Assembly (NCBI GenBank): GCA_009663185.1
Contig: VJZX01000018.1
Location: 6,857 to 61,404, forward strand
Source: Isoptericola halalbus
Lineage (GTDB): Bacteria; Actinomycetota; Actinomycetes; Actinomycetales; Cellulomonadaceae
Direction of reading: 5' to 3'
Length of the DNA: 54,548 bases
Under the pieces are notes generated by a model. That model was not told where the DNA came from. It did no database searches and saw only the letters and a list, made by a program, of their open reading frames with translations. This document shows positions 1 through 54,548 of this stretch, piece by piece (the first letter of the stretch is position 1; the number at the start of each line of letters is the position of its first letter). The position numbers and the translations under genes were made by a program.

Positions 1-63
1 GGGGCACGAGGCGCAGCTAGCGCGTCGACGTTCGCACTGAGCGTCGCGCGGCACGAGCGGTGG

Positions 64-95
64 GCCCGGGCCGGTTCTCACGGACCGGCCCGGGC
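64..95. terminator. GC-rich hairpin, probable terminator of the upstream gene
   Basis: A perfect 12-bp stem (GCCCGGGCCGGT at 64-75, its complement at 84-95) closes an 8-nt loop. It precedes the first complete gene and probably ends a gene lying left of the window. No T-tract follows, as is common for high-GC actinobacterial terminators. The bases before it (1-63) show no gene I can name. Confidence 0.55.
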
Positions 96-151
96 GCTCG
101 TCGTCCGAGAGGGTTCGTGGTGATCCTGACTGACACCGACGGCGCCGGGAA

Positions 152-2347
152 ATGTTGGCCAGGCTGAGCGGCTGGCCTACGCTGTCGCGGATGCTTCGAA
201 GCGAACCCCGGCTCGCGCGCGCTTCGGTGCCCGATGTGACGTCATGGCGCCCGAGCGGCGGGCGTACCGAGTCCCGGACGGACGTCCAGGGCCTGCGCGC
301 GATCGCCGTCGCGGCGGTGGTGGCGTTCCACCTGTGGCCCGACGGACCGACCGGCGGCTACGTGGGCGTGGACGTCTTCTTCGTCATCTCCGGATACCTC
401 ATCACGAGCCACCTGCTGCGTCGGCCCGTGATCAGCGGCAGGGGTCTGCTGGACTTCTGGGCGCGACGGATCCGCCGCCTCATCCCGGCCGCGAGCATCG
501 TGCTGCTGGTGACGCTCGTCGCATCCGTCGTGTGGTTGCCCGTGACCGTCCTGGGCGCGGTGGCGAGCGACGTGCTCGCCGCCGTCCTCTACGTGGAGAA
601 CTGGCAGCTCGCGATCTCGGAGACCGACTACCTCGCCACCGAGCAGCTGCACTCCCCGGTGCAGCACTACTGGTCCCTGTCGATCGAGGAGCAGTTCTAC
701 CTCGTGTGGCCGGTGCTGCTCGGTGCGGCGACGTGGGTCGCGTCGCTGCGGCGGCGCGGCCGGCCCGGTTCCGAGGGCGCGACGGCGTGGGCGGTCGCGA
801 CGGCCGTCGCTGCGGTGTTCGCCGTGTCCCTGGCGTGGTCGGTGTACCGGACGTCGACCGATCCGGCGGCCGCGTACTTCGTCTCGACGACCCGCGTGTG
901 GGAGCTGGCTCTCGGTGGCGTTCTCGCCGCGGTGCTGGCCGTGCGACCCGCCTTGGTCCCCGCGGCCGGCCCGATGTCACCCGCGGCCGGCGGCCTCCGT
1001 GCTGGGCTCGCGTGGGTCGGCCTGGGCCTGATCGGGTGGGCCGTCGTGCGGTTCGACGCCGAGACGGCGTTCCCCGGCGCCGCGGCCCTGATCCCGACGG
1101 CGGGGACGGCCTTGGTGATCGCCGCCGCGGCCGACGGCCTGCGCGGTGGCCCGGGACGGGCGCTCGCCTGGCGGCCCGTGCAGTGGCTCGGGAACACCTC
1201 CTACGCGGTGTACCTGTGGCACTGGCCGCTGATCGTCATCGTCCCGTTCGCCCTCGGGCGGCCGCTCACGGTGCCCGACACCCTGGCGGTGCTCGTCGCG
1301 ATGCTCGTGCTCGCCGCACTGTCGCAGCGCTTCGTCGAGGACCGGTTCCGTTGGCATCCGTCCCTGACCCGGCGCCTGCGCGCGACCTTCGCGATGCTCG
1401 CCGTGTGCGTCGTCGCGGTGGGCGGTACCGCCGCCGGCGTCGCGGCACACGTCGGCGCGGTCGAGCGTGCGGCCGACGCGAGCTTCCGGTCCGCCGTCGC
1501 GCAGGCCGCTCCCTGCGTGGGAGCGGGCGTGGTGCGCGACCCGGCATGCCAGGACCCGGGAATGCTCACGCCTGCGCAGGTCGCGGCCGAGGACAAGCCC
1601 GCGGTGTACGCGGACGGGTGCTGGAACAACACGCCGTTCACGACGCGAACGACGTGCACCTACGGCGGCGAGGCGACCGGCGGCCCGCAGGCACGCATCG
1701 CGCTGGTCGGGAACTCTCACGCCGGACACTGGCTCCCGGCCCTCGAGGACGCATTGCAGACCGAGAGCTGGCAGCTCACCACCTACCTGCAGTCCGTGTG
1801 CTATCCCGTCGACCGGCGGATCGCCCTGGACGGAGCGGGGATCTCCGAGAACTGCCGGGCGACCAACCGCTGGGCCGCCGAGTCGGTCACGGGCGGCGGC
1901 TACGACCTCGTGATCCTGTCCGCCCGCACGCACCAGCCGCTCGCCGACGTCGCGCCGGCGGACCAGGAGGCGGCCGCCGAGTCGGCCTATCGCGAGACGC
2001 TCCGGACCTTCACCGAAGCCGGCATCCCCGTGCTCGTGCTGCGCGACACCCCGGCCATGCCGAGCAACGTCCCGGACTGCATCGCCGAGCACCCGGTCGA
2101 CGTCGATGCCTGCGGCGCGCCACGCGAGGTTGCGCTCGAACCAGATCCCCTGGCCGCGGCAGCCCGCGCCGACACCACCGGGCTCGTCTCCGTGGCGAGC
2201 GTCGAGGACCTGATGTGCGACGCCGAACGGTGCCACCCGGTCGTCGGCGGCCTGATCGCGTACTTCGACCACGGGCACCTGACCGCGACGTTCGCCCGCA
2301 CCCTGGCGCCCGAGGTCACCGACGCGGTGCGCGACTCGCTCCGGTAG
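152..2347 (+). CDS. acyltransferase 3 / SGNH-domain membrane acyltransferase (OafA-like)
   Basis: Likely transfers acetyl or another acyl group onto a cell-surface glycan; acts in the cytoplasmic membrane with an extracytoplasmic SGNH domain. The N-terminal multi-helix acyltransferase-3 domain shows DVQGLRAIAV (about residue 44), VGVDVFFVISGY (about 70), WSLSIEEQFYLVWP (about 173) and YLWHWPL (about 353). The C-terminal domain carries the SGNH serine motif GNSHAGHW (about 520) and a closing DHGHLT (about 706), the usual Asp-x-x-His block. 731 aa is normal for this two-domain class. The start is unsure: ATG 152 lacks a strong ribosome site and a second in-frame ATG lies at 191. The target glycan cannot be read from sequence. 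Confidence 0.88.
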   Translation: MLARLSGWPTLSRMLRSEPRLARASVPDVTSWRPSGGRTESRTDVQGLRAIAVAAVVAFHLWPDGPTGGYVGVDVFFVISGYLITSHLLRRPVISGRGLLDFWARRIRRLIPAASIVLLVTLVASVVWLPVTVLGAVASDVLAAVLYVENWQLAISETDYLATEQLHSPVQHYWSLSIEEQFYLVWPVLLGAATWVASLRRRGRPGSEGATAWAVATAVAAVFAVSLAWSVYRTSTDPAAAYFVSTTRVWELALGGVLAAVLAVRPALVPAAGPMSPAAGGLRAGLAWVGLGLIGWAVVRFDAETAFPGAAALIPTAGTALVIAAAADGLRGGPGRALAWRPVQWLGNTSYAVYLWHWPLIVIVPFALGRPLTVPDTLAVLVAMLVLAALSQRFVEDRFRWHPSLTRRLRATFAMLAVCVVAVGGTAAGVAAHVGAVERAADASFRSAVAQAAPCVGAGVVRDPACQDPGMLTPAQVAAEDKPAVYADGCWNNTPFTTRTTCTYGGEATGGPQARIALVGNSHAGHWLPALEDALQTESWQLTTYLQSVCYPVDRRIALDGAGISENCRATNRWAAESVTGGGYDLVILSARTHQPLADVAPADQEAAAESAYRETLRTFTEAGIPVLVLRDTPAMPSNVPDCIAEHPVDVDACGAPREVALEPDPLAAAARADTTGLVSVASVEDLMCDAERCHPVVGGLIAYFDHGHLTATFARTLAPEVTDAVRDSLR

Positions 2348-2354
2348 CTCCCGG

Positions 2355-2615
2355 TCAGTGCGTGAAGCGCGCGAACGCGCGCGCGGCGCCCCGGCGCGCG
2401 AAGCGGCGGGCGAACACGGCCACGCCTCCGGAGACCGCGGCGAACGTGACCGCCTGGACGACGCCGATCTCCTCGTCGTCGAGGTCGAGCGGCGTGTCCT
2501 TGCCGGTGGTCTTCTTCCAGATCACGCCGACGAGCTTCTGCGCCGTCCAGCCGGCGGCGAGCGTCAGCGCGAGCGTTCCGACCTTCAAGGCGAGCGGCTG
2601 CTCGTTGTTGGCCAC
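2355..2615 (-). CDS. DUF4235-type small membrane protein
   Basis: An 86-aa protein starting at GTG 2615, placed there by an AGGGAGG ribosome site just upstream. It has a hydrophobic stretch (LKVGTLALTLAAGWTAQKLV), a polar middle (KKTTGKDTPLDLDDEE), a second hydrophobic stretch and a basic end (RRFARRGAARAFARF). This matches the two-helix DUF4235 family of actinobacteria, whose role is unknown. It converges on the acyltransferase with only 7 bases between stop codons and is divergent from the thiamine operon. Confidence 0.75.
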   Translation of the reverse strand: MANNEQPLALKVGTLALTLAAGWTAQKLVGVIWKKTTGKDTPLDLDDEEIGVVQAVTFAAVSGGVAVFARRFARRGAARAFARFTH

Positions 2616-2725
2616 GGGACCTCCCTCTCGATGCGGCTGCGCGCCACGGCGCGCGCGGCGTACACGTCCGGGCGTCGGACGACCACCACCGTAACGCCGC
2701 GCGGGTGTGTAGGCTCGGGCTGATA

Positions 2726-2812
2726 CGACAGGGGAGCGCCGCGGGCGCTGAGAGTGCGGGCCACCGCAGACCCTCGAACCTGATCCGGCTAGCACCGGTG
2801 GAGGAAGTCGGG
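2726..2812 (+). promoter_or_regulatory. TPP riboswitch (THI element)
   Basis: The conserved THI-box landmarks appear in order: GGGGAGC (2731-2737), GCTGAGAG (about 2747-2754), a short variable helix, then GAACCTGATCCGGCTAGCA (2776-2794) and ccGGTGGAGGAAGT, the pyrophosphate-sensor side. It lies about 95 bases before the start of the downstream importer, so expression of the three-gene operon should fall when thiamine pyrophosphate is plentiful. This motif is diagnostic and supports thiamine or a thiamine precursor as the substrate. Confidence 0.95.
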
Positions 2813-2906
2813 CTTCTCGATCCCTGCGTGCGCCCGGCCCGGGCGCCGTGACGCCGGGACGGGCGCGCGCAGGGGACCCCTTCTCGAGGAGTTGAGGAGG
2901 ATCCGC

Positions 2907-4022
2907 ATGACCAGGAGCACCAGCCGCCGCCGCGCCGTCGCGACGAGCGCCGCCGTCGGGCTGCTCGCGACCACGCTCGCCACCCTGCTCGCCGCCTGTG
3001 CCGGCGGTGAGGAGGCGGGGGAGACCGGGACGACCGGGTCGCCACAGGCACAGGCGGGCGGCGCCGTCACGCTCGTCACGCACGACTCGTTCGCCGTGTC
3101 CGACGGCGTCCTCGAGGCGTTCGAGGAGGCCAGCGGCTACACCGTCGAGCAGGTAGCGCCCGGCGACGCCGGCACGCTCGTCAACCAGCTCGTACTGACC
3201 AAGGACTCGCCGCTGGGCGACGTGGTCTACGGCGTCGACAACACGTTCGCGTCCCGCGCGATCGAGGCCGGGGTCTTCGAGCCCTACCAGCCGGAGGACC
3301 TCGACCCGTCGGTCGCGCAGTACGCGACGGGGGAGTACGACGTCGACGGCGCGCTCACGCCGATCGACGTCGGCGACGTGTGCATGAACGTCGACACCGG
3401 GTGGTTCGCCGAGTCGGGCGTGCCCGAGCCCACCACGCTCGAGGACCTCACGAAGCCCGAGTACGCGGACCTCACCGTCGTGACCAACCCCGCGACGTCG
3501 TCGCCGGGCCTGGCATTCCTGCTCGCCACGATCGGCGCGTTCGGCGAGGACGGCTGGCAGGCGTACTGGGAGCAGCTGCGCGACAACGGCCTCAAGGTCG
3601 TCGACAGCTGGGAGGACGCGTACTACGTCGACTTCTCCGGTGCGGGCGAGGGCGGCCAGCGGCCGATCGCGCTGTCGTACTCGACGTCGCCGGCGTTCAC
3701 CGTGACCGAGGACGGCTCGGAGTCGACGACGGCCGCGCTGCTCGACACCTGCTTCCGCCAGGTCGAGTACGCGGGCGTCCTGGCCGGCGCCGACAACCCC
3801 GAGGGCGCGAAGGCGCTCGTCGACTTCCTCGCCTCGCCCGAGTTCCAGGGCGACATCCCCGGCCAGATGTACATGTACCCCGCCGACGAGACGGTCGAGA
3901 TCCCGGCCGAGTGGCAGCAGTTCGCCCCGCTCGCGACCGACCCGTTCGAGGTGCCGCCGGCCGACGTCGCCGAGCACCGCGACGAGTGGATCGAGCAGTG
4001 GACGGCGACGGTCATCGGGTGA
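2907..4022 (+). CDS. thiB: thiamine-type ABC transporter substrate-binding lipoprotein
   Basis: Extracytoplasmic solute receptor, 371 aa. The N-terminus has basic residues, a hydrophobic core and a lipobox ending LLAAC (Cys about 31), so it should be lipid-anchored. The body resembles iron/thiamine-type binding proteins (LVTHDSFAVSDGVLEAFEEA near the mature start, GDVVYGVDNTF, and a C-terminal YMYPADETVEIP block). ATG 2907 is chosen because AGGAGG ends 6 bases upstream; an in-frame TTG at 2892 would place that site inside the gene. The upstream TPP riboswitch is the main argument for thiamine. The stop overlaps the next gene's GTG. Confidence 0.87.
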   Translation: MTRSTSRRRAVATSAAVGLLATTLATLLAACAGGEEAGETGTTGSPQAQAGGAVTLVTHDSFAVSDGVLEAFEEASGYTVEQVAPGDAGTLVNQLVLTKDSPLGDVVYGVDNTFASRAIEAGVFEPYQPEDLDPSVAQYATGEYDVDGALTPIDVGDVCMNVDTGWFAESGVPEPTTLEDLTKPEYADLTVVTNPATSSPGLAFLLATIGAFGEDGWQAYWEQLRDNGLKVVDSWEDAYYVDFSGAGEGGQRPIALSYSTSPAFTVTEDGSESTTAALLDTCFRQVEYAGVLAGADNPEGAKALVDFLASPEFQGDIPGQMYMYPADETVEIPAEWQQFAPLATDPFEVPPADVAEHRDEWIEQWTATVIG

Positions 4023-5764
4023 CGTCCCCGCCCGTGGCCGCCAGGTCCTGGCGGGCGCCCGGTGGGGCGTCCGCCGGGTCGCTCGGCCGCGGGCTCGGCT
4101 GGGGCCTGGCCGCCTCGGTCCCGCTCGTCTTCCTCGGCGTCTTCTTCGCCTGGCCCGTGGTCTCCCTGGTGTTCCAGGGGTTCTTCGCCGACGACGGCGC
4201 GGGCGGCCGCGTGCTCGACCTGTCGGGCTTCGCCGAGGTGCTGTCCCAGCAGCGCACCTGGCGCGTGATCGGGCAGACGCTCGCACAGGCGACCGTCGGG
4301 ACGGCGCTCGCGGTGCTGCTCGGGCTGCCCGGCGCGTACGTGCTGTACCGGTGCCGGTTCCCGGGCCGCACGCTGGTGCGCGGGCTCGTGACCGTGCCGT
4401 TCGTGCTGCCGACCGTCGTCGTCGGCGTCGCGTTCCGCGCGCTGTTCGTCCCAGGCGGCCTGCTCGGCTGGGCCGGGCTCGAGGAGACCTTCGTGGCGGT
4501 CGTGCTCGCGCTCGTGTTCTTCAACTACGCCGTGGTGGTGCGTACGGTCGGCGGCCTGTGGGAGCGGCTCGACCCGCGCGCCGAGCAGGCCGCGCGTGCG
4601 CTTGGCGCGACGCCGTGGCGCGCGTTCCGCACCGTCACCCTGCCCGCGCTCGGGCCCGCGATCGCGTCGGCCGCGGCCGTGGTCTTCCTGTTCTGCGCGA
4701 CGGCGTTCGGCGTCGTGCTCGTGCTCGGCGGCCTGCGCTACGGGACGATCGAGACCGAGATCTGGATCCGCACGACGCAGTTCCTCGACCTGCGCGCGGC
4801 CGCGGTGCTCTCGGTGCTGCAGCTCGTCGTCGTCACGGGCGCCCTGCTTGCGAGCGCCCGGGCGCGCACCCGGCGCGAGCGCGCGCTGCACCTGACGAGC
4901 GAGCGGACGTCGGCGCACCCGCTGCGCGTGTCGTTCGCGTCCGACGCCGTGCCGGTGGGCGTGACGCTCGTCGTGGTGCTCGGGCTGCTCGTGCTGCCCG
5001 TGGCAGGGCTCGTTGCGCGCTCGTTCCGCGGGCCCGACGGGGCGTGGTCGCTGCACAACTACGTCGCGCTGGGGACCACGGGCGGGCGCAACGCGCTCTC
5101 GGTCACGGTCTGGGAGGCGACAGCGAACTCGTTGCGCACGGCCGCCGTCGCGACGGTGCTCGCCGTCGTCGTCGGCGGGCTCGTGGCACTGGTCGCGTCG
5201 CGGCGCCCGCGCTCGCCCGGGGCGCGGCGGGGCGTGGGTGTGCTTGACGGGTTGTTCATGCTGCCGCTCGGCGTGTCCGCAGTGACGGTCGGCTTCGGGT
5301 TCCTCATCACGCTCGATCGTCCGCTCGGGCTCGACGTCGACCTGCGCACGTCGGGGCTGCTGGTGCCGATAGCCCAGGCCGTGGTGGCGATCCCGCTCGT
5401 GGTGCGCACGATGCTGCCCGTGCTGCGCGCGATCGACCCGCGGCTGCGCGAGGCCGCCGCGGTGCTCGGGGCTGCGCCCGGTCGCGTGCTGCGCACCGTC
5501 GACGGGCCGATCGGGCTGCGTTCTCTCGGGCTCGCCGTCGGGTTCGCGTTCGCGGTGTCGCTCGGCGAGTTCGGCGCGACGTCGTTCCTCGCCCGGCCCG
5601 ACGCCGCGACGCTGCCCGTGGTCATCTTCCGGCTGATCGGGCGCCCGGGGGCGGAGAACTACGGCATGGCGCTCGCGGCGTCGGTCGTGCTGGCGGCGCT
5701 GACCGCGACCGTCATGATGGTGGCGGAGCGCCTGCGCGGCGACCGGCCGGGAGGGGAGTTCTGA
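4019..5764 (+). CDS. thiP: thiamine-type ABC transporter permease, fused two-domain
   Basis: Membrane channel of the importer, 581 aa. Start GTG 4019 overlaps the stop of the binding-protein gene (GTGA), indicating translational coupling. It is a tandem duplication: each half has about six hydrophobic segments and an EAA-type cytoplasmic loop that docks the ATPase, AARALGATPWRAFRTVTLP near residue 190 and AAAVLGAAPGRVLRTVDGP near 478. A single protein with two permease domains is the ThiP/FbpB architecture. Iron transporters share this layout; the riboswitch favours thiamine. Its stop overlaps the ATPase start. Confidence 0.88.
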   Translation: MTSPPVAARSWRAPGGASAGSLGRGLGWGLAASVPLVFLGVFFAWPVVSLVFQGFFADDGAGGRVLDLSGFAEVLSQQRTWRVIGQTLAQATVGTALAVLLGLPGAYVLYRCRFPGRTLVRGLVTVPFVLPTVVVGVAFRALFVPGGLLGWAGLEETFVAVVLALVFFNYAVVVRTVGGLWERLDPRAEQAARALGATPWRAFRTVTLPALGPAIASAAAVVFLFCATAFGVVLVLGGLRYGTIETEIWIRTTQFLDLRAAAVLSVLQLVVVTGALLASARARTRRERALHLTSERTSAHPLRVSFASDAVPVGVTLVVVLGLLVLPVAGLVARSFRGPDGAWSLHNYVALGTTGGRNALSVTVWEATANSLRTAAVATVLAVVVGGLVALVASRRPRSPGARRGVGVLDGLFMLPLGVSAVTVGFGFLITLDRPLGLDVDLRTSGLLVPIAQAVVAIPLVVRTMLPVLRAIDPRLREAAAVLGAAPGRVLRTVDGPIGLRSLGLAVGFAFAVSLGEFGATSFLARPDAATLPVVIFRLIGRPGAENYGMALAASVVLAALTATVMMVAERLRGDRPGGEF

Positions 5765-6564
5765 TGGGGACGCACGAGCGGGGCCGTGGGCTGGAGGTGC
5801 GCGACGTCGTCGTGCGCTACGGTCCGGCGCGAACCCGTGCGGGCCGGGCGGGGACCGTCGCGGTCGACCATGTGTCGCTCGACGTGGCTTCGGGCGAGGT
5901 CGTCGCGCTGCTCGGCCCCAGCGGGTGCGGCAAGTCGTCGCTGCTGCGCGCCGTCGCCGGGCTCGAGCCGCTCGCGTCAGGGAGCGTCGCGTTCGACGGC
6001 GAGGACCTCGCGGGCGTGCCCGTGCACGGGCGGCGCTTCGGGCTGATGTTCCAGGACGGCCAGCTCTTCCCGCACCGCGACGTCGGGCGCAACGTTGCCT
6101 ACGGGCTCGAGACGCAGCGTGTGCCCCGTGCCGAGCGCGACGCTCGCGTGCGGGAGCTGCTCGACGCCGTCGGGCTCGCCGGGTACGAGCAGCGGTCGGT
6201 CGCGACGCTGTCGGGCGGCGAGCAGCAGCGCGTAGCGCTGGCGCGCTCGCTCGCGCCGCGGCCGCGGCTGCTGCTGCTCGACGAGCCGCTCTCGGCGCTC
6301 GACCGCCGGCTGCGAGAGCGGCTCGCCGTCGACGTGCGCGACGCGCTGCGCTCGACCGGGACCACGTCCGTCTTCGTCACGCACGACCACGACGAGGCAT
6401 TCACCGTCGCCGACCGCGTGGCGGTGATGGACCGTGGCCGCATCCTGCAGGTCGACGCGCCCGATGTGCTGCTGCGTGCGCCTGCGTCCGCGCGGGTCGC
6501 CGAGTTCCTCGGGCTCGCGCCCGACGCCGTGGACGAGCTCATCGACGAGCCCACGGGGCGGTAG
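5764..6564 (+). CDS. thiQ: thiamine-type ABC transporter ATP-binding protein
   Basis: Energises the importer on the cytoplasmic face; 266 aa. All ATPase motifs are present: Walker A GPSGCGKSS, Q-loop FQDGQLFPH, signature LSGGEQQR, Walker B LLLLDEP, and the switch His in VTHDHDEA. ATG 5764 overlaps the permease stop (TGATG). It is the last gene of the riboswitch-controlled operon. Between the first strand and Walker A there is a short Arg/Gly-rich insertion (about residues 20-32). The symbol rests on operon context rather than on sequence alone. Confidence 0.88.
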   Translation: MGTHERGRGLEVRDVVVRYGPARTRAGRAGTVAVDHVSLDVASGEVVALLGPSGCGKSSLLRAVAGLEPLASGSVAFDGEDLAGVPVHGRRFGLMFQDGQLFPHRDVGRNVAYGLETQRVPRAERDARVRELLDAVGLAGYEQRSVATLSGGEQQRVALARSLAPRPRLLLLDEPLSALDRRLRERLAVDVRDALRSTGTTSVFVTHDHDEAFTVADRVAVMDRGRILQVDAPDVLLRAPASARVAEFLGLAPDAVDELIDEPTGR

Positions 6565-6570
6565 GCGGCA

Positions 6571-7038
6571 TCAGTCGTCGAAGGCGTTCCAGCAGATCGC
6601 GCTTCGGCGGCGCTGGTATCGAAGACCAGTTCTCGAACCTCCGCAGGAACTCTCTCTCTCGCTGCCAGTCTCGCTCCCGAACGCGTGCTGACTCTGCCTC
6701 GTCGGCAGAAGCGCAAGCGGCGGCTGCCCTGATCGCGTAGGCCGCAGCTCCCAGGTCGCGTGGGCTGCGACGTGAGCGACCGCCACTGCTTGCCCGGCCG
6801 GAAGAGCGGCCTTGTGCGCATCCCGCATGTGTACCTCGCCGCGCACCCAGGCACGACCGATCTCGATGGCGTCACGCGGGCGGGTGTCGCCCGACTGCTC
6901 CTGCTCGAAGAGGGGCAGGACGTGCTCGGCGCACAGGGCGGCCCACTCCGCGAGCAGCCGGTGGTGCTCGTCTGTCAGGGTTCCGCCGCGGTGCACGGTG
7001 ATCAGTCGGGGGTCACGCTCGGCTGGCAGGATCGGCAT
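6571..7038 (-). pseudogene. immunity-protein-like gene (Imm-5-like), disrupted by three frameshifts
   Basis: Starts at ATG 7038 with MPILPAERDPRLITVHRGG and DIAIEIGRAWVRGEVHM-like text, which resembles a 170-aa putative immunity family of actinobacteria. The family signal then moves between frames: near 6757 into a frame reading LGAAAYAIRAAAA; near 6650-6665, in a (CT)5 tract, into a frame reading RERVPAEVRELVFDT; and near 6600 back to the first frame for the ending ICWNAFDD. Each shift equals one missing base (or two extra). No neighbouring toxin gene is visible. It may be real decay or base-calling loss; the neighbouring methyltransferase is broken in the same sense. Confidence 0.6.
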
Positions 7039-7051
7039 GAGTCCATTCTCG

Positions 7052-7794
7052 TCAGGCTCGACGCGCGAGCAGGCTGAACGCGTTGGGGACGCGTCCGTCC
7101 CAGGCGGCGGCGTTGATGCCTTCCGGGAGCCAGAACGGCTCGGGATGCTCGTCGAGGTGCTCGACCTCGAAGCCCGCACGGCGACAGGTCATGACGATCG
7201 TCGAGAGCGTGTGCTGATGCTCCACGGCGCCGTTCCCGGGGAACGTGTCGTTGACGTGCGAGGTCGCGAAGTAGCCGCGATCGGGGCGCACTCGGATCTC
7301 GTCAGCGTCCCACGTCCACAAGGGGACGAGCGGGTGCGCCTCGTAGACGTAGAACCACCCATCCGGCCGAAGGAGTCGGTGCACCTCCGCGAAGAACGCG
7401 CGCAGGTCGGAGAGCCAGATGAGCCCACCCTTGCCGGTGTAGACAAGATCGGCGCACGCACCCTCCAGCCCGCTCGTGGGCATGACCGCCCGCGTGTACC
7501 GGCAGGGTATCCCCAGCTCGTCGGCTCGGCGCTGCGCGCTCGAGACGGCCGCCTCGCTGTAGTCGAGACCGTGCACGGAACGCGCCCCAGACGCGCCAGC
7601 GCGACGTCGTCCAGACCGTGGCCGCTCATCGGATGCACCACGTCGGCGCCGACGACGAGCTCGCCGAGAGCGTCGACCTCAGCCGGGAAGAGCTCAGCCG
7701 TCCGTGCCAGCGCCAGATGTTCGTCGTACTCGTGCTCGTACTTGCGCGACGCGATCGCCCACACAGCCCGTGTCTCGTCCCCGGTGACGTCCAT
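7052..7794 (-). pseudogene. class I SAM-dependent methyltransferase, single frameshift
   Basis: Two overlapping frames together make one methyltransferase. The N-terminal part (from ATG 7794, MDVTGDETRAVWAIAS) runs to the glycine-rich SAM loop HPMSGHGLDDVALARLG, then the signal continues in another frame as SVHGLDYSEAAVSSAQRRA and on to a full Rossmann C-terminal half (RAFFAEVHRLLRPDGWFYVYE) ending at 7052. The break lies near 7585-7592 in a run of four C on the plus strand (four G in the gene); one more G restores the frame. Total length would be about 248 aa. The substrate is unknown. A sequencing deletion is as likely as true inactivation. Confidence 0.7.
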
Positions 7795-7877
7795 CCCACC
7801 ACCCTGCCATCACCGCCACCCACGCCACAGGCTTTTGGGCGCGAGGGTGTGTCGGCGTCGTGCAGTTCAATGTCCGC

Positions 7878-8270
7878 ATGACGTCGACCGAACACGGGCG
7901 GGACAACGCCGATATCACCGCCTCCGTGGAACTGCACCTGCCGCTGGTCTCGACCGGGGCAGTGGATACGTCGGGGTACCAGTTCCCATGGATCGAGCAG
8001 CTGGTCGAGTGGTTTCACGAGCGCACCGAGGGCGAACACCGGCTCGAGTTCGACGACAGCGAGTCGACCCCGCTTTCGGCGGACATCGAGAACCCTGCCG
8101 AGTGGGAAGAGGTCTACGAGTTGTGGGACGTCACCGACGTGGACGCGGCGGTCGAGCTCGCGCGAGAGGCTGCTCATCTGCCGTGGGTGCCCGACGGCGG
8201 GTACATCACCGTCCGGGAGGGCCCCCAGGCTGATCTCGGCAGCGGTCGGCGGGTGGAGATCGATGACTGA
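7878..8270 (+). CDS. hypothetical protein
   Basis: A 130-aa acidic protein (MTSTEHGRDNAD...) that I do not recognise. It contains no membrane segment, signal peptide or known motif; the middle is rich in Trp, Glu and Asp (PAEWEEVYELWDVTDVDAA). The start is uncertain: ATG 7878 is preferred, with GTG 7860 also in frame, and neither has a clear ribosome site. Base composition fits its neighbours. It converges with the PrsW-like gene. Confidence 0.6.
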   Translation: MTSTEHGRDNADITASVELHLPLVSTGAVDTSGYQFPWIEQLVEWFHERTEGEHRLEFDDSESTPLSADIENPAEWEEVYELWDVTDVDAAVELAREAAHLPWVPDGGYITVREGPQADLGSGRRVEIDD

Positions 8271-8299
8271 TCCCTCCGCCGGTCAGCGGCCGTAGACAC

Positions 8300-9415
8300 T
8301 CAGCGCAGGAACACCTGCCGTGCCACGTGCATGAGCAGCAGGAGGTCCTGGCGGCGGCGCTCGAACTCCGCCTGCTCGACGAGCCCGCGCTCGTAGCGGC
8401 GGTGCAGCATCGCGAGCTCGGTCGCTGCCTGCTGGTAGTCGCGCATCGCGCGCTCGGGACCGCGCCCGAGCCTGTCGCGCGCCCACGCGCGCGCCTGCCT
8501 CCGACCGGGCAGCGTCGAGAGCATGCGCAGGTCGGCGTCGGTCACGACGCCGGTGCCGGCATAGGTCGGCAGGTGCCGTCCGATGAGCGCGACGAGGCGG
8601 CGCCGGTCGCTGTGCACGACGCCGAGCAGGGCGAGCAGCACGACGAGGCCGATGCCGTACGCGAACGCGACACCGTCGAGTCCGAACAACGCCATCCCGT
8701 TCCACACCGCGTGCAGCGCGATCGCGCCGAACAGGCCGAGCACGACCGGGCGCACGCGACCGCGACCCGGCTCCCGCAGCGCCGCCGTCGCAACGCCGAT
8801 GCCCGTGAGCGACGAGCACAGCGGGTGGATGAGCGGGGTCAGGATGCCGCGGAGCACGAACGTGCTCGCGACCGCGTCGGGACCGGCGGCCATGTAGTAG
8901 CTGATGTTCTCGATCGTCGCAAAGCCGAGCCCGACCATCGAGCCGTAGATGATGCCGTCGGTCGGTCCGTTGAGCTCGTGGCGGCGGAACCACAGGAAGC
9001 CGAGGAGCACGACGCCCTTGAGCGTCTCCTCGACGACCGGCGCGACGACGGTCGCGGTCACGAAGAATCCCTGGTCGTCGCCCAGCAGCGGCGCCCAGAT
9101 CAGCATCAGCCCCGCGGTGTTGAGCACCATCGCGAGCAGCACCGAGATGCCCGCGCCCCACAGGAACGCGAGCAGCAGGGCGTCGGGCGGCTCGGGCTCG
9201 AGCCGGTCGAGCGCGAGCACGCCCGCGAGCAGCAGGGGCAGCGGCAGCAGGGCCAGGACCAGGCCGACGGCGAACGTCGGGCCGCCGTCGAGCGCCAGGT
9301 ACCCGAGCACCACGAGGAGCGCGAGAGACGACACCGCGATGGCCACGATGGCCCCCACCGACGGGCGGCCGGGCGTGCGTCCGGCCAGAATCGCCTTCGG
9401 GTCGAGTGACGCCAT
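8300..9415 (-). CDS. PrsW-family intramembrane metalloprotease
   Basis: A 371-aa polytopic membrane protein of the PrsW/CPBP-like protease class, which cleaves membrane substrates such as anti-sigma factors in the best-studied cases. Catalytic-type motifs fall in membrane segments: EE in VVEETLKG (about 126), EN in ATIENISYY (about 169), His in IHPLCSS (about 196) and HAVWNG (about 234). At least eight hydrophobic stretches occupy residues 20-275; a basic, helical cytoplasmic tail of about 90 aa follows. ATG 9415 is preferred over an upstream in-frame GTG because the longer version adds a non-conserved leader. The target here is unknown; no partner is adjacent. Confidence 0.85.
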   Translation of the reverse strand: MASLDPKAILAGRTPGRPSVGAIVAIAVSSLALLVVLGYLALDGGPTFAVGLVLALLPLPLLLAGVLALDRLEPEPPDALLLAFLWGAGISVLLAMVLNTAGLMLIWAPLLGDDQGFFVTATVVAPVVEETLKGVVLLGFLWFRRHELNGPTDGIIYGSMVGLGFATIENISYYMAAGPDAVASTFVLRGILTPLIHPLCSSLTGIGVATAALREPGRGRVRPVVLGLFGAIALHAVWNGMALFGLDGVAFAYGIGLVVLLALLGVVHSDRRRLVALIGRHLPTYAGTGVVTDADLRMLSTLPGRRQARAWARDRLGRGPERAMRDYQQAATELAMLHRRYERGLVEQAEFERRRQDLLLLMHVARQVFLR

Positions 9416-9531
9416 GGCCCCGATCCTAGGGATCAGGGCGTCCACCGGCCCGTCGGTGCCCACACCGGCCGACAAGTTCTCGGCGCGACGGCGGTCTACC
9501 CGATCGACGTCCCACAGCGAAGGAGCCCACC

Positions 9532-10149
9532 ATGGCCCGGATCATCTCGACCCTCTTCATGGCCCTCGACGGCGTGGTCGAGCCCGACGAGACCTGGCAC
9601 TTCCCGTACTTCGACGACAACATGGGCGCCGCGGTGTCCGAGGACTACGACGCGGCGGACACGCTGCTGCTGGGGCGCGTCACGTACGACAGCTTCGCGG
9701 GCGCCTGGCCGGACCGCGAGACCGCCGGGGGCGAGGACGCCCAGTTCGCCAAGCTCATCGGCGACCTGCGCAAGATCGTCGTCTCGCGCCAGCCGCTCGA
9801 GCTCGGGTGGCGCAACACCGAGCTGGTCTCGGGCGACCTGCTCGACGCAGTGGCTGCGCTCCGCGCCGACCCGGCGACCAAGGGCGTGCTCATCCCGGGC
9901 TCGATCTCCGTCGTCCGCCAGCTCCTCGCCGCCGGGCTGCTCGACGAGCTGCGCCTGCTCGTGCACCCCGTCGCCGCGCGGCGCGGCCTGCGGCTGTTCG
10001 ACGAGGGCGACTCGGTCTACGCGCTCAAGCTGATGCGCTCCGAGACGTATCCGACCGGCGTCGTGCGGCTGGTGTACGCGCCGGAGGCACCGCCGTCGGG
10101 CACGACGGCGTACGAGGACGTGCGCGAGCGCGTCCCGCAGGCCCGCTGA
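9532..10149 (+). CDS. dihydrofolate reductase-like (RibD C-terminal) family protein
   Basis: A 205-aa cytoplasmic protein of the RibD_C/DHFR-fold group, likely an NADPH-dependent reductase of unknown substrate. The N-terminus MARIISTLFMALDGVVE is the typical opening of the family, followed by DTLLLGRVTYDSFAGAWP and a nucleotide-binding glycine block GVLIPGSISVVRQLL, then LVHPVAARRGLRLF. A GAAGGAG ribosome site lies 7 bases before ATG 9532. It is transcribed alone and is followed by a palindromic element. It is not expected to be the essential folate enzyme. Confidence 0.85.
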   Translation: MARIISTLFMALDGVVEPDETWHFPYFDDNMGAAVSEDYDAADTLLLGRVTYDSFAGAWPDRETAGGEDAQFAKLIGDLRKIVVSRQPLELGWRNTELVSGDLLDAVAALRADPATKGVLIPGSISVVRQLLAAGLLDELRLLVHPVAARRGLRLFDEGDSVYALKLMRSETYPTGVVRLVYAPEAPPSGTTAYEDVRERVPQAR

Positions 10150-10160
10150 CCTCACAGCCG

Positions 10161-10222
10161 GCCGGTGGCTACGGGTTGTCCCCGATATCGACCGAGAACG
10201 GGGACAAACGGTAGCCACCGGC
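10161..10222. repeat. dispersed palindromic element, copy 1
   Basis: An inverted repeat whose arms read GGCTACgGgTTGTCCCC (left, with GCCGGT before it) and, on the other strand from the right arm, GGCTACcGtTTGTCCCC. The arms are about 23 bp with two mismatches around a 16-nt centre (gatatcgaccgagaac). It lies between two genes on the same strand. The same core recurs at 45771-45820, so it is a repeated element and not only a local terminator. Confidence 0.8.
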
Positions 10223-10265
10223 GGCCAACCGGCCATCTCGAGCTTGGGCAGGTAGCGTCACGGCC

Positions 10266-10796
10266 GTGATCGGGAACGAGGGCACGCGGCTGATGATCGT
10301 CCGCGGCCCGTCCGGCGCGGGCAAGAGCACGGTGGCGCGGATGCTGCGCGAGCGGATGGGACGTGGGACGGCGCTGGTGCAGCAGGACTACCTGCGTCGG
10401 GTGGTGATGTGGGAGAAGGACACCGCCGGGGCCGCGAACATCTCTCTGATCGACGCCGTGGTGCGGCACGCGCTCGGCGTGGGCTATGACGTCGTTCTGG
10501 AGGGCATCCTCGCCGTGGACCACTACGGCGGCATGCTCAGCGGCCTCGTCACCGAGCACGCCGGGGTGAGCGTGTGCGCGTACCTGGACGTCCCGTTCGA
10601 CGAGACGGTCCGCCGGCACGCGGCCCGCCCTCAGGCCGCGGAGTTCACTCCGGACGACATGGCTGGCTGGTTCGACCCGGACGACCGTCTCGGCGTGACG
10701 GGCGAGATCGTGGTCCCGGAATCGTCGACGGCTGACGACACCGTGCGGACGCTGCTCGCTGCCATGAGCGGTCGTCAGGCGCGGTGGGTGCGGTAG
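10266..10796 (+). CDS. P-loop kinase / AAA-type NTPase (zeta-toxin or chloramphenicol-phosphotransferase-like fold)
   Basis: A 176-aa P-loop protein with Walker [10 protein letters not shown] near residue 14, a polar strand [15 protein letters not shown], then [19 protein letters not shown] and an ARP-type lid block ([13 protein letters not shown]). This is the layout of small kinases that phosphorylate sugars, nucleotides or antibiotics; the substrate is unknown. GTG 10266 is the assumed start; ATG 10293 is possible but leaves only five residues before the P-loop. The last 22 bases overlap the end of pgi on the other strand. I see no antitoxin partner. Confidence 0.75.
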
Positions 10797-12484
10797 TAGC
10801 GGATCAGCGCTGCAGTGGACGCGTCCTGGTCCGACAGCGCCGCGTCGTCGCCCGAGACGGCCGGTGCGATCTCGAGCGCGAGCTTCTTGCCGAGCTCGAC
10901 GCCCCACTGGTCGAACGAGTCGATGCCCCACACGACGCCCTGGACGAATGTGATGTGCTCGTACAGCGCGACGAGCTGGCCGACGACCGACGGCGTGAGC
11001 GCCGGCGCCATGATCGACGTCGTCGGCCGGTTCCCGGAGAACACGCGAGCGGGCACGATCTCCTCGGCCGTGCCCTCGGCGCGCACCTCCGCGGCCGTCT
11101 TGCCGAACGCGAGCGCCCTGGTCTGCGCGAAGAAGTTGGCGAGGAACAGCTCGTGGACGTCGGCGCCGGGCTGCACGGCCCCGCCGTCGCCCTCGACGTC
11201 GGCGAGCGGGTAGGCCGGCGTCGCGACGGCGATGAAGTCCGCCGGGATCAGGCGTGTCCCCTGGTGGATCAGCTGGTAGAACGCGTGCTGGCCGTTGGTA
11301 CCGGGCTCGCCCCAGAACACCTCGCCGGTCTGCGTCGTCACGGGCGAGCCGTCCCAGCGCACCGACTTGCCGTTGGACTCCATCGTGAGCTGCTGCAGGT
11401 ACGCCGGGAACCTGTGCAGCTGCTGGGCGTACGGCAGCACGGCGTGCGTGTGGGCCCCGAGAAAGTTCGTGTACCAGACGTTGAGCAGGCCCATGAGCGC
11501 CGGCACGTTGGCTTCGAGCGGCGTGGAGCGGAAGTGCTCGTCCATCGCGCGGAAGCCGGCGAGCAGGTCGCGGAACGCCTCGGGCCCGAACGCGATCGCG
11601 AGCGACGTGCCGATCGTCGAGTCGACGGAGTACCGGCCGCCGACCCAGTCCCAGAACCCGAACGCGTTGGCCGGGTCGATCCCGAACGCGGCGACCTTGT
11701 CGAGCGCTGTCGACACCGCCACGAAGTGCTTGCCGACGGCGTCCTCGCGCGCGGCGTCGGTGTCCTCGATCGCGCCCGCGGCGACGAGCCGCTCCCACAG
11801 CCACGCGCGCGCGAGGCGCGCGTTGGTCAGCGTCTCCAGCGTCCCGAACGTCTTGGACGCGACGATGAACAGCGTCGTCTCGGGGTCGAGGTCCGCCGTG
11901 GACTGCGCGACGTCGGTCGGGTCGATGTTGGAGACGAAGCGCGCCTCGAGGCCCTGCTTCAGGTAGGGCTTGAGCGCCTCGTAGACCATGACCGGCCCGA
12001 GGTCGGAGCCGCCGATGCCGATGTTGACCACCGTCCGCACGGGCTTGCCCGTGACGCCCGTCCACTCCCCCGAGCGCACCTTCTCGGCGAACGCCGACAT
12101 CTTCTCGAGCTCCGCGGCGACATCGGCGTCGACGTCCTGGCCGTCGACGACGAGCGCCGGCTGCGTGCCCGGCGCGCGGCGCAGCGCGGTGTGCAGCACG
12201 GCCCGGTCCTCGGTCACGTTGATGTGCTCGCCCGTGAACATCGCCTCGATGCGCTCAGGCAGGTGCACCTCGTGCGCGAGCCGGACCAGCAGCTCGACCG
12301 TCTCGTCGGTGACGAGGTTCTTCGACAGGTCCACGAACAGTTCGCCCGCGGTGTGGCTCAGCCGCTCCGCGCGGGCCGGGTCGGCGCCGAACCAGCCGCG
12401 CAGATCCCCCTGGAACTCCTGGTAGTGCGTGTGGAGCTCGCCCCAGGCCGGGGTGGTGGTGGCGTCGACGGGGGAGGTGGTCAT
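10775..12484 (-). CDS. pgi: glucose-6-phosphate isomerase
   Basis: Interconverts glucose 6-phosphate and fructose 6-phosphate in glycolysis and gluconeogenesis; cytoplasmic. The 569-aa protein has the family signatures [42 protein letters not shown], the catalytic block ESNGKSV, and the C-terminal [13 protein letters not shown]. Length is normal for bacterial Pgi of the large type. ATG 12484 follows a GGAAGAGCAGG ribosome region. It appears monocistronic, and its 3' end overlaps the small kinase gene tail to tail. Confidence 0.97.
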
Positions 12485-12609
12485 GCCTGCTCTTCCTTCG
12501 GTGCGGGACGGGTCGCCGGGGTGCGACGGCGGTCCCTACCGTAGTGACCTCGGCCGCCGGCCGCCCGTGCGTCCGAGGTGGTGTGCCGTGGGGCGTCGGC
12601 GAGCGGCGA

Positions 12610-12641
12610 GGCGGTCCTGAGAGAAGACTCTCAGGACCGCC
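12610..12641. terminator. perfect 14-bp hairpin, terminator of the surface-protein gene
   Basis: A 14-bp perfect stem, GGCGGTCCTGAGAG at 12610-12623 and its complement at 12628-12641, closes the tetraloop AAGA. It lies 24 bases beyond the stop of the LPxTG protein gene on the minus strand, where a terminator is expected. Confidence 0.8.
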
Positions 12642-12664
12642 GCCTCATCTAGGTGGGCGACCGG

Positions 12665-15600
12665 CTAGATGGCACCTCCGGTCACGCCGTGGACCCTCAG
12701 GCGCCGGGCGGCCATCAGAGCACCAGCGCCGAGCGTGAGCAGAGACAGGGCCAGTCCGATCAGCCACGGCGAGAGCAGCGCTCCCGTCCTCGGCAGGTCA
12801 GGCGTGTCAGGGCTCACCGGCGCTGCTGCGGAGGGATCGTCCAGCGTGCCGCACGCGTCGTCGACGGACTCCTCGCCGTTGACCGTCATGGCCGAGACGT
12901 TGAGCAGGCCCGTGCCGCTCTCTCCACCGGCGAGCTGGCAGTCAGCGCCGGCGGGCGTCTGGTCGTCGGCGTTCACCCGGAACTGCACGGTCACCACGTA
13001 CCGGTGGCTGGCCGGGCCCTGGGCCGTTGCGGCACCGATCAGCTGGTCGGTCACCAGGCGGGTGTCGTCCCGGCCGTCCCAGCTCGCGTCAGTAGCGATC
13101 GATCCCGGCCGGGCCGCCACGGCCGTGTCGACCACTCGCACCGCCGACCCGAACCTGAGCTCGTCGTCGAGCAGGTACTCGCTCGGGGCAGCTCCGTGGT
13201 TCTCCACCGTGATGGTGTATTCGATCTCGAAGAGCCCTTCGCCTACCTGGCTCGGTCCGGCAGTGACCTCCTTGGTGTGGACCGGCTCGGAGAGCGTCGC
13301 GCAGGTGTCGTCGGTGTGGTCCTGCCCATTGACGGTCAGGATCGCCTCGTTGGTCAGGCCGGTACCGGCCTCGCCACCACCCAGCGTGCAGTCGCTGTCG
13401 TCGAACGTGACGTCTTCAGCGTCCACCGAGACTACGACCTGCACGATGTAGTCGTGCGTCGCAGGGCCGGCTGCCGTACCCGCGTCGATGTCCTGGGCCT
13501 CGACGATGCTCAGCGAGGTCGTCGCCCCGTCCCACGTGTTCTGCGGTGTGATGCCGTCGGGCGCCGAGACCACCTGCGGCGGCTCGACCACGGTCATGGC
13601 GTCCCCGTACCGCAGCTGGTCGACCAGGTCGTACTCGCCCGAGCTCGCACTCGCGTTGGACACGCGAACCCGGTACGTCAGCTCGTACGTGCCGTCTCCC
13701 AACGGTGTGGGACCGGACTCGACGGACTTCTCATGGACCGGAGCCCCTGGAAGCTGCGGGCACGCATCGTCGGTCGTCTCCTGCTCGTCGACGGTGAGCC
13801 GTGCCTCGTTGAGCAGACCGGTACCGGACTCACTGCCCGTGAGCGAGCAGTCGCTGTTGTCGAACGTAACCTCGTCGAGCGCCACGGTGAAGCGCACCGT
13901 CACGCTGTAGGTGTGCACGGTCGGCTCGCCCGGTCCGGCAGCGGCCGCGATCGGCTCATCGGTCTGGACACGGAGAGTGCTCGTTCCCGCGCTCCACACG
14001 CTCTCAAGCTCGGTCAGACCACTGGTGACCGCCTGCGCCTGAGGCTGTCCGACGATCGTGACCGCCTCGCCGTACCGCATGATGTCGTCCAGGTCGTACA
14101 CCGCGGTACCGGCGTACGGGTTGGTGGTCTCGACCTGGTAGACGACCTCGTACTCACCGTCACCCATGGGCTCCGGCCCGGACGACACGGTCTTGTCGAT
14201 CAGCAGAACCGTCGCCTCGACGCAGGCGTCGTCCTGTGCCGACGCCCCGCCCGCGGAGATCTCCGCGGTGTTGAGGAACCCGGTGCCGGTCTCACCGGCG
14301 TCCAGCGAACAGTCCGAGTCCTCGAACGTCATCTCCTCACCATCGATCGTGACGTTGAGCGTGACGAGGTACTCGTGCGTGGCCCCGGACGCGATGGCCT
14401 GGTCCTCCACGATGCTCAGGACCCCGGCGTCAGCGTCCCAGTCGTCCAGCGAGACGATCCCGCCGGGGACCGTGTTGCTCGCTGACGCCGTGTTGATGGC
14501 GATGCCGTCACCCACCGTGAAGGTGTCGCTCAGGTCGTAGCCCGGGCCCGAACCGTCGCGGGCCACGCTGATGCTGAACTGCACGGTGTGCGTGCCGTCC
14601 GCGTTCGCGGTCGGCGGGCCCGCCGGCTCCTTGACGATGTCCTGGCCGTACAGCGAGACGAGGTAGTCCTCGACCTCTCCGGAGGCCCAGCCACCGGTCG
14701 GCAGGATGTCGTCCGGCGTGCCGCCGAAGAGGCGGAACCGCGCATAAGACTCGCCCGTCGCCGTCGCGCCGGGGAAGGTGAGCTGGTACTCGGCAGTGCC
14801 GGAGCTCGCCGGAACGGTGACCGTCACCAGCTCGCCCGGGTCGAACGTGCCACTTCCGTCCAGGTCGACCCAAGCCGCGAGGGTTGCCGCGAGGTCCGTG
14901 GTGTTCGTCGCGCTCACGGTGATCGTCGTGTCAGCCCCGACCGCGAACTGCAGTGGACCGCTCACGCCGTCCTCGTCCGCGGCGTCGCCGTCGGCGTCCG
15001 CACCAGGGGTTCCATCGCTCTCGGCGTCGTACTCGGTACCGAGCGTCAGTCCGTCGAGGAACGAGTGGTACGGCCCGTCGTCGGCCGCCGTGGTGCCGTA
15101 CGTGTCCGGTGCATCGCCGAAGTCGGCCGTACCGGCAATCGTCGTCTCCACGTCCAGCTCGACCTGGTGGTACGTCCAGTCGTCGATGGCGCGCGCGTCA
15201 CCCCATGCGCCGTTCACCCCATCGTTGGCGTTTGCGGCGACGGGATCACAGGTCCAGTCGTGAACACCACCCGAGCTGTCGACGCCCGCACGGCCATCGA
15301 GCTCGGGAGTGAGGCAGGCGCGATCCTCCGTACGAAGGTTCGTGTCGTTCCAGTAGAGCGTCGTCGAGCCGGCTGCGGGTCCGTTGAGGGCTTCGACGAC
15401 GATGCCGCCGGCTCGTCGCTCGACGTCCTGGTTGACGAAGTGGATCTCACCTATCCGGTCGATCAGCACACGAGCACCGATGGTGTCCAGGAGCGAGATC
15501 GTGTTCCCCTGTCCGTCCAGACCGTCGAACTCGATGGTGTAGGTGCCGTCGTCATCCACGGCGAACGGGATGGCCCGGTCCTGGGGGTCGGCATAGTCGC

Positions 15601-16978
15601 CGTCGTCATTCGCATCGATCTGCAGGGAAGCGCTCCCGACGAAGTCCGACACCCCGACGCTGAACTCCCCGCGCCTGATGTCGGCGGCAGGATCCTGGAC
15701 GAAGTCGAGGTCGGTGAGCGTCGGCAAGGTGAGCGGCGGGTTCAGCCACGTGATGCCGCCGGACCAGGTCGCCGCTGTCGCGGGCATCGAGGAGTCCGGT
15801 TGCTCGAAGAAGATCCGATAGGCGGGCCCGCACTCGTCGGTCGAGACGTAGAACTGCGGATCGGCGTACGGGCCGATCGTGTCGAAGCTCTCGTACGCCG
15901 AGACACAGCCGCCGACGAGGGCGTTCCCCGTCGCGTTCGCGGTAAAGATGGAGTCGATGCCGTGGTAGTCCCCGTAGGAGCCTGCGTAGACGAAGCCTTG
16001 TTCGTTGAGGTACCAGAAATCAACGGCTGCGCCGGCGGTGCCGCCCTGCTGGACCATCCGGTAATCCTCCGACCACACCCGTCCTGGAACGTCCGCAGCG
16101 CCGGTCTGGACCGCGATGTCCCAGGAATACCGGTCCAACGCGACAGAGGTGCCCCCGGTGCCGAACTCGATCGCCCAGACTCCCGGTGTTCCAGCCGTGA
16201 GATCGGACCACACGCAGCTGCTGGCCTCCGGATCGGCGGTGGGTATGGTGCACGTGCGGACGGAACCGTCCGGACCGCGAACCGTGATGGCCGCGTCCAC
16301 ACCGAGGGCGGAGTTGATCTCCTTGATGAAGGAGATGTCGAGATTCTCCCCTGCAGCCACATAGGCGTAGAAGACCTGTGAGACTCGGATGAGCGTGTTC
16401 GGAGGGTTGGTCGAGAGCACGGTGACGGGATCGGCGCCCTCCGGCTCCGCAGGTTCCGACTTGGTCTGTGCGTCGGTGACCGGCTCGGATTCTTCGCGCT
16501 CGGTCGACCCTGGTGCGCTGGGCTCCTTGGTGCCCGGATCTGGGCGCTCAGGGTCGACCCCCTCGTCTGAGGGCGGCTCGGAGCCGGTCGGTGCCGGCTC
16601 GGGACTTTCCTCGTCGGTCGCCTCCTGCTCCGCAGGTTCGCTCGACTCGGTGCTCGCTGACTCTGCACTCTGCTCGTCGGTCGGGTCTTGCTCTGCGGGC
16701 TCGCTCGACTCGGGGACTGCCGGCTCTTGGTGGGTCGTCGCCGTGGTGCTCTCCGGCTGGGGATCGTCCTGCTGCGCGCCATGGGCGGGGTTCAGGGCAC
16801 CGGTGGCTCCGCTGAGCAGCAGCGCGACCGTGAGGGCGAGGGCTTTGCGAGAGGTGTCACGCCTGCCCGGCGCACTGGCACCCAAGGCGACTGATCTGGC
16901 CCCGCGTCCGCCTCCCCGTCTCGAATGGAACGATCGGGGTCCCCCGGTCGACTTCGTTGTGGACCACGGTTGAGGCAT
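12665..16978 (-). CDS. large LPxTG sortase-anchored surface protein with GEVED domain and four tandem repeats
   Basis: A 1437-aa wall-anchored protein. Start ATG 16978 has AGGGGG 9 bases upstream. In order: a basic leader and signal peptide (hydrophobic about 46-62, cleavage near AHGA about 68); a Glu/Pro/Ser/Thr-rich wall-spanning linker to about 190; an unrecognised globular part; a GEVED-type domain (about 615-775, FGDAPDTYGT to GEVEDYLV); four repeats of about 150 residues beginning near 781, 929, 1081 and 1231, each with SDC.L..GESGTGLLN and DDAC, whose two Cys could form a disulfide; then LPRTG (about 1395), a hydrophobic segment and a basic tail. Likely adhesion or cell-surface interaction. 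The LuxR-type gene directly upstream may control it. No sortase gene is in the window. Confidence 0.9.
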   Translation of the reverse strand: MPQPWSTTKSTGGPRSFHSRRGGGRGARSVALGASAPGRRDTSRKALALTVALLLSGATGALNPAHGAQQDDPQPESTTATTHQEPAVPESSEPAEQDPTDEQSAESASTESSEPAEQEATDEESPEPAPTGSEPPSDEGVDPERPDPGTKEPSAPGSTEREESEPVTDAQTKSEPAEPEGADPVTVLSTNPPNTLIRVSQVFYAYVAAGENLDISFIKEINSALGVDAAITVRGPDGSVRTCTIPTADPEASSCVWSDLTAGTPGVWAIEFGTGGTSVALDRYSWDIAVQTGAADVPGRVWSEDYRMVQQGGTAGAAVDFWYLNEQGFVYAGSYGDYHGIDSIFTANATGNALVGGCVSAYESFDTIGPYADPQFYVSTDECGPAYRIFFEQPDSSMPATAATWSGGITWLNPPLTLPTLTDLDFVQDPAADIRRGEFSVGVSDFVGSASLQIDANDDGDYADPQDRAIPFAVDDDGTYTIEFDGLDGQGNTISLLDTIGARVLIDRIGEIHFVNQDVERRAGGIVVEALNGPAAGSTTLYWNDTNLRTEDRACLTPELDGRAGVDSSGGVHDWTCDPVAANANDGVNGAWGDARAIDDWTYHQVELDVETTIAGTADFGDAPDTYGTTAADDGPYHSFLDGLTLGTEYDAESDGTPGADADGDAADEDGVSGPLQFAVGADTTITVSATNTTDLAATLAAWVDLDGSGTFDPGELVTVTVPASSGTAEYQLTFPGATATGESYARFRLFGGTPDDILPTGGWASGEVEDYLVSLYGQDIVKEPAGPPTANADGTHTVQFSISVARDGSGPGYDLSDTFTVGDGIAINTASASNTVPGGIVSLDDWDADAGVLSIVEDQAIASGATHEYLVTLNVTIDGEEMTFEDSDCSLDAGETGTGFLNTAEISAGGASAQDDACVEATVLLIDKTVSSGPEPMGDGEYEVVYQVETTNPYAGTAVYDLDDIMRYGEAVTIVGQPQAQAVTSGLTELESVWSAGTSTLRVQTDEPIAAAAGPGEPTVHTYSVTVRFTVALDEVTFDNSDCSLTGSESGTGLLNEARLTVDEQETTDDACPQLPGAPVHEKSVESGPTPLGDGTYELTYRVRVSNASASSGEYDLVDQLRYGDAMTVVEPPQVVSAPDGITPQNTWDGATTSLSIVEAQDIDAGTAAGPATHDYIVQVVVSVDAEDVTFDDSDCTLGGGEAGTGLTNEAILTVNGQDHTDDTCATLSEPVHTKEVTAGPSQVGEGLFEIEYTITVENHGAAPSEYLLDDELRFGSAVRVVDTAVAARPGSIATDASWDGRDDTRLVTDQLIGAATAQGPASHRYVVTVQFRVNADDQTPAGADCQLAGGESGTGLLNVSAMTVNGEESVDDACGTLDDPSAAAPVSPDTPDLPRTGALLSPWLIGLALSLLTLGAGALMAARRLRVHGVTGGAI

Positions 16979-17051
16979 GTGGTGTCCCCCTGTTGTCACG
17001 CGAGCGTTGATACCTCGCTCCTGTACGCCGGTTCCCAGTACGGGTGCCGGA

Positions 17052-17112
17052 GGCGACAATTGCCAGCCCAAATCGAAAATTTCACCAACAGATCATCAAT
17101 CTGAGGTACCTT
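17052..17112. promoter_or_regulatory. AT-rich candidate promoter/operator upstream of the surface protein
   Basis: A locally AT-rich patch in the 196-base gap before the surface-protein gene. It contains the inverted repeat CAGATcatcaATCTG (17089-17103), a plausible dimer site for a LuxR-type regulator such as the one encoded next door. This is inference from position and symmetry only. Confidence 0.3.
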
Positions 17113-17174
17113 TTGCCGCTCCGATGGGCGTCTTGCGGCGTTCTGCCTGCCCGCCGGGCCCTGCCGGGCGAGTG

Positions 17175-18785
17175 TCAGCCGCGCGGAAGGATGTGCAGCT
17201 TGCGAGCGCGCGCCAGCGCGGCAGAGCGATTGCTCGCCCCGAGCTTGCGGTACAAGGCCCTCACCTGAGAGCGCACGGTGTTGATCGAGACACCGCGTTC
17301 GTGCGCGATGCGGGTGGGACTTGCCCCGGTCGCGAGGGCATCGAGGACGCTCTGTTCCGTACGGGTCAGCGCGAGGACGGAGACCCGCGCAGGTTCGCGA
17401 GCCGCCAGAGCGGGCGCGAGGACGGCTGGGTCGGTACCGGTCATGCGACACAGGTCCTGCAGGTCCCCGGCGGGCACCTGGGCGAAGGGGCGCAGCAGGC
17501 CTTGCTCGCGCAGCCCGAGCGCGATCGTGAAGGCTTGGCGCGCGTCCTCGGGTTCCCCCCGGCGCAGGTGCGCGATGGCGGACAGGAGCTGGAGATCGGC
17601 AGTGTCACGCAGTGTGACGGCCGGGTCGCCCAGGGCCCGCTCCGCCACTGTGAGGGCGCGGTCCGGGTCGGCGGCGAGCAGGAAGACGCGCGCTACCGGT
17701 GAGGCTAGTGATGTCGGGTTCCCGCGGTCCTGCAGGGCCAGGACGGGGTTGCCATCCCCGCCGATCGCGACGAGCAGGTCGGCTCGAGCGCGCAACAGGA
17801 GGCCTGCGAGATCCGGGCCGGGACGTGAGTCGATCCCGTGAGCGAGGTTGGCCGCGTCCAGATCGACCAGGCCCTCGACTGGACTGCCGAAAGTCGTGGC
17901 GAACGCGGCACGCGCCGCAGCGATGAACGGCCAGAGCTCGCTCGCGTCGCTGCCGGTGCCCGCGCGAGCCAGTGCCTGTTCAGCGGACGGGCGGTCGAGG
18001 CGGTCGATCGCCAGGTGTGCTTCGGCAAGCCAGGCCCCGAGCAGCAGGTAGTGCTCGAGCCAGTCGGGGACCCGCCCGGCCTTCGCCGATCGGTCGAGCC
18101 ACTGGAGGGCCAGACCGTGATGACCGCGTGTTGCGGCGACGAGGGCGAGATTCGCGCACGCGGCAACGCCGGCGAAGTGCTGAAACGGCGAAGGGCCCGC
18201 CTGAGCGTACGCGCGCGCGAAGTGGTCGGTGGCTCGACCCGACTCGCCGGCCAGCAGGCTGGTGATACCGCGCTGCAGCGCGACCAGACCCGGGCGCACA
18301 GAGACGCGGTCCGCGCTCCACGGCAGCGGAGACCCGTCGTCAGCGCGGATTGTTCGTCGTTCGACCCAGTCGCCGATCCTGTCAGCCAACGTGTATGCAC
18401 CACGCATGCGGGCCGAGATCAGCGTCAGCAGCCCCGCGGCGATCACGTCGCTCGGTTGGTCGAACTTTGCCAGCTTGGCCTGCAGTCGGGATCCGTGTTC
18501 GGCGAACGCCTGGAGCGTGCCCCGCATCTCCATGTCCTCCCGCTCCACGACGAACCGATAAGCCAGCAGGCCGGCTACCAGCAGCCGCGGGCGGTCGGCC
18601 ACGGCTGCATGCGGCAGCCCGGCGAGAAGGTCGAGGAGCTCCCGCCCGAATCTCGCCGGCAGCTCGTACCACCATTCGTCGGCCAGATCCTCGAGCGTGT
18701 CCAGATCGGCTGCTGCGATGGCTCGCAGCACCGCTACTTCGCCGGCTGCGCCCGAGTGCGACCCAGACGTGCCTCTTGCCCCCAT
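17175..18785 (-). CDS. LuxR-family transcriptional regulator with helical-repeat sensor region
   Basis: A 536-aa regulator (from ATG 18785). The C-terminal 65 residues are a LuxR helix-turn-helix (LTRTEQSVLDALATGASPTRIAHERGVSINTVRSQV... with LYRKLGASNRSAAL). The rest is Ala/Leu-rich helical, resembling the TPR-like part of MalT-type regulators, but no ATPase P-loop is present, so it is not a full STAND protein. It lies upstream of and in line with the LPxTG surface-protein gene, 196 bases away, and is a good candidate for its regulator. The start is unsure; upstream in-frame codons exist and the ribosome site is weak. Confidence 0.8.
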   Translation of the reverse strand: MGARGTSGSHSGAAGEVAVLRAIAAADLDTLEDLADEWWYELPARFGRELLDLLAGLPHAAVADRPRLLVAGLLAYRFVVEREDMEMRGTLQAFAEHGSRLQAKLAKFDQPSDVIAAGLLTLISARMRGAYTLADRIGDWVERRTIRADDGSPLPWSADRVSVRPGLVALQRGITSLLAGESGRATDHFARAYAQAGPSPFQHFAGVAACANLALVAATRGHHGLALQWLDRSAKAGRVPDWLEHYLLLGAWLAEAHLAIDRLDRPSAEQALARAGTGSDASELWPFIAAARAAFATTFGSPVEGLVDLDAANLAHGIDSRPGPDLAGLLLRARADLLVAIGGDGNPVLALQDRGNPTSLASPVARVFLLAADPDRALTVAERALGDPAVTLRDTADLQLLSAIAHLRRGEPEDARQAFTIALGLREQGLLRPFAQVPAGDLQDLCRMTGTDPAVLAPALAAREPARVSVLALTRTEQSVLDALATGASPTRIAHERGVSINTVRSQVRALYRKLGASNRSAALARARKLHILPRG

Positions 18786-18967
18786 ACCCGATCCATGCCA
18801 CACGGAGCCCAGATCTGCACCCTGAACCGGACTGGGGAGATTCTCGCCGCCCGCAGCGATGAGAGAGGTCTCATCGGGATCACCTCGGCATCTCATGTGC
18901 GCCCCAGAGGCTGGTTCGTACCAGGCCGGTGGAGAACCGTCGGCGACGAACGAGCAGGGGAGTACCC

Positions 18968-19435
18968 ATGAAGCCGTCCCTCACCAAGCGCTGGGTCGTC
19001 GTGGGCACGGCCACCGCCCTCGGGATCGGTGCCGTCGGCGCGTCCGCGATGAGCCTCAACGGCCGAGGGCCGACGGAGCAGACGGCCGCGGCGGTGACGC
19101 TCGCGCAGCCGTCGGAGGCCGCCCCGGGCGAGGGCGTGCCGGCGCAGACCGCCGACCCGAGCCCCGAGTCGGCGGACTCGCCGAACGAGTCGGCCAACGA
19201 CTCCGCGGGCTCGGCCAACGGCTCGCCCAACAGGTCGGACGTCCGCGCTGCGGACTCGCCGAACTCGTCGCCGGCCCCCGTGCGGCAGCGAGCCCTCCAG
19301 GTGGAAACGGCCAACAGTGCCGACGCGGTGTCCGCGGCCTCGGCGAGCTCGCCGGCTCCGGCTCCCGCCCCCGCCCCGACCTCGGCGGACTCGGGAGCGT
19401 CGGCCGCCTCGGGGTCGTCCGCAGACAGCGCGTGA
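18968..19435 (+). CDS. low-complexity exported or membrane-anchored protein
   Basis: A 155-aa protein of unknown function. ATG 18968 has GGGGAG 8 bases upstream. After a basic start (MKPSLTKRW) comes one hydrophobic segment (VVVGTATALGIGAVGASAMSL), then about 125 residues almost wholly Ala, Ser, Pro, Asp, Glu, Asn with repeated SADSPNES/SANDSAGSAN blocks and an Ala-Pro run (APAPAPAPTS). It looks like a membrane anchor with an extended, disordered exterior. It precedes the kinase/two-component operon by 78 bases and could be co-regulated with it. Confidence 0.65.
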   Translation: MKPSLTKRWVVVGTATALGIGAVGASAMSLNGRGPTEQTAAAVTLAQPSEAAPGEGVPAQTADPSPESADSPNESANDSAGSANGSPNRSDVRAADSPNSSPAPVRQRALQVETANSADAVSAASASSPAPAPAPAPTSADSGASAASGSSADSA

Positions 19436-19513
19436 GCATGCTCGCCGCCGACCGCAGGACGGCGACGCGCCTCGCGAGGGGCGCTCGTCGCCGTCGTTCG
19501 GGAGGATGGACCC

Positions 19514-20710
19514 GTGACCTCGGATCTGAATCTCCTGACCGGCGACGACGCCGGCGAGCTCCTCGCGGCCGCCGTGACCACCGCAGGGGGTGAGCTCGTC
19601 GACTGGTCGGTCAAGCAGGTCGACCACCGGCCCGGGCGCTCGACCACGGTCGCCTACCGGGCCGACGTCCGCCTGCCCGACGGCGTCCGGCGTCTCACGC
19701 TCGGCGCGAGCGTCGGCCGGCCCGACGACGCCCGCGCGCCCGGAGTGCTTGAGCTCGCCGACGGCGAGCGGACGGCCGCCGTCTGGATGTTCCCCTCCGA
19801 CCCGGAGCTGCCCGCGCTGTCCCAGGCGTACGACCCCGAGAGCGTGTCGGCGCTCCTTGCCGACCTCGGTGTGCCTGAGGCCTCGCGGGGTCCGGTCAGG
19901 CTCGACGTCCGCGCGTATCGGCCCACGCGCCGTGCCGTGATCGAGGCGTCGACGCCGGGTGCGCGGGTGTTCCTCAAGGTCGTGCGCCCGTCGAGGGTCG
20001 CCGACCTGCACGCGCGCCACACCCTCCTGTGCGACTCCGGGCTGCCCGTCCCGCGCCCGCTCGGCTGGTCCGACCAGGGGCTTCTCGTCCTGACCCCGCT
20101 CACGGGCGACTCGATGCGGGCCGCACTCCAGCGCGGCGACACCGTGCCCTCGGCCCTGGAGATCCTCACGCTGCTCGACCGGCTGCCGGCGGCCGTGACG
20201 GAGCTGCCGCGACGCACGGCGTGGAGCGAGCACGCCATGCACTACGCCTCCGTCGTCGGCGCGGCGCTGCCCGCGGAGGCCGAGCGAGCCGCGTGGCTCG
20301 CCGACGCCATCGAGCGCCGGATCGCCGGCACGCAGGGCGACGAGCCGACGCACGGCGACCTCTACGAGTCGCAGATCCTGCTGCAGGAGGGCCGCGTGAC
20401 CGGCCTGCTCGACGTCGACACCGCGGGTCCCGGACGCCGCGCCGACGACCTCGCGTGCCTCGTCGCGCACCTCGAGACGTTGGCGCTGCTGCGCGGCTGG
20501 GCCTCCGAGCGGCTCCACCCGCTCGCGCTGGAGTACGCGCGGACGTTCGCGACCGGCGTCGACCCCGACGAGCTGTGCGCCCGCACGGCCGGCGTGCTCC
20601 TCTCGCTGGCCACCGGACCCCACCGCGTCCAGGAGGACGGCTGGGAGGAGGCCACAGGCCGGCGGCTCGACGCCGTCGAGCGGTGGCTCACGGGGGACCC
20701 GCTCCGGTGA
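19514..20710 (+). CDS. aminoglycoside-phosphotransferase-family (APH) kinase-like protein
   Basis: A 398-aa protein of the APH/choline-kinase fold. The phosphotransfer motifs are recognisable: HGDLYESQIL (catalytic loop, usually HGDxxxxN, here with Gln at the Asn position) and LDVDTAGPG (metal-binding Asp). The N-terminal lobe is divergent. Start GTG 19514 follows GGAGGATGGACCC. Its stop overlaps the GTG of the histidine kinase gene, so the two are translationally coupled. The substrate is unknown; the operon suggests a signalling or envelope-stress role rather than drug resistance, but that is inference. Confidence 0.75.
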   Translation: MTSDLNLLTGDDAGELLAAAVTTAGGELVDWSVKQVDHRPGRSTTVAYRADVRLPDGVRRLTLGASVGRPDDARAPGVLELADGERTAAVWMFPSDPELPALSQAYDPESVSALLADLGVPEASRGPVRLDVRAYRPTRRAVIEASTPGARVFLKVVRPSRVADLHARHTLLCDSGLPVPRPLGWSDQGLLVLTPLTGDSMRAALQRGDTVPSALEILTLLDRLPAAVTELPRRTAWSEHAMHYASVVGAALPAEAERAAWLADAIERRIAGTQGDEPTHGDLYESQILLQEGRVTGLLDVDTAGPGRRADDLACLVAHLETLALLRGWASERLHPLALEYARTFATGVDPDELCARTAGVLLSLATGPHRVQEDGWEEATGRRLDAVERWLTGDPLR

Positions 20711-22215
20711 ACGACCGGGTACGCAACCCTCTCTCGCGGTGGTCCGTCCGCACCAAGGTCGTCGTCGCGGTCCTCGCGATGTCGACGCTCGGCCTGCTCG
20801 CCACGGGCCTGCTGACGAACGCCATCCAGCGCCGGATCGTCGTCGAGCAGGTCGACGCCGACCTGGCGCAGGAGATCGAGGAGTTCCGGCGCCTGGCCAG
20901 GCTCGGCGTCGACCCTCGAACGGGCGAGCCGTTCACGGGCGTCGAGGAGCTGCTACGCGTGGCGATCGAGCGCAACGTGCCGAGCGACCACGAGATGCTC
21001 GTGACGTACCTTGCGGGGGAGCCGCAGCTGTACTCGCCCCGCTCCGCACGCACACTGATCGAGGACGCGGGGCTGCGGGAGCTCGTCGACGCGGTGCCCG
21101 ACGACTCGGCCGTCGTGGCCGAGGACTGGCTCGACACCGCGACCGGTCGGGTGCACGTCGTCGTGGTACCGGTGCGGGTCGAGGGCGCAGACGACGCGGG
21201 CGCGTACGTCGTTGCGGCCGCCCTGGACGAGGCGCTCGATGCCCAGCGCGAGACGATGCGCACGTTCGCGATCGTCGCGGTGGTCGTGCTCGTCCTCGTC
21301 GGAATCGTCGCGTGGCTCGTCATGGGCCAGGTCCTGCGCCCGCTCGAGCTGCTCGCGGCCACCGCCCGGCAGGTCGGGGAGGACGACCTGCGCCGGCGGG
21401 CGCCCGTGCGCGGTGACGACGACGTGACCGCGCTCGCCCGGACGTTCAACACCATGCTCGACCGGCTCGCGGACGCGATCGAGGGTCAGCGCCAGTTCCT
21501 CGACGACGCCGGGCACGAGCTGCGCACGCCCTTGACGGTGCTGCGCGGCCACCTCGAGGTCATCGACCCTGACGACCCGCGCGACGTCGTCGAGACGCGC
21601 GACCTGCTGCTCGACGAGACTGAGCGCATGAGCCGGATCGTCGAGGACCTGGTGCTGCTCGCCAAGTCCGAGCGGCCCGGGTTCCTCGCACTCGAGCCGG
21701 TCGACCTCGGCCGGCTGACGGACGACCTGCTCGACAAGGCTCGGGCGCTCGGCGACCGGAGCTGGCGCGTCGACGCGCGCGCCGACGCGGTCGTGGACGC
21801 GGACGCCCAGCGGCTCACGCAGGCCGGCCTGCAGCTCGCCGACAACGCGGTGAAGTTCACGCGTCCGGGCAGCCTGGTCGCGGTCGGGACCGAGGTGGCG
21901 GACGGCGTCGCTCGACTCTGGGTGCGCGACGAGGGGCCCGGCGTCGCACCCGAGGACCGCGAGCGCATCTTCGACCGGTTCGCGCGCACCGACGGCGCGG
22001 CCGGGATCCACGGGTCCGGGCTCGGTCTCGCGATCGTGCGCGCGATCGCGCAGGGGCACGGCGGTGACGTGACGGCTGCGGACGGGCGCCCGGACGCCCA
22101 CGACGGCGCCCGCGGGCTGCGCGTGACTCTCGAGTGGCCGCGGGAGGTCGGCCGGGACGGGCCCTGCGACACCGGCCAGGGCACCGTCGCGCCGGGCCGG
22201 GAGGGAGAGGGATGA
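20707..22215 (+). CDS. sensor histidine kinase (HAMP-HisKA-HATPase)
   Basis: A 502-aa membrane sensor. Start GTG 20707 overlaps the preceding stop (GTGA). Order: helix 1 (VVVAVLAMSTLGLLATGLL, about 18-36), extracytoplasmic sensor of about 150 aa, helix 2 (FAIVAVVVLVLVGIVAWLVM, near 190-208), HAMP (LRPLELLAATARQV), H-box DDAGHELRTPL (His about 270), N-box QLADNAVKF, G1 DEGPGVAP, and G2 GSGLGLAIVRAIA. It should autophosphorylate and pass phosphate to the response regulator gene whose ATG overlaps its stop. A 25-residue tail follows the ATPase domain. The stimulus is unknown. Confidence 0.93.
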   Translation: MNDRVRNPLSRWSVRTKVVVAVLAMSTLGLLATGLLTNAIQRRIVVEQVDADLAQEIEEFRRLARLGVDPRTGEPFTGVEELLRVAIERNVPSDHEMLVTYLAGEPQLYSPRSARTLIEDAGLRELVDAVPDDSAVVAEDWLDTATGRVHVVVVPVRVEGADDAGAYVVAAALDEALDAQRETMRTFAIVAVVVLVLVGIVAWLVMGQVLRPLELLAATARQVGEDDLRRRAPVRGDDDVTALARTFNTMLDRLADAIEGQRQFLDDAGHELRTPLTVLRGHLEVIDPDDPRDVVETRDLLLDETERMSRIVEDLVLLAKSERPGFLALEPVDLGRLTDDLLDKARALGDRSWRVDARADAVVDADAQRLTQAGLQLADNAVKFTRPGSLVAVGTEVADGVARLWVRDEGPGVAPEDRERIFDRFARTDGAAGIHGSGLGLAIVRAIAQGHGGDVTAADGRPDAHDGARGLRVTLEWPREVGRDGPCDTGQGTVAPGREGEG

Positions 22216-22871
22216 ACCGCATCCTGGTGGCCGAGGACGAGACCCGGATCGCCCAGTTCGTGCAGAAGGGGCTGCGTGCGCACGGGTTCGTGCCGACCGT
22301 GGTGCCCGACGGCGAGTCGGCGCTCCAGCACGCGATCAGTGATGAGTTCGACCTCATGGTGCTCGACATCGGGCTGCCCGGGATCGACGGCCTCGAGGTG
22401 CTGTCGCGGCTGCGCGACGTCGGCTCGACCCTGCCCGTGATCATCCTGACGGCGCGCGACTCGATCGCCGACCGCGTGACCGGGCTGGAGGGCGGCGCCG
22501 ACGACTACATGTCCAAGCCCTTCGGGTTCGAGGAGCTGCTCGTCCGCATCCGCCTGCGGCTCCGTGACCCGGCACGCGCGACGGACGGCGGGGTGCTCGA
22601 GCGCGGCGGCCTGCGGCTGGACACCGCCGCTCACCGGGTGACCGTCGACGGGCGCGACGTCGACCTCTCGGCGCGCGAGTTCGCGCTCGCCGAGGTGTTC
22701 CTGCGCCACCCGGGACAGGTGCTCTCGCGCGAGCAGCTCTTGTCGCGCGTGTGGGGCTATGACTTCGACCCGGGCTCGAACGTCGTCGACGTGTATGTGC
22801 GCTACCTGCGCAAGAAGGTCGGCGGGCAGCGGATCGAGACCGTGCGCGGCTCGGGGTACCGCCTGCCCTGA
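22212..22871 (+). CDS. OmpR/PhoB-family response regulator
   Basis: A 219-aa DNA-binding response regulator. Start ATG 22212 overlaps the histidine-kinase stop (ATGA) and is preceded by GAGGGAGAGG. The receiver has acidic pocket ED (VAEDETR), phospho-Asp in LMVLDIGLPG, Thr in IILTARD and Lys in SKPFGFEEL. The C-terminal winged helix ends in VDVYVRYLRKKVGG...ETVRGSGYRLP, diagnostic of OmpR/PhoB. It is the cognate partner of the adjacent kinase. Targets are not known; the APH-like gene and the low-complexity exported protein are the nearest candidates. Confidence 0.95.
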   Translation: MNRILVAEDETRIAQFVQKGLRAHGFVPTVVPDGESALQHAISDEFDLMVLDIGLPGIDGLEVLSRLRDVGSTLPVIILTARDSIADRVTGLEGGADDYMSKPFGFEELLVRIRLRLRDPARATDGGVLERGGLRLDTAAHRVTVDGRDVDLSAREFALAEVFLRHPGQVLSREQLLSRVWGYDFDPGSNVVDVYVRYLRKKVGGQRIETVRGSGYRLP

Positions 22872-22900
22872 CAGCCTCGCCGCGGCTTGCGGCGGTGGTC

Positions 22901-23950
22901 CTACCTCGCCGGGGGAGGGGCCGTGCTCGCACGCACCACGAGCGACGTCGGCAGCTGCAGGTGCCGCGCGCGCGGCGTGCCGTCGAGCAGGTCGAGCACC
23001 AGGCGCAGCGCTTCGGCGCCCATGCGCTGCAGGGGCTGGTCCACGGTCGTCAGCGGCGGGCTGCTCGTCGCCGCCTCGGGGATGTTGTCGAATCCGACGA
23101 CGGACAGGTCGTCGGGCACGCGCAGCCCCAGCTCGCGGGCGACCTCGATGAGGTGGATGGCCGACTGGTCGTTGGCGGCGAAGACGGCCGTGGGGCGCTC
23201 GCCGAACGCCGGCTCGAGCAGCTCGCGCGCGGGGGTGTCGGCCGTGTCGGGGCGGTACCCGCCGACGCGGATCAGGTTCGGGTCGACGTCGATCCCGATA
23301 GTCTCGAGCGCCTGGCGGTAGCCGAGCTCGCGCAGCCGCGCCGACTCGAGGTCGGTACGGCCACCGAGGTGGGCGATGCGGCGGTGCCCCAACCCGATGA
23401 GGTGCTCGACCGCCTCGCGTGCGCCGGTCGCGTTGTCGGAGTCGACGGTGTGAATGCCCTCGGGCCCGGTGTGCGGGTCCACGGCGACGACGGGGATGCC
23501 AGCCGCCTCGGACATGACCATGGTGGGCGTGACGACGATCGCTGCGTCGATCAGCGTGCCCCCGAGGCGGGAGAGCGACCTGCGCTCCCAGCCAACCTTG
23601 ACGCCGCCGTCGCTGCCGCCCGAGTAGGCGAGCAGCTCGTAGCCCGTGCCGTCCATCGCCGCCGAGATGCCCTTGAGCAGCTCGGTCGAGTAGGGCTCGA
23701 ACTCGGCGACGAGGACGCCGATGACGTTCGTGCTCTGGCGCCGCAGGCTGCGGGCGACCAGGGACGACTCGTAGCCCAGCTCGGCGACGACCGAGAGCAC
23801 GTGCTCCGCCGTCGACGCCGCCACTCCGTACCGGTTGTTCACGACCTTGGACACGGTGGCCACGGACACCCCGGCGGCGAGCGCGACGTCGGAGATCGTC
23901 ACGCGGCCCGCGGTACTTCCCACGGGCTGGGGCTGGGCAGCGGTGCTCAC
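22901..23950 (-). CDS. LacI-family sugar-responsive repressor
   Basis: A 349-aa regulator with an N-terminal LacI helix-turn-helix (TISDVALAAGVSVATVSKVVNNR with hinge VARSLRRQ) and a periplasmic-binding-type effector domain (VIGVLVAEF, GHRRIAHLGG, AVFAANDQSAIH, VVGFDNIPEAA). GTG 23950 is preferred; a second GTG at 23977 is in frame, and neither has a clear ribosome site. It is divergent from the ABC-importer remnant and the GH3 gene, with a LacI-type operator between them, so it most likely represses that operon until an oligosaccharide binds. The layout resembles bxlR/cebR of streptomycetes. Confidence 0.9.
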   Translation of the reverse strand: MSTAAQPQPVGSTAGRVTISDVALAAGVSVATVSKVVNNRYGVAASTAEHVLSVVAELGYESSLVARSLRRQSTNVIGVLVAEFEPYSTELLKGISAAMDGTGYELLAYSGGSDGGVKVGWERRSLSRLGGTLIDAAIVVTPTMVMSEAAGIPVVAVDPHTGPEGIHTVDSDNATGAREAVEHLIGLGHRRIAHLGGRTDLESARLRELGYRQALETIGIDVDPNLIRVGGYRPDTADTPARELLEPAFGERPTAVFAANDQSAIHLIEVARELGLRVPDDLSVVGFDNIPEAATSSPPLTTVDQPLQRMGAEALRLVLDLLDGTPRARHLQLPTSLVVRASTAPPPAR

Positions 23951-24018
23951 GGGTCGAGAGTATGCGCTAACCGACACGCCGAACGACTACGCGACGTCCG
24001 GACCTCGGCGCATGTCGA

Positions 24019-24038
24019 AATCGTTATCGACAACGATT
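24019..24038. promoter_or_regulatory. LacI-type operator
   Basis: AATCGTTATCGACAACGATT is an inverted repeat with perfect 7-bp arms; the centre TCGA continues the symmetry with one mismatched pair. The form and its position between the divergent LacI gene and the sugar operon fit a LacI-family operator. The sequence is not the TGGGAGCGCTCCCA site of CebR/CelR regulators. Confidence 0.75.
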
Positions 24039-24140
24039 GACGAATCGGGGCTCGCGCTGCCACCCTCGTCCAGGAGGTCGCAGCGCCTGCGTGGTCGCGG
24101 CCCGGTTGCCAGACCTGTCGACGACGACCGAGGATCCACG

Positions 24141-24353
24141 ATGACGAGGACTGCGCGAGGCGCGACGGCCGTCGCGATCGGTGCGACCGTCTCCCTGCTC
24201 GCCGCCGCCTGCGCGGGGCAGGGTACCGGCGGTCAGGGCGGCGGCGGTGGCGTCTTCGCTTTCACCACGCGGGCCATGATCCCGGCGCTGGTGTCCTTCC
24301 TGGCGATGCAGGAACGCATCGTCGACGGGCTGCAGGGCGCGGTCAAGGGATGA
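24141..24353 (+). pseudogene. chimeric remnant of a sugar ABC importer: lipoprotein signal fused to permease C-terminus
   Basis: A 70-aa ORF. Residues 1-25 are a lipoprotein signal (basic start, hydrophobic core, lipobox LLAAAC), followed by a Gly/Gln linker typical of the mature start of a sugar-binding lipoprotein. From about residue 37 the text is TTRAMIPALVSFLAMQ.. ending IVDGLQGAVKG; a GAVKG end after a hydrophobic segment is the hallmark of MalG-type sugar permeases. The stop overlaps the GH3 start (ATGA), as a permease gene would. The simplest reading is an in-frame deletion that removed most of the binding protein, one whole permease and most of the second. It might still be translated and keep GH3 coupled. 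Confidence 0.7.
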
Positions 24354-26845
24354 CCGCGCCGAGGAAGGGACCGATGGACCCCGTGACCGACGCCGCCCGC
24401 GCACCCGCGGCGGCGCCGCCCGCGATGCCGCACGTCTCCGACCGCGTCGTCGCGCTGCACGCACGGATGACCCTCGACGAGAAGCTCGCGCAGCTCGTCG
24501 GGTACTGGCTCGACCAGGGCGGCGAGGTCGTCGCGCCCTGGCAGGGAGAGATGGCCTCGGGCTCGGGCGCGCTGTCTCAGATCACGCGCCACGGCATCGG
24601 CCACTACACGCGCGTCTACGGCACACGCCCGGTCGAGCCGGCCGAGCGCGCCGGGTGGCTGTGGTCCGAGCAACGCCGGCTCAAGGCCGAGACGCGGCTC
24701 GGGATCCCGGCCCTGGTCCACGAGGAGTGCCTCACCGGGCTCGCCGCGTGGAAGGCGGCGACCTTCCCGACGCCGCTCGCATGGGGCGCGTCGTTCGACC
24801 CGGCGCTCGTCGAGGAGATGGGCCGCCTCATCGGCGAGTCGATGCGCACGCTCGGAATCCACCAGGGCCTCGCGCCCGTGCTCGACGTCATCCGCGACCC
24901 GCGCTGGGGACGCGCCGACGAGTGCATCGCCGAGGACCCGTACGTGGTCGGCACGGTGGGGACGGCGTACGTGCGCGGGCTGCAGGACGCCGGGGTGCAC
25001 GCGACGCTCAAGCACTTCGTCACGTACTCCGCCTCTCGCGCGGGGCGCAACCACGCGCCCGTCTCGGCGGGGCCGCGCGAGGTAGCCGACGTGTTCCTGC
25101 CGCCGTTCGAGATGGCCCTGCGCGACGGCGGTGTCCGCTCGGTCATGGCGTCCTACAACGAGCTCGACGGCGTGCCGGTGCACTCGAGCCCCGAGCACCT
25201 CACGGGCGTGCTGCGCGAGCAGTGGGGGTTCGACGGCGTCGTGGTCTCCGACTACTTCGGCGTCGCGTTCCTCGAGGTCATGCACGGGGTGGCTGCCTCT
25301 AGCGGAGAGGCCGCGGGCCGGGCGCTCGCAGCGGGCGTCGACGTCGAGCTGCCGACCGGGAACGCCTACCTCGAGCCGCTCGCGGTGGCGGTCCGCTCGG
25401 GCCAGGTCGACGAGGTGCTCGTGGACCGGGCGGTGCTGCGCGCGCTCGCGCAGAAGGAGGAGCTGGGCCTGCTCGACGACGACGCGTTCGCGGACGAGCC
25501 GCCCGCCGTCGTCGACCTCGACACGCCGCGGCACCGTGAGGTGGCGCGACGCCTCGCCGAGGAGTCCGTGGTGCTGCTGAGCAACGACGGCCTGCTGCCG
25601 CTGCGTTCGTGGCGGGACGCGCCGTCGCGCGTGGCGGTCGTCGGGCCGGGCGCACACCGTGCCGACGCACTGATGGGGTGCTACTCGTTCGCGAACCACG
25701 TGCTGGTGCACCACCCGGACCAGCCGCTCGGCTTCGAGATCCCGACAGTGTTCGAGGCGGTCGGCGCCGCGTTCGCCGAGCTGTTCGGAGAGGCCGGGCC
25801 GCCGCAGCCCAAGCTCGTGTACGCACGCGGCTGCGACGTCGAGGGCGAGGACACCTCGGCGTTCGCCGAAGCTCGCGCTGCGGCTTCGGCCGCCGACGTG
25901 GCGGTCGTCGTCGTGGGCGACCAGGCCGGCCTTTTCGGGCGCGGCACGGTGGGCGAGGGCAACGACTCCGAGTCCCTCGAGCTGCCGGGCGTGCAGCGCC
26001 GGCTCGTCGAGGAGGTTCTCGCCACGGGGACGCCGGTGGTCATGGTCGTGCTCTCCGGCCGGCCGTACGCGATCGGATGGGCGCTCGACGGCCACCAGCG
26101 GCCCGGTGCGGTGCTGCAGGCGTTCTTCCCGGGCGAGGAGGGCGGCACGGCGATCGCGCGGGTCATCACGGGCGCGGTCAACCCGTCCGGGCGGCTCCCG
26201 GTGTCGCTCCCGCGATCGGCCGGAGCGCAGCCGTACTCGTACCTGCACCCGATGCTCGGCGGGCGGTCGGACGTCACGTCGACCGACTCGACGCCGGCAC
26301 GGCCCTTCGGGTTCGGGCTGTCGTACACGGCGTTCTCCCACTCGGAGCTCGCGGTGGACGCCGAGGTTCAGGCCGGAGGGGTGTTCTCCGCGGCGGTCCG
26401 CGTGGCCAACTCCGGGAACGTCACGGGGGCCGACGTCGTGCAGCTCTACGGGCGCGACGTCGTCGGGTCGGTCACGCGGCCCGTGGCGCAGCTGCTCGCC
26501 TACGAGCGCGTCGAGCTCGGGCCGGGCGAGTCCGCCGTCGTGCGGTTCACCGTGCCGACGTCGCGGCTGGCGTTCAGCGACCGGCGCCTGGTGCGCATCG
26601 TCGAGCCCGGCGACGTCGAGGTGTGGGTCGGGTCCCACGCCGCGGCCGCCACGACCGGCGTGACCGAGGACGCCAGTCAGGCGGCGAGCGGTGTCTTCAC
26701 CAACGAGAAGGCCGTCGCGAGGCGCGACCTGCCGGGGACCGCGACGCCGCGCGTGACGCTGTCGATCACCGGCGCCGTGCACGAGGTGACCGCTGCCGAT
26801 CCCCGCCTCGCCACCGCCGAGGTAGAACGGATTCCCGCGGGGTAG
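24350..26845 (+). CDS. glycoside hydrolase family 3 (beta-xylosidase / beta-glucosidase, BxlA-like)
   Basis: An 831-aa GH3 enzyme that should release xylose or glucose from short oligosaccharides. The N-terminal barrel has KHFVTYSASRAGRNHAPV and the nucleophile Asp in VVVSDYFGV (about 301); the alpha/beta domain follows (VVGDQAGLFGRG...), then a fibronectin-III-like domain to the end. No signal peptide is seen, so it is probably cytoplasmic and acts on imported sugar. ATG 24350 overlaps the importer remnant's stop; ATG 24374 is an alternative. The SDYFG context and ELPTGNAYLEPL block favour the streptomycete bxlA type. Its final residues (AEVERIPAG) are encoded by the first unit of a 20-bp repeat array. 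Confidence 0.9.
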   Translation: MTAPRKGPMDPVTDAARAPAAAPPAMPHVSDRVVALHARMTLDEKLAQLVGYWLDQGGEVVAPWQGEMASGSGALSQITRHGIGHYTRVYGTRPVEPAERAGWLWSEQRRLKAETRLGIPALVHEECLTGLAAWKAATFPTPLAWGASFDPALVEEMGRLIGESMRTLGIHQGLAPVLDVIRDPRWGRADECIAEDPYVVGTVGTAYVRGLQDAGVHATLKHFVTYSASRAGRNHAPVSAGPREVADVFLPPFEMALRDGGVRSVMASYNELDGVPVHSSPEHLTGVLREQWGFDGVVVSDYFGVAFLEVMHGVAASSGEAAGRALAAGVDVELPTGNAYLEPLAVAVRSGQVDEVLVDRAVLRALAQKEELGLLDDDAFADEPPAVVDLDTPRHREVARRLAEESVVLLSNDGLLPLRSWRDAPSRVAVVGPGAHRADALMGCYSFANHVLVHHPDQPLGFEIPTVFEAVGAAFAELFGEAGPPQPKLVYARGCDVEGEDTSAFAEARAAASAADVAVVVVGDQAGLFGRGTVGEGNDSESLELPGVQRRLVEEVLATGTPVVMVVLSGRPYAIGWALDGHQRPGAVLQAFFPGEEGGTAIARVITGAVNPSGRLPVSLPRSAGAQPYSYLHPMLGGRSDVTSTDSTPARPFGFGLSYTAFSHSELAVDAEVQAGGVFSAAVRVANSGNVTGADVVQLYGRDVVGSVTRPVAQLLAYERVELGPGESAVVRFTVPTSRLAFSDRRLVRIVEPGDVEVWVGSHAAAATTGVTEDASQAASGVFTNEKAVARRDLPGTATPRVTLSITGAVHEVTAADPRLATAEVERIPAG

Positions 26846-26878
26846 AACGTTCCGCACCGAGGTAGAACGCTTCCCTTG
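26819..26878. repeat. three tandem 20-bp units (left cluster)
   Basis: Units begin at 26819, 26839 and 26859 and read GAGGTAGAACGGATTCCCGC, GGGGTAGAACGTTCCGCACC and GAGGTAGAACGCTTCCCTTG. The core GAGGTAGAACG.TTCC repeats every 20 bases. The first unit overlaps the end of the GH3 gene. A matching cluster in the opposite orientation lies at 27346-27400, beyond the S4 gene. Confidence 0.75.
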
Positions 26879-26943
26879 GAGGTCGCCATCCTGTCCGCTT
26901 TCCACCGGTTTTCCAGAAGGGATGGCGACCTCGAAGGGAAGCG
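26868..26943. repeat. long inverted repeat (24-bp arms) after the GH3 gene
   Basis: The left arm (26868-26891, containing CCCTTGGAGGTCGCCATCC) and right arm (26920-26943) are complementary over 24 bases with one mismatch, around a 28-base loop containing TTTCCACCGGTTTTCCAG. It overlaps the last of the 20-bp units. A transcript would form a strong hairpin, so it may terminate the GH3 operon. Confidence 0.75.
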
Positions 26944-26978
26944 GCAGGCCTGCTCGGCGGGCGTGAGAAGGTGGGCGC

Positions 26979-27341
26979 ATGCGGGTCGATGTCTGGCTGT
27001 GGGCGGTGCGGCTCTTCAAGAGCCGGTCGGCGTCCGCGTCCCTGCTGCGCGCCGGGCGGGTGCGGGTCAACGGGGTCGTGGCGAAGCCGTCGACCCACGT
27101 CCAGGTCGGCGACCGCGTGACGTGGCGCGACCCGCTGCGCGACCGCATCGTCGTCGTCAAGGAGCTCCTGCCGAAGCGCGTCGGCGCGCCGCTCGCCGTC
27201 AAGGCGTACGAGGACCAGAGCCCGCCGGTGCCGACGCGGGAGGAGCGTGCCGTCGTCGGGCTGCGCGAGCGCGGTGCCGGCCGGCCGACCAAGCGTGAGC
27301 GGCGGGAGATCGACCGCCTGCGCGGCGATCGGCGAGGGTAG
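26979..27341 (+). CDS. S4-domain RNA-binding protein (HslR/Hsp15-like)
   Basis: A 120-aa protein whose first 60 residues form an S4 RNA-binding domain (MRVDVWLWAVRLFKSRS, LLRAGRVRVNGVVAKPS, VQVGDRVTW). The C-terminal part is basic and ends KRERREIDRLRGDRRG. Family members bind stalled 50S subunits carrying nascent chains after heat shock; that role is inferred from the family. Length is slightly below the 130-aa E. coli protein. The gene is isolated and is bracketed by inverted clusters of 20-bp repeats. Confidence 0.9.
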   Translation: MRVDVWLWAVRLFKSRSASASLLRAGRVRVNGVVAKPSTHVQVGDRVTWRDPLRDRIVVVKELLPKRVGAPLAVKAYEDQSPPVPTREERAVVGLRERGAGRPTKRERREIDRLRGDRRG

Positions 27342-27345
27342 ACCC

Positions 27346-27400
27346 GCGCTACCTCGGCGAGAAACGTTCTACCTCGGCGAAAGAGCTTCTACCTCGGCGG
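27346..27400. repeat. three 20-bp-spaced units, inverted relative to the left cluster
   Basis: CTACCTCGGCG recurs at 27349, 27369 and 27389, the last two within TTCTACCTCGGCG. Read on the other strand the unit is CGCCGAGGTAGAAC, the same core as the cluster at 26819-26878. The spacing is again 20 bases. The cluster lies between the stops of the S4 gene and the MerR gene. Confidence 0.75.
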
Positions 27401-27793
27401 TCAGAGAGCGCGAAGGAGCGCGATGAGCTCGTCGGCCATGTCGAGCTTGCGCGCCAGGTCGGCCCGCCGCTCCTCGGCCGCGGCCACGTACGCGTCCAGC
27501 CGCCCGCGCAGCTGCCCGACGTCGGACCCCGCGTCGTCGTCCGAGATGCGGCCGGCGACGTCGAGCAGGTCGGCCATCTCCTCGAGCGAGAAACCGAGCG
27601 GCTTCATGCGGCGGACGAGCAGCAGGCGCTCGACGTCGTCCTCCGTGTACAGGCGGAAGCCGCCCTCGGTGCGTCCCGACGGGCGCAGCAGCCCGACGTC
27701 GTCGTAGTGCCGCAGCGTGCGCAGCGACAGCCCGGTGCGCTCGGCGACGGCGCCGATGTGCATGGTGGGCACGTGCCGGGTCCGCTCGCTCAT
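27401..27793 (-). CDS. MerR-family transcriptional regulator
   Basis: A 130-aa regulator with an N-terminal MerR winged helix (HIGAVAERTGLSLRTLRHYDDVGLLRPSGRTEGGFRLY) and a C-terminal dimerisation helix rich in Arg and Glu (AAAEERRADLARKLDMADELIALL). It has no Cys, so it does not sense metal by the MerR route. It is divergent from the SulP transporter gene, and a perfect 30-bp palindrome lies between the starts, so it probably controls both. ATG 27793 is chosen; no strong ribosome site is visible. Confidence 0.9.
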   Translation of the reverse strand: MSERTRHVPTMHIGAVAERTGLSLRTLRHYDDVGLLRPSGRTEGGFRLYTEDDVERLLLVRRMKPLGFSLEEMADLLDVAGRISDDDAGSDVGQLRGRLDAYVAAAEERRADLARKLDMADELIALLRAL

Positions 27794-27828
27794 GGCGCCG
27801 ATTCTCTCGCGTCGTGAGACGCCGATGT

Positions 27829-27858
27829 GAACTCTACCCTCACGTGAGGGTAGAGTTC
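27829..27858. promoter_or_regulatory. perfect 30-bp palindrome, MerR-type operator
   Basis: GAACTCTACCCTCAC followed directly by its reverse complement. The CTACCCTCAC-GTGAGGGTAG core is the form often seen for MerR-family operators placed between stretched -35 and -10 elements. It is in the divergent promoter region of the MerR gene and the SulP gene. Confidence 0.8.
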
Positions 27859-28021
27859 GGTCCTGTTGCGGACGCCGTGCGCCTCGGCCGGTGACCGAAC
27901 CTCCTCGACTCACCAGCGCGACGTCGCGTGCCCAGACCTTGCCCATCGGGCCGGCCGCGCCGTCGGACGGTCGCCCGGTCCAGGGCGCGCCCCGCGCCCG
28001 CGAACCGAACGGAGACCCGGC

Positions 28022-29575
28022 GTGTCGGACGACCTGCGAACCGCCCTTGCCGATCCCGCCCCCGCACCCCAGCCGATGACGGGCGCCCCGGAGGCCGACG
28101 CGTCCGGCTCGTTCCGGGCCGCCTTCCGGTCGGTGACGACGCTGCGCACGGAGGTCCTGGCCGGCATCGTCGTCGCGCTGGCGCTGATCCCCGAGGCCAT
28201 CGCGTTCTCGATCATCGCGGGCGTCGACCCCCGGGTCGGTCTGTTCGCGTCGTTCACGATGGCGGTCACCATCGCGTTCGTCGGTGGCCGGCCGGCGATG
28301 ATCTCGGCGGCCACGGGCGCGATCGCGCTCGTCATCGCGCCCGTCGTGCGCGAGCACGGCCTCGACTACCTCATCGCGACGGTCATCCTCGGCGGCCTCA
28401 TCCAGGTGGTGCTCGGCCTCCTCGGCGTCGCCAGGCTCATGCGCTTCATCCCGCGCTCGGTCATGGTGGGCTTCGTCAACGCGCTCGCGATCCTCATCTT
28501 CCTCTCCCAGGTGCCGCACCTGGCGGGTGTGCCGTTCGCCGTCTACCCGCTGGTGATCACCGGCCTGGCGATCATGGTGTTCTTCCCCCGCCTGACCAAG
28601 GTCGTCCCGGCACCGCTCGTGGCCATCGTGCTCCTCACGCTCGTCACGGTCACGGCTGCCATCGCCGTGCCGACCGTTGGCGACGAGGGCGAGCTGCCCG
28701 AGTCGCTGCCGCAGCTGCTCCTGCCGCAGGTCCCGTTCACGTTCGAGACGCTGCGGATCATCGCCCCGTTCGCGCTCGCGATGGCCCTGGTCGGTCTGAT
28801 CGAGTCGCTGCTCACGGCCAAGCTGGTCGACGACGTCACGGACACCCACTCCAACAAGACTCGCGAGTCGTGGGGCCAGGGCGTGGCGAACCTCGTGACG
28901 GGATTCTTCGGCGGCATGGGCGGCTGCGCCATGATCGGTCAGACGATGATCAACGTGAAGGTCTCGGGCGCCCGCACCCGCCTGTCGACGTTGCTGGCGG
29001 GCGTGTTCCTGCTCGTCCTCGTAGTCGGGCTCGGCGACATCGTGGGGATCATCCCGATGGCCGCGCTCGTGGCCGTGATGATCATGGTCTCGGTCGCGAC
29101 GTTCGACTGGCACTCGGTGCGGCTCTCGACGCTGCGCCGCATGCCTCGGTCGGAGACCGCCGTCATGCTCGCGACCGTCGTCGTGACCGTGTGGACCCAC
29201 AACCTCGCGTACGGCGTCATCGTGGGGGTGCTCGTCGCGGCCGTGCTCTTCGCGCAGCGCGTCGCGCACCTGACCAACGTGACCCGGCTCGACGCGTCCG
29301 ACGACGACGGCGAGCGCGTCTACGCCGTCGACGGCGAGCTGTTCTTCGCCTCGTCCAACGATCTCGTCTACCAGTTCGACTACTCGGGCGACCCGCGGCG
29401 TGTGGTCATCGACATGTCGAACGCACACGTGTGGGACGCCTCGACGGTCGCTGCGCTCGACGCCGTGCAGCACAAGTACGCCACCCGGGGTAAGGAGGTC
29501 GTCTTCCGCGGCCTCAACGAGGACAGCCGCCGCCGTCTCGACCGTCTCGCGGGGAACCTCGGCGCGGAGCACTGA
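28022..29575 (+). CDS. SulP-family anion permease with STAS domain
   Basis: A 517-aa SLC26/SulP transporter, moving sulfate, bicarbonate or a related anion across the membrane. The hydrophobic core opens with [30 protein letters not shown]-type text (the SulP signature) and includes [17 protein letters not shown]; the cytoplasmic C-terminus is a STAS domain ([17 protein letters not shown] to [19 protein letters not shown]). Start GTG 28022 follows GGAGA. The divergent MerR gene and shared palindrome suggest direct control. Which anion it carries cannot be told from sequence. Confidence 0.92.
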
Positions 29576-29601
29576 CCTCGGCGCGGAACCTTCTACTTCG
29601 C
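29555..29601. repeat. further copies of the ACCTCGGCG repeat at the SulP gene end
   Basis: ACCTCGGCGCGGA occurs twice (about 29556 and 29575), followed by CCTTCTACTTCGCGG, a variant of the TTCTACCTCGGCG unit found around the S4 gene. The first copy is inside the last codons of the SulP gene, the rest after its stop. Confidence 0.5.
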
Positions 29602-29623
29602 GGACGGAAGGCCCGGCGCGGTC

Positions 29624-29637
29624 GGGACCAAGGTCCC
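29624..29637. promoter_or_regulatory. DosR/DevR-type box upstream of the DoxX-like gene
   Basis: GGGACCAAGGTCCC, a perfect palindrome of the GGGAC-N4-GTCCC form recognised by DosR/DevR-type regulators. It lies 122 bases before a DoxX-like gene that precedes a DevR-type response regulator, so autoregulation of the module is plausible. Confidence 0.6.
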
Positions 29638-29758
29638 GGCCGGCAGGACCGATCCACCCTCCCGCCTGCACCCTCGCACGAACGAGGCTGGCGGCAGAGG
29701 GTCGGGGAGAGCCCCGATCCATGGAGGGCCGGATGGCCGGCCGGACTTGGAGATCACC

Positions 29759-30298
29759 ATGACTACCGCCACCGAGCGCCGGGACACCGCACCTGTCGCC
29801 CCGCGCGGCAAGCTGTCCCCCGTCGCCGCGTACACGTTCGCGGTGGTGCGGATCCTGCTCGCGTTCCAGTTCCTGTGGGCCTTCGGCGACAAGACGTTCG
29901 GCTGGGGCCGGGCGACGCCCGCCGAGAACGCCTGGCTCGACGGCGGCTCGCCGACCACCGGCTACCTGAGCAGCATCGAGGGCCCGTTCGCCGGGTTCTT
30001 CAACTCGCTCGCAGGCAACGTCGTCATCGACTGGCTGTTCATGCTGGCCCTGCTCGGCATCGGCCTGGCGCTGGCTCTCGGAATCGGCATGCGCGTCGCC
30101 GCCGGGGCTGGCGTGCTGCTGCTGCTGCTCATGTGGCTTGCGTCGATGCCCGTCCCGGTCAACCCGTTCGTCGACTCGCACCTCGTCGACGCCGTCCTTC
30201 TGATCGGCCTGGCCGCCATCGCTGCCGGCGACACGCTCGGCCTCGGACGCCGGTGGGCCGCCACGGAGATCGTCCAGCGGTACCCCGTCCTGCGGTGA
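29759..30298 (+). CDS. DoxX/DoxD-like membrane protein
   Basis: A 179-aa protein with four hydrophobic segments (YTFAVVRILLAFQFLWAF; VIDWLFMLALLGIGLALAL; a Leu-rich LLLLLLMWLA; VLLIGLAAIAAGDTLGL). It matches the DoxX/DoxD group, known as thiosulfate:quinone oxidoreductase subunits or membrane redox factors; the role here is unknown. ATG 29759 has GGAG upstream; an in-frame codon at 29747 is less likely. It is 16 bases from the response-regulator gene and is preceded by a DosR-type box, so it probably belongs to the hypoxia/redox-stress module. Confidence 0.8.
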   Translation: MTTATERRDTAPVAPRGKLSPVAAYTFAVVRILLAFQFLWAFGDKTFGWGRATPAENAWLDGGSPTTGYLSSIEGPFAGFFNSLAGNVVIDWLFMLALLGIGLALALGIGMRVAAGAGVLLLLLMWLASMPVPVNPFVDSHLVDAVLLIGLAAIAAGDTLGLGRRWAATEIVQRYPVLR

Positions 30299-30314
30299 GG
30301 CGTAGCCTGGCGTC

Positions 30315-30962
30315 ATGAGCGCCGCGCCCGTGCGGATCTTCCTCGTGGACGACCACGAGGTGGTCCGCCGTGGCGTGGCCGATCTTCTCGAGGCCGAGCC
30401 CGACCTCGAGATCGTCGGCGAAGCGGGCACGTGCGCGGAGGCTCTCGCGCGCGTGCCCGCGCTGCGGCCGGACGTCGTCGTGCTGGACGTCCGGCTGCCC
30501 GACGGCGACGGCGTCAGCGTGTGCCGCGAGCTGAAGTCCCGGATCGACGTCGCGTGCCTCATGCTCACGTCGTTCGACGACGACGAGGCGCTGTTCGACG
30601 CGATCCTCGCCGGGGCCGCGGGCTACGTCCTCAAGCAGGTGCGCGGCACCGACCTGGTCGCCGCGATCCGCACGGTCGCCGCCGGTGGCTCGACGCTCGA
30701 CCCGCGTGCCGCGAGCCGGGTCATGGAGCGCATGCGCGCGCAGGATCGTCCCGCGGACGACCCGCTCGCGCAGCTCACCGCGCAGGAGCAGCGCATCCTC
30801 TTGCTCATCGGCAAGGGCCTGACCAACCGGCAGATCGGCGCCGAGCTGTTCCTCGCCGAGAAGACCGTCAAGAACTACGTGTCCAGCCTGCTCGCCAAGC
30901 TCGGTCTCGAGCGCCGCGTGCAGGCGGCCGTGCTCGCGACCCGGCTCGAGCAGCGGCACTAG
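30315..30962 (+). CDS. NarL/DevR-type response regulator
   Basis: A 215-aa response regulator. The receiver has [16 protein letters not shown], phospho-Asp in [13 protein letters not shown], Thr/Ser in [11 protein letters not shown] and Lys in YVLKQVRG. The LuxR-type helix-turn-helix reads [40 protein letters not shown], very like DevR/DosR of actinobacteria, including the KTVKNYVS recognition helix. It lies between the DoxX-like gene and a convergent GAF histidine kinase gene. DosR-type boxes flank the module (29624 and 32660), consistent with control of DoxX and the universal stress protein. Confidence 0.93.
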
Positions 30963-30998
30963 CAGCGGCACTGACGGCCGGCGCCACTCACCCGGCAC

Positions 30999-32624
30999 TC
31001 ACTGCTCGAGCGGGACCTGCCACCGGACGGTCGTGCCGGGATCGCCGCGCTCGAGCTCGAACGAGCCGCCCAGATCTTCGGCCCGACGCTCGAGGTTCGC
31101 CAGACCGCTGAGGTGAGCGTCGTCGGGCACGCCCGTCCCGTCGTCGGACACGGTCATGACGACGTCGTCGCGCACCCGCAGCGTGACGTCGACACGCGTG
31201 GCGCGCGCGTGCCGCGCGACGTTGGACAGCGTCTCGCGCAGGACCGCGACGAGGTGGTCGGCGGTGGCCGGCGGGACGAGGGTGTCGATCGGGCCGTCGA
31301 GCCGGACCGCCGGCGAGAAGCCGAGCGTGCGCGTCGCGGCCTCGACCTCGGCGATGAACCGCGAGCGCAGGCCCACGCGCCGCGGGTCGTCGGCCGACCG
31401 AAGACCGCGGATCGTCGTGCGGATGAGGCTGATCGTCTCGTCGACGTCGTCGACGGCGCGGGTCACTCGCTCGGCGTCGGGCTCCGCGTCGGGCCGCTGC
31501 TCCAGTCGGCGGCTCACGCCCTGCAGGCTCAGGCCCGTCGCGTACAGGCGCTGGATCGCGAGGTCGTGCAGGTCGCGCGCGATGCGGTCCCGGTCGCGCA
31601 CCACGGCGAGCCGCTCGGCGTCGCGGCGCCGCTCCGCGAGCTCGAGCGCGACCGCGGCCTGGTCCGCGAATGCCCCCAGCGCCTCGACCACGACGGCGGG
31701 GAACGGCGGCGTCCCGCGGCGTCGCCCCACCGTGAGCACGCCGACGGTACGACCCGGCCCGCCCAGCGGCAGCGCCGCGAGCGGTCCGACGGTCCCGGCG
31801 GGCTGCGTCGCCACCGTGATGCCCTCGTCGGCCCCGGCGTCGGCGGTCACCGTGGGCTGGCCCGACAGATAGGTCTCGGCCGCGAACGTCGCGCCGATCG
31901 GCACGGTCGTGCCCAGCAGCCGCCCGGCTCCGACGCCGACGGCGGCACGCACCCGCAGGTGGCGGGGCAGGTCGTCGTCGGGCGTGAGGAGGGCCGCCAG
32001 GTCGGCCTCGGCGACCGCCATCGCCTGCGCGGCGACGGCGTCGAGCACGTCCTCGGGCGCGTCGCCCGCCAGCACCCGGCGGGAGATCTCGTCGTTGCCG
32101 TGCGCCCACCGCTCGCGCAGCTGCGCCTCGGAGTACAGGCGGGCGTTCTCGACGGCGACGCTCGCCGCGGAGGCGAGGCCTTCGACGAGACGCTGGTCCT
32201 CCGCGGTGAACTCGCCGCCGCCGCGCTTGTCGGTCAGGTAGAGGTTGCCGAAAGGGCTGCCGTGGGCCTGCAGCGGCACCCCGAGGAAAGTGCGCATCGG
32301 CGGGTGGTTCGGCGGGAAGCCGACCGAGCCCGGGTGGGCCGCGAGATCGGGCAGCCGCAGCGGCGCCGGGTGCCGGATGAGCTCGCCGAGGATTCCCTTC
32401 CCGCGCGGGTAGGGGCCGATCGCGCGGATCTCTGAGTCGGTGAGCCCGACTGTGAGGAACTGAGAGATCTGACCGTCGTCGCCGAGGATGCCGAGCGCCG
32501 CGTACCGGGCGTCGACGAGGTCCGCGGCGGCGCGCACGAGGCGTCGTAGCGTCGTGGAGAGCTCGAGGCCGCGCCCGACGGACACCACGGCGCCGAGCAG
32601 GACGTCGACGTCGTCGGCTGGCAC
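30999..32624 (-). CDS. GAF-domain sensor histidine kinase (DevS/DosT-like)
   Basis: A 541-aa soluble kinase with two GAF domains (first about 10-165, with RYAALGILGDDGQISQFLTVG and GVPLQAHGSPFGNLYLTDK; second about 180-325) and a HisKA_3/HATPase core (RDRIARDLHDLAIQRLYATGL, phospho-His in DLHD; VSDDGTGVPDD; GLANLERRAEDLGG). This is the DevS/DosT layout, in which the first GAF binds haem and senses O2, NO or CO; haem ligation is not proven here. GTG 32624 is the assumed start. It converges on the response regulator gene, its likely partner, and is divergent from the universal stress protein gene across a DosR-type box. Confidence 0.88.
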   Translation of the reverse strand: MPADDVDVLLGAVVSVGRGLELSTTLRRLVRAAADLVDARYAALGILGDDGQISQFLTVGLTDSEIRAIGPYPRGKGILGELIRHPAPLRLPDLAAHPGSVGFPPNHPPMRTFLGVPLQAHGSPFGNLYLTDKRGGGEFTAEDQRLVEGLASAASVAVENARLYSEAQLRERWAHGNDEISRRVLAGDAPEDVLDAVAAQAMAVAEADLAALLTPDDDLPRHLRVRAAVGVGAGRLLGTTVPIGATFAAETYLSGQPTVTADAGADEGITVATQPAGTVGPLAALPLGGPGRTVGVLTVGRRRGTPPFPAVVVEALGAFADQAAVALELAERRRDAERLAVVRDRDRIARDLHDLAIQRLYATGLSLQGVSRRLEQRPDAEPDAERVTRAVDDVDETISLIRTTIRGLRSADDPRRVGLRSRFIAEVEAATRTLGFSPAVRLDGPIDTLVPPATADHLVAVLRETLSNVARHARATRVDVTLRVRDDVVMTVSDDGTGVPDDAHLSGLANLERRAEDLGGSFELERGDPGTTVRWQVPLEQ

Positions 32625-32659
32625 GGGTCCACCGTAACCGCGCCGGGGGTGACCGGCTC

Positions 32660-32673
32660 GGGACTTTCGTCCC
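32660..32673. promoter_or_regulatory. DosR/DevR-type box between the kinase and stress-protein genes
   Basis: GGGACTTTCGTCCC matches the DosR-type consensus closely. It sits in the divergent promoter region, 95 bases before the universal stress protein gene and 36 bases before the kinase start, so both may be targets of the neighbouring DevR-type regulator. Confidence 0.75.
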
Positions 32674-32767
32674 GGCGAGCAGAGGCGGGCGGCACTGCCG
32701 AGGTCATGCCTGCGCGTGGCGCACTGGTTCCGAGGACGCATCGGTCCGCAGGAAGAGGGAGGGCCCC

Positions 32768-33661
32768 ATGAACAGGTGGCGCAGGGGAGTGGTCGTCGGG
32801 GTCGACGGGTCGGACGCAGGTGACCGCGCGCTCGACTGGGCGGCCAGCGAGGCGGTTCGCCACGGGGCACGGCTCACCGTGCTCAGCGCCTACGTCGTGC
32901 CGGTGACGCCCGCGGCCGTGGGCTTCGGGCTCGGGCCGGAGGAGATGCGCGCACAGGCGGAGGACGTCGTCGGACGGGCGCTGCGGCGCCTGGCGGACGC
33001 ACGCATCCGGCGACCGGGGTCGGTGCCGGACGCGGCCGACGTCGATGGTCAGGTCCTGCGCAGCTCGCCCGCGGCGGCCCTCGTCCAGCGGTCGAGCACG
33101 ACCGACCTGGTGGTAGTCGGGCGGCGAGGCCTCAACACGTTCGACCGGGTCGTGCTCGGTTCGGTGTCGTCGGCGGTCTCCGCGATGGCGAACGGGCCGG
33201 TTGCCGTCGTGCCGGGCGACGTCGAGATCGGGCCGGTGTGGCGGGTCGTGGCCGGCGTCGACTCCGACGACCGGGCCGCCAGCGTCCTCGGCATCGCGTA
33301 CGAGGAGGCCGAGCGTGCCGTCGCGCCGCTCACCGTGGTGCACGCGATCGAGCAGGACCGCGTCGCCGGGATCACGAACGACGAGCTGGCGTGGGCGCTC
33401 CGCTACCGCGAGGACGTGACCGCGAACCTGCACGAGGAGGCAATGCGCTGGTCCGAGAAGCACCCGGGCGTGCCGTGGTCCCTCGAGGTGCGCTCCGGCG
33501 GAGCCGCAGACGTGCTGCGGCACCACGTCGACCGGAACACCGTGCTCGTGGTCGGCGGGCGCCGGCACACGCCGCTCGCCGGCCGGATCCTCGGCTCCGT
33601 GCCCGACCGGCTCGTGCGGCACGCGCCGTGCCCCGTGATCGTGGCGCACGAGCAGCGCTGA
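32768..33661 (+). CDS. tandem universal stress protein
   Basis: A 297-aa protein of two Usp domains. Domain 1 has VVVGVDGSDAGDRALDWA and the ATP-type loop VVVGRRGLNTFDRVVLGSVS; domain 2 has RVVAGVDSDDRAASVLG and VVGGRRHTPLAGRILGSVPD, ending HAPCPVIVAHE. Both G-x2-G-x9-GS type loops look intact, so ATP binding is likely. Tandem Usps of this kind belong to the DosR dormancy regulon in mycobacteria. A DosR-type box precedes the gene. ATG 32768 follows AGGAAGAGGGAGGG. Confidence 0.92.
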   Translation: MNRWRRGVVVGVDGSDAGDRALDWAASEAVRHGARLTVLSAYVVPVTPAAVGFGLGPEEMRAQAEDVVGRALRRLADARIRRPGSVPDAADVDGQVLRSSPAAALVQRSSTTDLVVVGRRGLNTFDRVVLGSVSSAVSAMANGPVAVVPGDVEIGPVWRVVAGVDSDDRAASVLGIAYEEAERAVAPLTVVHAIEQDRVAGITNDELAWALRYREDVTANLHEEAMRWSEKHPGVPWSLEVRSGGAADVLRHHVDRNTVLVVGGRRHTPLAGRILGSVPDRLVRHAPCPVIVAHEQR

Positions 33662-33687
33662 CCGGTCGCGGCGTGCCCGCAGGAGCG

Positions 33688-33948
33688 TCAGACCTCCAGG
33701 GTGCGCTGCGACCAGCTCGCGCCGAGCGTCTGCAGCACCTCCTGCGGGCTGCGGTGCGTCGCGCGTGTGTAGGCCTCGAGCGACAGCACCGACGCCGTGA
33801 GAAGGGTCGTGAGAACCTGACGCGCCTCGTGCGGGTCGGCGCTCGCCTCGTCAAGCATCTCCTGGACCACGTGCGACCGGATGCCGAGCTCCGGTTCGGA
33901 ACATGCCGTGAGCAGCGCGATCGTCAATGAGCCAGCGTCCGTACCCAT
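33688..33948 (-). CDS. hypothetical small protein
   Basis: An 86-aa protein that I do not recognise. ATG 33948 follows a strong GAAGGGGG ribosome site. It is mostly helical by eye (VQEMLDEASADPHEARQVLTTLLTASVLSLEAYTRA), with no membrane segment or signal. It lies between the convergent universal stress protein gene and leuS, on the leuS strand but past a hairpin, so it is probably transcribed on its own. Confidence 0.65.
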   Translation of the reverse strand: MGTDAGSLTIALLTACSEPELGIRSHVVQEMLDEASADPHEARQVLTTLLTASVLSLEAYTRATHRSPQEVLQTLGASWSQRTLEV

Positions 33949-33993
33949 GAGGCCCCCTTCCTCGTACGTACTCCCGGGTCTATCGCACGCAGG

Positions 33994-34011
33994 GTCGGCT
34001 CGCGAGCCGAG
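33994..34011. terminator. short palindrome after leuS, possible terminator
   Basis: TCGGCTCGCGAGCCGA (33995-34010) is a perfect 16-bp palindrome 33 bases beyond the leuS stop on the minus strand. It lacks a T-run and might equally be an operator for the small gene starting at 33948. Confidence 0.35.
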
Positions 34012-34043
34012 ACGCGCCGGCGAGGGCGATCCGTGGTCGGCCC

Positions 34044-36437
34044 TCACCCTCGCGTCACCACGTTGACGACGCGCGGCGGCCGCACGACGACGCGCACCAC
34101 CTCGCGACCCGTCGTCGCGCGCACGGCGCCGGCCGTCGCCAGGGCGGCCTCGCGCAGCGTGTCCGCGTCGACGTCGGCGGGCAGCGTGAGGCGGTCGCGG
34201 ACCCGGCCGTCGACCTGGACGACCGCCTCGACCGTGTCCTCGACCAGCAGGGCGGCGTCGACCTCGGGCCATGCGGCCTCCGCCACGGACGGCTCGTGAC
34301 CCAGCCGCGCCCACATCTCCTCGGCCGTGTACGGGGCGAACAGGCTCAGGAGCACGGCGACGACCTCGACGGTCTCGCGCACGGCGGCCGCGTGCGCGTC
34401 CTCGCCCGGCACGGGACCGGCGTCGATCGTGCCGCGCGCGGCCGTGACGAGCTCCATGACCCGCGCCACGACGACGTTGAACCGGTCACGCTCGAGCAGG
34501 TCCGCGGCGTCGCGCACCGTGCGGTGCGTGGTGCGGCGCAGCTCGTGCGCGCGGCTGCCCGGTGCGGCGTCGCCCGGCACGGCCGACGTCCCCGGCGCGC
34601 CCGGGCCGACGTCGTCGGCCAGCCGCCGCGCGCGGGACAGGAACCGCCGCATCGAGCCGGGGGCCACGTCGGCCCAGTCGACGTCGTCCTCAGGCGGCCC
34701 GGCGAACACCATCGCCAGGCGGACGGCGTCGACGCCGTAGCGGTCGAGCTGCTCGCCCAGGTCGACGCCGTTGCCCAGCGACTTGCTCATGGCCCGGCCC
34801 CGGTTGACGACCTGCCCCTGCGCGAGCAGCGAGGCGAAGGGCTCGACGGCGTCGACCCACCCCAGGTCGTGCAGCACCTTGGTCACGAACCGGCTGTACA
34901 GCAGGTGCAGCACCGCGTGCTCGCCGCCGCCCACGTACCGCGCGGCGGGCATCCAGCGGCGGGCGTCGGCGGGCCGGAATGGCACGTCCTCGGCCCCCGG
35001 CGAGCAGTAGCGCAGGAAGTACCAGGAGGAGTCGACGAACGTGTCGAGCGTGTCGGGGTCGCGCTCGGCGTCGCCGCCGCAGCGCGGGCACGCGACCCGG
35101 CGCCACGCGTCCGCCGCCGGCGAGGCCAGCGGGGACCGTCCGCGCGGCAGCAGGTCCTCGCCGGCCAGGTCGGGCAGCCGGACGGGCAGCTCGTCGTCGG
35201 GCACGGGCACGACGCCGCACGCCGCACAGTGGACGACGGGGACGGGCGCGCCCCAGTAGCGCTGCCGCGAGACCAGCCAGTCGCGCAGCCGGTACGACGT
35301 CGCGCGCTCGCCGGCGCCCGAGCGCTCCAGCCGCGCGACGGCGTCGTCGACCGACGCCCAGGTCTCGCCAGACCCGGCCGGCAGGCCGTGCGCCGCGGCG
35401 AACCGTGCGTCGCGCTCGTCGTGGGCGGGCACACCCATGACGACGCCCGTGCCGTAGGCGGGCAGGACGTGGTCGGCCGCCCAGACGGGCAGGGGTTCGC
35501 CCGTCGTCGGGTGGGTGACCCAGCGACCCAGGAAGACGCCCACCGGCGGGCGGCCCGCCGTCGTGCGGGCGATCTCGCCGGCGTCGAGCGCCGCCTGCCG
35601 GTACGCGGCCAGCGCGTCGGAGCGGTCGGGAGCGCACAACGCGGCGGCGACCGGGCTCTCGGGCGCGACCGCCAGGAACGTCGCGCCGGGGAGCGTGTCC
35701 GGGCGGGTCGTGAAGGCCTCGACGGTCCCGCCAACGACGACGTCGAAGCGCACGCGGGCGCCCTCGCTGCGGCCGATCCAGTTCCGCTGCATGGCCAGGA
35801 TGCGGGCCGGCCAGGTGCCGTCGAGCAGGGCCGTGTCGTCGAGCAGCCGGTCCGCGTACGCGGTGGTGCGGACGAACCACTGCGTGAGCTCGCGCTGGAC
35901 CACCCGGGTGCCGCAGCGCTCGCACCTTCCGGCCACGACCTGCTCGTTGGCCAGGACGGTCCGGTCCTGCGGGCACCAGTTGACCGGAGCCGTCGCGCGG
36001 TAGGCCAGGTCGTTCTCGAGCAGCCGCAGGAACAGCCACTGGGTCCAGCGGTAGTACTCGGGCCGGTGCGTCTCCAGGCGTCGCGACCAGTCGAACGAGA
36101 CTCCGTAGCGCCGCATGGTCGCGGCCTGGGTCTCGATGTTGGCCTCGGTGAACACGGCCGGGTTCTCGCCGCGGCGGATCGCCGCGTTCTCCGCCGGCAG
36201 CCCGAACGAGTCCCAGCCGACCGGGTTCATGACGTCGTAGCCGCGCAGCCGCCAGTAGCGGGCGACGACGTCCTCGAGCGCGAGGACCTCGGCGTGACCC
36301 ATGTGCAGGTCGCCCGACGGGTAGGGGAACATCGTCAGCAGGTAGCGGCGCGGGCGTGCGCCGTCGTCGCGGGCGCGGAACGGGTCGCGCTCGGCCCAGA
36401 CGCGCGGCCACTTCTCCTCGGGCGCGGTCGTCGGCAT
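34044..36437 (-). CDS. leuS: leucyl-tRNA synthetase (short form)
   Basis: Charges tRNA-Leu; cytoplasmic. The 797-aa class I synthetase has the HIGH-type motif HMGH (residues 45-48), the CP1 editing domain (TTRPDTLPGATFLAVAPE; GTGVVMGVPAHDERD), zinc-type Cys pairs (CERCGTR; CPRCGG) and the KMSKS-type motif AMSKS (about 549). ATG 36437 has GGAGG 5 bases upstream. It is much shorter than the ~960-aa LeuRS usual in actinobacteria and closer in size to the B. subtilis enzyme, so it may be a second copy or acquired; the rest of the genome is needed to tell. A Leu-rich leader peptide and terminator lie upstream. Confidence 0.93.
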   Translation of the reverse strand: MPTTAPEEKWPRVWAERDPFRARDDGARPRRYLLTMFPYPSGDLHMGHAEVLALEDVVARYWRLRGYDVMNPVGWDSFGLPAENAAIRRGENPAVFTEANIETQAATMRRYGVSFDWSRRLETHRPEYYRWTQWLFLRLLENDLAYRATAPVNWCPQDRTVLANEQVVAGRCERCGTRVVQRELTQWFVRTTAYADRLLDDTALLDGTWPARILAMQRNWIGRSEGARVRFDVVVGGTVEAFTTRPDTLPGATFLAVAPESPVAAALCAPDRSDALAAYRQAALDAGEIARTTAGRPPVGVFLGRWVTHPTTGEPLPVWAADHVLPAYGTGVVMGVPAHDERDARFAAAHGLPAGSGETWASVDDAVARLERSGAGERATSYRLRDWLVSRQRYWGAPVPVVHCAACGVVPVPDDELPVRLPDLAGEDLLPRGRSPLASPAADAWRRVACPRCGGDAERDPDTLDTFVDSSWYFLRYCSPGAEDVPFRPADARRWMPAARYVGGGEHAVLHLLYSRFVTKVLHDLGWVDAVEPFASLLAQGQVVNRGRAMSKSLGNGVDLGEQLDRYGVDAVRLAMVFAGPPEDDVDWADVAPGSMRRFLSRARRLADDVGPGAPGTSAVPGDAAPGSRAHELRRTTHRTVRDAADLLERDRFNVVVARVMELVTAARGTIDAGPVPGEDAHAAAVRETVEVVAVLLSLFAPYTAEEMWARLGHEPSVAEAAWPEVDAALLVEDTVEAVVQVDGRVRDRLTLPADVDADTLREAALATAGAVRATTGREVVRVVVRPPRVVNVVTRG

Positions 36438-36471
36438 GGCTCCTCCAGGGCTCGGCTCGTCGTCGGGCACG

Positions 36472-36496
36472 AAAAAACCCCTCGCACACCGAGGGG
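36472..36496 (-). terminator. intrinsic terminator (attenuator) before leuS
   Basis: On the minus strand a 7-bp stem CCCCTCG / CGAGGGG around loop GTGTG is followed by six T. This is a classic rho-independent terminator, yet it lies upstream of leuS, between the leader peptide and the start codon, as in transcription attenuation. A preceding 10-bp stem (GCCGCGCTGA with TCAGCGCGGC) and a GCACAC segment that could pair with the GTGTGC of the terminator loop offer an alternative fold. Confidence 0.8.
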
Positions 36497-36528
36497 TCGC
36501 CGCGCTGAGTGTGCCCGAGTGAGCCGAG

Positions 36529-36567
36529 TCAGCGCGGCCTGATAAGGAGAAGTCGCACCGCGTGCAT
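36529..36567 (-). CDS. leuS leader peptide MHAVRLLLIRPR
   Basis: A 12-codon ORF, ATG at 36567 and TGA at 36529-36531, with three Leu codons in a row written CTT-CTC-CTT; CTT is rare in such GC-rich DNA. The stop lies inside the stem that precedes the attenuator. Ribosome stalling at Leu codons when charged tRNA-Leu is scarce would favour the alternative fold and read-through into leuS. A TTGACA-type -35 lies at 36597-36602 on the minus strand. Confidence 0.75.
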   Translation of the reverse strand: MHAVRLLLIRPR

Positions 36568-36694
36568 GCCTCGAGTCTTCATACTGGTGGCGGAGGTGTC
36601 AACGGGTGACGCGTGCGTCGGTACAGTGTGCCCCGGACGCGGCGACTGGGACGTCGCCGCGGCGTGCGGACACCACGGGGCAGGGGAGACGGGC

Positions 36695-38722
36695 ATGGGC
36701 GGCGTGCGCCGACAGGGGCTTGCGGTGCGACGGTCGCTCACCGGGCTGGTAGGGCTCGGCCTGCTGAGCGCGACGCTGGTCGCCGGGCCGACGGCTGCGG
36801 CCGACGAGGGGCTCGCCGAGGCCTCGCGCAGCCGGTTCGTGCTCGACACCGAGGACGACGTGGTCGAGGCCACCGTGACGGTGACCCTCCGCAACGTGAC
36901 TCCCAACCAGCACACCGCCGACGGCACCTACTTCTACTACTACGACGCCTACGGGATCCCGGTCCCCGCGGGCGCGAAGGACCTGCGGGCGTACAGCGGC
37001 GGCGCGTCGTTGCCGGTCCGGGTCGAAGCGACGGACGACCCGAGCACCCGGATCGCGACGGCGTCCTTCTCGCAGCTCCACTACGGGCAGTCGCGGACCA
37101 TCGAGTGGACCTACGACATCCCGGGCGCGCCGATCCGCTCCGAGGACTACACGCGCGTCGGCCCCGGTTACGCGACGTTCGCCGCGCAGGGCGTCGGCGA
37201 CCCGGGGCAGGTCACGGTGGAGGTCGTCCTGCCGGCGAAGATGTCCTTCGACGCGACCGCGGACGTGTTCACGTCCTCGCGCGACCGCGACACGATCACC
37301 TACACGGCGACCGAGAACACCGACGAGGGAGGCATCTGGGCAGCCGTGTCGGCCCGGGACGCCGACCAGGCCGACGAGAAGAAGGTCGAGGTCGGCGACG
37401 TCACGCTCACCCTGCAGAGCTTCCCCGGCGACCGTGAGTGGTTGCGCTTCGTCACCAAGCAGGTCACGACCGGGCTGCCCGTGCTCGAGGAGACCGTGGG
37501 CCAGCCGTGGCCCGGCGGCCTGGAGACCATCCGTGAGGACGTGTCGCCCACGGTCCACGGGTACGCCTGGTTCGACCACAAGGCCGACGAGATCGTGATC
37601 GCCGAGGACCTCGACGAGGTGGTCCTCTTCCACGAGCTGACGCACGCCTGGCTCAATCCCGATCGCTTCACCGGCCGATGGCTGTACGAGGGCCTGACGG
37701 AGGTCGTGGCCCACCGCGTCGCAGACGCGACCGGTGGGTCCGGGACACCACGCAAGACGCCGGACCGGGATGCTCCCGGGGCCTTGCCGCTGACGACGTG
37801 GCGGGCGTTTGGCAGGGAGACCTCGCCCGAGGTCGAGCAGTACGCATACGCCGCCTCGTACGCCGCGGTCAACAAGCTCGTGGGTGACCTCGACGACGAG
37901 ACGTTCGCCGCGCTCGTCTCCGCCGCGTACGCGGGGGAGAGTGCGTACGAGGTCCCCGGGTCGACGCGGGTGAACCGCGGACGCACGGACTGGCGACGGT
38001 TCCTCGACCTGGTCCAGGTCCGCGCCGGCGTCGACGGAGCGCCGAAGGTCTACCGGACGTGGGTCGTCGACCGCGACGGCCGCGCCGAGCTCGCCGCGCG
38101 CGCCGACGCCCGCGATGCGTACACCGCGCTCGACGCGGCCGACGGCGAGTGGCAGCCGCCGCTGGGCCTGCGCATCGCGATGTCGGACTGGGACTTCGAC
38201 AAGGCCACGACCATCGTGGGCGGGCCGCTCGACGCGGCGCCCGCGGGCGCGGCCACGGTGCAGCGCGCGGCCGAGGCCGCCGGTCTGCCGGTGCCCGTGC
38301 CGGTCCGCGAGGCTTACGAGGGGGCCGCGGGCGACGAGGAGTATGCCGAGCTCACGACCCTGCTCCCGCGGGCCACCGAGGCGATCGGAGCCGTCGGCGA
38401 GGCGTCGGACGCCGCAGCCGCGGACGAGGACCTGGTGTCCCAGCTCGGTGCTCGCCTGCTCGCCGTCGAGCAGGTGACCGACGACGCGCGGTCCGAGCTC
38501 ACGGACGGGGATCTCGACGAGGCGGTGGCTCTCGCGGACACCGCGACCGAGCGCGCCGGGTGGGCGCTGTGGCTCGGGCTCGGTGTCGTCGTGCTCGCGC
38601 TGCTGCTCGTGGCCGGGGCGATCCTCGGCGTCGTCGGGATCCGGCGTCGTCGCCGCCGTGCCCGGGTGGCCGAGCCTGCCGCGGAGCAGGTCGACGAAGC
38701 GAGCGACCTCCCGGTCGTGTGA
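36695..38722 (+). CDS. membrane-anchored zinc metalloprotease (gluzincin-like)
   Basis: A 675-aa exported protein. Order: signal peptide (LTGLVGLGLLSATLVAGPTAAADE, cleavage near residue 33); a beta-rich domain; HELTH at about 313-317 followed 18 residues later by a Glu in YEGLTE (about 336), the exact HExxH-x18-E spacing of gluzincins; an Ala/Asp-rich C-terminal part; one transmembrane helix (LWLGLGVVVLALLLVAGAILGVVGI) and an RRRRRRAR stop-transfer. It should act outside the cell, tethered by the C-terminus. I do not recognise the exact family. ATG 36695 follows CAGGGGAGA. It is divergent from leuS and converges on a gene across a 58-bp palindrome. Confidence 0.75.
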   Translation: MGGVRRQGLAVRRSLTGLVGLGLLSATLVAGPTAAADEGLAEASRSRFVLDTEDDVVEATVTVTLRNVTPNQHTADGTYFYYYDAYGIPVPAGAKDLRAYSGGASLPVRVEATDDPSTRIATASFSQLHYGQSRTIEWTYDIPGAPIRSEDYTRVGPGYATFAAQGVGDPGQVTVEVVLPAKMSFDATADVFTSSRDRDTITYTATENTDEGGIWAAVSARDADQADEKKVEVGDVTLTLQSFPGDREWLRFVTKQVTTGLPVLEETVGQPWPGGLETIREDVSPTVHGYAWFDHKADEIVIAEDLDEVVLFHELTHAWLNPDRFTGRWLYEGLTEVVAHRVADATGGSGTPRKTPDRDAPGALPLTTWRAFGRETSPEVEQYAYAASYAAVNKLVGDLDDETFAALVSAAYAGESAYEVPGSTRVNRGRTDWRRFLDLVQVRAGVDGAPKVYRTWVVDRDGRAELAARADARDAYTALDAADGEWQPPLGLRIAMSDWDFDKATTIVGGPLDAAPAGAATVQRAAEAAGLPVPVPVREAYEGAAGDEEYAELTTLLPRATEAIGAVGEASDAAAADEDLVSQLGARLLAVEQVTDDARSELTDGDLDEAVALADTATERAGWALWLGLGVVVLALLLVAGAILGVVGIRRRRRRARVAEPAAEQVDEASDLPVV

Positions 38723-38730
38723 TCGTCTGA

Positions 38731-38788
38731 TCGGCAGTTCGGTGTCTGATCGGCAGCTCGAGCTGCCGATCAGACACCGAACTGCCGA
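38731..38788. repeat. perfect 58-bp palindrome between convergent genes
   Basis: Two 29-bp arms with no spacer, centred on CTCGAG at 38757-38762. The left arm contains CTGATCGGCAG in direct repeat (38728 and 38746). It starts 9 bases after the metalloprotease stop and contains the stop codon (38770-38772) and last codons of the minus-strand gene. A bidirectional terminator is the likely role. Confidence 0.9.
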
Positions 38789-40068
38789 ACTGACGAACGT
38801 CCGGGAGCGCGAGGAGTCAGACGCGAGGTCTCGCTGCCACCCACCGAACCGTCGTCGAGGTACCAGGTGGCCGTGTACTCGCCGGAGGCCGCTGCCCCGT
38901 GCGTGGACCACGCGACCCAGAAGCCGTCAGCCGGCACGGCCTGAGCCCGGGCGCCCGCACCGTTCTCGACGACGATCCTGGCGACGTCGGCTCCCGCGGT
39001 GCCGAGGAAGACGACTCCCGAGTCGCTCAGCGAGGCCGAGATGGGCCGCGCCTCGTGCGGACCCGGTGCCTCGTCCGCGTCGAGCGCGCCCGACACGGTC
39101 GAGCGCACGTCGTACGGGGCACCCGCCTCCTGGACGCATGCGGTGAAGCGCCGGTTCGGCGCCTCTCCCACCACCAGGACCGTCAGCGCCACGTCGCCCC
39201 GGAGGTCCTCGATCAGGGGACGGTGCTCGTCCGTGCGTCCGGGGAGGCACGCGTCGCGCCGCGCCTGGATCGCCGCCCGGTACCGGATGTCCGCCTCGTA
39301 CCGCGCCTCGTGGAACGTCACCGGGCCTCCGAGGCTGCCGTCGTCGAGGTGCCACGTGATCGAGGCGATCTCCTCGGCCGGCTCGTCGCGCAGCCACCAC
39401 GCGACCCAGTAGCCGCCCGCCACGGTCGCCCGGACGTTGTCGTCGTGAGTGGTCCTCACGGTTACCCGCTCGACGAGGCGACCGACGTAGCCCCAGCCTC
39501 CGGACCAGTCGCCGTCGCCGCCACCGCCGAACCCGTGCAGGGAGAGAGTGTCGTCGGCGGGGCGCGGCGTGTCGACGCCTCCCCAGCTCGTGAGACCGCC
39601 ACGGTACGGGTCCTCGACAGGAGCCTGGCAGAAGACCACGTAGTCGGCCGCGGTGCCGGCGCCGAGGAGCGTAAGCGCAGACTCGCCCCGCTGCTCGGCC
39701 GCGACGACATGGAGCGTGCCCGGCGCTGCGGGCAGTGCCGACGCCTGCCGGGCCGCCTGGAAGCGGCACGCCTCGATCTGCAGGGAGGTCGCCGGGGCGA
39801 GGTCTGGAGCGGAGGGCCCCACAAGCAGGGCGACGCCCATGACGGCGACGGCGGTCGCGGCGGCCACCGACCACCTGCCCCGCCGCGCGCGCTCCCGCCC
39901 GTTGTCGCCCCGTTCCGCGACATCGCCCCGTTCCGCGACATCGCCCCGTTCCGCGACATCGCCCCGCACGGTGACGTCGCGCGGCGCGTCGAGGTCGAGC
40001 GGAACGACGTCGAGGCGTGCGCGGCGCTCGTGGCCCGGCGTCGGGCCACCGGTGCGTCGGCGGCTCAT
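38770..40068 (-). CDS. single-pass membrane protein with duplicated extracytoplasmic domain
   Basis: A 432-aa protein of unknown function (start ATG 40068). The cytoplasmic N-terminus of about 57 residues contains ERGDVA repeated three times, encoded by three exact 18-bp units. One transmembrane helix follows (WSVAAATAVAVMGVALLVG). Outside, a similar block occurs twice: YWVAWWLRDEPAEEIASITWHLDDGSLGG and, near the end, FWVAWSTHGAAA...ATWYLDDGSVGG, so the exterior arose by duplication. The architecture recalls a membrane-bound regulator such as an anti-sigma factor, but no anti-sigma domain is evident and no sigma gene is adjacent. The last codons lie inside the 58-bp palindrome. Confidence 0.7.
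   Translation of the reverse strand: MSRRRTGGPTPGHERRARLDVVPLDLDAPRDVTVRGDVAERGDVAERGDVAERGDNGRERARRGRWSVAAATAVAVMGVALLVGPSAPDLAPATSLQIEACRFQAARQASALPAAPGTLHVVAAEQRGESALTLLGAGTAADYVVFCQAPVEDPYRGGLTSWGGVDTPRPADDTLSLHGFGGGGDGDWSGGWGYVGRLVERVTVRTTHDDNVRATVAGGYWVAWWLRDEPAEEIASITWHLDDGSLGGPVTFHEARYEADIRYRAAIQARRDACLPGRTDEHRPLIEDLRGDVALTVLVVGEAPNRRFTACVQEAGAPYDVRSTVSGALDADEAPGPHEARPISASLSDSGVVFLGTAGADVARIVVENGAGARAQAVPADGFWVAWSTHGAAASGEYTATWYLDDGSVGGSETSRLTPRAPGRSSVRQFGV
39906..39959. repeat. three exact tandem 18-bp repeats within a coding region
   Basis: CGCCCCGTTCCGCGACAT occurs three times without a gap, and a partial fourth unit follows. It encodes AERGDV repeats in the cytoplasmic N-terminus of the membrane protein, in frame, so unit gain or loss would change length without breaking the gene. 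Confidence 0.9.
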
Positions 40069-40106
40069 ACGAGCAAGTGTCCGCCGACGAGCCCGGCGTC
40101 GACGGG

Positions 40107-40655
40107 TCAGTCGTGCAGGATCCGCTGGAAGAGCACGTGGTCCTGCCACTGGCCGGCGATCTGCAGGTACTTGGGTGCCATGCCGACACGCTCGAACCCG
40201 GTCCGCTCGAGCACGCGCTGCGACGCGGCGTTGTGCGGCAGCGTCGCTGCCTGGATGCGGTGCAGACCCAGGTCGTCGCGTGCGTTGGTGACCGCGGCCT
40301 CGACCGCCGCGGTCATGATGCCTCGGCCCGCGAGCCGGGCGTCGAGCCAGTAGCCGAGGTGGGCGTTGCAGAACGCGCCGCGCACGATGTCGCTCAGGTT
40401 GACCCGACCCACGATCTCGCCGTCGCGCTCGAGCACGAGCGGTACTGCCCGGCCGTTCAGGTGCTCGAGCAGCTGCACCGGGATGCGCTGGGCGTGGTAG
40501 CCCGGCTCGTAGAACGCGGTGGGGCGGGCCGGCTCCCACGGCTCGAGGTGCTCGCGGTTGCGCTCGTACGCCGCGGCGAGCGCCGCGCCGTCGTCGCGCC
40601 GCAGCAGGCGGAGTGTGACGTCGTCGGGCAGCACCGCCGGGAGGGTGTCAGGCAC
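40107..40655 (-). CDS. GNAT acetyltransferase (RimJ/RimL-like)
   Basis: A 182-aa GCN5-related N-acetyltransferase; transfers acetyl from acetyl-CoA to an amino group, in RimJ/RimL to ribosomal protein N-termini. Family landmarks: VTLRLLRRDDGAALAAAYERNREHLEPWEP, the first-strand Glu block GEIVGRVNLSDIVRG, the CoA loop LDARLAGRGIMTAAV (R-x2-G-x-G/A type), and HRIQAATLPHNAASQRVLERTGF. Start ATG 40655. The substrate here is not known. It stands alone between unrelated genes. Confidence 0.9.
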   Translation of the reverse strand: MPDTLPAVLPDDVTLRLLRRDDGAALAAAYERNREHLEPWEPARPTAFYEPGYHAQRIPVQLLEHLNGRAVPLVLERDGEIVGRVNLSDIVRGAFCNAHLGYWLDARLAGRGIMTAAVEAAVTNARDDLGLHRIQAATLPHNAASQRVLERTGFERVGMAPKYLQIAGQWQDHVLFQRILHD

Positions 40656-40708
40656 ACCGCGACCCTAGCGCCGCGGCGAGCGGCCGGGCCGCGTGCGAGC
40701 GTGGCGCT

Positions 40709-41386
40709 GTGACCACACGGGGATTGACGGCGGCGGGGGAGGCGATCGCGCGACCGGTCGGGGCCGTTCTCGCGGCCCTTGTCGTCGTGACAGCTCGCGT
40801 CCGACGGTGGCGGCGCCCCCTGCACCCGCACGGAGTGCTGCTCGACGGCGTTCTCGTCGCCGCGGACGAACGGGCTGCGTCCGTGCTGCCGGGGCGGCGG
40901 ACCGAGGTCCTCGTCAGGCTCTCGCTCGCGGTGGGGCTGCCGCGCGGATTGCCCGACGTCGTCGGCGTCGCCGTCCGCTGGACCGATGACGGCGCTGCGC
41001 AGGACGTGCTGTTCGCCTCGACGGGTCAGGGTCGCCTGACGCGCTACCTCCTCGCGCCCCGGCGCACCCTCACGGGCGGCTGGCTGACGACTCTCATGCC
41101 TCTGCGCGCCCCGTGGGGGCCGGTCGTCCTGGCGCTGCGTCCCGCGAGCGCGTCACCCGCGCAGAGCGTGACGTTCGAGGTGCTGCACGCGTCGCCGACC
41201 GGGCCTTGGGAACCGTTCGGCACGCTCGAGCTGCACGGACGCCGCGAACCGAGTGCCCCGCGTGCCGGCGCCGGCCCCGGGGTGCGGTTCGACCCCACGC
41301 TCAACGCGCCCCGAAGACTGGGCACCTACCGCTGGGAGGACCTCCTGCGCGCGCGGGCCTACGCCGTCGCGCGGCGCGAGGCGTGA
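40709..41386 (+). CDS. conserved hypothetical protein
   Basis: A 225-aa protein without a clear family. Near the N-terminus there is one weak hydrophobic stretch (GAVLAALVVVTARV) and then LHPHGVLLDGVL. The middle block GLPRGLPDVVGVAVRWTDDGAAQDVLFASTG and RYLLAPRRTLTGGWLTTLMPLRAPWGPVVLALRP vaguely recalls catalase-related actinobacterial proteins, but I cannot confirm haem ligands. The C-terminus FDPTLNAPRRLGTYRWEDLLRARAYAVARR also supports a conserved protein. Start GTG 40709. Confidence 0.6.
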   Translation: MTTRGLTAAGEAIARPVGAVLAALVVVTARVRRWRRPLHPHGVLLDGVLVAADERAASVLPGRRTEVLVRLSLAVGLPRGLPDVVGVAVRWTDDGAAQDVLFASTGQGRLTRYLLAPRRTLTGGWLTTLMPLRAPWGPVVLALRPASASPAQSVTFEVLHASPTGPWEPFGTLELHGRREPSAPRAGAGPGVRFDPTLNAPRRLGTYRWEDLLRARAYAVARREA

Positions 41387-41405
41387 GGACGGCCCGCGGG
41401 CTCGT

Positions 41406-41990
41406 TCACGCGGCGTCGTCGCCCTCGGAGCGCAGCCGTGGCTCGGTGCGCAGCGCCGGGTTGACGCCAGCCTTGTCGGCGTAGAACGCGCGGATCGCGT
41501 CCATGTCAGCACGTACGCCGCCCGTGAGGCGCAGGGTCGGGCCGAGTCCCGTCGTCATCGTGGTGCGGTCGACGTAGCCGAGCGTCACGGGAAGGTCTGC
41601 CTCGCGCGCGATGCGGTAGAAGCCCGACTTCCAGCCCGAGCCCGAACGTGTGCCCTCGGGGGTGACGACGAGGTGGAAGACCTCGCCCCGCCGGGCACGC
41701 TCCACGACGTCGGCGACGACGCCGCTCGGGTCGCGCCGGTCGACAGGAAAGCCGCCGAGCGCGCGCATCACGGGAGCGCGCCAGCCACGGAACAGGGTGT
41801 GCTTGCCGAGCCACCGCACGTCCATCCCCTGGTCCCACGCGATCGCGAGCATGAGCACGAAGTCCCAGTTGGACGTGTGCGGCGCACCGATGAGGATGCC
41901 CGCCTCCTGCGGCGCCGGTTCGGTGCGCAGCCTCCAGCGGCTGAGCCGCCAGAACAGGCGCGCGACCGCGCGGCGGAGCGTTCTCGACAT
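41406..41990 (-). CDS. PlsC-type 1-acylglycerol-3-phosphate acyltransferase family protein
   Basis: A 194-aa acyltransferase. The catalytic HX4D motif is present as PHTSNWD (about residue 38), and the glycerophosphate-binding block appears as TPEGTRSGSGWKSGF (about 109). It should transfer acyl from acyl-CoA or acyl-ACP to a lysophospholipid or related acceptor at the membrane surface. There is no clear transmembrane helix. It is shorter than housekeeping PlsC, so a minor or specialised member is likely. ATG 41990. It is divergent from the O-methyltransferase gene. Confidence 0.85.
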   Translation of the reverse strand: MSRTLRRAVARLFWRLSRWRLRTEPAPQEAGILIGAPHTSNWDFVLMLAIAWDQGMDVRWLGKHTLFRGWRAPVMRALGGFPVDRRDPSGVVADVVERARRGEVFHLVVTPEGTRSGSGWKSGFYRIAREADLPVTLGYVDRTTMTTGLGPTLRLTGGVRADMDAIRAFYADKAGVNPALRTEPRLRSEGDDAA

Positions 41991-42049
41991 CGGATCACCG
42001 TAACCCCGCCCGCGTGCGGTCGTGGCGTCGGAAGTTCAGGATCGAGGGC

Positions 42050-42721
42050 ATGGACACCTCCGAGCAGGCATGGAGCGACGTCGACGCGTACCTGGTCGAC
42101 GAGCTGGTGAAACAGGACGACGCGCTTCTCGCGGCCCGGTCCTCGGCCCGCGAGCACGGCTTGCCGCCCATCGAGGTCGCGCCGAACCAGGGCGCGTTCC
42201 TCGCTCTCGTCACGCGGATCGCCCACGCCCGGCGGGTCCTCGAGGTCGGGACCCTGGCAGGGTACAGCGCGATCTGGTTCGCCCGGGCGGTCGGGGCCGG
42301 GGGACGTGTGACGACGGTCGAGCTGGATCCCCGGCACGCCGCGGTCGCCCGGGAGAACTTCGAGCGAGCCGGTGTCGCCGACCTGGTCGACGTCGAGGTC
42401 GGCCCGGCGCTCGACGTCCTCGCACGCCTGGCCGAGCAGGGCGTCGAGCCCTACGACGTCGTCTTCATCGACGCCGACAAGGCGAACATGCCGGCCTACC
42501 TGGAGCTCACCTTGCGCCTCGTGCGGGCGGGCAGCGTGATCGTGGGCGACAACATGGTCCGCAGCGGCGCGGTCATCGACCAGTCGAACAACGACCCGGA
42601 GGTCCAGGGCGTCCGGGACTTCCTGCACGCGATCGGCACCGACCCGCGGCTCGACGGGACGGCGCTGCAGACCGTCGGCTCGAAGGGATGGGACGGCTTC
42701 GCGATCGCCGTCGTGCGCTGA
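42050..42721 (+). CDS. class I O-methyltransferase (catechol-type)
   Basis: A 223-aa SAM-dependent O-methyltransferase of the catechol/caffeoyl-CoA type. Motif I is LEVGTLAGYSAIWFARA (about 64), the acidic end of strand 2 is TTVELDPRHAAVA, and the metal-binding Asp residues lie in VVFIDADKANMPAYLE (about 140) and GDNMVRSG. ATG 42050 is chosen over the upstream in-frame ATG 42014 because homology begins with the acidic helix SEQAWSDVDAYLVDEL. The substrate is unknown. The gene directly after it is a pseudogene. Confidence 0.9.
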   Translation: MDTSEQAWSDVDAYLVDELVKQDDALLAARSSAREHGLPPIEVAPNQGAFLALVTRIAHARRVLEVGTLAGYSAIWFARAVGAGGRVTTVELDPRHAAVARENFERAGVADLVDVEVGPALDVLARLAEQGVEPYDVVFIDADKANMPAYLELTLRLVRAGSVIVGDNMVRSGAVIDQSNNDPEVQGVRDFLHAIGTDPRLDGTALQTVGSKGWDGFAIAVVR

Positions 42722-42756
42722 CCCGTTCGCCCTCGCCCTCCGGCCACTCTCCCCAG

Positions 42757-43659
42757 CGCGTACTTCCAGGCGGCGCGTCACGCACCGGTGCGCCAGGAGC
42801 TCGCTACGTTTGCGCAGGCCGTTGCGACCTCGTCGCTCCCCGGCGCAGGCGTGGCTGACGGTAACGAGCCGGCGTCGCTCACCGCGGCTCTTCGACTCCT
42901 GGCTGCGACGCTCCCCACGGATTCTCCAGCCGTCGTCGTGATCGACGAGCTGCCCTGGCTGCTCGAAAGGATCGAGTTCCCCGAGACGACTCACGCCCGC
43001 GCGGTGCTGTCCGCAATCGGCGGCCGGGGCGAGCGAACGTACACCGGGATCTTGCAGACCTTGAACGGTGCGATCTCACCGGCAACGCTGGACCGTGCTC
43101 TGTCGCTGCTCTCGCAGAAGCGAGTACTCGCGGCCGACGAGCCGCTCTCCACCAAGAGAGCCACGAGAGACCGCCGATGGCGGGTGTCCGATCCCGCCCT
43201 ACGGTTCTGGCTCGCGATCGTCGAGCCGGCGCTGGCCGACGTCGACCGTGGCCGCCCCGACCTCGCGTCGGCGCGATTCGACACCGGGTAGCCTCCTGGC
43301 GCGGACGGGCGATCGAACCGGTCATCCGCGACGCTCTCGCGCGAATCCTGCCCGACGACCGATGGCCGCATGCCAGTGAGATCGGCGGCTGGTGGCCACG
43401 GACGAACACCCCGGAGATCGACCTCGTCGCGGGGAACGGTCGACCTGCGGAGCGGATCGCCTTCGTTGGGACGATCAAGTGGCACGCCACCGGCAAGGTC
43501 ACGACGGCCGAGGTGGACGAGCTGGCGGCCGCGGCGGTCCGGGTGCCCGGCGTCGGCGCGGGCACGCCGCTCGTCGCAGTGTGCCCGGGCGGTGCAGTCG
43601 ACGACGCGCGGCTCGCGCAGACCTGGACCGCCGACGTCCTGCTCCGGGCGTGGTCCTAG
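42757..43659 (+). pseudogene. DUF234-type AAA ATPase, truncated and frameshifted
   Basis: A decayed member of the archaeal-type ATPase/DUF234 family. Family-like text begins abruptly at YFQAARHAP (about 42763) with the N-terminal P-loop region missing. It continues to Walker B VVVIDELPWLLERIEFPE, then jumps to THARAVLSAIGGRGERTYTGI, skipping a segment. The DUF234 part runs to a stop at 43289-43291, and the rest (SWRGRAIEPVIRDALARILPD, NTPEIDLVAG, FVGTIKW) continues in another frame to 43659. The frame change corresponds to one missing base near 43285. Multiple defects argue for real decay. Confidence 0.75.
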
Positions 43660-43715
43660 GACGCAGCACCTGACCGGTCCCGCATACGGCACCTGCGGTC
43701 CGGCCGTCCTGGTCC

Positions 43716-44420
43716 TCACGCCGTCAAGAGAGCCGCGTTCAGGAAGTCGGCGCCGAACGTGCCAGGAACGTCGTCGCGAACAGGGCGCACGTCGAGGGGG
43801 TGCAGCGGCGCGAAGATCCGTTCCAGGTCCTCGAGCAGGAACGACATCCCTCCGCCCAGATCGCCGCTGGCCAGCACGTCGCGGTCGGACGGACTCGGCT
43901 GGCGCTCCTGCGAGAACGCGACGATCGCGTACCTTCCGCCGGGAGCGAGCAGCGGCAGGATCCGCTCCCGGTAGGTGATCCGCCGATGCGGTGCCAGGTG
44001 GTGGAAGCATCCGGAGTCGTAGACGATGTCGAACGGCCCGGTGGGCAGCGGGTCACGCAGCACGTCGAGCGCGGTCACGGTCATCGCCTCCGGGAGCTCG
44101 GGCCGGACGGAGTCGAGCAGCGGAGCGGCCAGGTCCACGCCCACGACGTCGGCACCCCGCTCCGCCAGCCACGCGCCGTTGCGCCCGTTGCCGCACCCGA
44201 CGTCGAGCACCCGGGCGCCGTCGAGATCGCCGAGCAGGCCGCGGTCGTACCAGTCGACGAGCGGCTCGTCCGGGAGACGCATGTTGAGGGGGTGCCCCTC
44301 GCGCGTGAGCATGCCCGTCCAGAAGTCCGCCGCGTCCGTGCTGGTCGGGTCACCGCGCCGGCTCTCGGCGACGACGCGGTCCAGCTCCTCGAACAGCTCG
44401 TCGACGTTTCCGATCCTCAT
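43716..44420 (-). CDS. class I SAM-dependent methyltransferase
   Basis: A 234-aa methyltransferase. Motif I is ARVLDVGCGNGRNGAWLAERGADVVGVDLA; then FDIVYDSGCFHHLAPHRRITYRERILPLLAPGGRYAIVAFS, a small-molecule methyltransferase pattern (YDSGCFHH is common among TPMT/TehB-like enzymes). The acceptor is unknown. ATG 44420 is chosen because conservation begins at VDELFEELDRVV; the reading frame extends further upstream without clear support and no good ribosome site is seen. Confidence 0.85.
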   Translation of the reverse strand: MRIGNVDELFEELDRVVAESRRGDPTSTDAADFWTGMLTREGHPLNMRLPDEPLVDWYDRGLLGDLDGARVLDVGCGNGRNGAWLAERGADVVGVDLAAPLLDSVRPELPEAMTVTALDVLRDPLPTGPFDIVYDSGCFHHLAPHRRITYRERILPLLAPGGRYAIVAFSQERQPSPSDRDVLASGDLGGGMSFLLEDLERIFAPLHPLDVRPVRDDVPGTFGADFLNAALLTA

Positions 44421-44613
44421 CCATGAATCCAACCCGATCTGGCCGATCTCGTGGGCACCTGTGCTGGTGTGTCGCCGCGCCTTCTCGGCGTCGCTCGGTG
44501 GAGGAGGCTCTGGGCAGTTCTCCCCATGGTCCACCCCTCCACCGCGGTCTACCGTCGCCGTGGCACGGCGGGCGCCGTGTCATGCGAGAGCGACACGCGA
44601 CGAGGGAGACGAC

Positions 44614-45717
44614 ATGAGCGCACGGACGCGGCTGAGGGCCGCCACGATGATCGTGGCCACGGGCCTTCTTGCAAGCCTCGGGGTGGGCACGACGGCGCCG
44701 TCCGCGGTGGCCGACGTCGACGGCGACGGCGGCGGTGACGCCCTGTGCTACACGACGTCGACGAACGCCGACACCTGGTACGACGGCCCCTCGGCGAGCA
44801 AGCGCTACGACAACAAGTTCTGGCGGTTCAACAACGCGACCGACAGGGCCGTGATCGACATCCCCGCGGGCCTGCTCCAAGACCGGTACATCCCCCAGGG
44901 CCTGGCCGCGGTCAGCAACTGGAACGGCACCGCCGAGGATATCCTGCTGATCTCCGCCTACCGGGAGAACGTCGACGGCGACGACCACGAGGACGGCCCG
45001 AGCCGCGTCTACGGGGTCGTGGCGAGCGGTGGCCGCACCGGCACGGGGCTCGGCTACGTCACGCTCGGCAAGAACACGGACGACAACGCCGCGCTGTGGG
45101 GTCACGCCGGCGGACTGGCGGTCTACAAGGGCTACGTCCACGTGGGCAGCGAGAACGCCATCTACGCCTATCCGTGGTCCCGGATCAAGAACGGCCTGCA
45201 GGGCGCGAGCTCCGGCACGCCGGTGCGGCCGAGCGCCGTCGAGGGCACCAGCTACACGGTCGGCTTCATGGGTTCGGGCGGCGGCTACCTGTGGGCCGGC
45301 AGGTTCGAGAAGGACACCACAGCGCACCTCAACCGCTACGTGCACACCAGCGGCACCAACGGCCGGCTGACGTACAAGAGCCAGCTCTTCGCGCCGAAGA
45401 AGACGCAGGGGGTCGCGGTCACGGACCAGGGCGTCATCTTCACGACGTCATGGACGCGCGGCGACCGCAGCAACGTCTGGGTGTTCAAGCGGGGGATCTC
45501 CACGCGGACGGACGCGAACAACTCGTGCTTCCGTGCGCCGTCGATGATCGAGGGCGTCACGACGCTCAACGGCCGCGCCTACGTGATCTATGAGGGCGCC
45601 GCGTACAAGTACCTCAACGACGGCAACGGCCGCCCGCGCAACGTGGTGTCGCGGATTCACAGCGCTGACCTGGGCGACCTGTTCGGCCTCCTGGCGAACG
45701 CCGAGACGAACGACTGA
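44614..45717 (+). CDS. secreted protein of unknown function
   Basis: A 367-aa protein with a signal peptide (MSARTRLRAATMIVATGLLASLGVG, cleavage near AVADVDG about 35). ATG 44614 has GAGGGAG 6 bases upstream. The mature part is rich in Gly, Tyr, Trp, Asn and short strand-like blocks (GHAGGLAVYKGYVHVGSENAIYAYPWS, GFMGSGGGYLWAGRFEKD, GVAVTDQGVIFTTSWTRGD), suggesting a beta-propeller, though I cannot name the family. It is followed by a palindromic repeat and a convergent secreted protease gene. Confidence 0.7.
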   Translation: MSARTRLRAATMIVATGLLASLGVGTTAPSAVADVDGDGGGDALCYTTSTNADTWYDGPSASKRYDNKFWRFNNATDRAVIDIPAGLLQDRYIPQGLAAVSNWNGTAEDILLISAYRENVDGDDHEDGPSRVYGVVASGGRTGTGLGYVTLGKNTDDNAALWGHAGGLAVYKGYVHVGSENAIYAYPWSRIKNGLQGASSGTPVRPSAVEGTSYTVGFMGSGGGYLWAGRFEKDTTAHLNRYVHTSGTNGRLTYKSQLFAPKKTQGVAVTDQGVIFTTSWTRGDRSNVWVFKRGISTRTDANNSCFRAPSMIEGVTTLNGRAYVIYEGAAYKYLNDGNGRPRNVVSRIHSADLGDLFGLLANAETND

Positions 45718-45770
45718 TCCCATCCTCGGGGCGAAGCTCGCCATCCGGAACCGCGCGCCCCTCGGCCGAT

Positions 45771-45820
45771 GGCTACAGCTTGTCCCCGGATTCCGCGGAA
45801 AACGGGGACAAACTGTAGCC
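45771..45820. repeat. dispersed palindromic element, copy 2
   Basis: Arms GGCTACAGCTTGTCCCCG (45771-45788) and, on the opposite strand from 45803-45820, GGCTACAGTTTGTCCCCG: 18 bp with one mismatch around a 14-nt centre. It shares GGCTAC.G.TTGTCCCCG with the element at 10161-10222. It lies between convergent genes. Confidence 0.85.
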
Positions 45821-45844
45821 GTCGAGCCGGTGGGGTCGGGGGTG

Positions 45845-46741
45845 TCAGTCGATGAACTGGCCCAGCCAGGCGAGGTCGTCCGCGGTGTCGATGCGATAGA
45901 GGCCGCTCGTGCCGGCGCAGGTCGTGTTCACTCCGAACGACGTCACCGTCACCACCGTGTCGGTGCCCGCGATGAACGTGGGACCGCCGGAGTCACCGGA
46001 GCACGTGCCGCCGGTGTGGGCGTTGCTGGTCAGGACGACGTATGCGTCGTTGGCCGTGCCGCCGCCGAACTGGCGGTAGCCGATGAGCTCGCCGCCGGCC
46101 TTGAGCCTCGTCCAGTCGCCCTGGCTCAGACGGCCCTGGCCCTGGCTGTCCGGCATGGACCACTGGAGGCCGTAGCCGACCGTGGTGTAGGAGTCGCGGG
46201 CGTTCTTGCGGGTCGCGAGCTGCGCGTCCCAGTAGCCCAGGTCGGGCAGCTGCCCGTAGGTCTCGAAGGTGACCCCGGGGGCCAGCGTGACGTCGTCGAC
46301 GATCCCGACGTCGTGCAGGTAGAACAGGGCGTCGTCGTACTCCGGGTGGCTCACCGCCTCGTAGCTCCAGGCGTCGGCCGCGAGCTCGCTGTCCTGGTCG
46401 ATGGCGTCGGCGAAGACGACGAACTCCCGGGCGGCCTGCACGTCGCGAAGGTCCTCGCCGAACCAGATGGCGACGGCGTCGGCGCCGTAGGTGCAGTGCC
46501 CCGCGGTGAGGAAGGTGTCCTCGTCCATCTGGGTCCCAGAGCACCGCCAGGATGCACGCAGCTCGTCGTCGATCTGCACGTCGTCGCCGTTCGCGTCGGT
46601 CCACGTGTAGGCGATCATGAGGCCGACGTGGGGGTGCTCGCCCGCGTCGGGCTCGCCGTACTTGACTGCGGCGGCGGGGCCCGCGGTGAGGGCCACCGCG
46701 GCGATACCGGCCACTGCGGCGAGGGGGGTTCGCATACGCAT
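45845..46741 (-). CDS. secreted trypsin-like serine protease (S1 family)
   Basis: A 298-aa secreted protease. The signal peptide reads MRMRTPLAAVAGIAAVALTAGPAAA, and the mature protein begins near VKYGEPD. The catalytic triad is visible: His in LTAGHCTYG, Asp in HDVGIVDD and Ser in GTCSGDSGGPTF. Four or more Cys suggest disulfides. ATG 46741 follows AAAGGACGACG; an in-frame ATG two codons on (46735) is also possible. The gene has a 279-base upstream gap shared with the hydrolase, holding its promoter; I see no other gene there. Confidence 0.88.
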   Translation of the reverse strand: MRMRTPLAAVAGIAAVALTAGPAAAVKYGEPDAGEHPHVGLMIAYTWTDANGDDVQIDDELRASWRCSGTQMDEDTFLTAGHCTYGADAVAIWFGEDLRDVQAAREFVVFADAIDQDSELAADAWSYEAVSHPEYDDALFYLHDVGIVDDVTLAPGVTFETYGQLPDLGYWDAQLATRKNARDSYTTVGYGLQWSMPDSQGQGRLSQGDWTRLKAGGELIGYRQFGGGTANDAYVVLTSNAHTGGTCSGDSGGPTFIAGTDTVVTVTSFGVNTTCAGTSGLYRIDTADDLAWLGQFID

Positions 46742-47020
46742 CGTTGCGTCGTCCTTTCGGTCGGTTGGTGCTTCATGGCACCGTCGAACACGGTAGCCCG
46801 TGGCATCGGTCGCCGCCGTGCATCGCTGGAGGTTCCTGCGGGGCCTGACGCTGGACGACCCGTGATGCGTGAAGAAGACCTTCCCGACCTTCCATGCGGT
46901 GCTGGGCGACGTCGCCCGCTCGTTCACGAACAGCCAGGTGTGAAGTGACCCTCAACCCTGTGGTGTGCTGACAGCCAGTCAGTCCTGTGCCGACCGGAGG
47001 AGGCGAGCGCGCTGGCACCG

Positions 47021-47797
47021 GTGGTTCTCGTACACGGCCTGTATCACTGCCCCGCGCACTTCGAGATGGTGGCAGGACGCCTGCGAACCGCAGGCGCCGA
47101 GGTTGTCGTTCCCGAGCTCCACCGGGGCTCGCTGCCCGCGGACACGGCAGCGGTCCAGTCGGCCGTCGACGCACTGCGGGAGCCGCCGCTCGTGCTCGGC
47201 CACTCCTATGGCGGCTCGGTGATCACCGGGGTGCGCGGAGCGGGACACTTGGTCTACCTGGCGGCCTTCGTGCTGGATGACGGTGAGAGCGCCGCCGGTT
47301 TGGGCGGGACGTCCCCGCAGCTTCAGGATGCGATCAGTCCTGGAACGGACGGCTCGACGAGCCTGGATCCCGGTCGTGCTGCTGAAGTCCTCTACGGCGA
47401 CTGTCCCAAGCCTCTCGCGGCCTGGGCCGTTGACCTCTTGCGTGCGCAATCTCCTGGTTGTGGACGAGGGATCCCAGAGCGCCACAGCTGGAAGCACACG
47501 CCGTCCACCTACGTCGTCTGCGCGGACGACCGGGCGATCGATCCGGGTCTGCAGCGGATGATGGCCGCACGCTGCACCAACATGCGCGAGTGGCAGACGG
47601 GCCACTCCCCATTCGTGGGACGGGCGGACCTCGTCGTCGGGCTCGTGCAAGAGCTTCTCGCGACCACCAGCACGTTGCGCGAGGCGAGACGTAGGGCGTC
47701 GACGCCCTGCCTCCCCCGTCCTGATCGAACAGACGCTGCGTCAACGCTGCCTTGCCTGGGGGCTGGGAATCTCGGACGTCGTGCCAAGGTTGAGTGA
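47021..47797 (+). CDS. alpha/beta hydrolase
   Basis: A 258-aa alpha/beta-hydrolase: opening strand VVLVHGLYHCPAHF with oxyanion HG, nucleophile elbow GHSYGGS, and a late HSPF segment near the catalytic His (QTGHSPFVGRADLV). Likely an esterase-like enzyme. The start is odd: the first recognised start codon, GTG 47021, lies inside the first conserved strand and is 18 bases from AGGAGG (46997-47002). An in-frame CTG at 47012 would be well spaced (9 bases) and give LAPVVLVHG. The C-terminus has an extra 40-residue tail, and its last codons overlap the first HAIR element of the dnaK operon. Confidence 0.75.
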   Translation: MVLVHGLYHCPAHFEMVAGRLRTAGAEVVVPELHRGSLPADTAAVQSAVDALREPPLVLGHSYGGSVITGVRGAGHLVYLAAFVLDDGESAAGLGGTSPQLQDAISPGTDGSTSLDPGRAAEVLYGDCPKPLAAWAVDLLRAQSPGCGRGIPERHSWKHTPSTYVVCADDRAIDPGLQRMMAARCTNMREWQTGHSPFVGRADLVVGLVQELLATTSTLREARRRASTPCLPRPDRTDAASTLPCLGAGNLGRRAKVE

Positions 47798-47808
47798 GAT
47801 GGACTCAA
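47790..47808. promoter_or_regulatory. HAIR element 1 (HspR operator)
   Basis: TTGAGT-gagatgg-ACTCAA is a HspR-associated inverted repeat with the standard 7-base spacer. It overlaps the stop of the preceding hydrolase gene and lies 93 bases before dnaK. Confidence 0.9.
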
Positions 47809-47851
47809 GTTTGGCGCTCGCGGCTTGCCTACTTCGCCGTCGCGACCTAAG

Positions 47852-47870
47852 TTGAGCGAAGACGACTCAA
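47852..47870. promoter_or_regulatory. HAIR element 2 (HspR operator)
   Basis: TTGAGC-gaagacg-ACTCAA, one mismatch between arms, 30 bases before the dnaK start. Paired HAIR sites are typical for HspR repression of dnaK operons; HspR is encoded as the fourth gene here, giving feedback control. Confidence 0.88.
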
Positions 47871-47900
47871 TCTGAAGTCCATCGCACGGAGGAACGCACC

Positions 47901-49777
<1,877 letters not shown>

Positions 49778-49781
<4 letters not shown>

Positions 49782-50452
49782 CCGACAAGAACCCGCAGGG
49801 TGCCCCCGAGCCCGCCGAGGGCTCGGGGGACGCCCCCTTCCAGTTCACCGACAAGCGCAAGGTCGACCCCACCTCGGGCGCGCCGCGCGAGACGGCCGCG
49901 CCGTCGTCGAAGGAGGCGGCGCAGGATGCCGCCGAGGCCGAGGCCCTCGAGGCGGTGGGCGACGGCCGGGACCCGCTCGAGGCGCTCGACTTCGAGCCCG
50001 AGGGCGAGGCGGCCGAGAACGCCGACCTGCTCAGGGCCAAGATCGAGGCGGCCGAGCATCTCGACGCCCTTCAGCGCGAGCGCGCGGCGTTCACGAACTA
50101 CCGCAACCGCTCGCTGCGCGACCAGGACGCGGCCCGGACGCGCGGCACGCAGGACGTGCTCACCGCCCTGCTGCCCGTGCTCGACGACATCGAGCGGGCC
50201 AAGCAGCACGCGGAGCTGAGCGGCCCGATGGCGGCGATCGCCGAGAAGCTCGACGTCACGCTCGCCAAGTTCGGCATCGAGCGCTTCGGCGCGGTGGGGG
50301 AGGAGTTCGACCCCACCGTCCACGAGGCGCTCATGCACTCGACGGACGCCGGGGCCGACTCCACCACGGTCAACCTGGTGGTCGAGCCCGGCTACCGCAT
50401 CGGGGAGAAGGTGGTCCGCGCCGCCCGTGTCGGCGTCGTCGGACCGGAGTAG
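49778..50452 (+). CDS. grpE: nucleotide exchange factor GrpE
   Basis: A 224-aa GrpE that releases ADP from DnaK. The N-terminal 80 residues are acidic and disordered, then comes a long helix ([43 protein letters not shown]) and the beta domain ([41 protein letters not shown]). Start GTG 49778 overlaps the dnaK stop (GTGA). Length is typical for actinobacteria. Confidence 0.96.
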
Positions 50453-50506
50453 TCCCCTGGTGAGGTGGGATCCTAGAACACCCACAGCATCACGAAGGGA
50501 GGCGTC

Positions 50507-51511
50507 GTGACCGGCCAGGACTGGATCGAGAAGGACTTCTACGCGGCTCTCGGCGTCCCCAAGGACGCCGACGACGCGGCGATCAAGAAGGCCTACCGCA
50601 AGCTCGCGCGCCAGTACCACCCCGACCAGAACGCGGGCGACGCCGCGGCCGAGGCGCGGTTCAAGGAGATCGGCGAGGCGTACGCCGTGCTCTCCGACCC
50701 CGAGCACCGCAAGCAGTACGACGCGCTGCGTGCGATGGCCGGCGGCGGCGCCCGCTTCGCCCCTGGCCCGGGCGGCGGCGCGGGCGGCGGGTTCGAGGAC
50801 ATCTTCGGAGCCATGTTCGGAGGCGGTCAGCCGGCCGGCGCGGGCGGGCCGCGCGTCCGGTACTCGCAGACGACGTCGGGCGGGGGATTCGAGGACATCC
50901 TCGGGTCGATGTTCGGCGGCATGGGCGGGCAGCGCACCGGGTTCGGCGCGCCGCCGGCGACCCGGGGCGCCGACGTCGAGACCTCCACGACGCTGCCGTT
51001 CCGTGCCGCGGTCGAGGGGGCCACGGTCGAGCTCGTCGTGGACGGGCGCAAGATCACGGCGCGCATCCCCGCCGGTGTCAACGACGGACGCAAGATCCGC
51101 CTGCGCGGCAAGGGCCGGCCGGGGGTCGCGGGCGGCCCTGCGGGTGACCTGCTCATCGCTGTGCACGTCGCCGGGCACCCCGTGTTCTCGCTCGACGGGA
51201 CGAGCCTGCGCGTGACTGTGCCGGTCACGTTCGCCGAGGCGACCCTGGGCACCACGGTCGAGGTGCCGACCCTGTCCGGCGACGCCGTGCGCGTCAAGAT
51301 CCCGGCCGGCACGCCGTCGGGCCGTGTGCTGCGGGTCAAGGGCCGGGGGGTGACGACGGCGAAGGGCACCGGCGACCTGCTCGTCACCGTCCAGGTCGTG
51401 GTCCCGCAGAAGCTGAGCCGCAAGGCGAAGGAAGCGCTCGAGGAGTTCGCCGCCGAGAGCGACCACGAAGACGTGCGCGCCGAGCTGCGGCGCCAGGCCG
51501 CGGCGCGGTAG
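50507..51511 (+). CDS. dnaJ: co-chaperone DnaJ lacking the zinc-finger domain
   Basis: A 334-aa J-protein that stimulates DnaK's ATPase. The J-domain has [15 protein letters not shown] (HPD near residue 37), then a Gly/Phe-rich region with [12 protein letters not shown] and [14 protein letters not shown], and C-terminal peptide-binding domains ([33 protein letters not shown]). The four CxxCxGxG zinc repeats of canonical DnaJ are absent, as in CbpA-type J-proteins. GTG 50507 follows GGGAGG. It lies 54 bases after grpE in the same operon; hspR follows after 57 bases. Confidence 0.94.
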
Positions 51512-51568
51512 CCCCGATAGGGTCGCCGCACGAGGGCGTGCACCAGACCATGGCGGAGGAGGGCTGAC

Positions 51569-52015
51569 GTGACGATCGACGACGCACCCGTGCTCACCGT
51601 CTCCCAGGCCGCCCAGCTCGCGGGCATGCACCCCCAGACGCTGCGCCAGTACGACCGGCTCGGCCTCGTCGTGCCGCGCCGCACGCCGGGACGCGGCCGG
51701 CGCTACTCGCGCCTCGACGTCGCGCGGCTGCTGCAGGTGCAGCGGCTCGCGCAGGGCGAGGGCATCAACCTCGCGGGCATCAAGCGCATCCTCGACCTCG
51801 AGCATCACGTCACGGTGCTGGAGCACCAGCTCGCCGAGCTGCTGCGCCTTCAGGCGGAGCGGGACCAGGCCGACGGCCGGGTGTTCGCCGCCGGCAGCGG
51901 CGGGGAGGTCGTCGCGGTTCCGCTCGGCCGACGCGTGCGGCGCAGCGAGCTGCGTGTCGAGCGGCAGAGCCGCGGCGGCGCGCTCGTGCTCTGGCGGCCG
52001 CAACGACGCGGGTGA
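51569..52015 (+). CDS. hspR: heat-shock repressor HspR (MerR family)
   Basis: A 148-aa MerR-type repressor. The N-terminal winged helix reads VLTVSQAAQLAGMHPQTLRQYDRLGLVVPRRTPGRGRRYS, followed by a coiled segment (LDLEHHVTVLEHQLAELLRLQ). Family members bind HAIR sites and use DnaK as co-repressor; two HAIR sites precede dnaK here. Start GTG 51569 follows GGAGGAGGG. It is the last gene of the dnaK operon. Confidence 0.96.
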   Translation: MTIDDAPVLTVSQAAQLAGMHPQTLRQYDRLGLVVPRRTPGRGRRYSRLDVARLLQVQRLAQGEGINLAGIKRILDLEHHVTVLEHQLAELLRLQAERDQADGRVFAAGSGGEVVAVPLGRRVRRSELRVERQSRGGALVLWRPQRRG

Positions 52016-52114
52016 CGCCCGCATTTTTCGAAACGTAATTCTTGCGTTAATCCGAATGGGCGGATCCTTCGGCAAAGGCATTCCCGTCCCCTGACAGGTT
52101 AGCCATTCCTTCCT

Positions 52115-52204
52115 ATGCAGGACGTCGATATCGGTCATATCCTCGGTCTGTACGAGGCCAGACAGACCGACGTCGCCGCCACGGCGGCCGGCAGCGAGGA
52201 GTGA
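52115..52204 (+). CDS. 29-aa microORF upstream of DUF1540 gene
   Basis: ATG 52115 opens MQDVDIGHILGLYEARQTDVAATAAGSEE and ends at TGA 52202-52204, two bases before the next gene's ATG, whose ribosome site (GAGGAG) is its last two sense codons. Such overlap suggests translational coupling. It is preceded by a distinctly AT-rich stretch (52022-52115), a likely promoter region. No family is recognised; it might be a leader or a small functional peptide. Confidence 0.45.
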   Translation: MQDVDIGHILGLYEARQTDVAATAAGSEE

Positions 52205-52206
52205 CG

Positions 52207-52515
52207 ATGAGCACCTTGATGGAGATGCCCGAGGTCGCCGACTGTTCGATGGAGGGCTGCGGCTACAACCACGACCACGGCTGTCACGCCGGCGCAATCA
52301 CGGTCGCCGGGCACACCGGTGACGCATCCTGCGCCACGTTCATCCCGCTGAGCACCAAGGGCGGGCTCGAGAAGGTCATCGCGCACGTCGGCGCCTGCCA
52401 GCGCGGCGAGTGCACGCACAACCACGACCTCGAGTGCGGCGCGCCGTCGATCCGTGTCGGGGCCGGGCCGGACGACCCGAGGCACGCGGACTGCCTGACG
52501 TTCGCCCCCCGCTGA
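52207..52515 (+). CDS. DUF1540 protein (two Cys-rich repeats)
   Basis: A 102-aa Cys/His-rich protein. Two DUF1540-type units are visible: VADCSMEGCGYNHDHGCHAGAITV...CATF and GECTHNHDLECGAPSIRVG...DCLTF. Each has four Cys and one or more His, which suggests metal binding, although the family's function is unknown. ATG 52207 is chosen because GAGGAG lies 6 bases upstream; a GTG at 52201 is also in frame. A hairpin terminator follows at 52545. Confidence 0.85.
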   Translation: MSTLMEMPEVADCSMEGCGYNHDHGCHAGAITVAGHTGDASCATFIPLSTKGGLEKVIAHVGACQRGECTHNHDLECGAPSIRVGAGPDDPRHADCLTFAPR

Positions 52516-52544
52516 CCCCGCCCCCGATCCCACACTGACCCCGT

Positions 52545-52575
52545 ACCGCCGCCGGGCGCCGTGCCCGGTGGCGGT
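52545..52575. terminator. GC-rich hairpin after the DUF1540 gene
   Basis: ACCGCCgCCGGGC and GCCCGGtGGCGGT form a 13-bp stem with one mismatch around a 5-nt loop. It lies 30 bases beyond the DUF1540 stop in a convergent gap and probably ends transcription from both sides. Confidence 0.7.
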
Positions 52576-52651
52576 CGGCGTGCGAGCGCAGTCAGAAGTG
52601 CGCCGCAGTCACAAGCGCGCGGCAGGCACGGTCAGCCCTGTCTCAGGGCCG

Positions 52652-53419
52652 TCAGCGGCCGAGGGCCTGCAGCAGCTGGACGGCGCCCTCGTGCGTGGCC
52701 GGCAGCCGCTCCACCCAGACCCGGGTCGGTCGGCGCACGGCCTCGATGAGCCCGAGGATCTCGGCGTTGCGCTCGACGACGCGGCGCACGGCCCGCGTGA
52801 CGCGGCTCATCGCGTCGCCGCGCTCGCCCAGCACCGCGAAGACGCCGTCGGAGACCGCCGCCATCGGGTGCCCCTCACCGAAGACCTGGTCGAGCGTGCG
52901 GCCGACCGCGGCCGAGCGGGTCATGCGCTGCCACGCGTCGAGACCGTCGACAGCGACGTCGACGACGAGCAGGCAGTGGGTCTGCGTGACGTCGGCACCC
53001 GACCGGGCCGCCACGCCGTACGTCTCACGGAGCCGCTCGCCGAGGTACTGGCTCGTGGGCAGGCCCGTCGCCGGGTCGTGGACGCTGGAGATCTCCGGCA
53101 GGCTCTCGCGCCCGTGGACCCAGCCGATCGCAGTCGCGCGCAGCACCGCCCCGTCGAGCGGGCGTCCCGTGGCGCGGAACAGGCAGGTCACGTCGTCAAG
53201 CGCTTCCCCGATGCCCACGCCGGCAGCGCCCCGGGCGCTGCCGAGCCGCTGTGCCGCGGCGTCGGGCGAGCGCCCCTCGTCGACGGCCTCGACGAGCGCG
53301 TCCACCGCAGGGTGGTACCAGTCCCCGGGACGCAGCCAGACCTCGGCGAGGCTCGTGGCGCGCCAGAGCTCCCGCACGTCGTCCGACTGTCGGGGCGGGC
53401 CATCCAGGGGCAGGCTCAT
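52652..53419 (-). CDS. degenerate GGDEF-like protein
   Basis: A 255-aa soluble protein. The C-terminal half begins VHDPATGLPTSQYLGERLRE, close to the D.LTGL.NR..L opening of GGDEF domains, and continues with alternating strands and helices (CLLVVDVAVDGLD; AAVSDGVFAVLGERGD), but the GGDEF active-site loop itself is absent, so it should not make cyclic-di-GMP. The N-terminal half is helical and unrecognised. ATG 53419 is chosen for GGAGG 10 bases upstream. Two near-identical 20-bp direct repeats lie in its upstream region. The role may be a regulatory or scaffold protein. Confidence 0.6.
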   Translation of the reverse strand: MSLPLDGPPRQSDDVRELWRATSLAEVWLRPGDWYHPAVDALVEAVDEGRSPDAAAQRLGSARGAAGVGIGEALDDVTCLFRATGRPLDGAVLRATAIGWVHGRESLPEISSVHDPATGLPTSQYLGERLRETYGVAARSGADVTQTHCLLVVDVAVDGLDAWQRMTRSAAVGRTLDQVFGEGHPMAAVSDGVFAVLGERGDAMSRVTRAVRRVVERNAEILGLIEAVRRPTRVWVERLPATHEGAVQLLQALGR

Positions 53420-53461
53420 GCTGATGGGACCTCCATGGGACACCATCATGACGCCAGACGT

Positions 53462-53518
53462 CGACGATTGCCAGAGGCGAGGGTCGATCGGGCCCTGGCG
53501 ATGATTGCCAGGGGCGAG
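53462..53518. repeat. 20-bp direct repeat upstream of the GGDEF-like gene
   Basis: CGACGATTGCCAGAGGCGAG (53462-53481) and CGATGATTGCCAGGGGCGAG (53499-53518) differ at two positions and start 37 bases apart. They lie between the divergent GGDEF-like gene and the sigma-factor gene and could be a paired binding site. Confidence 0.65.
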
Positions 53519-53676
53519 TGCCTGAATGGTGTACTTCGCCATCTAAACCCAAAGAACCTCAAGGCTTCCCAAGCTTAATCCAGAGATTTCACCCATTCCC
53601 AAAGGGTGATCTTCCCGTAGAGTTTGTTCGTCCCGTGCGGCTGGCAGGGGTTTGGGACGTCAGGAGTTGAGGGGCT

Positions 53677-54548
53677 ATGACGGACGTCTATGTGGGATCT
53701 GGGGACTCGGCTCCGAGTGACGCAGAGCTCATTCTCGAGGTGCGCGGCGGCGACCTCGAGGCATATGGCGCCCTTTATGCGCGTCATGCGGCAGCCGCGC
53801 GCAGGCTCGCCCGCGAGTACACCCGCACCACCGCCGACGCCGAAGACATCGTCTCCGAGGCATTCGACCGCGTGCTGCGGGTTCTCCAGCACGGCGGCGG
53901 TCCCGACCTGACCTTCCGTGCCTATCTCTTCACCGTGGTGCGACGGCTCGCCAGCGACGTCGCCAAGAGGGCGCGCCGGACCCGACCCACCGACGACGAC
54001 GGCACGTTCGAGTCTGCGCTCGGCCTCGAGGAGTCGAGCGAGGACCCGACGCTCCTCGGCTTCGAGCGCTCCGTCGTCGCGCGCGCCTACCGGTCGCTGC
54101 CCGAACGCTGGCAGGCCGTCCTCTGGTACACGGAGGTCGAGAACCTCTCGCCCGCCGAGATCGCGCCCGTCCTCGGGCTCACGCCCAACGGCGTCTCGGC
54201 GCTGGCCTACCGCGCCCGTGAAGGGCTGCGGGTGGGCTACCTCCAGGAGCACCTCACCCACGAGCCGGCCGACTCCTGCCAGGCGGTCAACCCGTTGCTG
54301 GGCGCCTACGTGCGGGGCGGGCTCGCCAAGCGCGAGGTCGCCAAGGTCGACGTGCACCTCGAGGGCTGCGGGGGCTGCCGCACGCTCGTGCTCGAGCTGA
54401 CCGACGTCTCCCACGGGATGCGCACCGTCATCGCGCCGCTCGTGCTCGGCCTCGTCGGCCTGGGTGCGCTCGGCTCGCTGACCGTCGGCGGCGTCGCCGC
54501 GGGCGCCGCGGCAACCGCCGGCGCCGCGGCGACCGCCGGCACCGCGAC
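53677..54548 (+). CDS. ECF sigma factor fused to anti-sigma-like zinc finger and membrane segment (partial)
   Basis: The first 290 codons of a longer gene cut by the window end; ATG 53677 follows CAGGAG at 15 bases and GAGGGG nearer the start. Sigma region 2 is ELILEVRGGDLEAYGALYARHA and DAEDIVSEAFDRVLRVL; region 4 is LPERWQAVLWYTEVENLSPAEIAPVLGLTPNGVSALAYRAREGL. Then comes a zinc-finger motif typical of anti-sigma factors (VHLEGCGGC, about residue 225) and a hydrophobic segment (VIAPLVLGLVGLGALGSLTVG), followed by an Ala/Gly repeat. Such fused sigma/anti-sigma proteins occur in actinobacteria. It should respond to an outside signal. Confidence 0.85.
   Translation, partial: MTDVYVGSGDSAPSDAELILEVRGGDLEAYGALYARHAAAARRLAREYTRTTADAEDIVSEAFDRVLRVLQHGGGPDLTFRAYLFTVVRRLASDVAKRARRTRPTDDDGTFESALGLEESSEDPTLLGFERSVVARAYRSLPERWQAVLWYTEVENLSPAEIAPVLGLTPNGVSALAYRAREGLRVGYLQEHLTHEPADSCQAVNPLLGAYVRGGLAKREVAKVDVHLEGCGGCRTLVLELTDVSHGMRTVIAPLVLGLVGLGALGSLTVGGVAAGAAATAGAAATAGTA

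Follow-up and report, generated by a model that had tools for sequence, protein, structure and literature searches.

The 70-aa ORF at positions 24141-24353 on the forward strand of the window, by which we mean the whole analysed stretch of 54,548 nucleotides, is in all likelihood a deletion-fusion remnant of a sugar importer operon encoding a binding protein (SBP) and the permeases MalF and MalG, a reading well supported by comparison with related loci. Nearly all of this importer, which appears to have been of the xylo-oligosaccharide (XOS) type, would have gone in a deletion of about 3.06 kb that kept the reading frame and was probably joined at a 4-bp microhomology. What is left would be the old start region, including its ribosome-binding site and lipoprotein signal, followed directly by the last helix and tail of the permease. 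The chimera is most likely functionless and drifting, and the LacI-regulated GH3 gene would persist without a dedicated importer. We hold this explanation as a whole with high confidence. The features of the locus are compiled in Table 1.

Table 1. Features between the LacI-family regulator and the GH3 gene, with positions in the window.
Feature	Position	Strand	Evidence
LacI-family regulator	22904..23977	-	Pfam LacI and Peripla_BP_3; 86% identical to the LacI of L040
Perfect palindromic operator AATCGTTATCGACAACGATT	24019..24038	.	0 mismatches; same site in relatives
Shine-Dalgarno-like GAGG and spacer kept from the old SBP gene	24130..24140	+	
SBP remnant: codons 1-37, covering the lipoprotein signal and Gly linker	24141..24251	+	Comparison with relatives
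Junction of the deletion, with GGCG as 4-bp microhomology	24249..24252	+	Contained in both blastn arms, for L040 as well as L039
MalG remnant, last 33 codons and stop	24252..24353	+	Differs at 4 sites that are invariant in 14 relatives
GAGGAAGG, resembling a Shine-Dalgarno sequence, with spacer to the likely GH3 start	24361..24373	+	
GH3 beta-xylosidase/alpha-L-arabinosidase	24374..26845	+	NF052329 1313.9 bits (cut-off 1050); Pfam GH3 domains

The ORF encodes a lipoprotein signal with its Cys, a Gly-rich stretch and then FTTRAMIPALVSFLAMQERIVDGLQGAVKG. In a profile search the ORF alone stayed below every Pfam and NCBIfam cut-off; synteny was therefore used for its identification. An earlier note on this DNA had read the two halves as the start of a binding protein and the end of a MalG permease, and this was borne out when each half was aligned separately: SBP codons 1-37 run in frame into the last 33 codons of MalG. 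Positions 24132-24224 share 96.8% identity with residues 1-31 of the SBP reading frame of G001/L040, and positions 24252-24350 are 87.9% identical to the MalG C-terminus of the same reference. In the related loci L040 and L039 the SBP starts with MTRTMRGATAVAIGA(T/A)VSLLAAACAGQGT and MalG ends with GVFAFTTLAMIPALVFFLAMQKRIVNGLQGAVKG, corresponding to the first and second half of the window ORF, respectively. Both ends of the ORF are homologous to the ends of the SBP-MalF-MalG operon in order and orientation. The region directly in front of the start codon has one G fewer than in L039/L040.

A search with the downstream GH3 gave matches in 55 of 58 related genomes, and we fetched 20 relatives, comprising 16 of the 17 other genomes of the genus (Isoptericola, according to a named collection of GH3 loci) and four from other genera of the family; G007 was left out because its contig ends inside GH3. 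LacI on the minus strand, SBP, MalF, MalG and GH3 follow each other in that order in all 20, in agreement with the proposal that an ABC sugar importer belongs between regulator and glycosidase. The Isoptericola MAG locus L089 is identical to the G015 references over LacI, SBP, MalF and MalG. Using window positions 24001-24420 as query, the two halves of the ORF are separated by about 3.06 kb in the three nearest genomes G001, G007 and G015 (for G007 judged from the two query stretches only) and are contiguous only in the genome of the window (G000). Conservation of the ORF in many genomes, named beforehand as evidence against a remnant, was not found: the join occurs in one of 18 genus genomes. 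An importer of the same type (type a, see below) is present in 15 of these 18, and in G002 and G014 the slot is filled by another importer, whose SBP is about 40% identical. Among 80 named GH3 loci (one of them, L136, cut by a contig start) SBP, MalF and MalG were matched in 78, including L114 and L132, where the contig begins within the SBP. A LacI was matched immediately upstream in 67 of the 80, and the regulator is therefore not universal at GH3 loci. A limited literature search yielded no paper on the LacI-GH3 locus.

At the nucleotide level the window shares regulator, operator, GH3, SBP start and MalG end with L039 and L040, and differs from them in having lost all importer codons except 37 of SBP and 33 of MalG. 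In blastn alignments the first arm ends at 4727 and the second restarts at 7787 of L040, and against L039 the corresponding positions are 1556 and 4619. The number of missing bases is 3063 in comparison to L040 and 3066 in comparison to L039, both multiples of three; a single in-frame deletion of some 3 kb, as the earlier note had suggested, fits these measurements. No inserted sequence was seen at the join in the window. Joining through the GGCG shared by both arms is only suggestive, because a match of at least 4 bp is expected at a random join with a chance of about 3% at the base composition found here. Recombination between Gly-codon repeats, also suggested earlier, is not supported: L039 and L040 have just one Gly codon at the MalG breakpoint, and the two sides have no more than GGCG in common, so that we propose the microhomology instead. 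In deletion-fusion pseudogenes of operons, an internal deletion connects the start of one gene with the end of another further along. The window differs in that the reading frame continues through the fusion and neither neighbour was lost.

For the SBP orthologue of G015 the best PDB match is 3zkk, an XOS-binding protein (3.5e-94), which we take to derive from Bifidobacterium lactis Bl-04; 3vxb, presumably BxlE, ranks third (5.6e-31) in a comparison without a CebE reference. The lost importer would therefore have been of the XOS type, its substrate being judged from these matches. The suggestion of a bxlEFG- or cebEFG-like operon holds with respect to an importer operon at this site, but its class would rather be the XOS type. 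The type-b SBP of L092 matches 3zkk even better (3.8e-130). The XOS-induced locus Balac_0513-0517 of B. lactis Bl-04 consists of a LacI-type regulator, an SBP, two permeases and a GH43 beta-xylosidase (PMC3684542). The ancestral Isoptericola locus likewise lines up genes for these five functions; however, the beta-xylosidase of Bl-04 belongs to GH43 and that of Isoptericola to GH3, and the Bl-04 importer is intact (PMC3684542).

On the downstream side, the best PDB chain for GH3 is 7zb3, a beta-xylosidase, and no signal peptide was seen by eye. An ATG at 24350 is in frame with GH3, and the chimera had been described as overlapping the GH3 start. All 12 relatives with ATGA at the MalG stop have another ATG or GTG no more than about 25 nt further on, preceded by a Shine-Dalgarno-like stretch (by eye). 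The GH3 start is likely 24374, 21 nt downstream of the chimera stop codon; a true overlap is unlikely because this conserved start has its own Shine-Dalgarno-like stretch. On the other side, the start of LacI that is conserved in relatives is probably the GTG at 23950. The ORF lies downstream of a LacI operator as claimed, the palindrome being intact; elsewhere in the genome the operator has one match at up to 2 mismatches, with 2 mismatches. With LacI, operator and GH3 remaining and no importer genes relocated, the view that a regulated glycosidase was kept and its dedicated importer lost was upheld, and the cell would have lost XOS uptake.

The genome is a draft in 110 contigs, and the importer might be intact in the cell if the contig had been wrongly joined across 3 kb. 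However, the assembly is listed as 100% complete (0.46% contaminated) and the missing genes are nowhere else in it: apart from the remnant, the highest identities found for SBP, MalF and MalG are 37%, 37% and 39%. The join is also seamless and located mid-contig (G000:C21:30997-31206 of 61404 bases). Further evidence comes from columns that are fixed in the relatives. We compared 15 sequences, made up of the window plus those 14 fetched members of the genus whose importer is of type a, leaving out two type-b relatives of the genus and four from other genera. The MalG tail has four window-only residues at columns fixed in the others, as opposed to one in the 14 others together. These four changes, seen in no intact relative, argue for real decay over misassembly, and we regard an assembly error as extremely unlikely. 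The notion that an unrelated small gene resembles the importer ends by chance would fit the lack of profile matches for the ORF alone, but both arms match the two ends of the importer operon at the DNA level and in synteny, and it can be considered refuted.

Several observations count against a dead remnant: the frame is still open, the Shine-Dalgarno-like stretch and the lipoprotein signal are intact, and the SBP head, although short, has no window-only changes at fixed columns and no sign of relaxation. Together with the short distance between its stop codon and the likely GH3 start, this would suit a retained functional piece, either a short lipoprotein anchored in the membrane or a translated leader aiding GH3 expression. 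On the other hand the chimera is unconserved within the genus, its four tail changes introduce polar or charged residues, with the peak hydropathy falling from 2.29 to 1.66, and GH3 does not depend on it for a Shine-Dalgarno-like stretch; we consider a retained function very unlikely. Returning to the deletion remnant, the MalG tail has 72.7 nonsynonymous sites, and dS of the window branch is near 0.2 by three-point estimates. About 14-15 tail changes would be expected if the tail had been free over the whole branch; since 4 are observed, the deletion may fall within about the final third of the window branch, with a wide error.

Other transporters of the genome were inspected as well. A GH43-linked importer on contig C45 (SBP-MalF-MalG-GH43) was considered as a possible substitute and set aside; its SBP is 27% identical to the lost SBP. 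The nearest remaining SBP, on C38 (35%), matches 3zkk at only 1.6e-9, and 3zkk is not among the matches listed for the SBP on C32. At window positions 4124-6564 a weak MalF-like permease match (25%) is followed by an ABC ATPase, a separate ABC transporter unrelated to the lost importer.

Both neighbouring frames, LacI and GH3, are open. GH3 is under purifying selection, with dN/dS values of 0.21-0.29 between the window and four relatives and of 0.12-0.30 for pairs without the window. Ratios above 1 for SulP in pairs with L040 were taken as misplaced alignment and set aside. At otherwise fixed columns GH3 of the window has 16 window-only residues, the most of the 15 sequences (next 13), and LacI has 10, second to 11; two neighbouring genes, a response regulator (6 genomes, few columns) and an S4 gene (10 genomes), have none. 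Relative-rate tests exceeded a chi-square of 3.84 in four of six cases for LacI, suggesting mild, partly significant signs of relaxation. For GH3 none of six did, and decay of the remaining locus is for this reason unproven with regard to GH3. In a FastTree of GH3 the end branch of the window measures 0.14, those of its sisters 0.054 and 0.052, with a further shared stem of 0.051. Considering L039 and L040 alone, dN (window-L039 0.092, window-L040 0.099, L039-L040 0.045) would point to a strong acceleration; this was rejected, as the outgroup L042 gives 0.140, 0.130 and 0.133. Around GH3 residues 256-300, counted from 24374, the window resembles the distant L042, and L039 and L040 share a different stretch; gene conversion possibly took place here. 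Further downstream, short repeated phrases (gaggtagaacg and an inverse tacctcggcg-like form) at 26820-26880 and 27345-27400 flank a small S4-type gene.

Of greater interest than the remnant itself is the repeated exchange of importers that relatives show at the LacI-GH3 slot. Across loci L039-L058 and L089-L168 the slot is shared by two XOS-type importers, with SBP types a and b, and both occur within each of the genera Isoptericola, Promicromonospora, Cellulosimicrobium, Microbacterium and Nocardioides. For each locus we took the type with the higher tblastn score; identities to the two types differed by at least 11.7 points. In a quick FastTree without bootstrap of 93 distinct GH3 (7 identical loci dropped, L039 omitted for its named copy L089) 26 loci are of type a, 64 of type b, 2 have none and 1 is not assessable. 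The tree needs 10 changes between a and b, and starred branches force 9/10 for b and 10/11 for a, which points to repeated exchange of the importer in this slot. Among the 92 assessable loci the only further case in which LacI adjoins GH3 without an importer is L156:2165-6271, from a Promicromonosporaceae MAG. No importer remnant was recognised in the L156 slot, and its GH3, of odd letter make-up, sits on the longest end branch in the tree (0.39). One might regard the slot as a replaceable, dispensable module, exchanged about ten times and emptied twice (window and L156), with the GH3 of the window re-purposed to a substrate entering via another importer and the chimera kept as a translated leader; we think this combination unlikely.

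As far as the window is concerned, the case is a clear but ordinary gene loss. It gives a snapshot of a decaying locus in which the transporter was lost first and regulator and enzyme linger, and it warns that LacI and GH3 alone are a poor basis for predicting XOS use. It is plausible that the lineage gave up the use of xylan and XOS, the regulated GH3 lingering. GH10 is found in 16 of the 18 genus genomes; the two without it, G000 and G002, are both without a type-a importer. All 15 genomes with a type-a importer have GH10, in comparison to one of the three others (Fisher p = 0.02, for a test chosen post hoc). GH11 occurs in one of the 18 and is absent from G000. GH43 is represented in G000 by 19 matched stretches, 15 of them above the cut-off by themselves, and other pentose-linked enzymes therefore remain.
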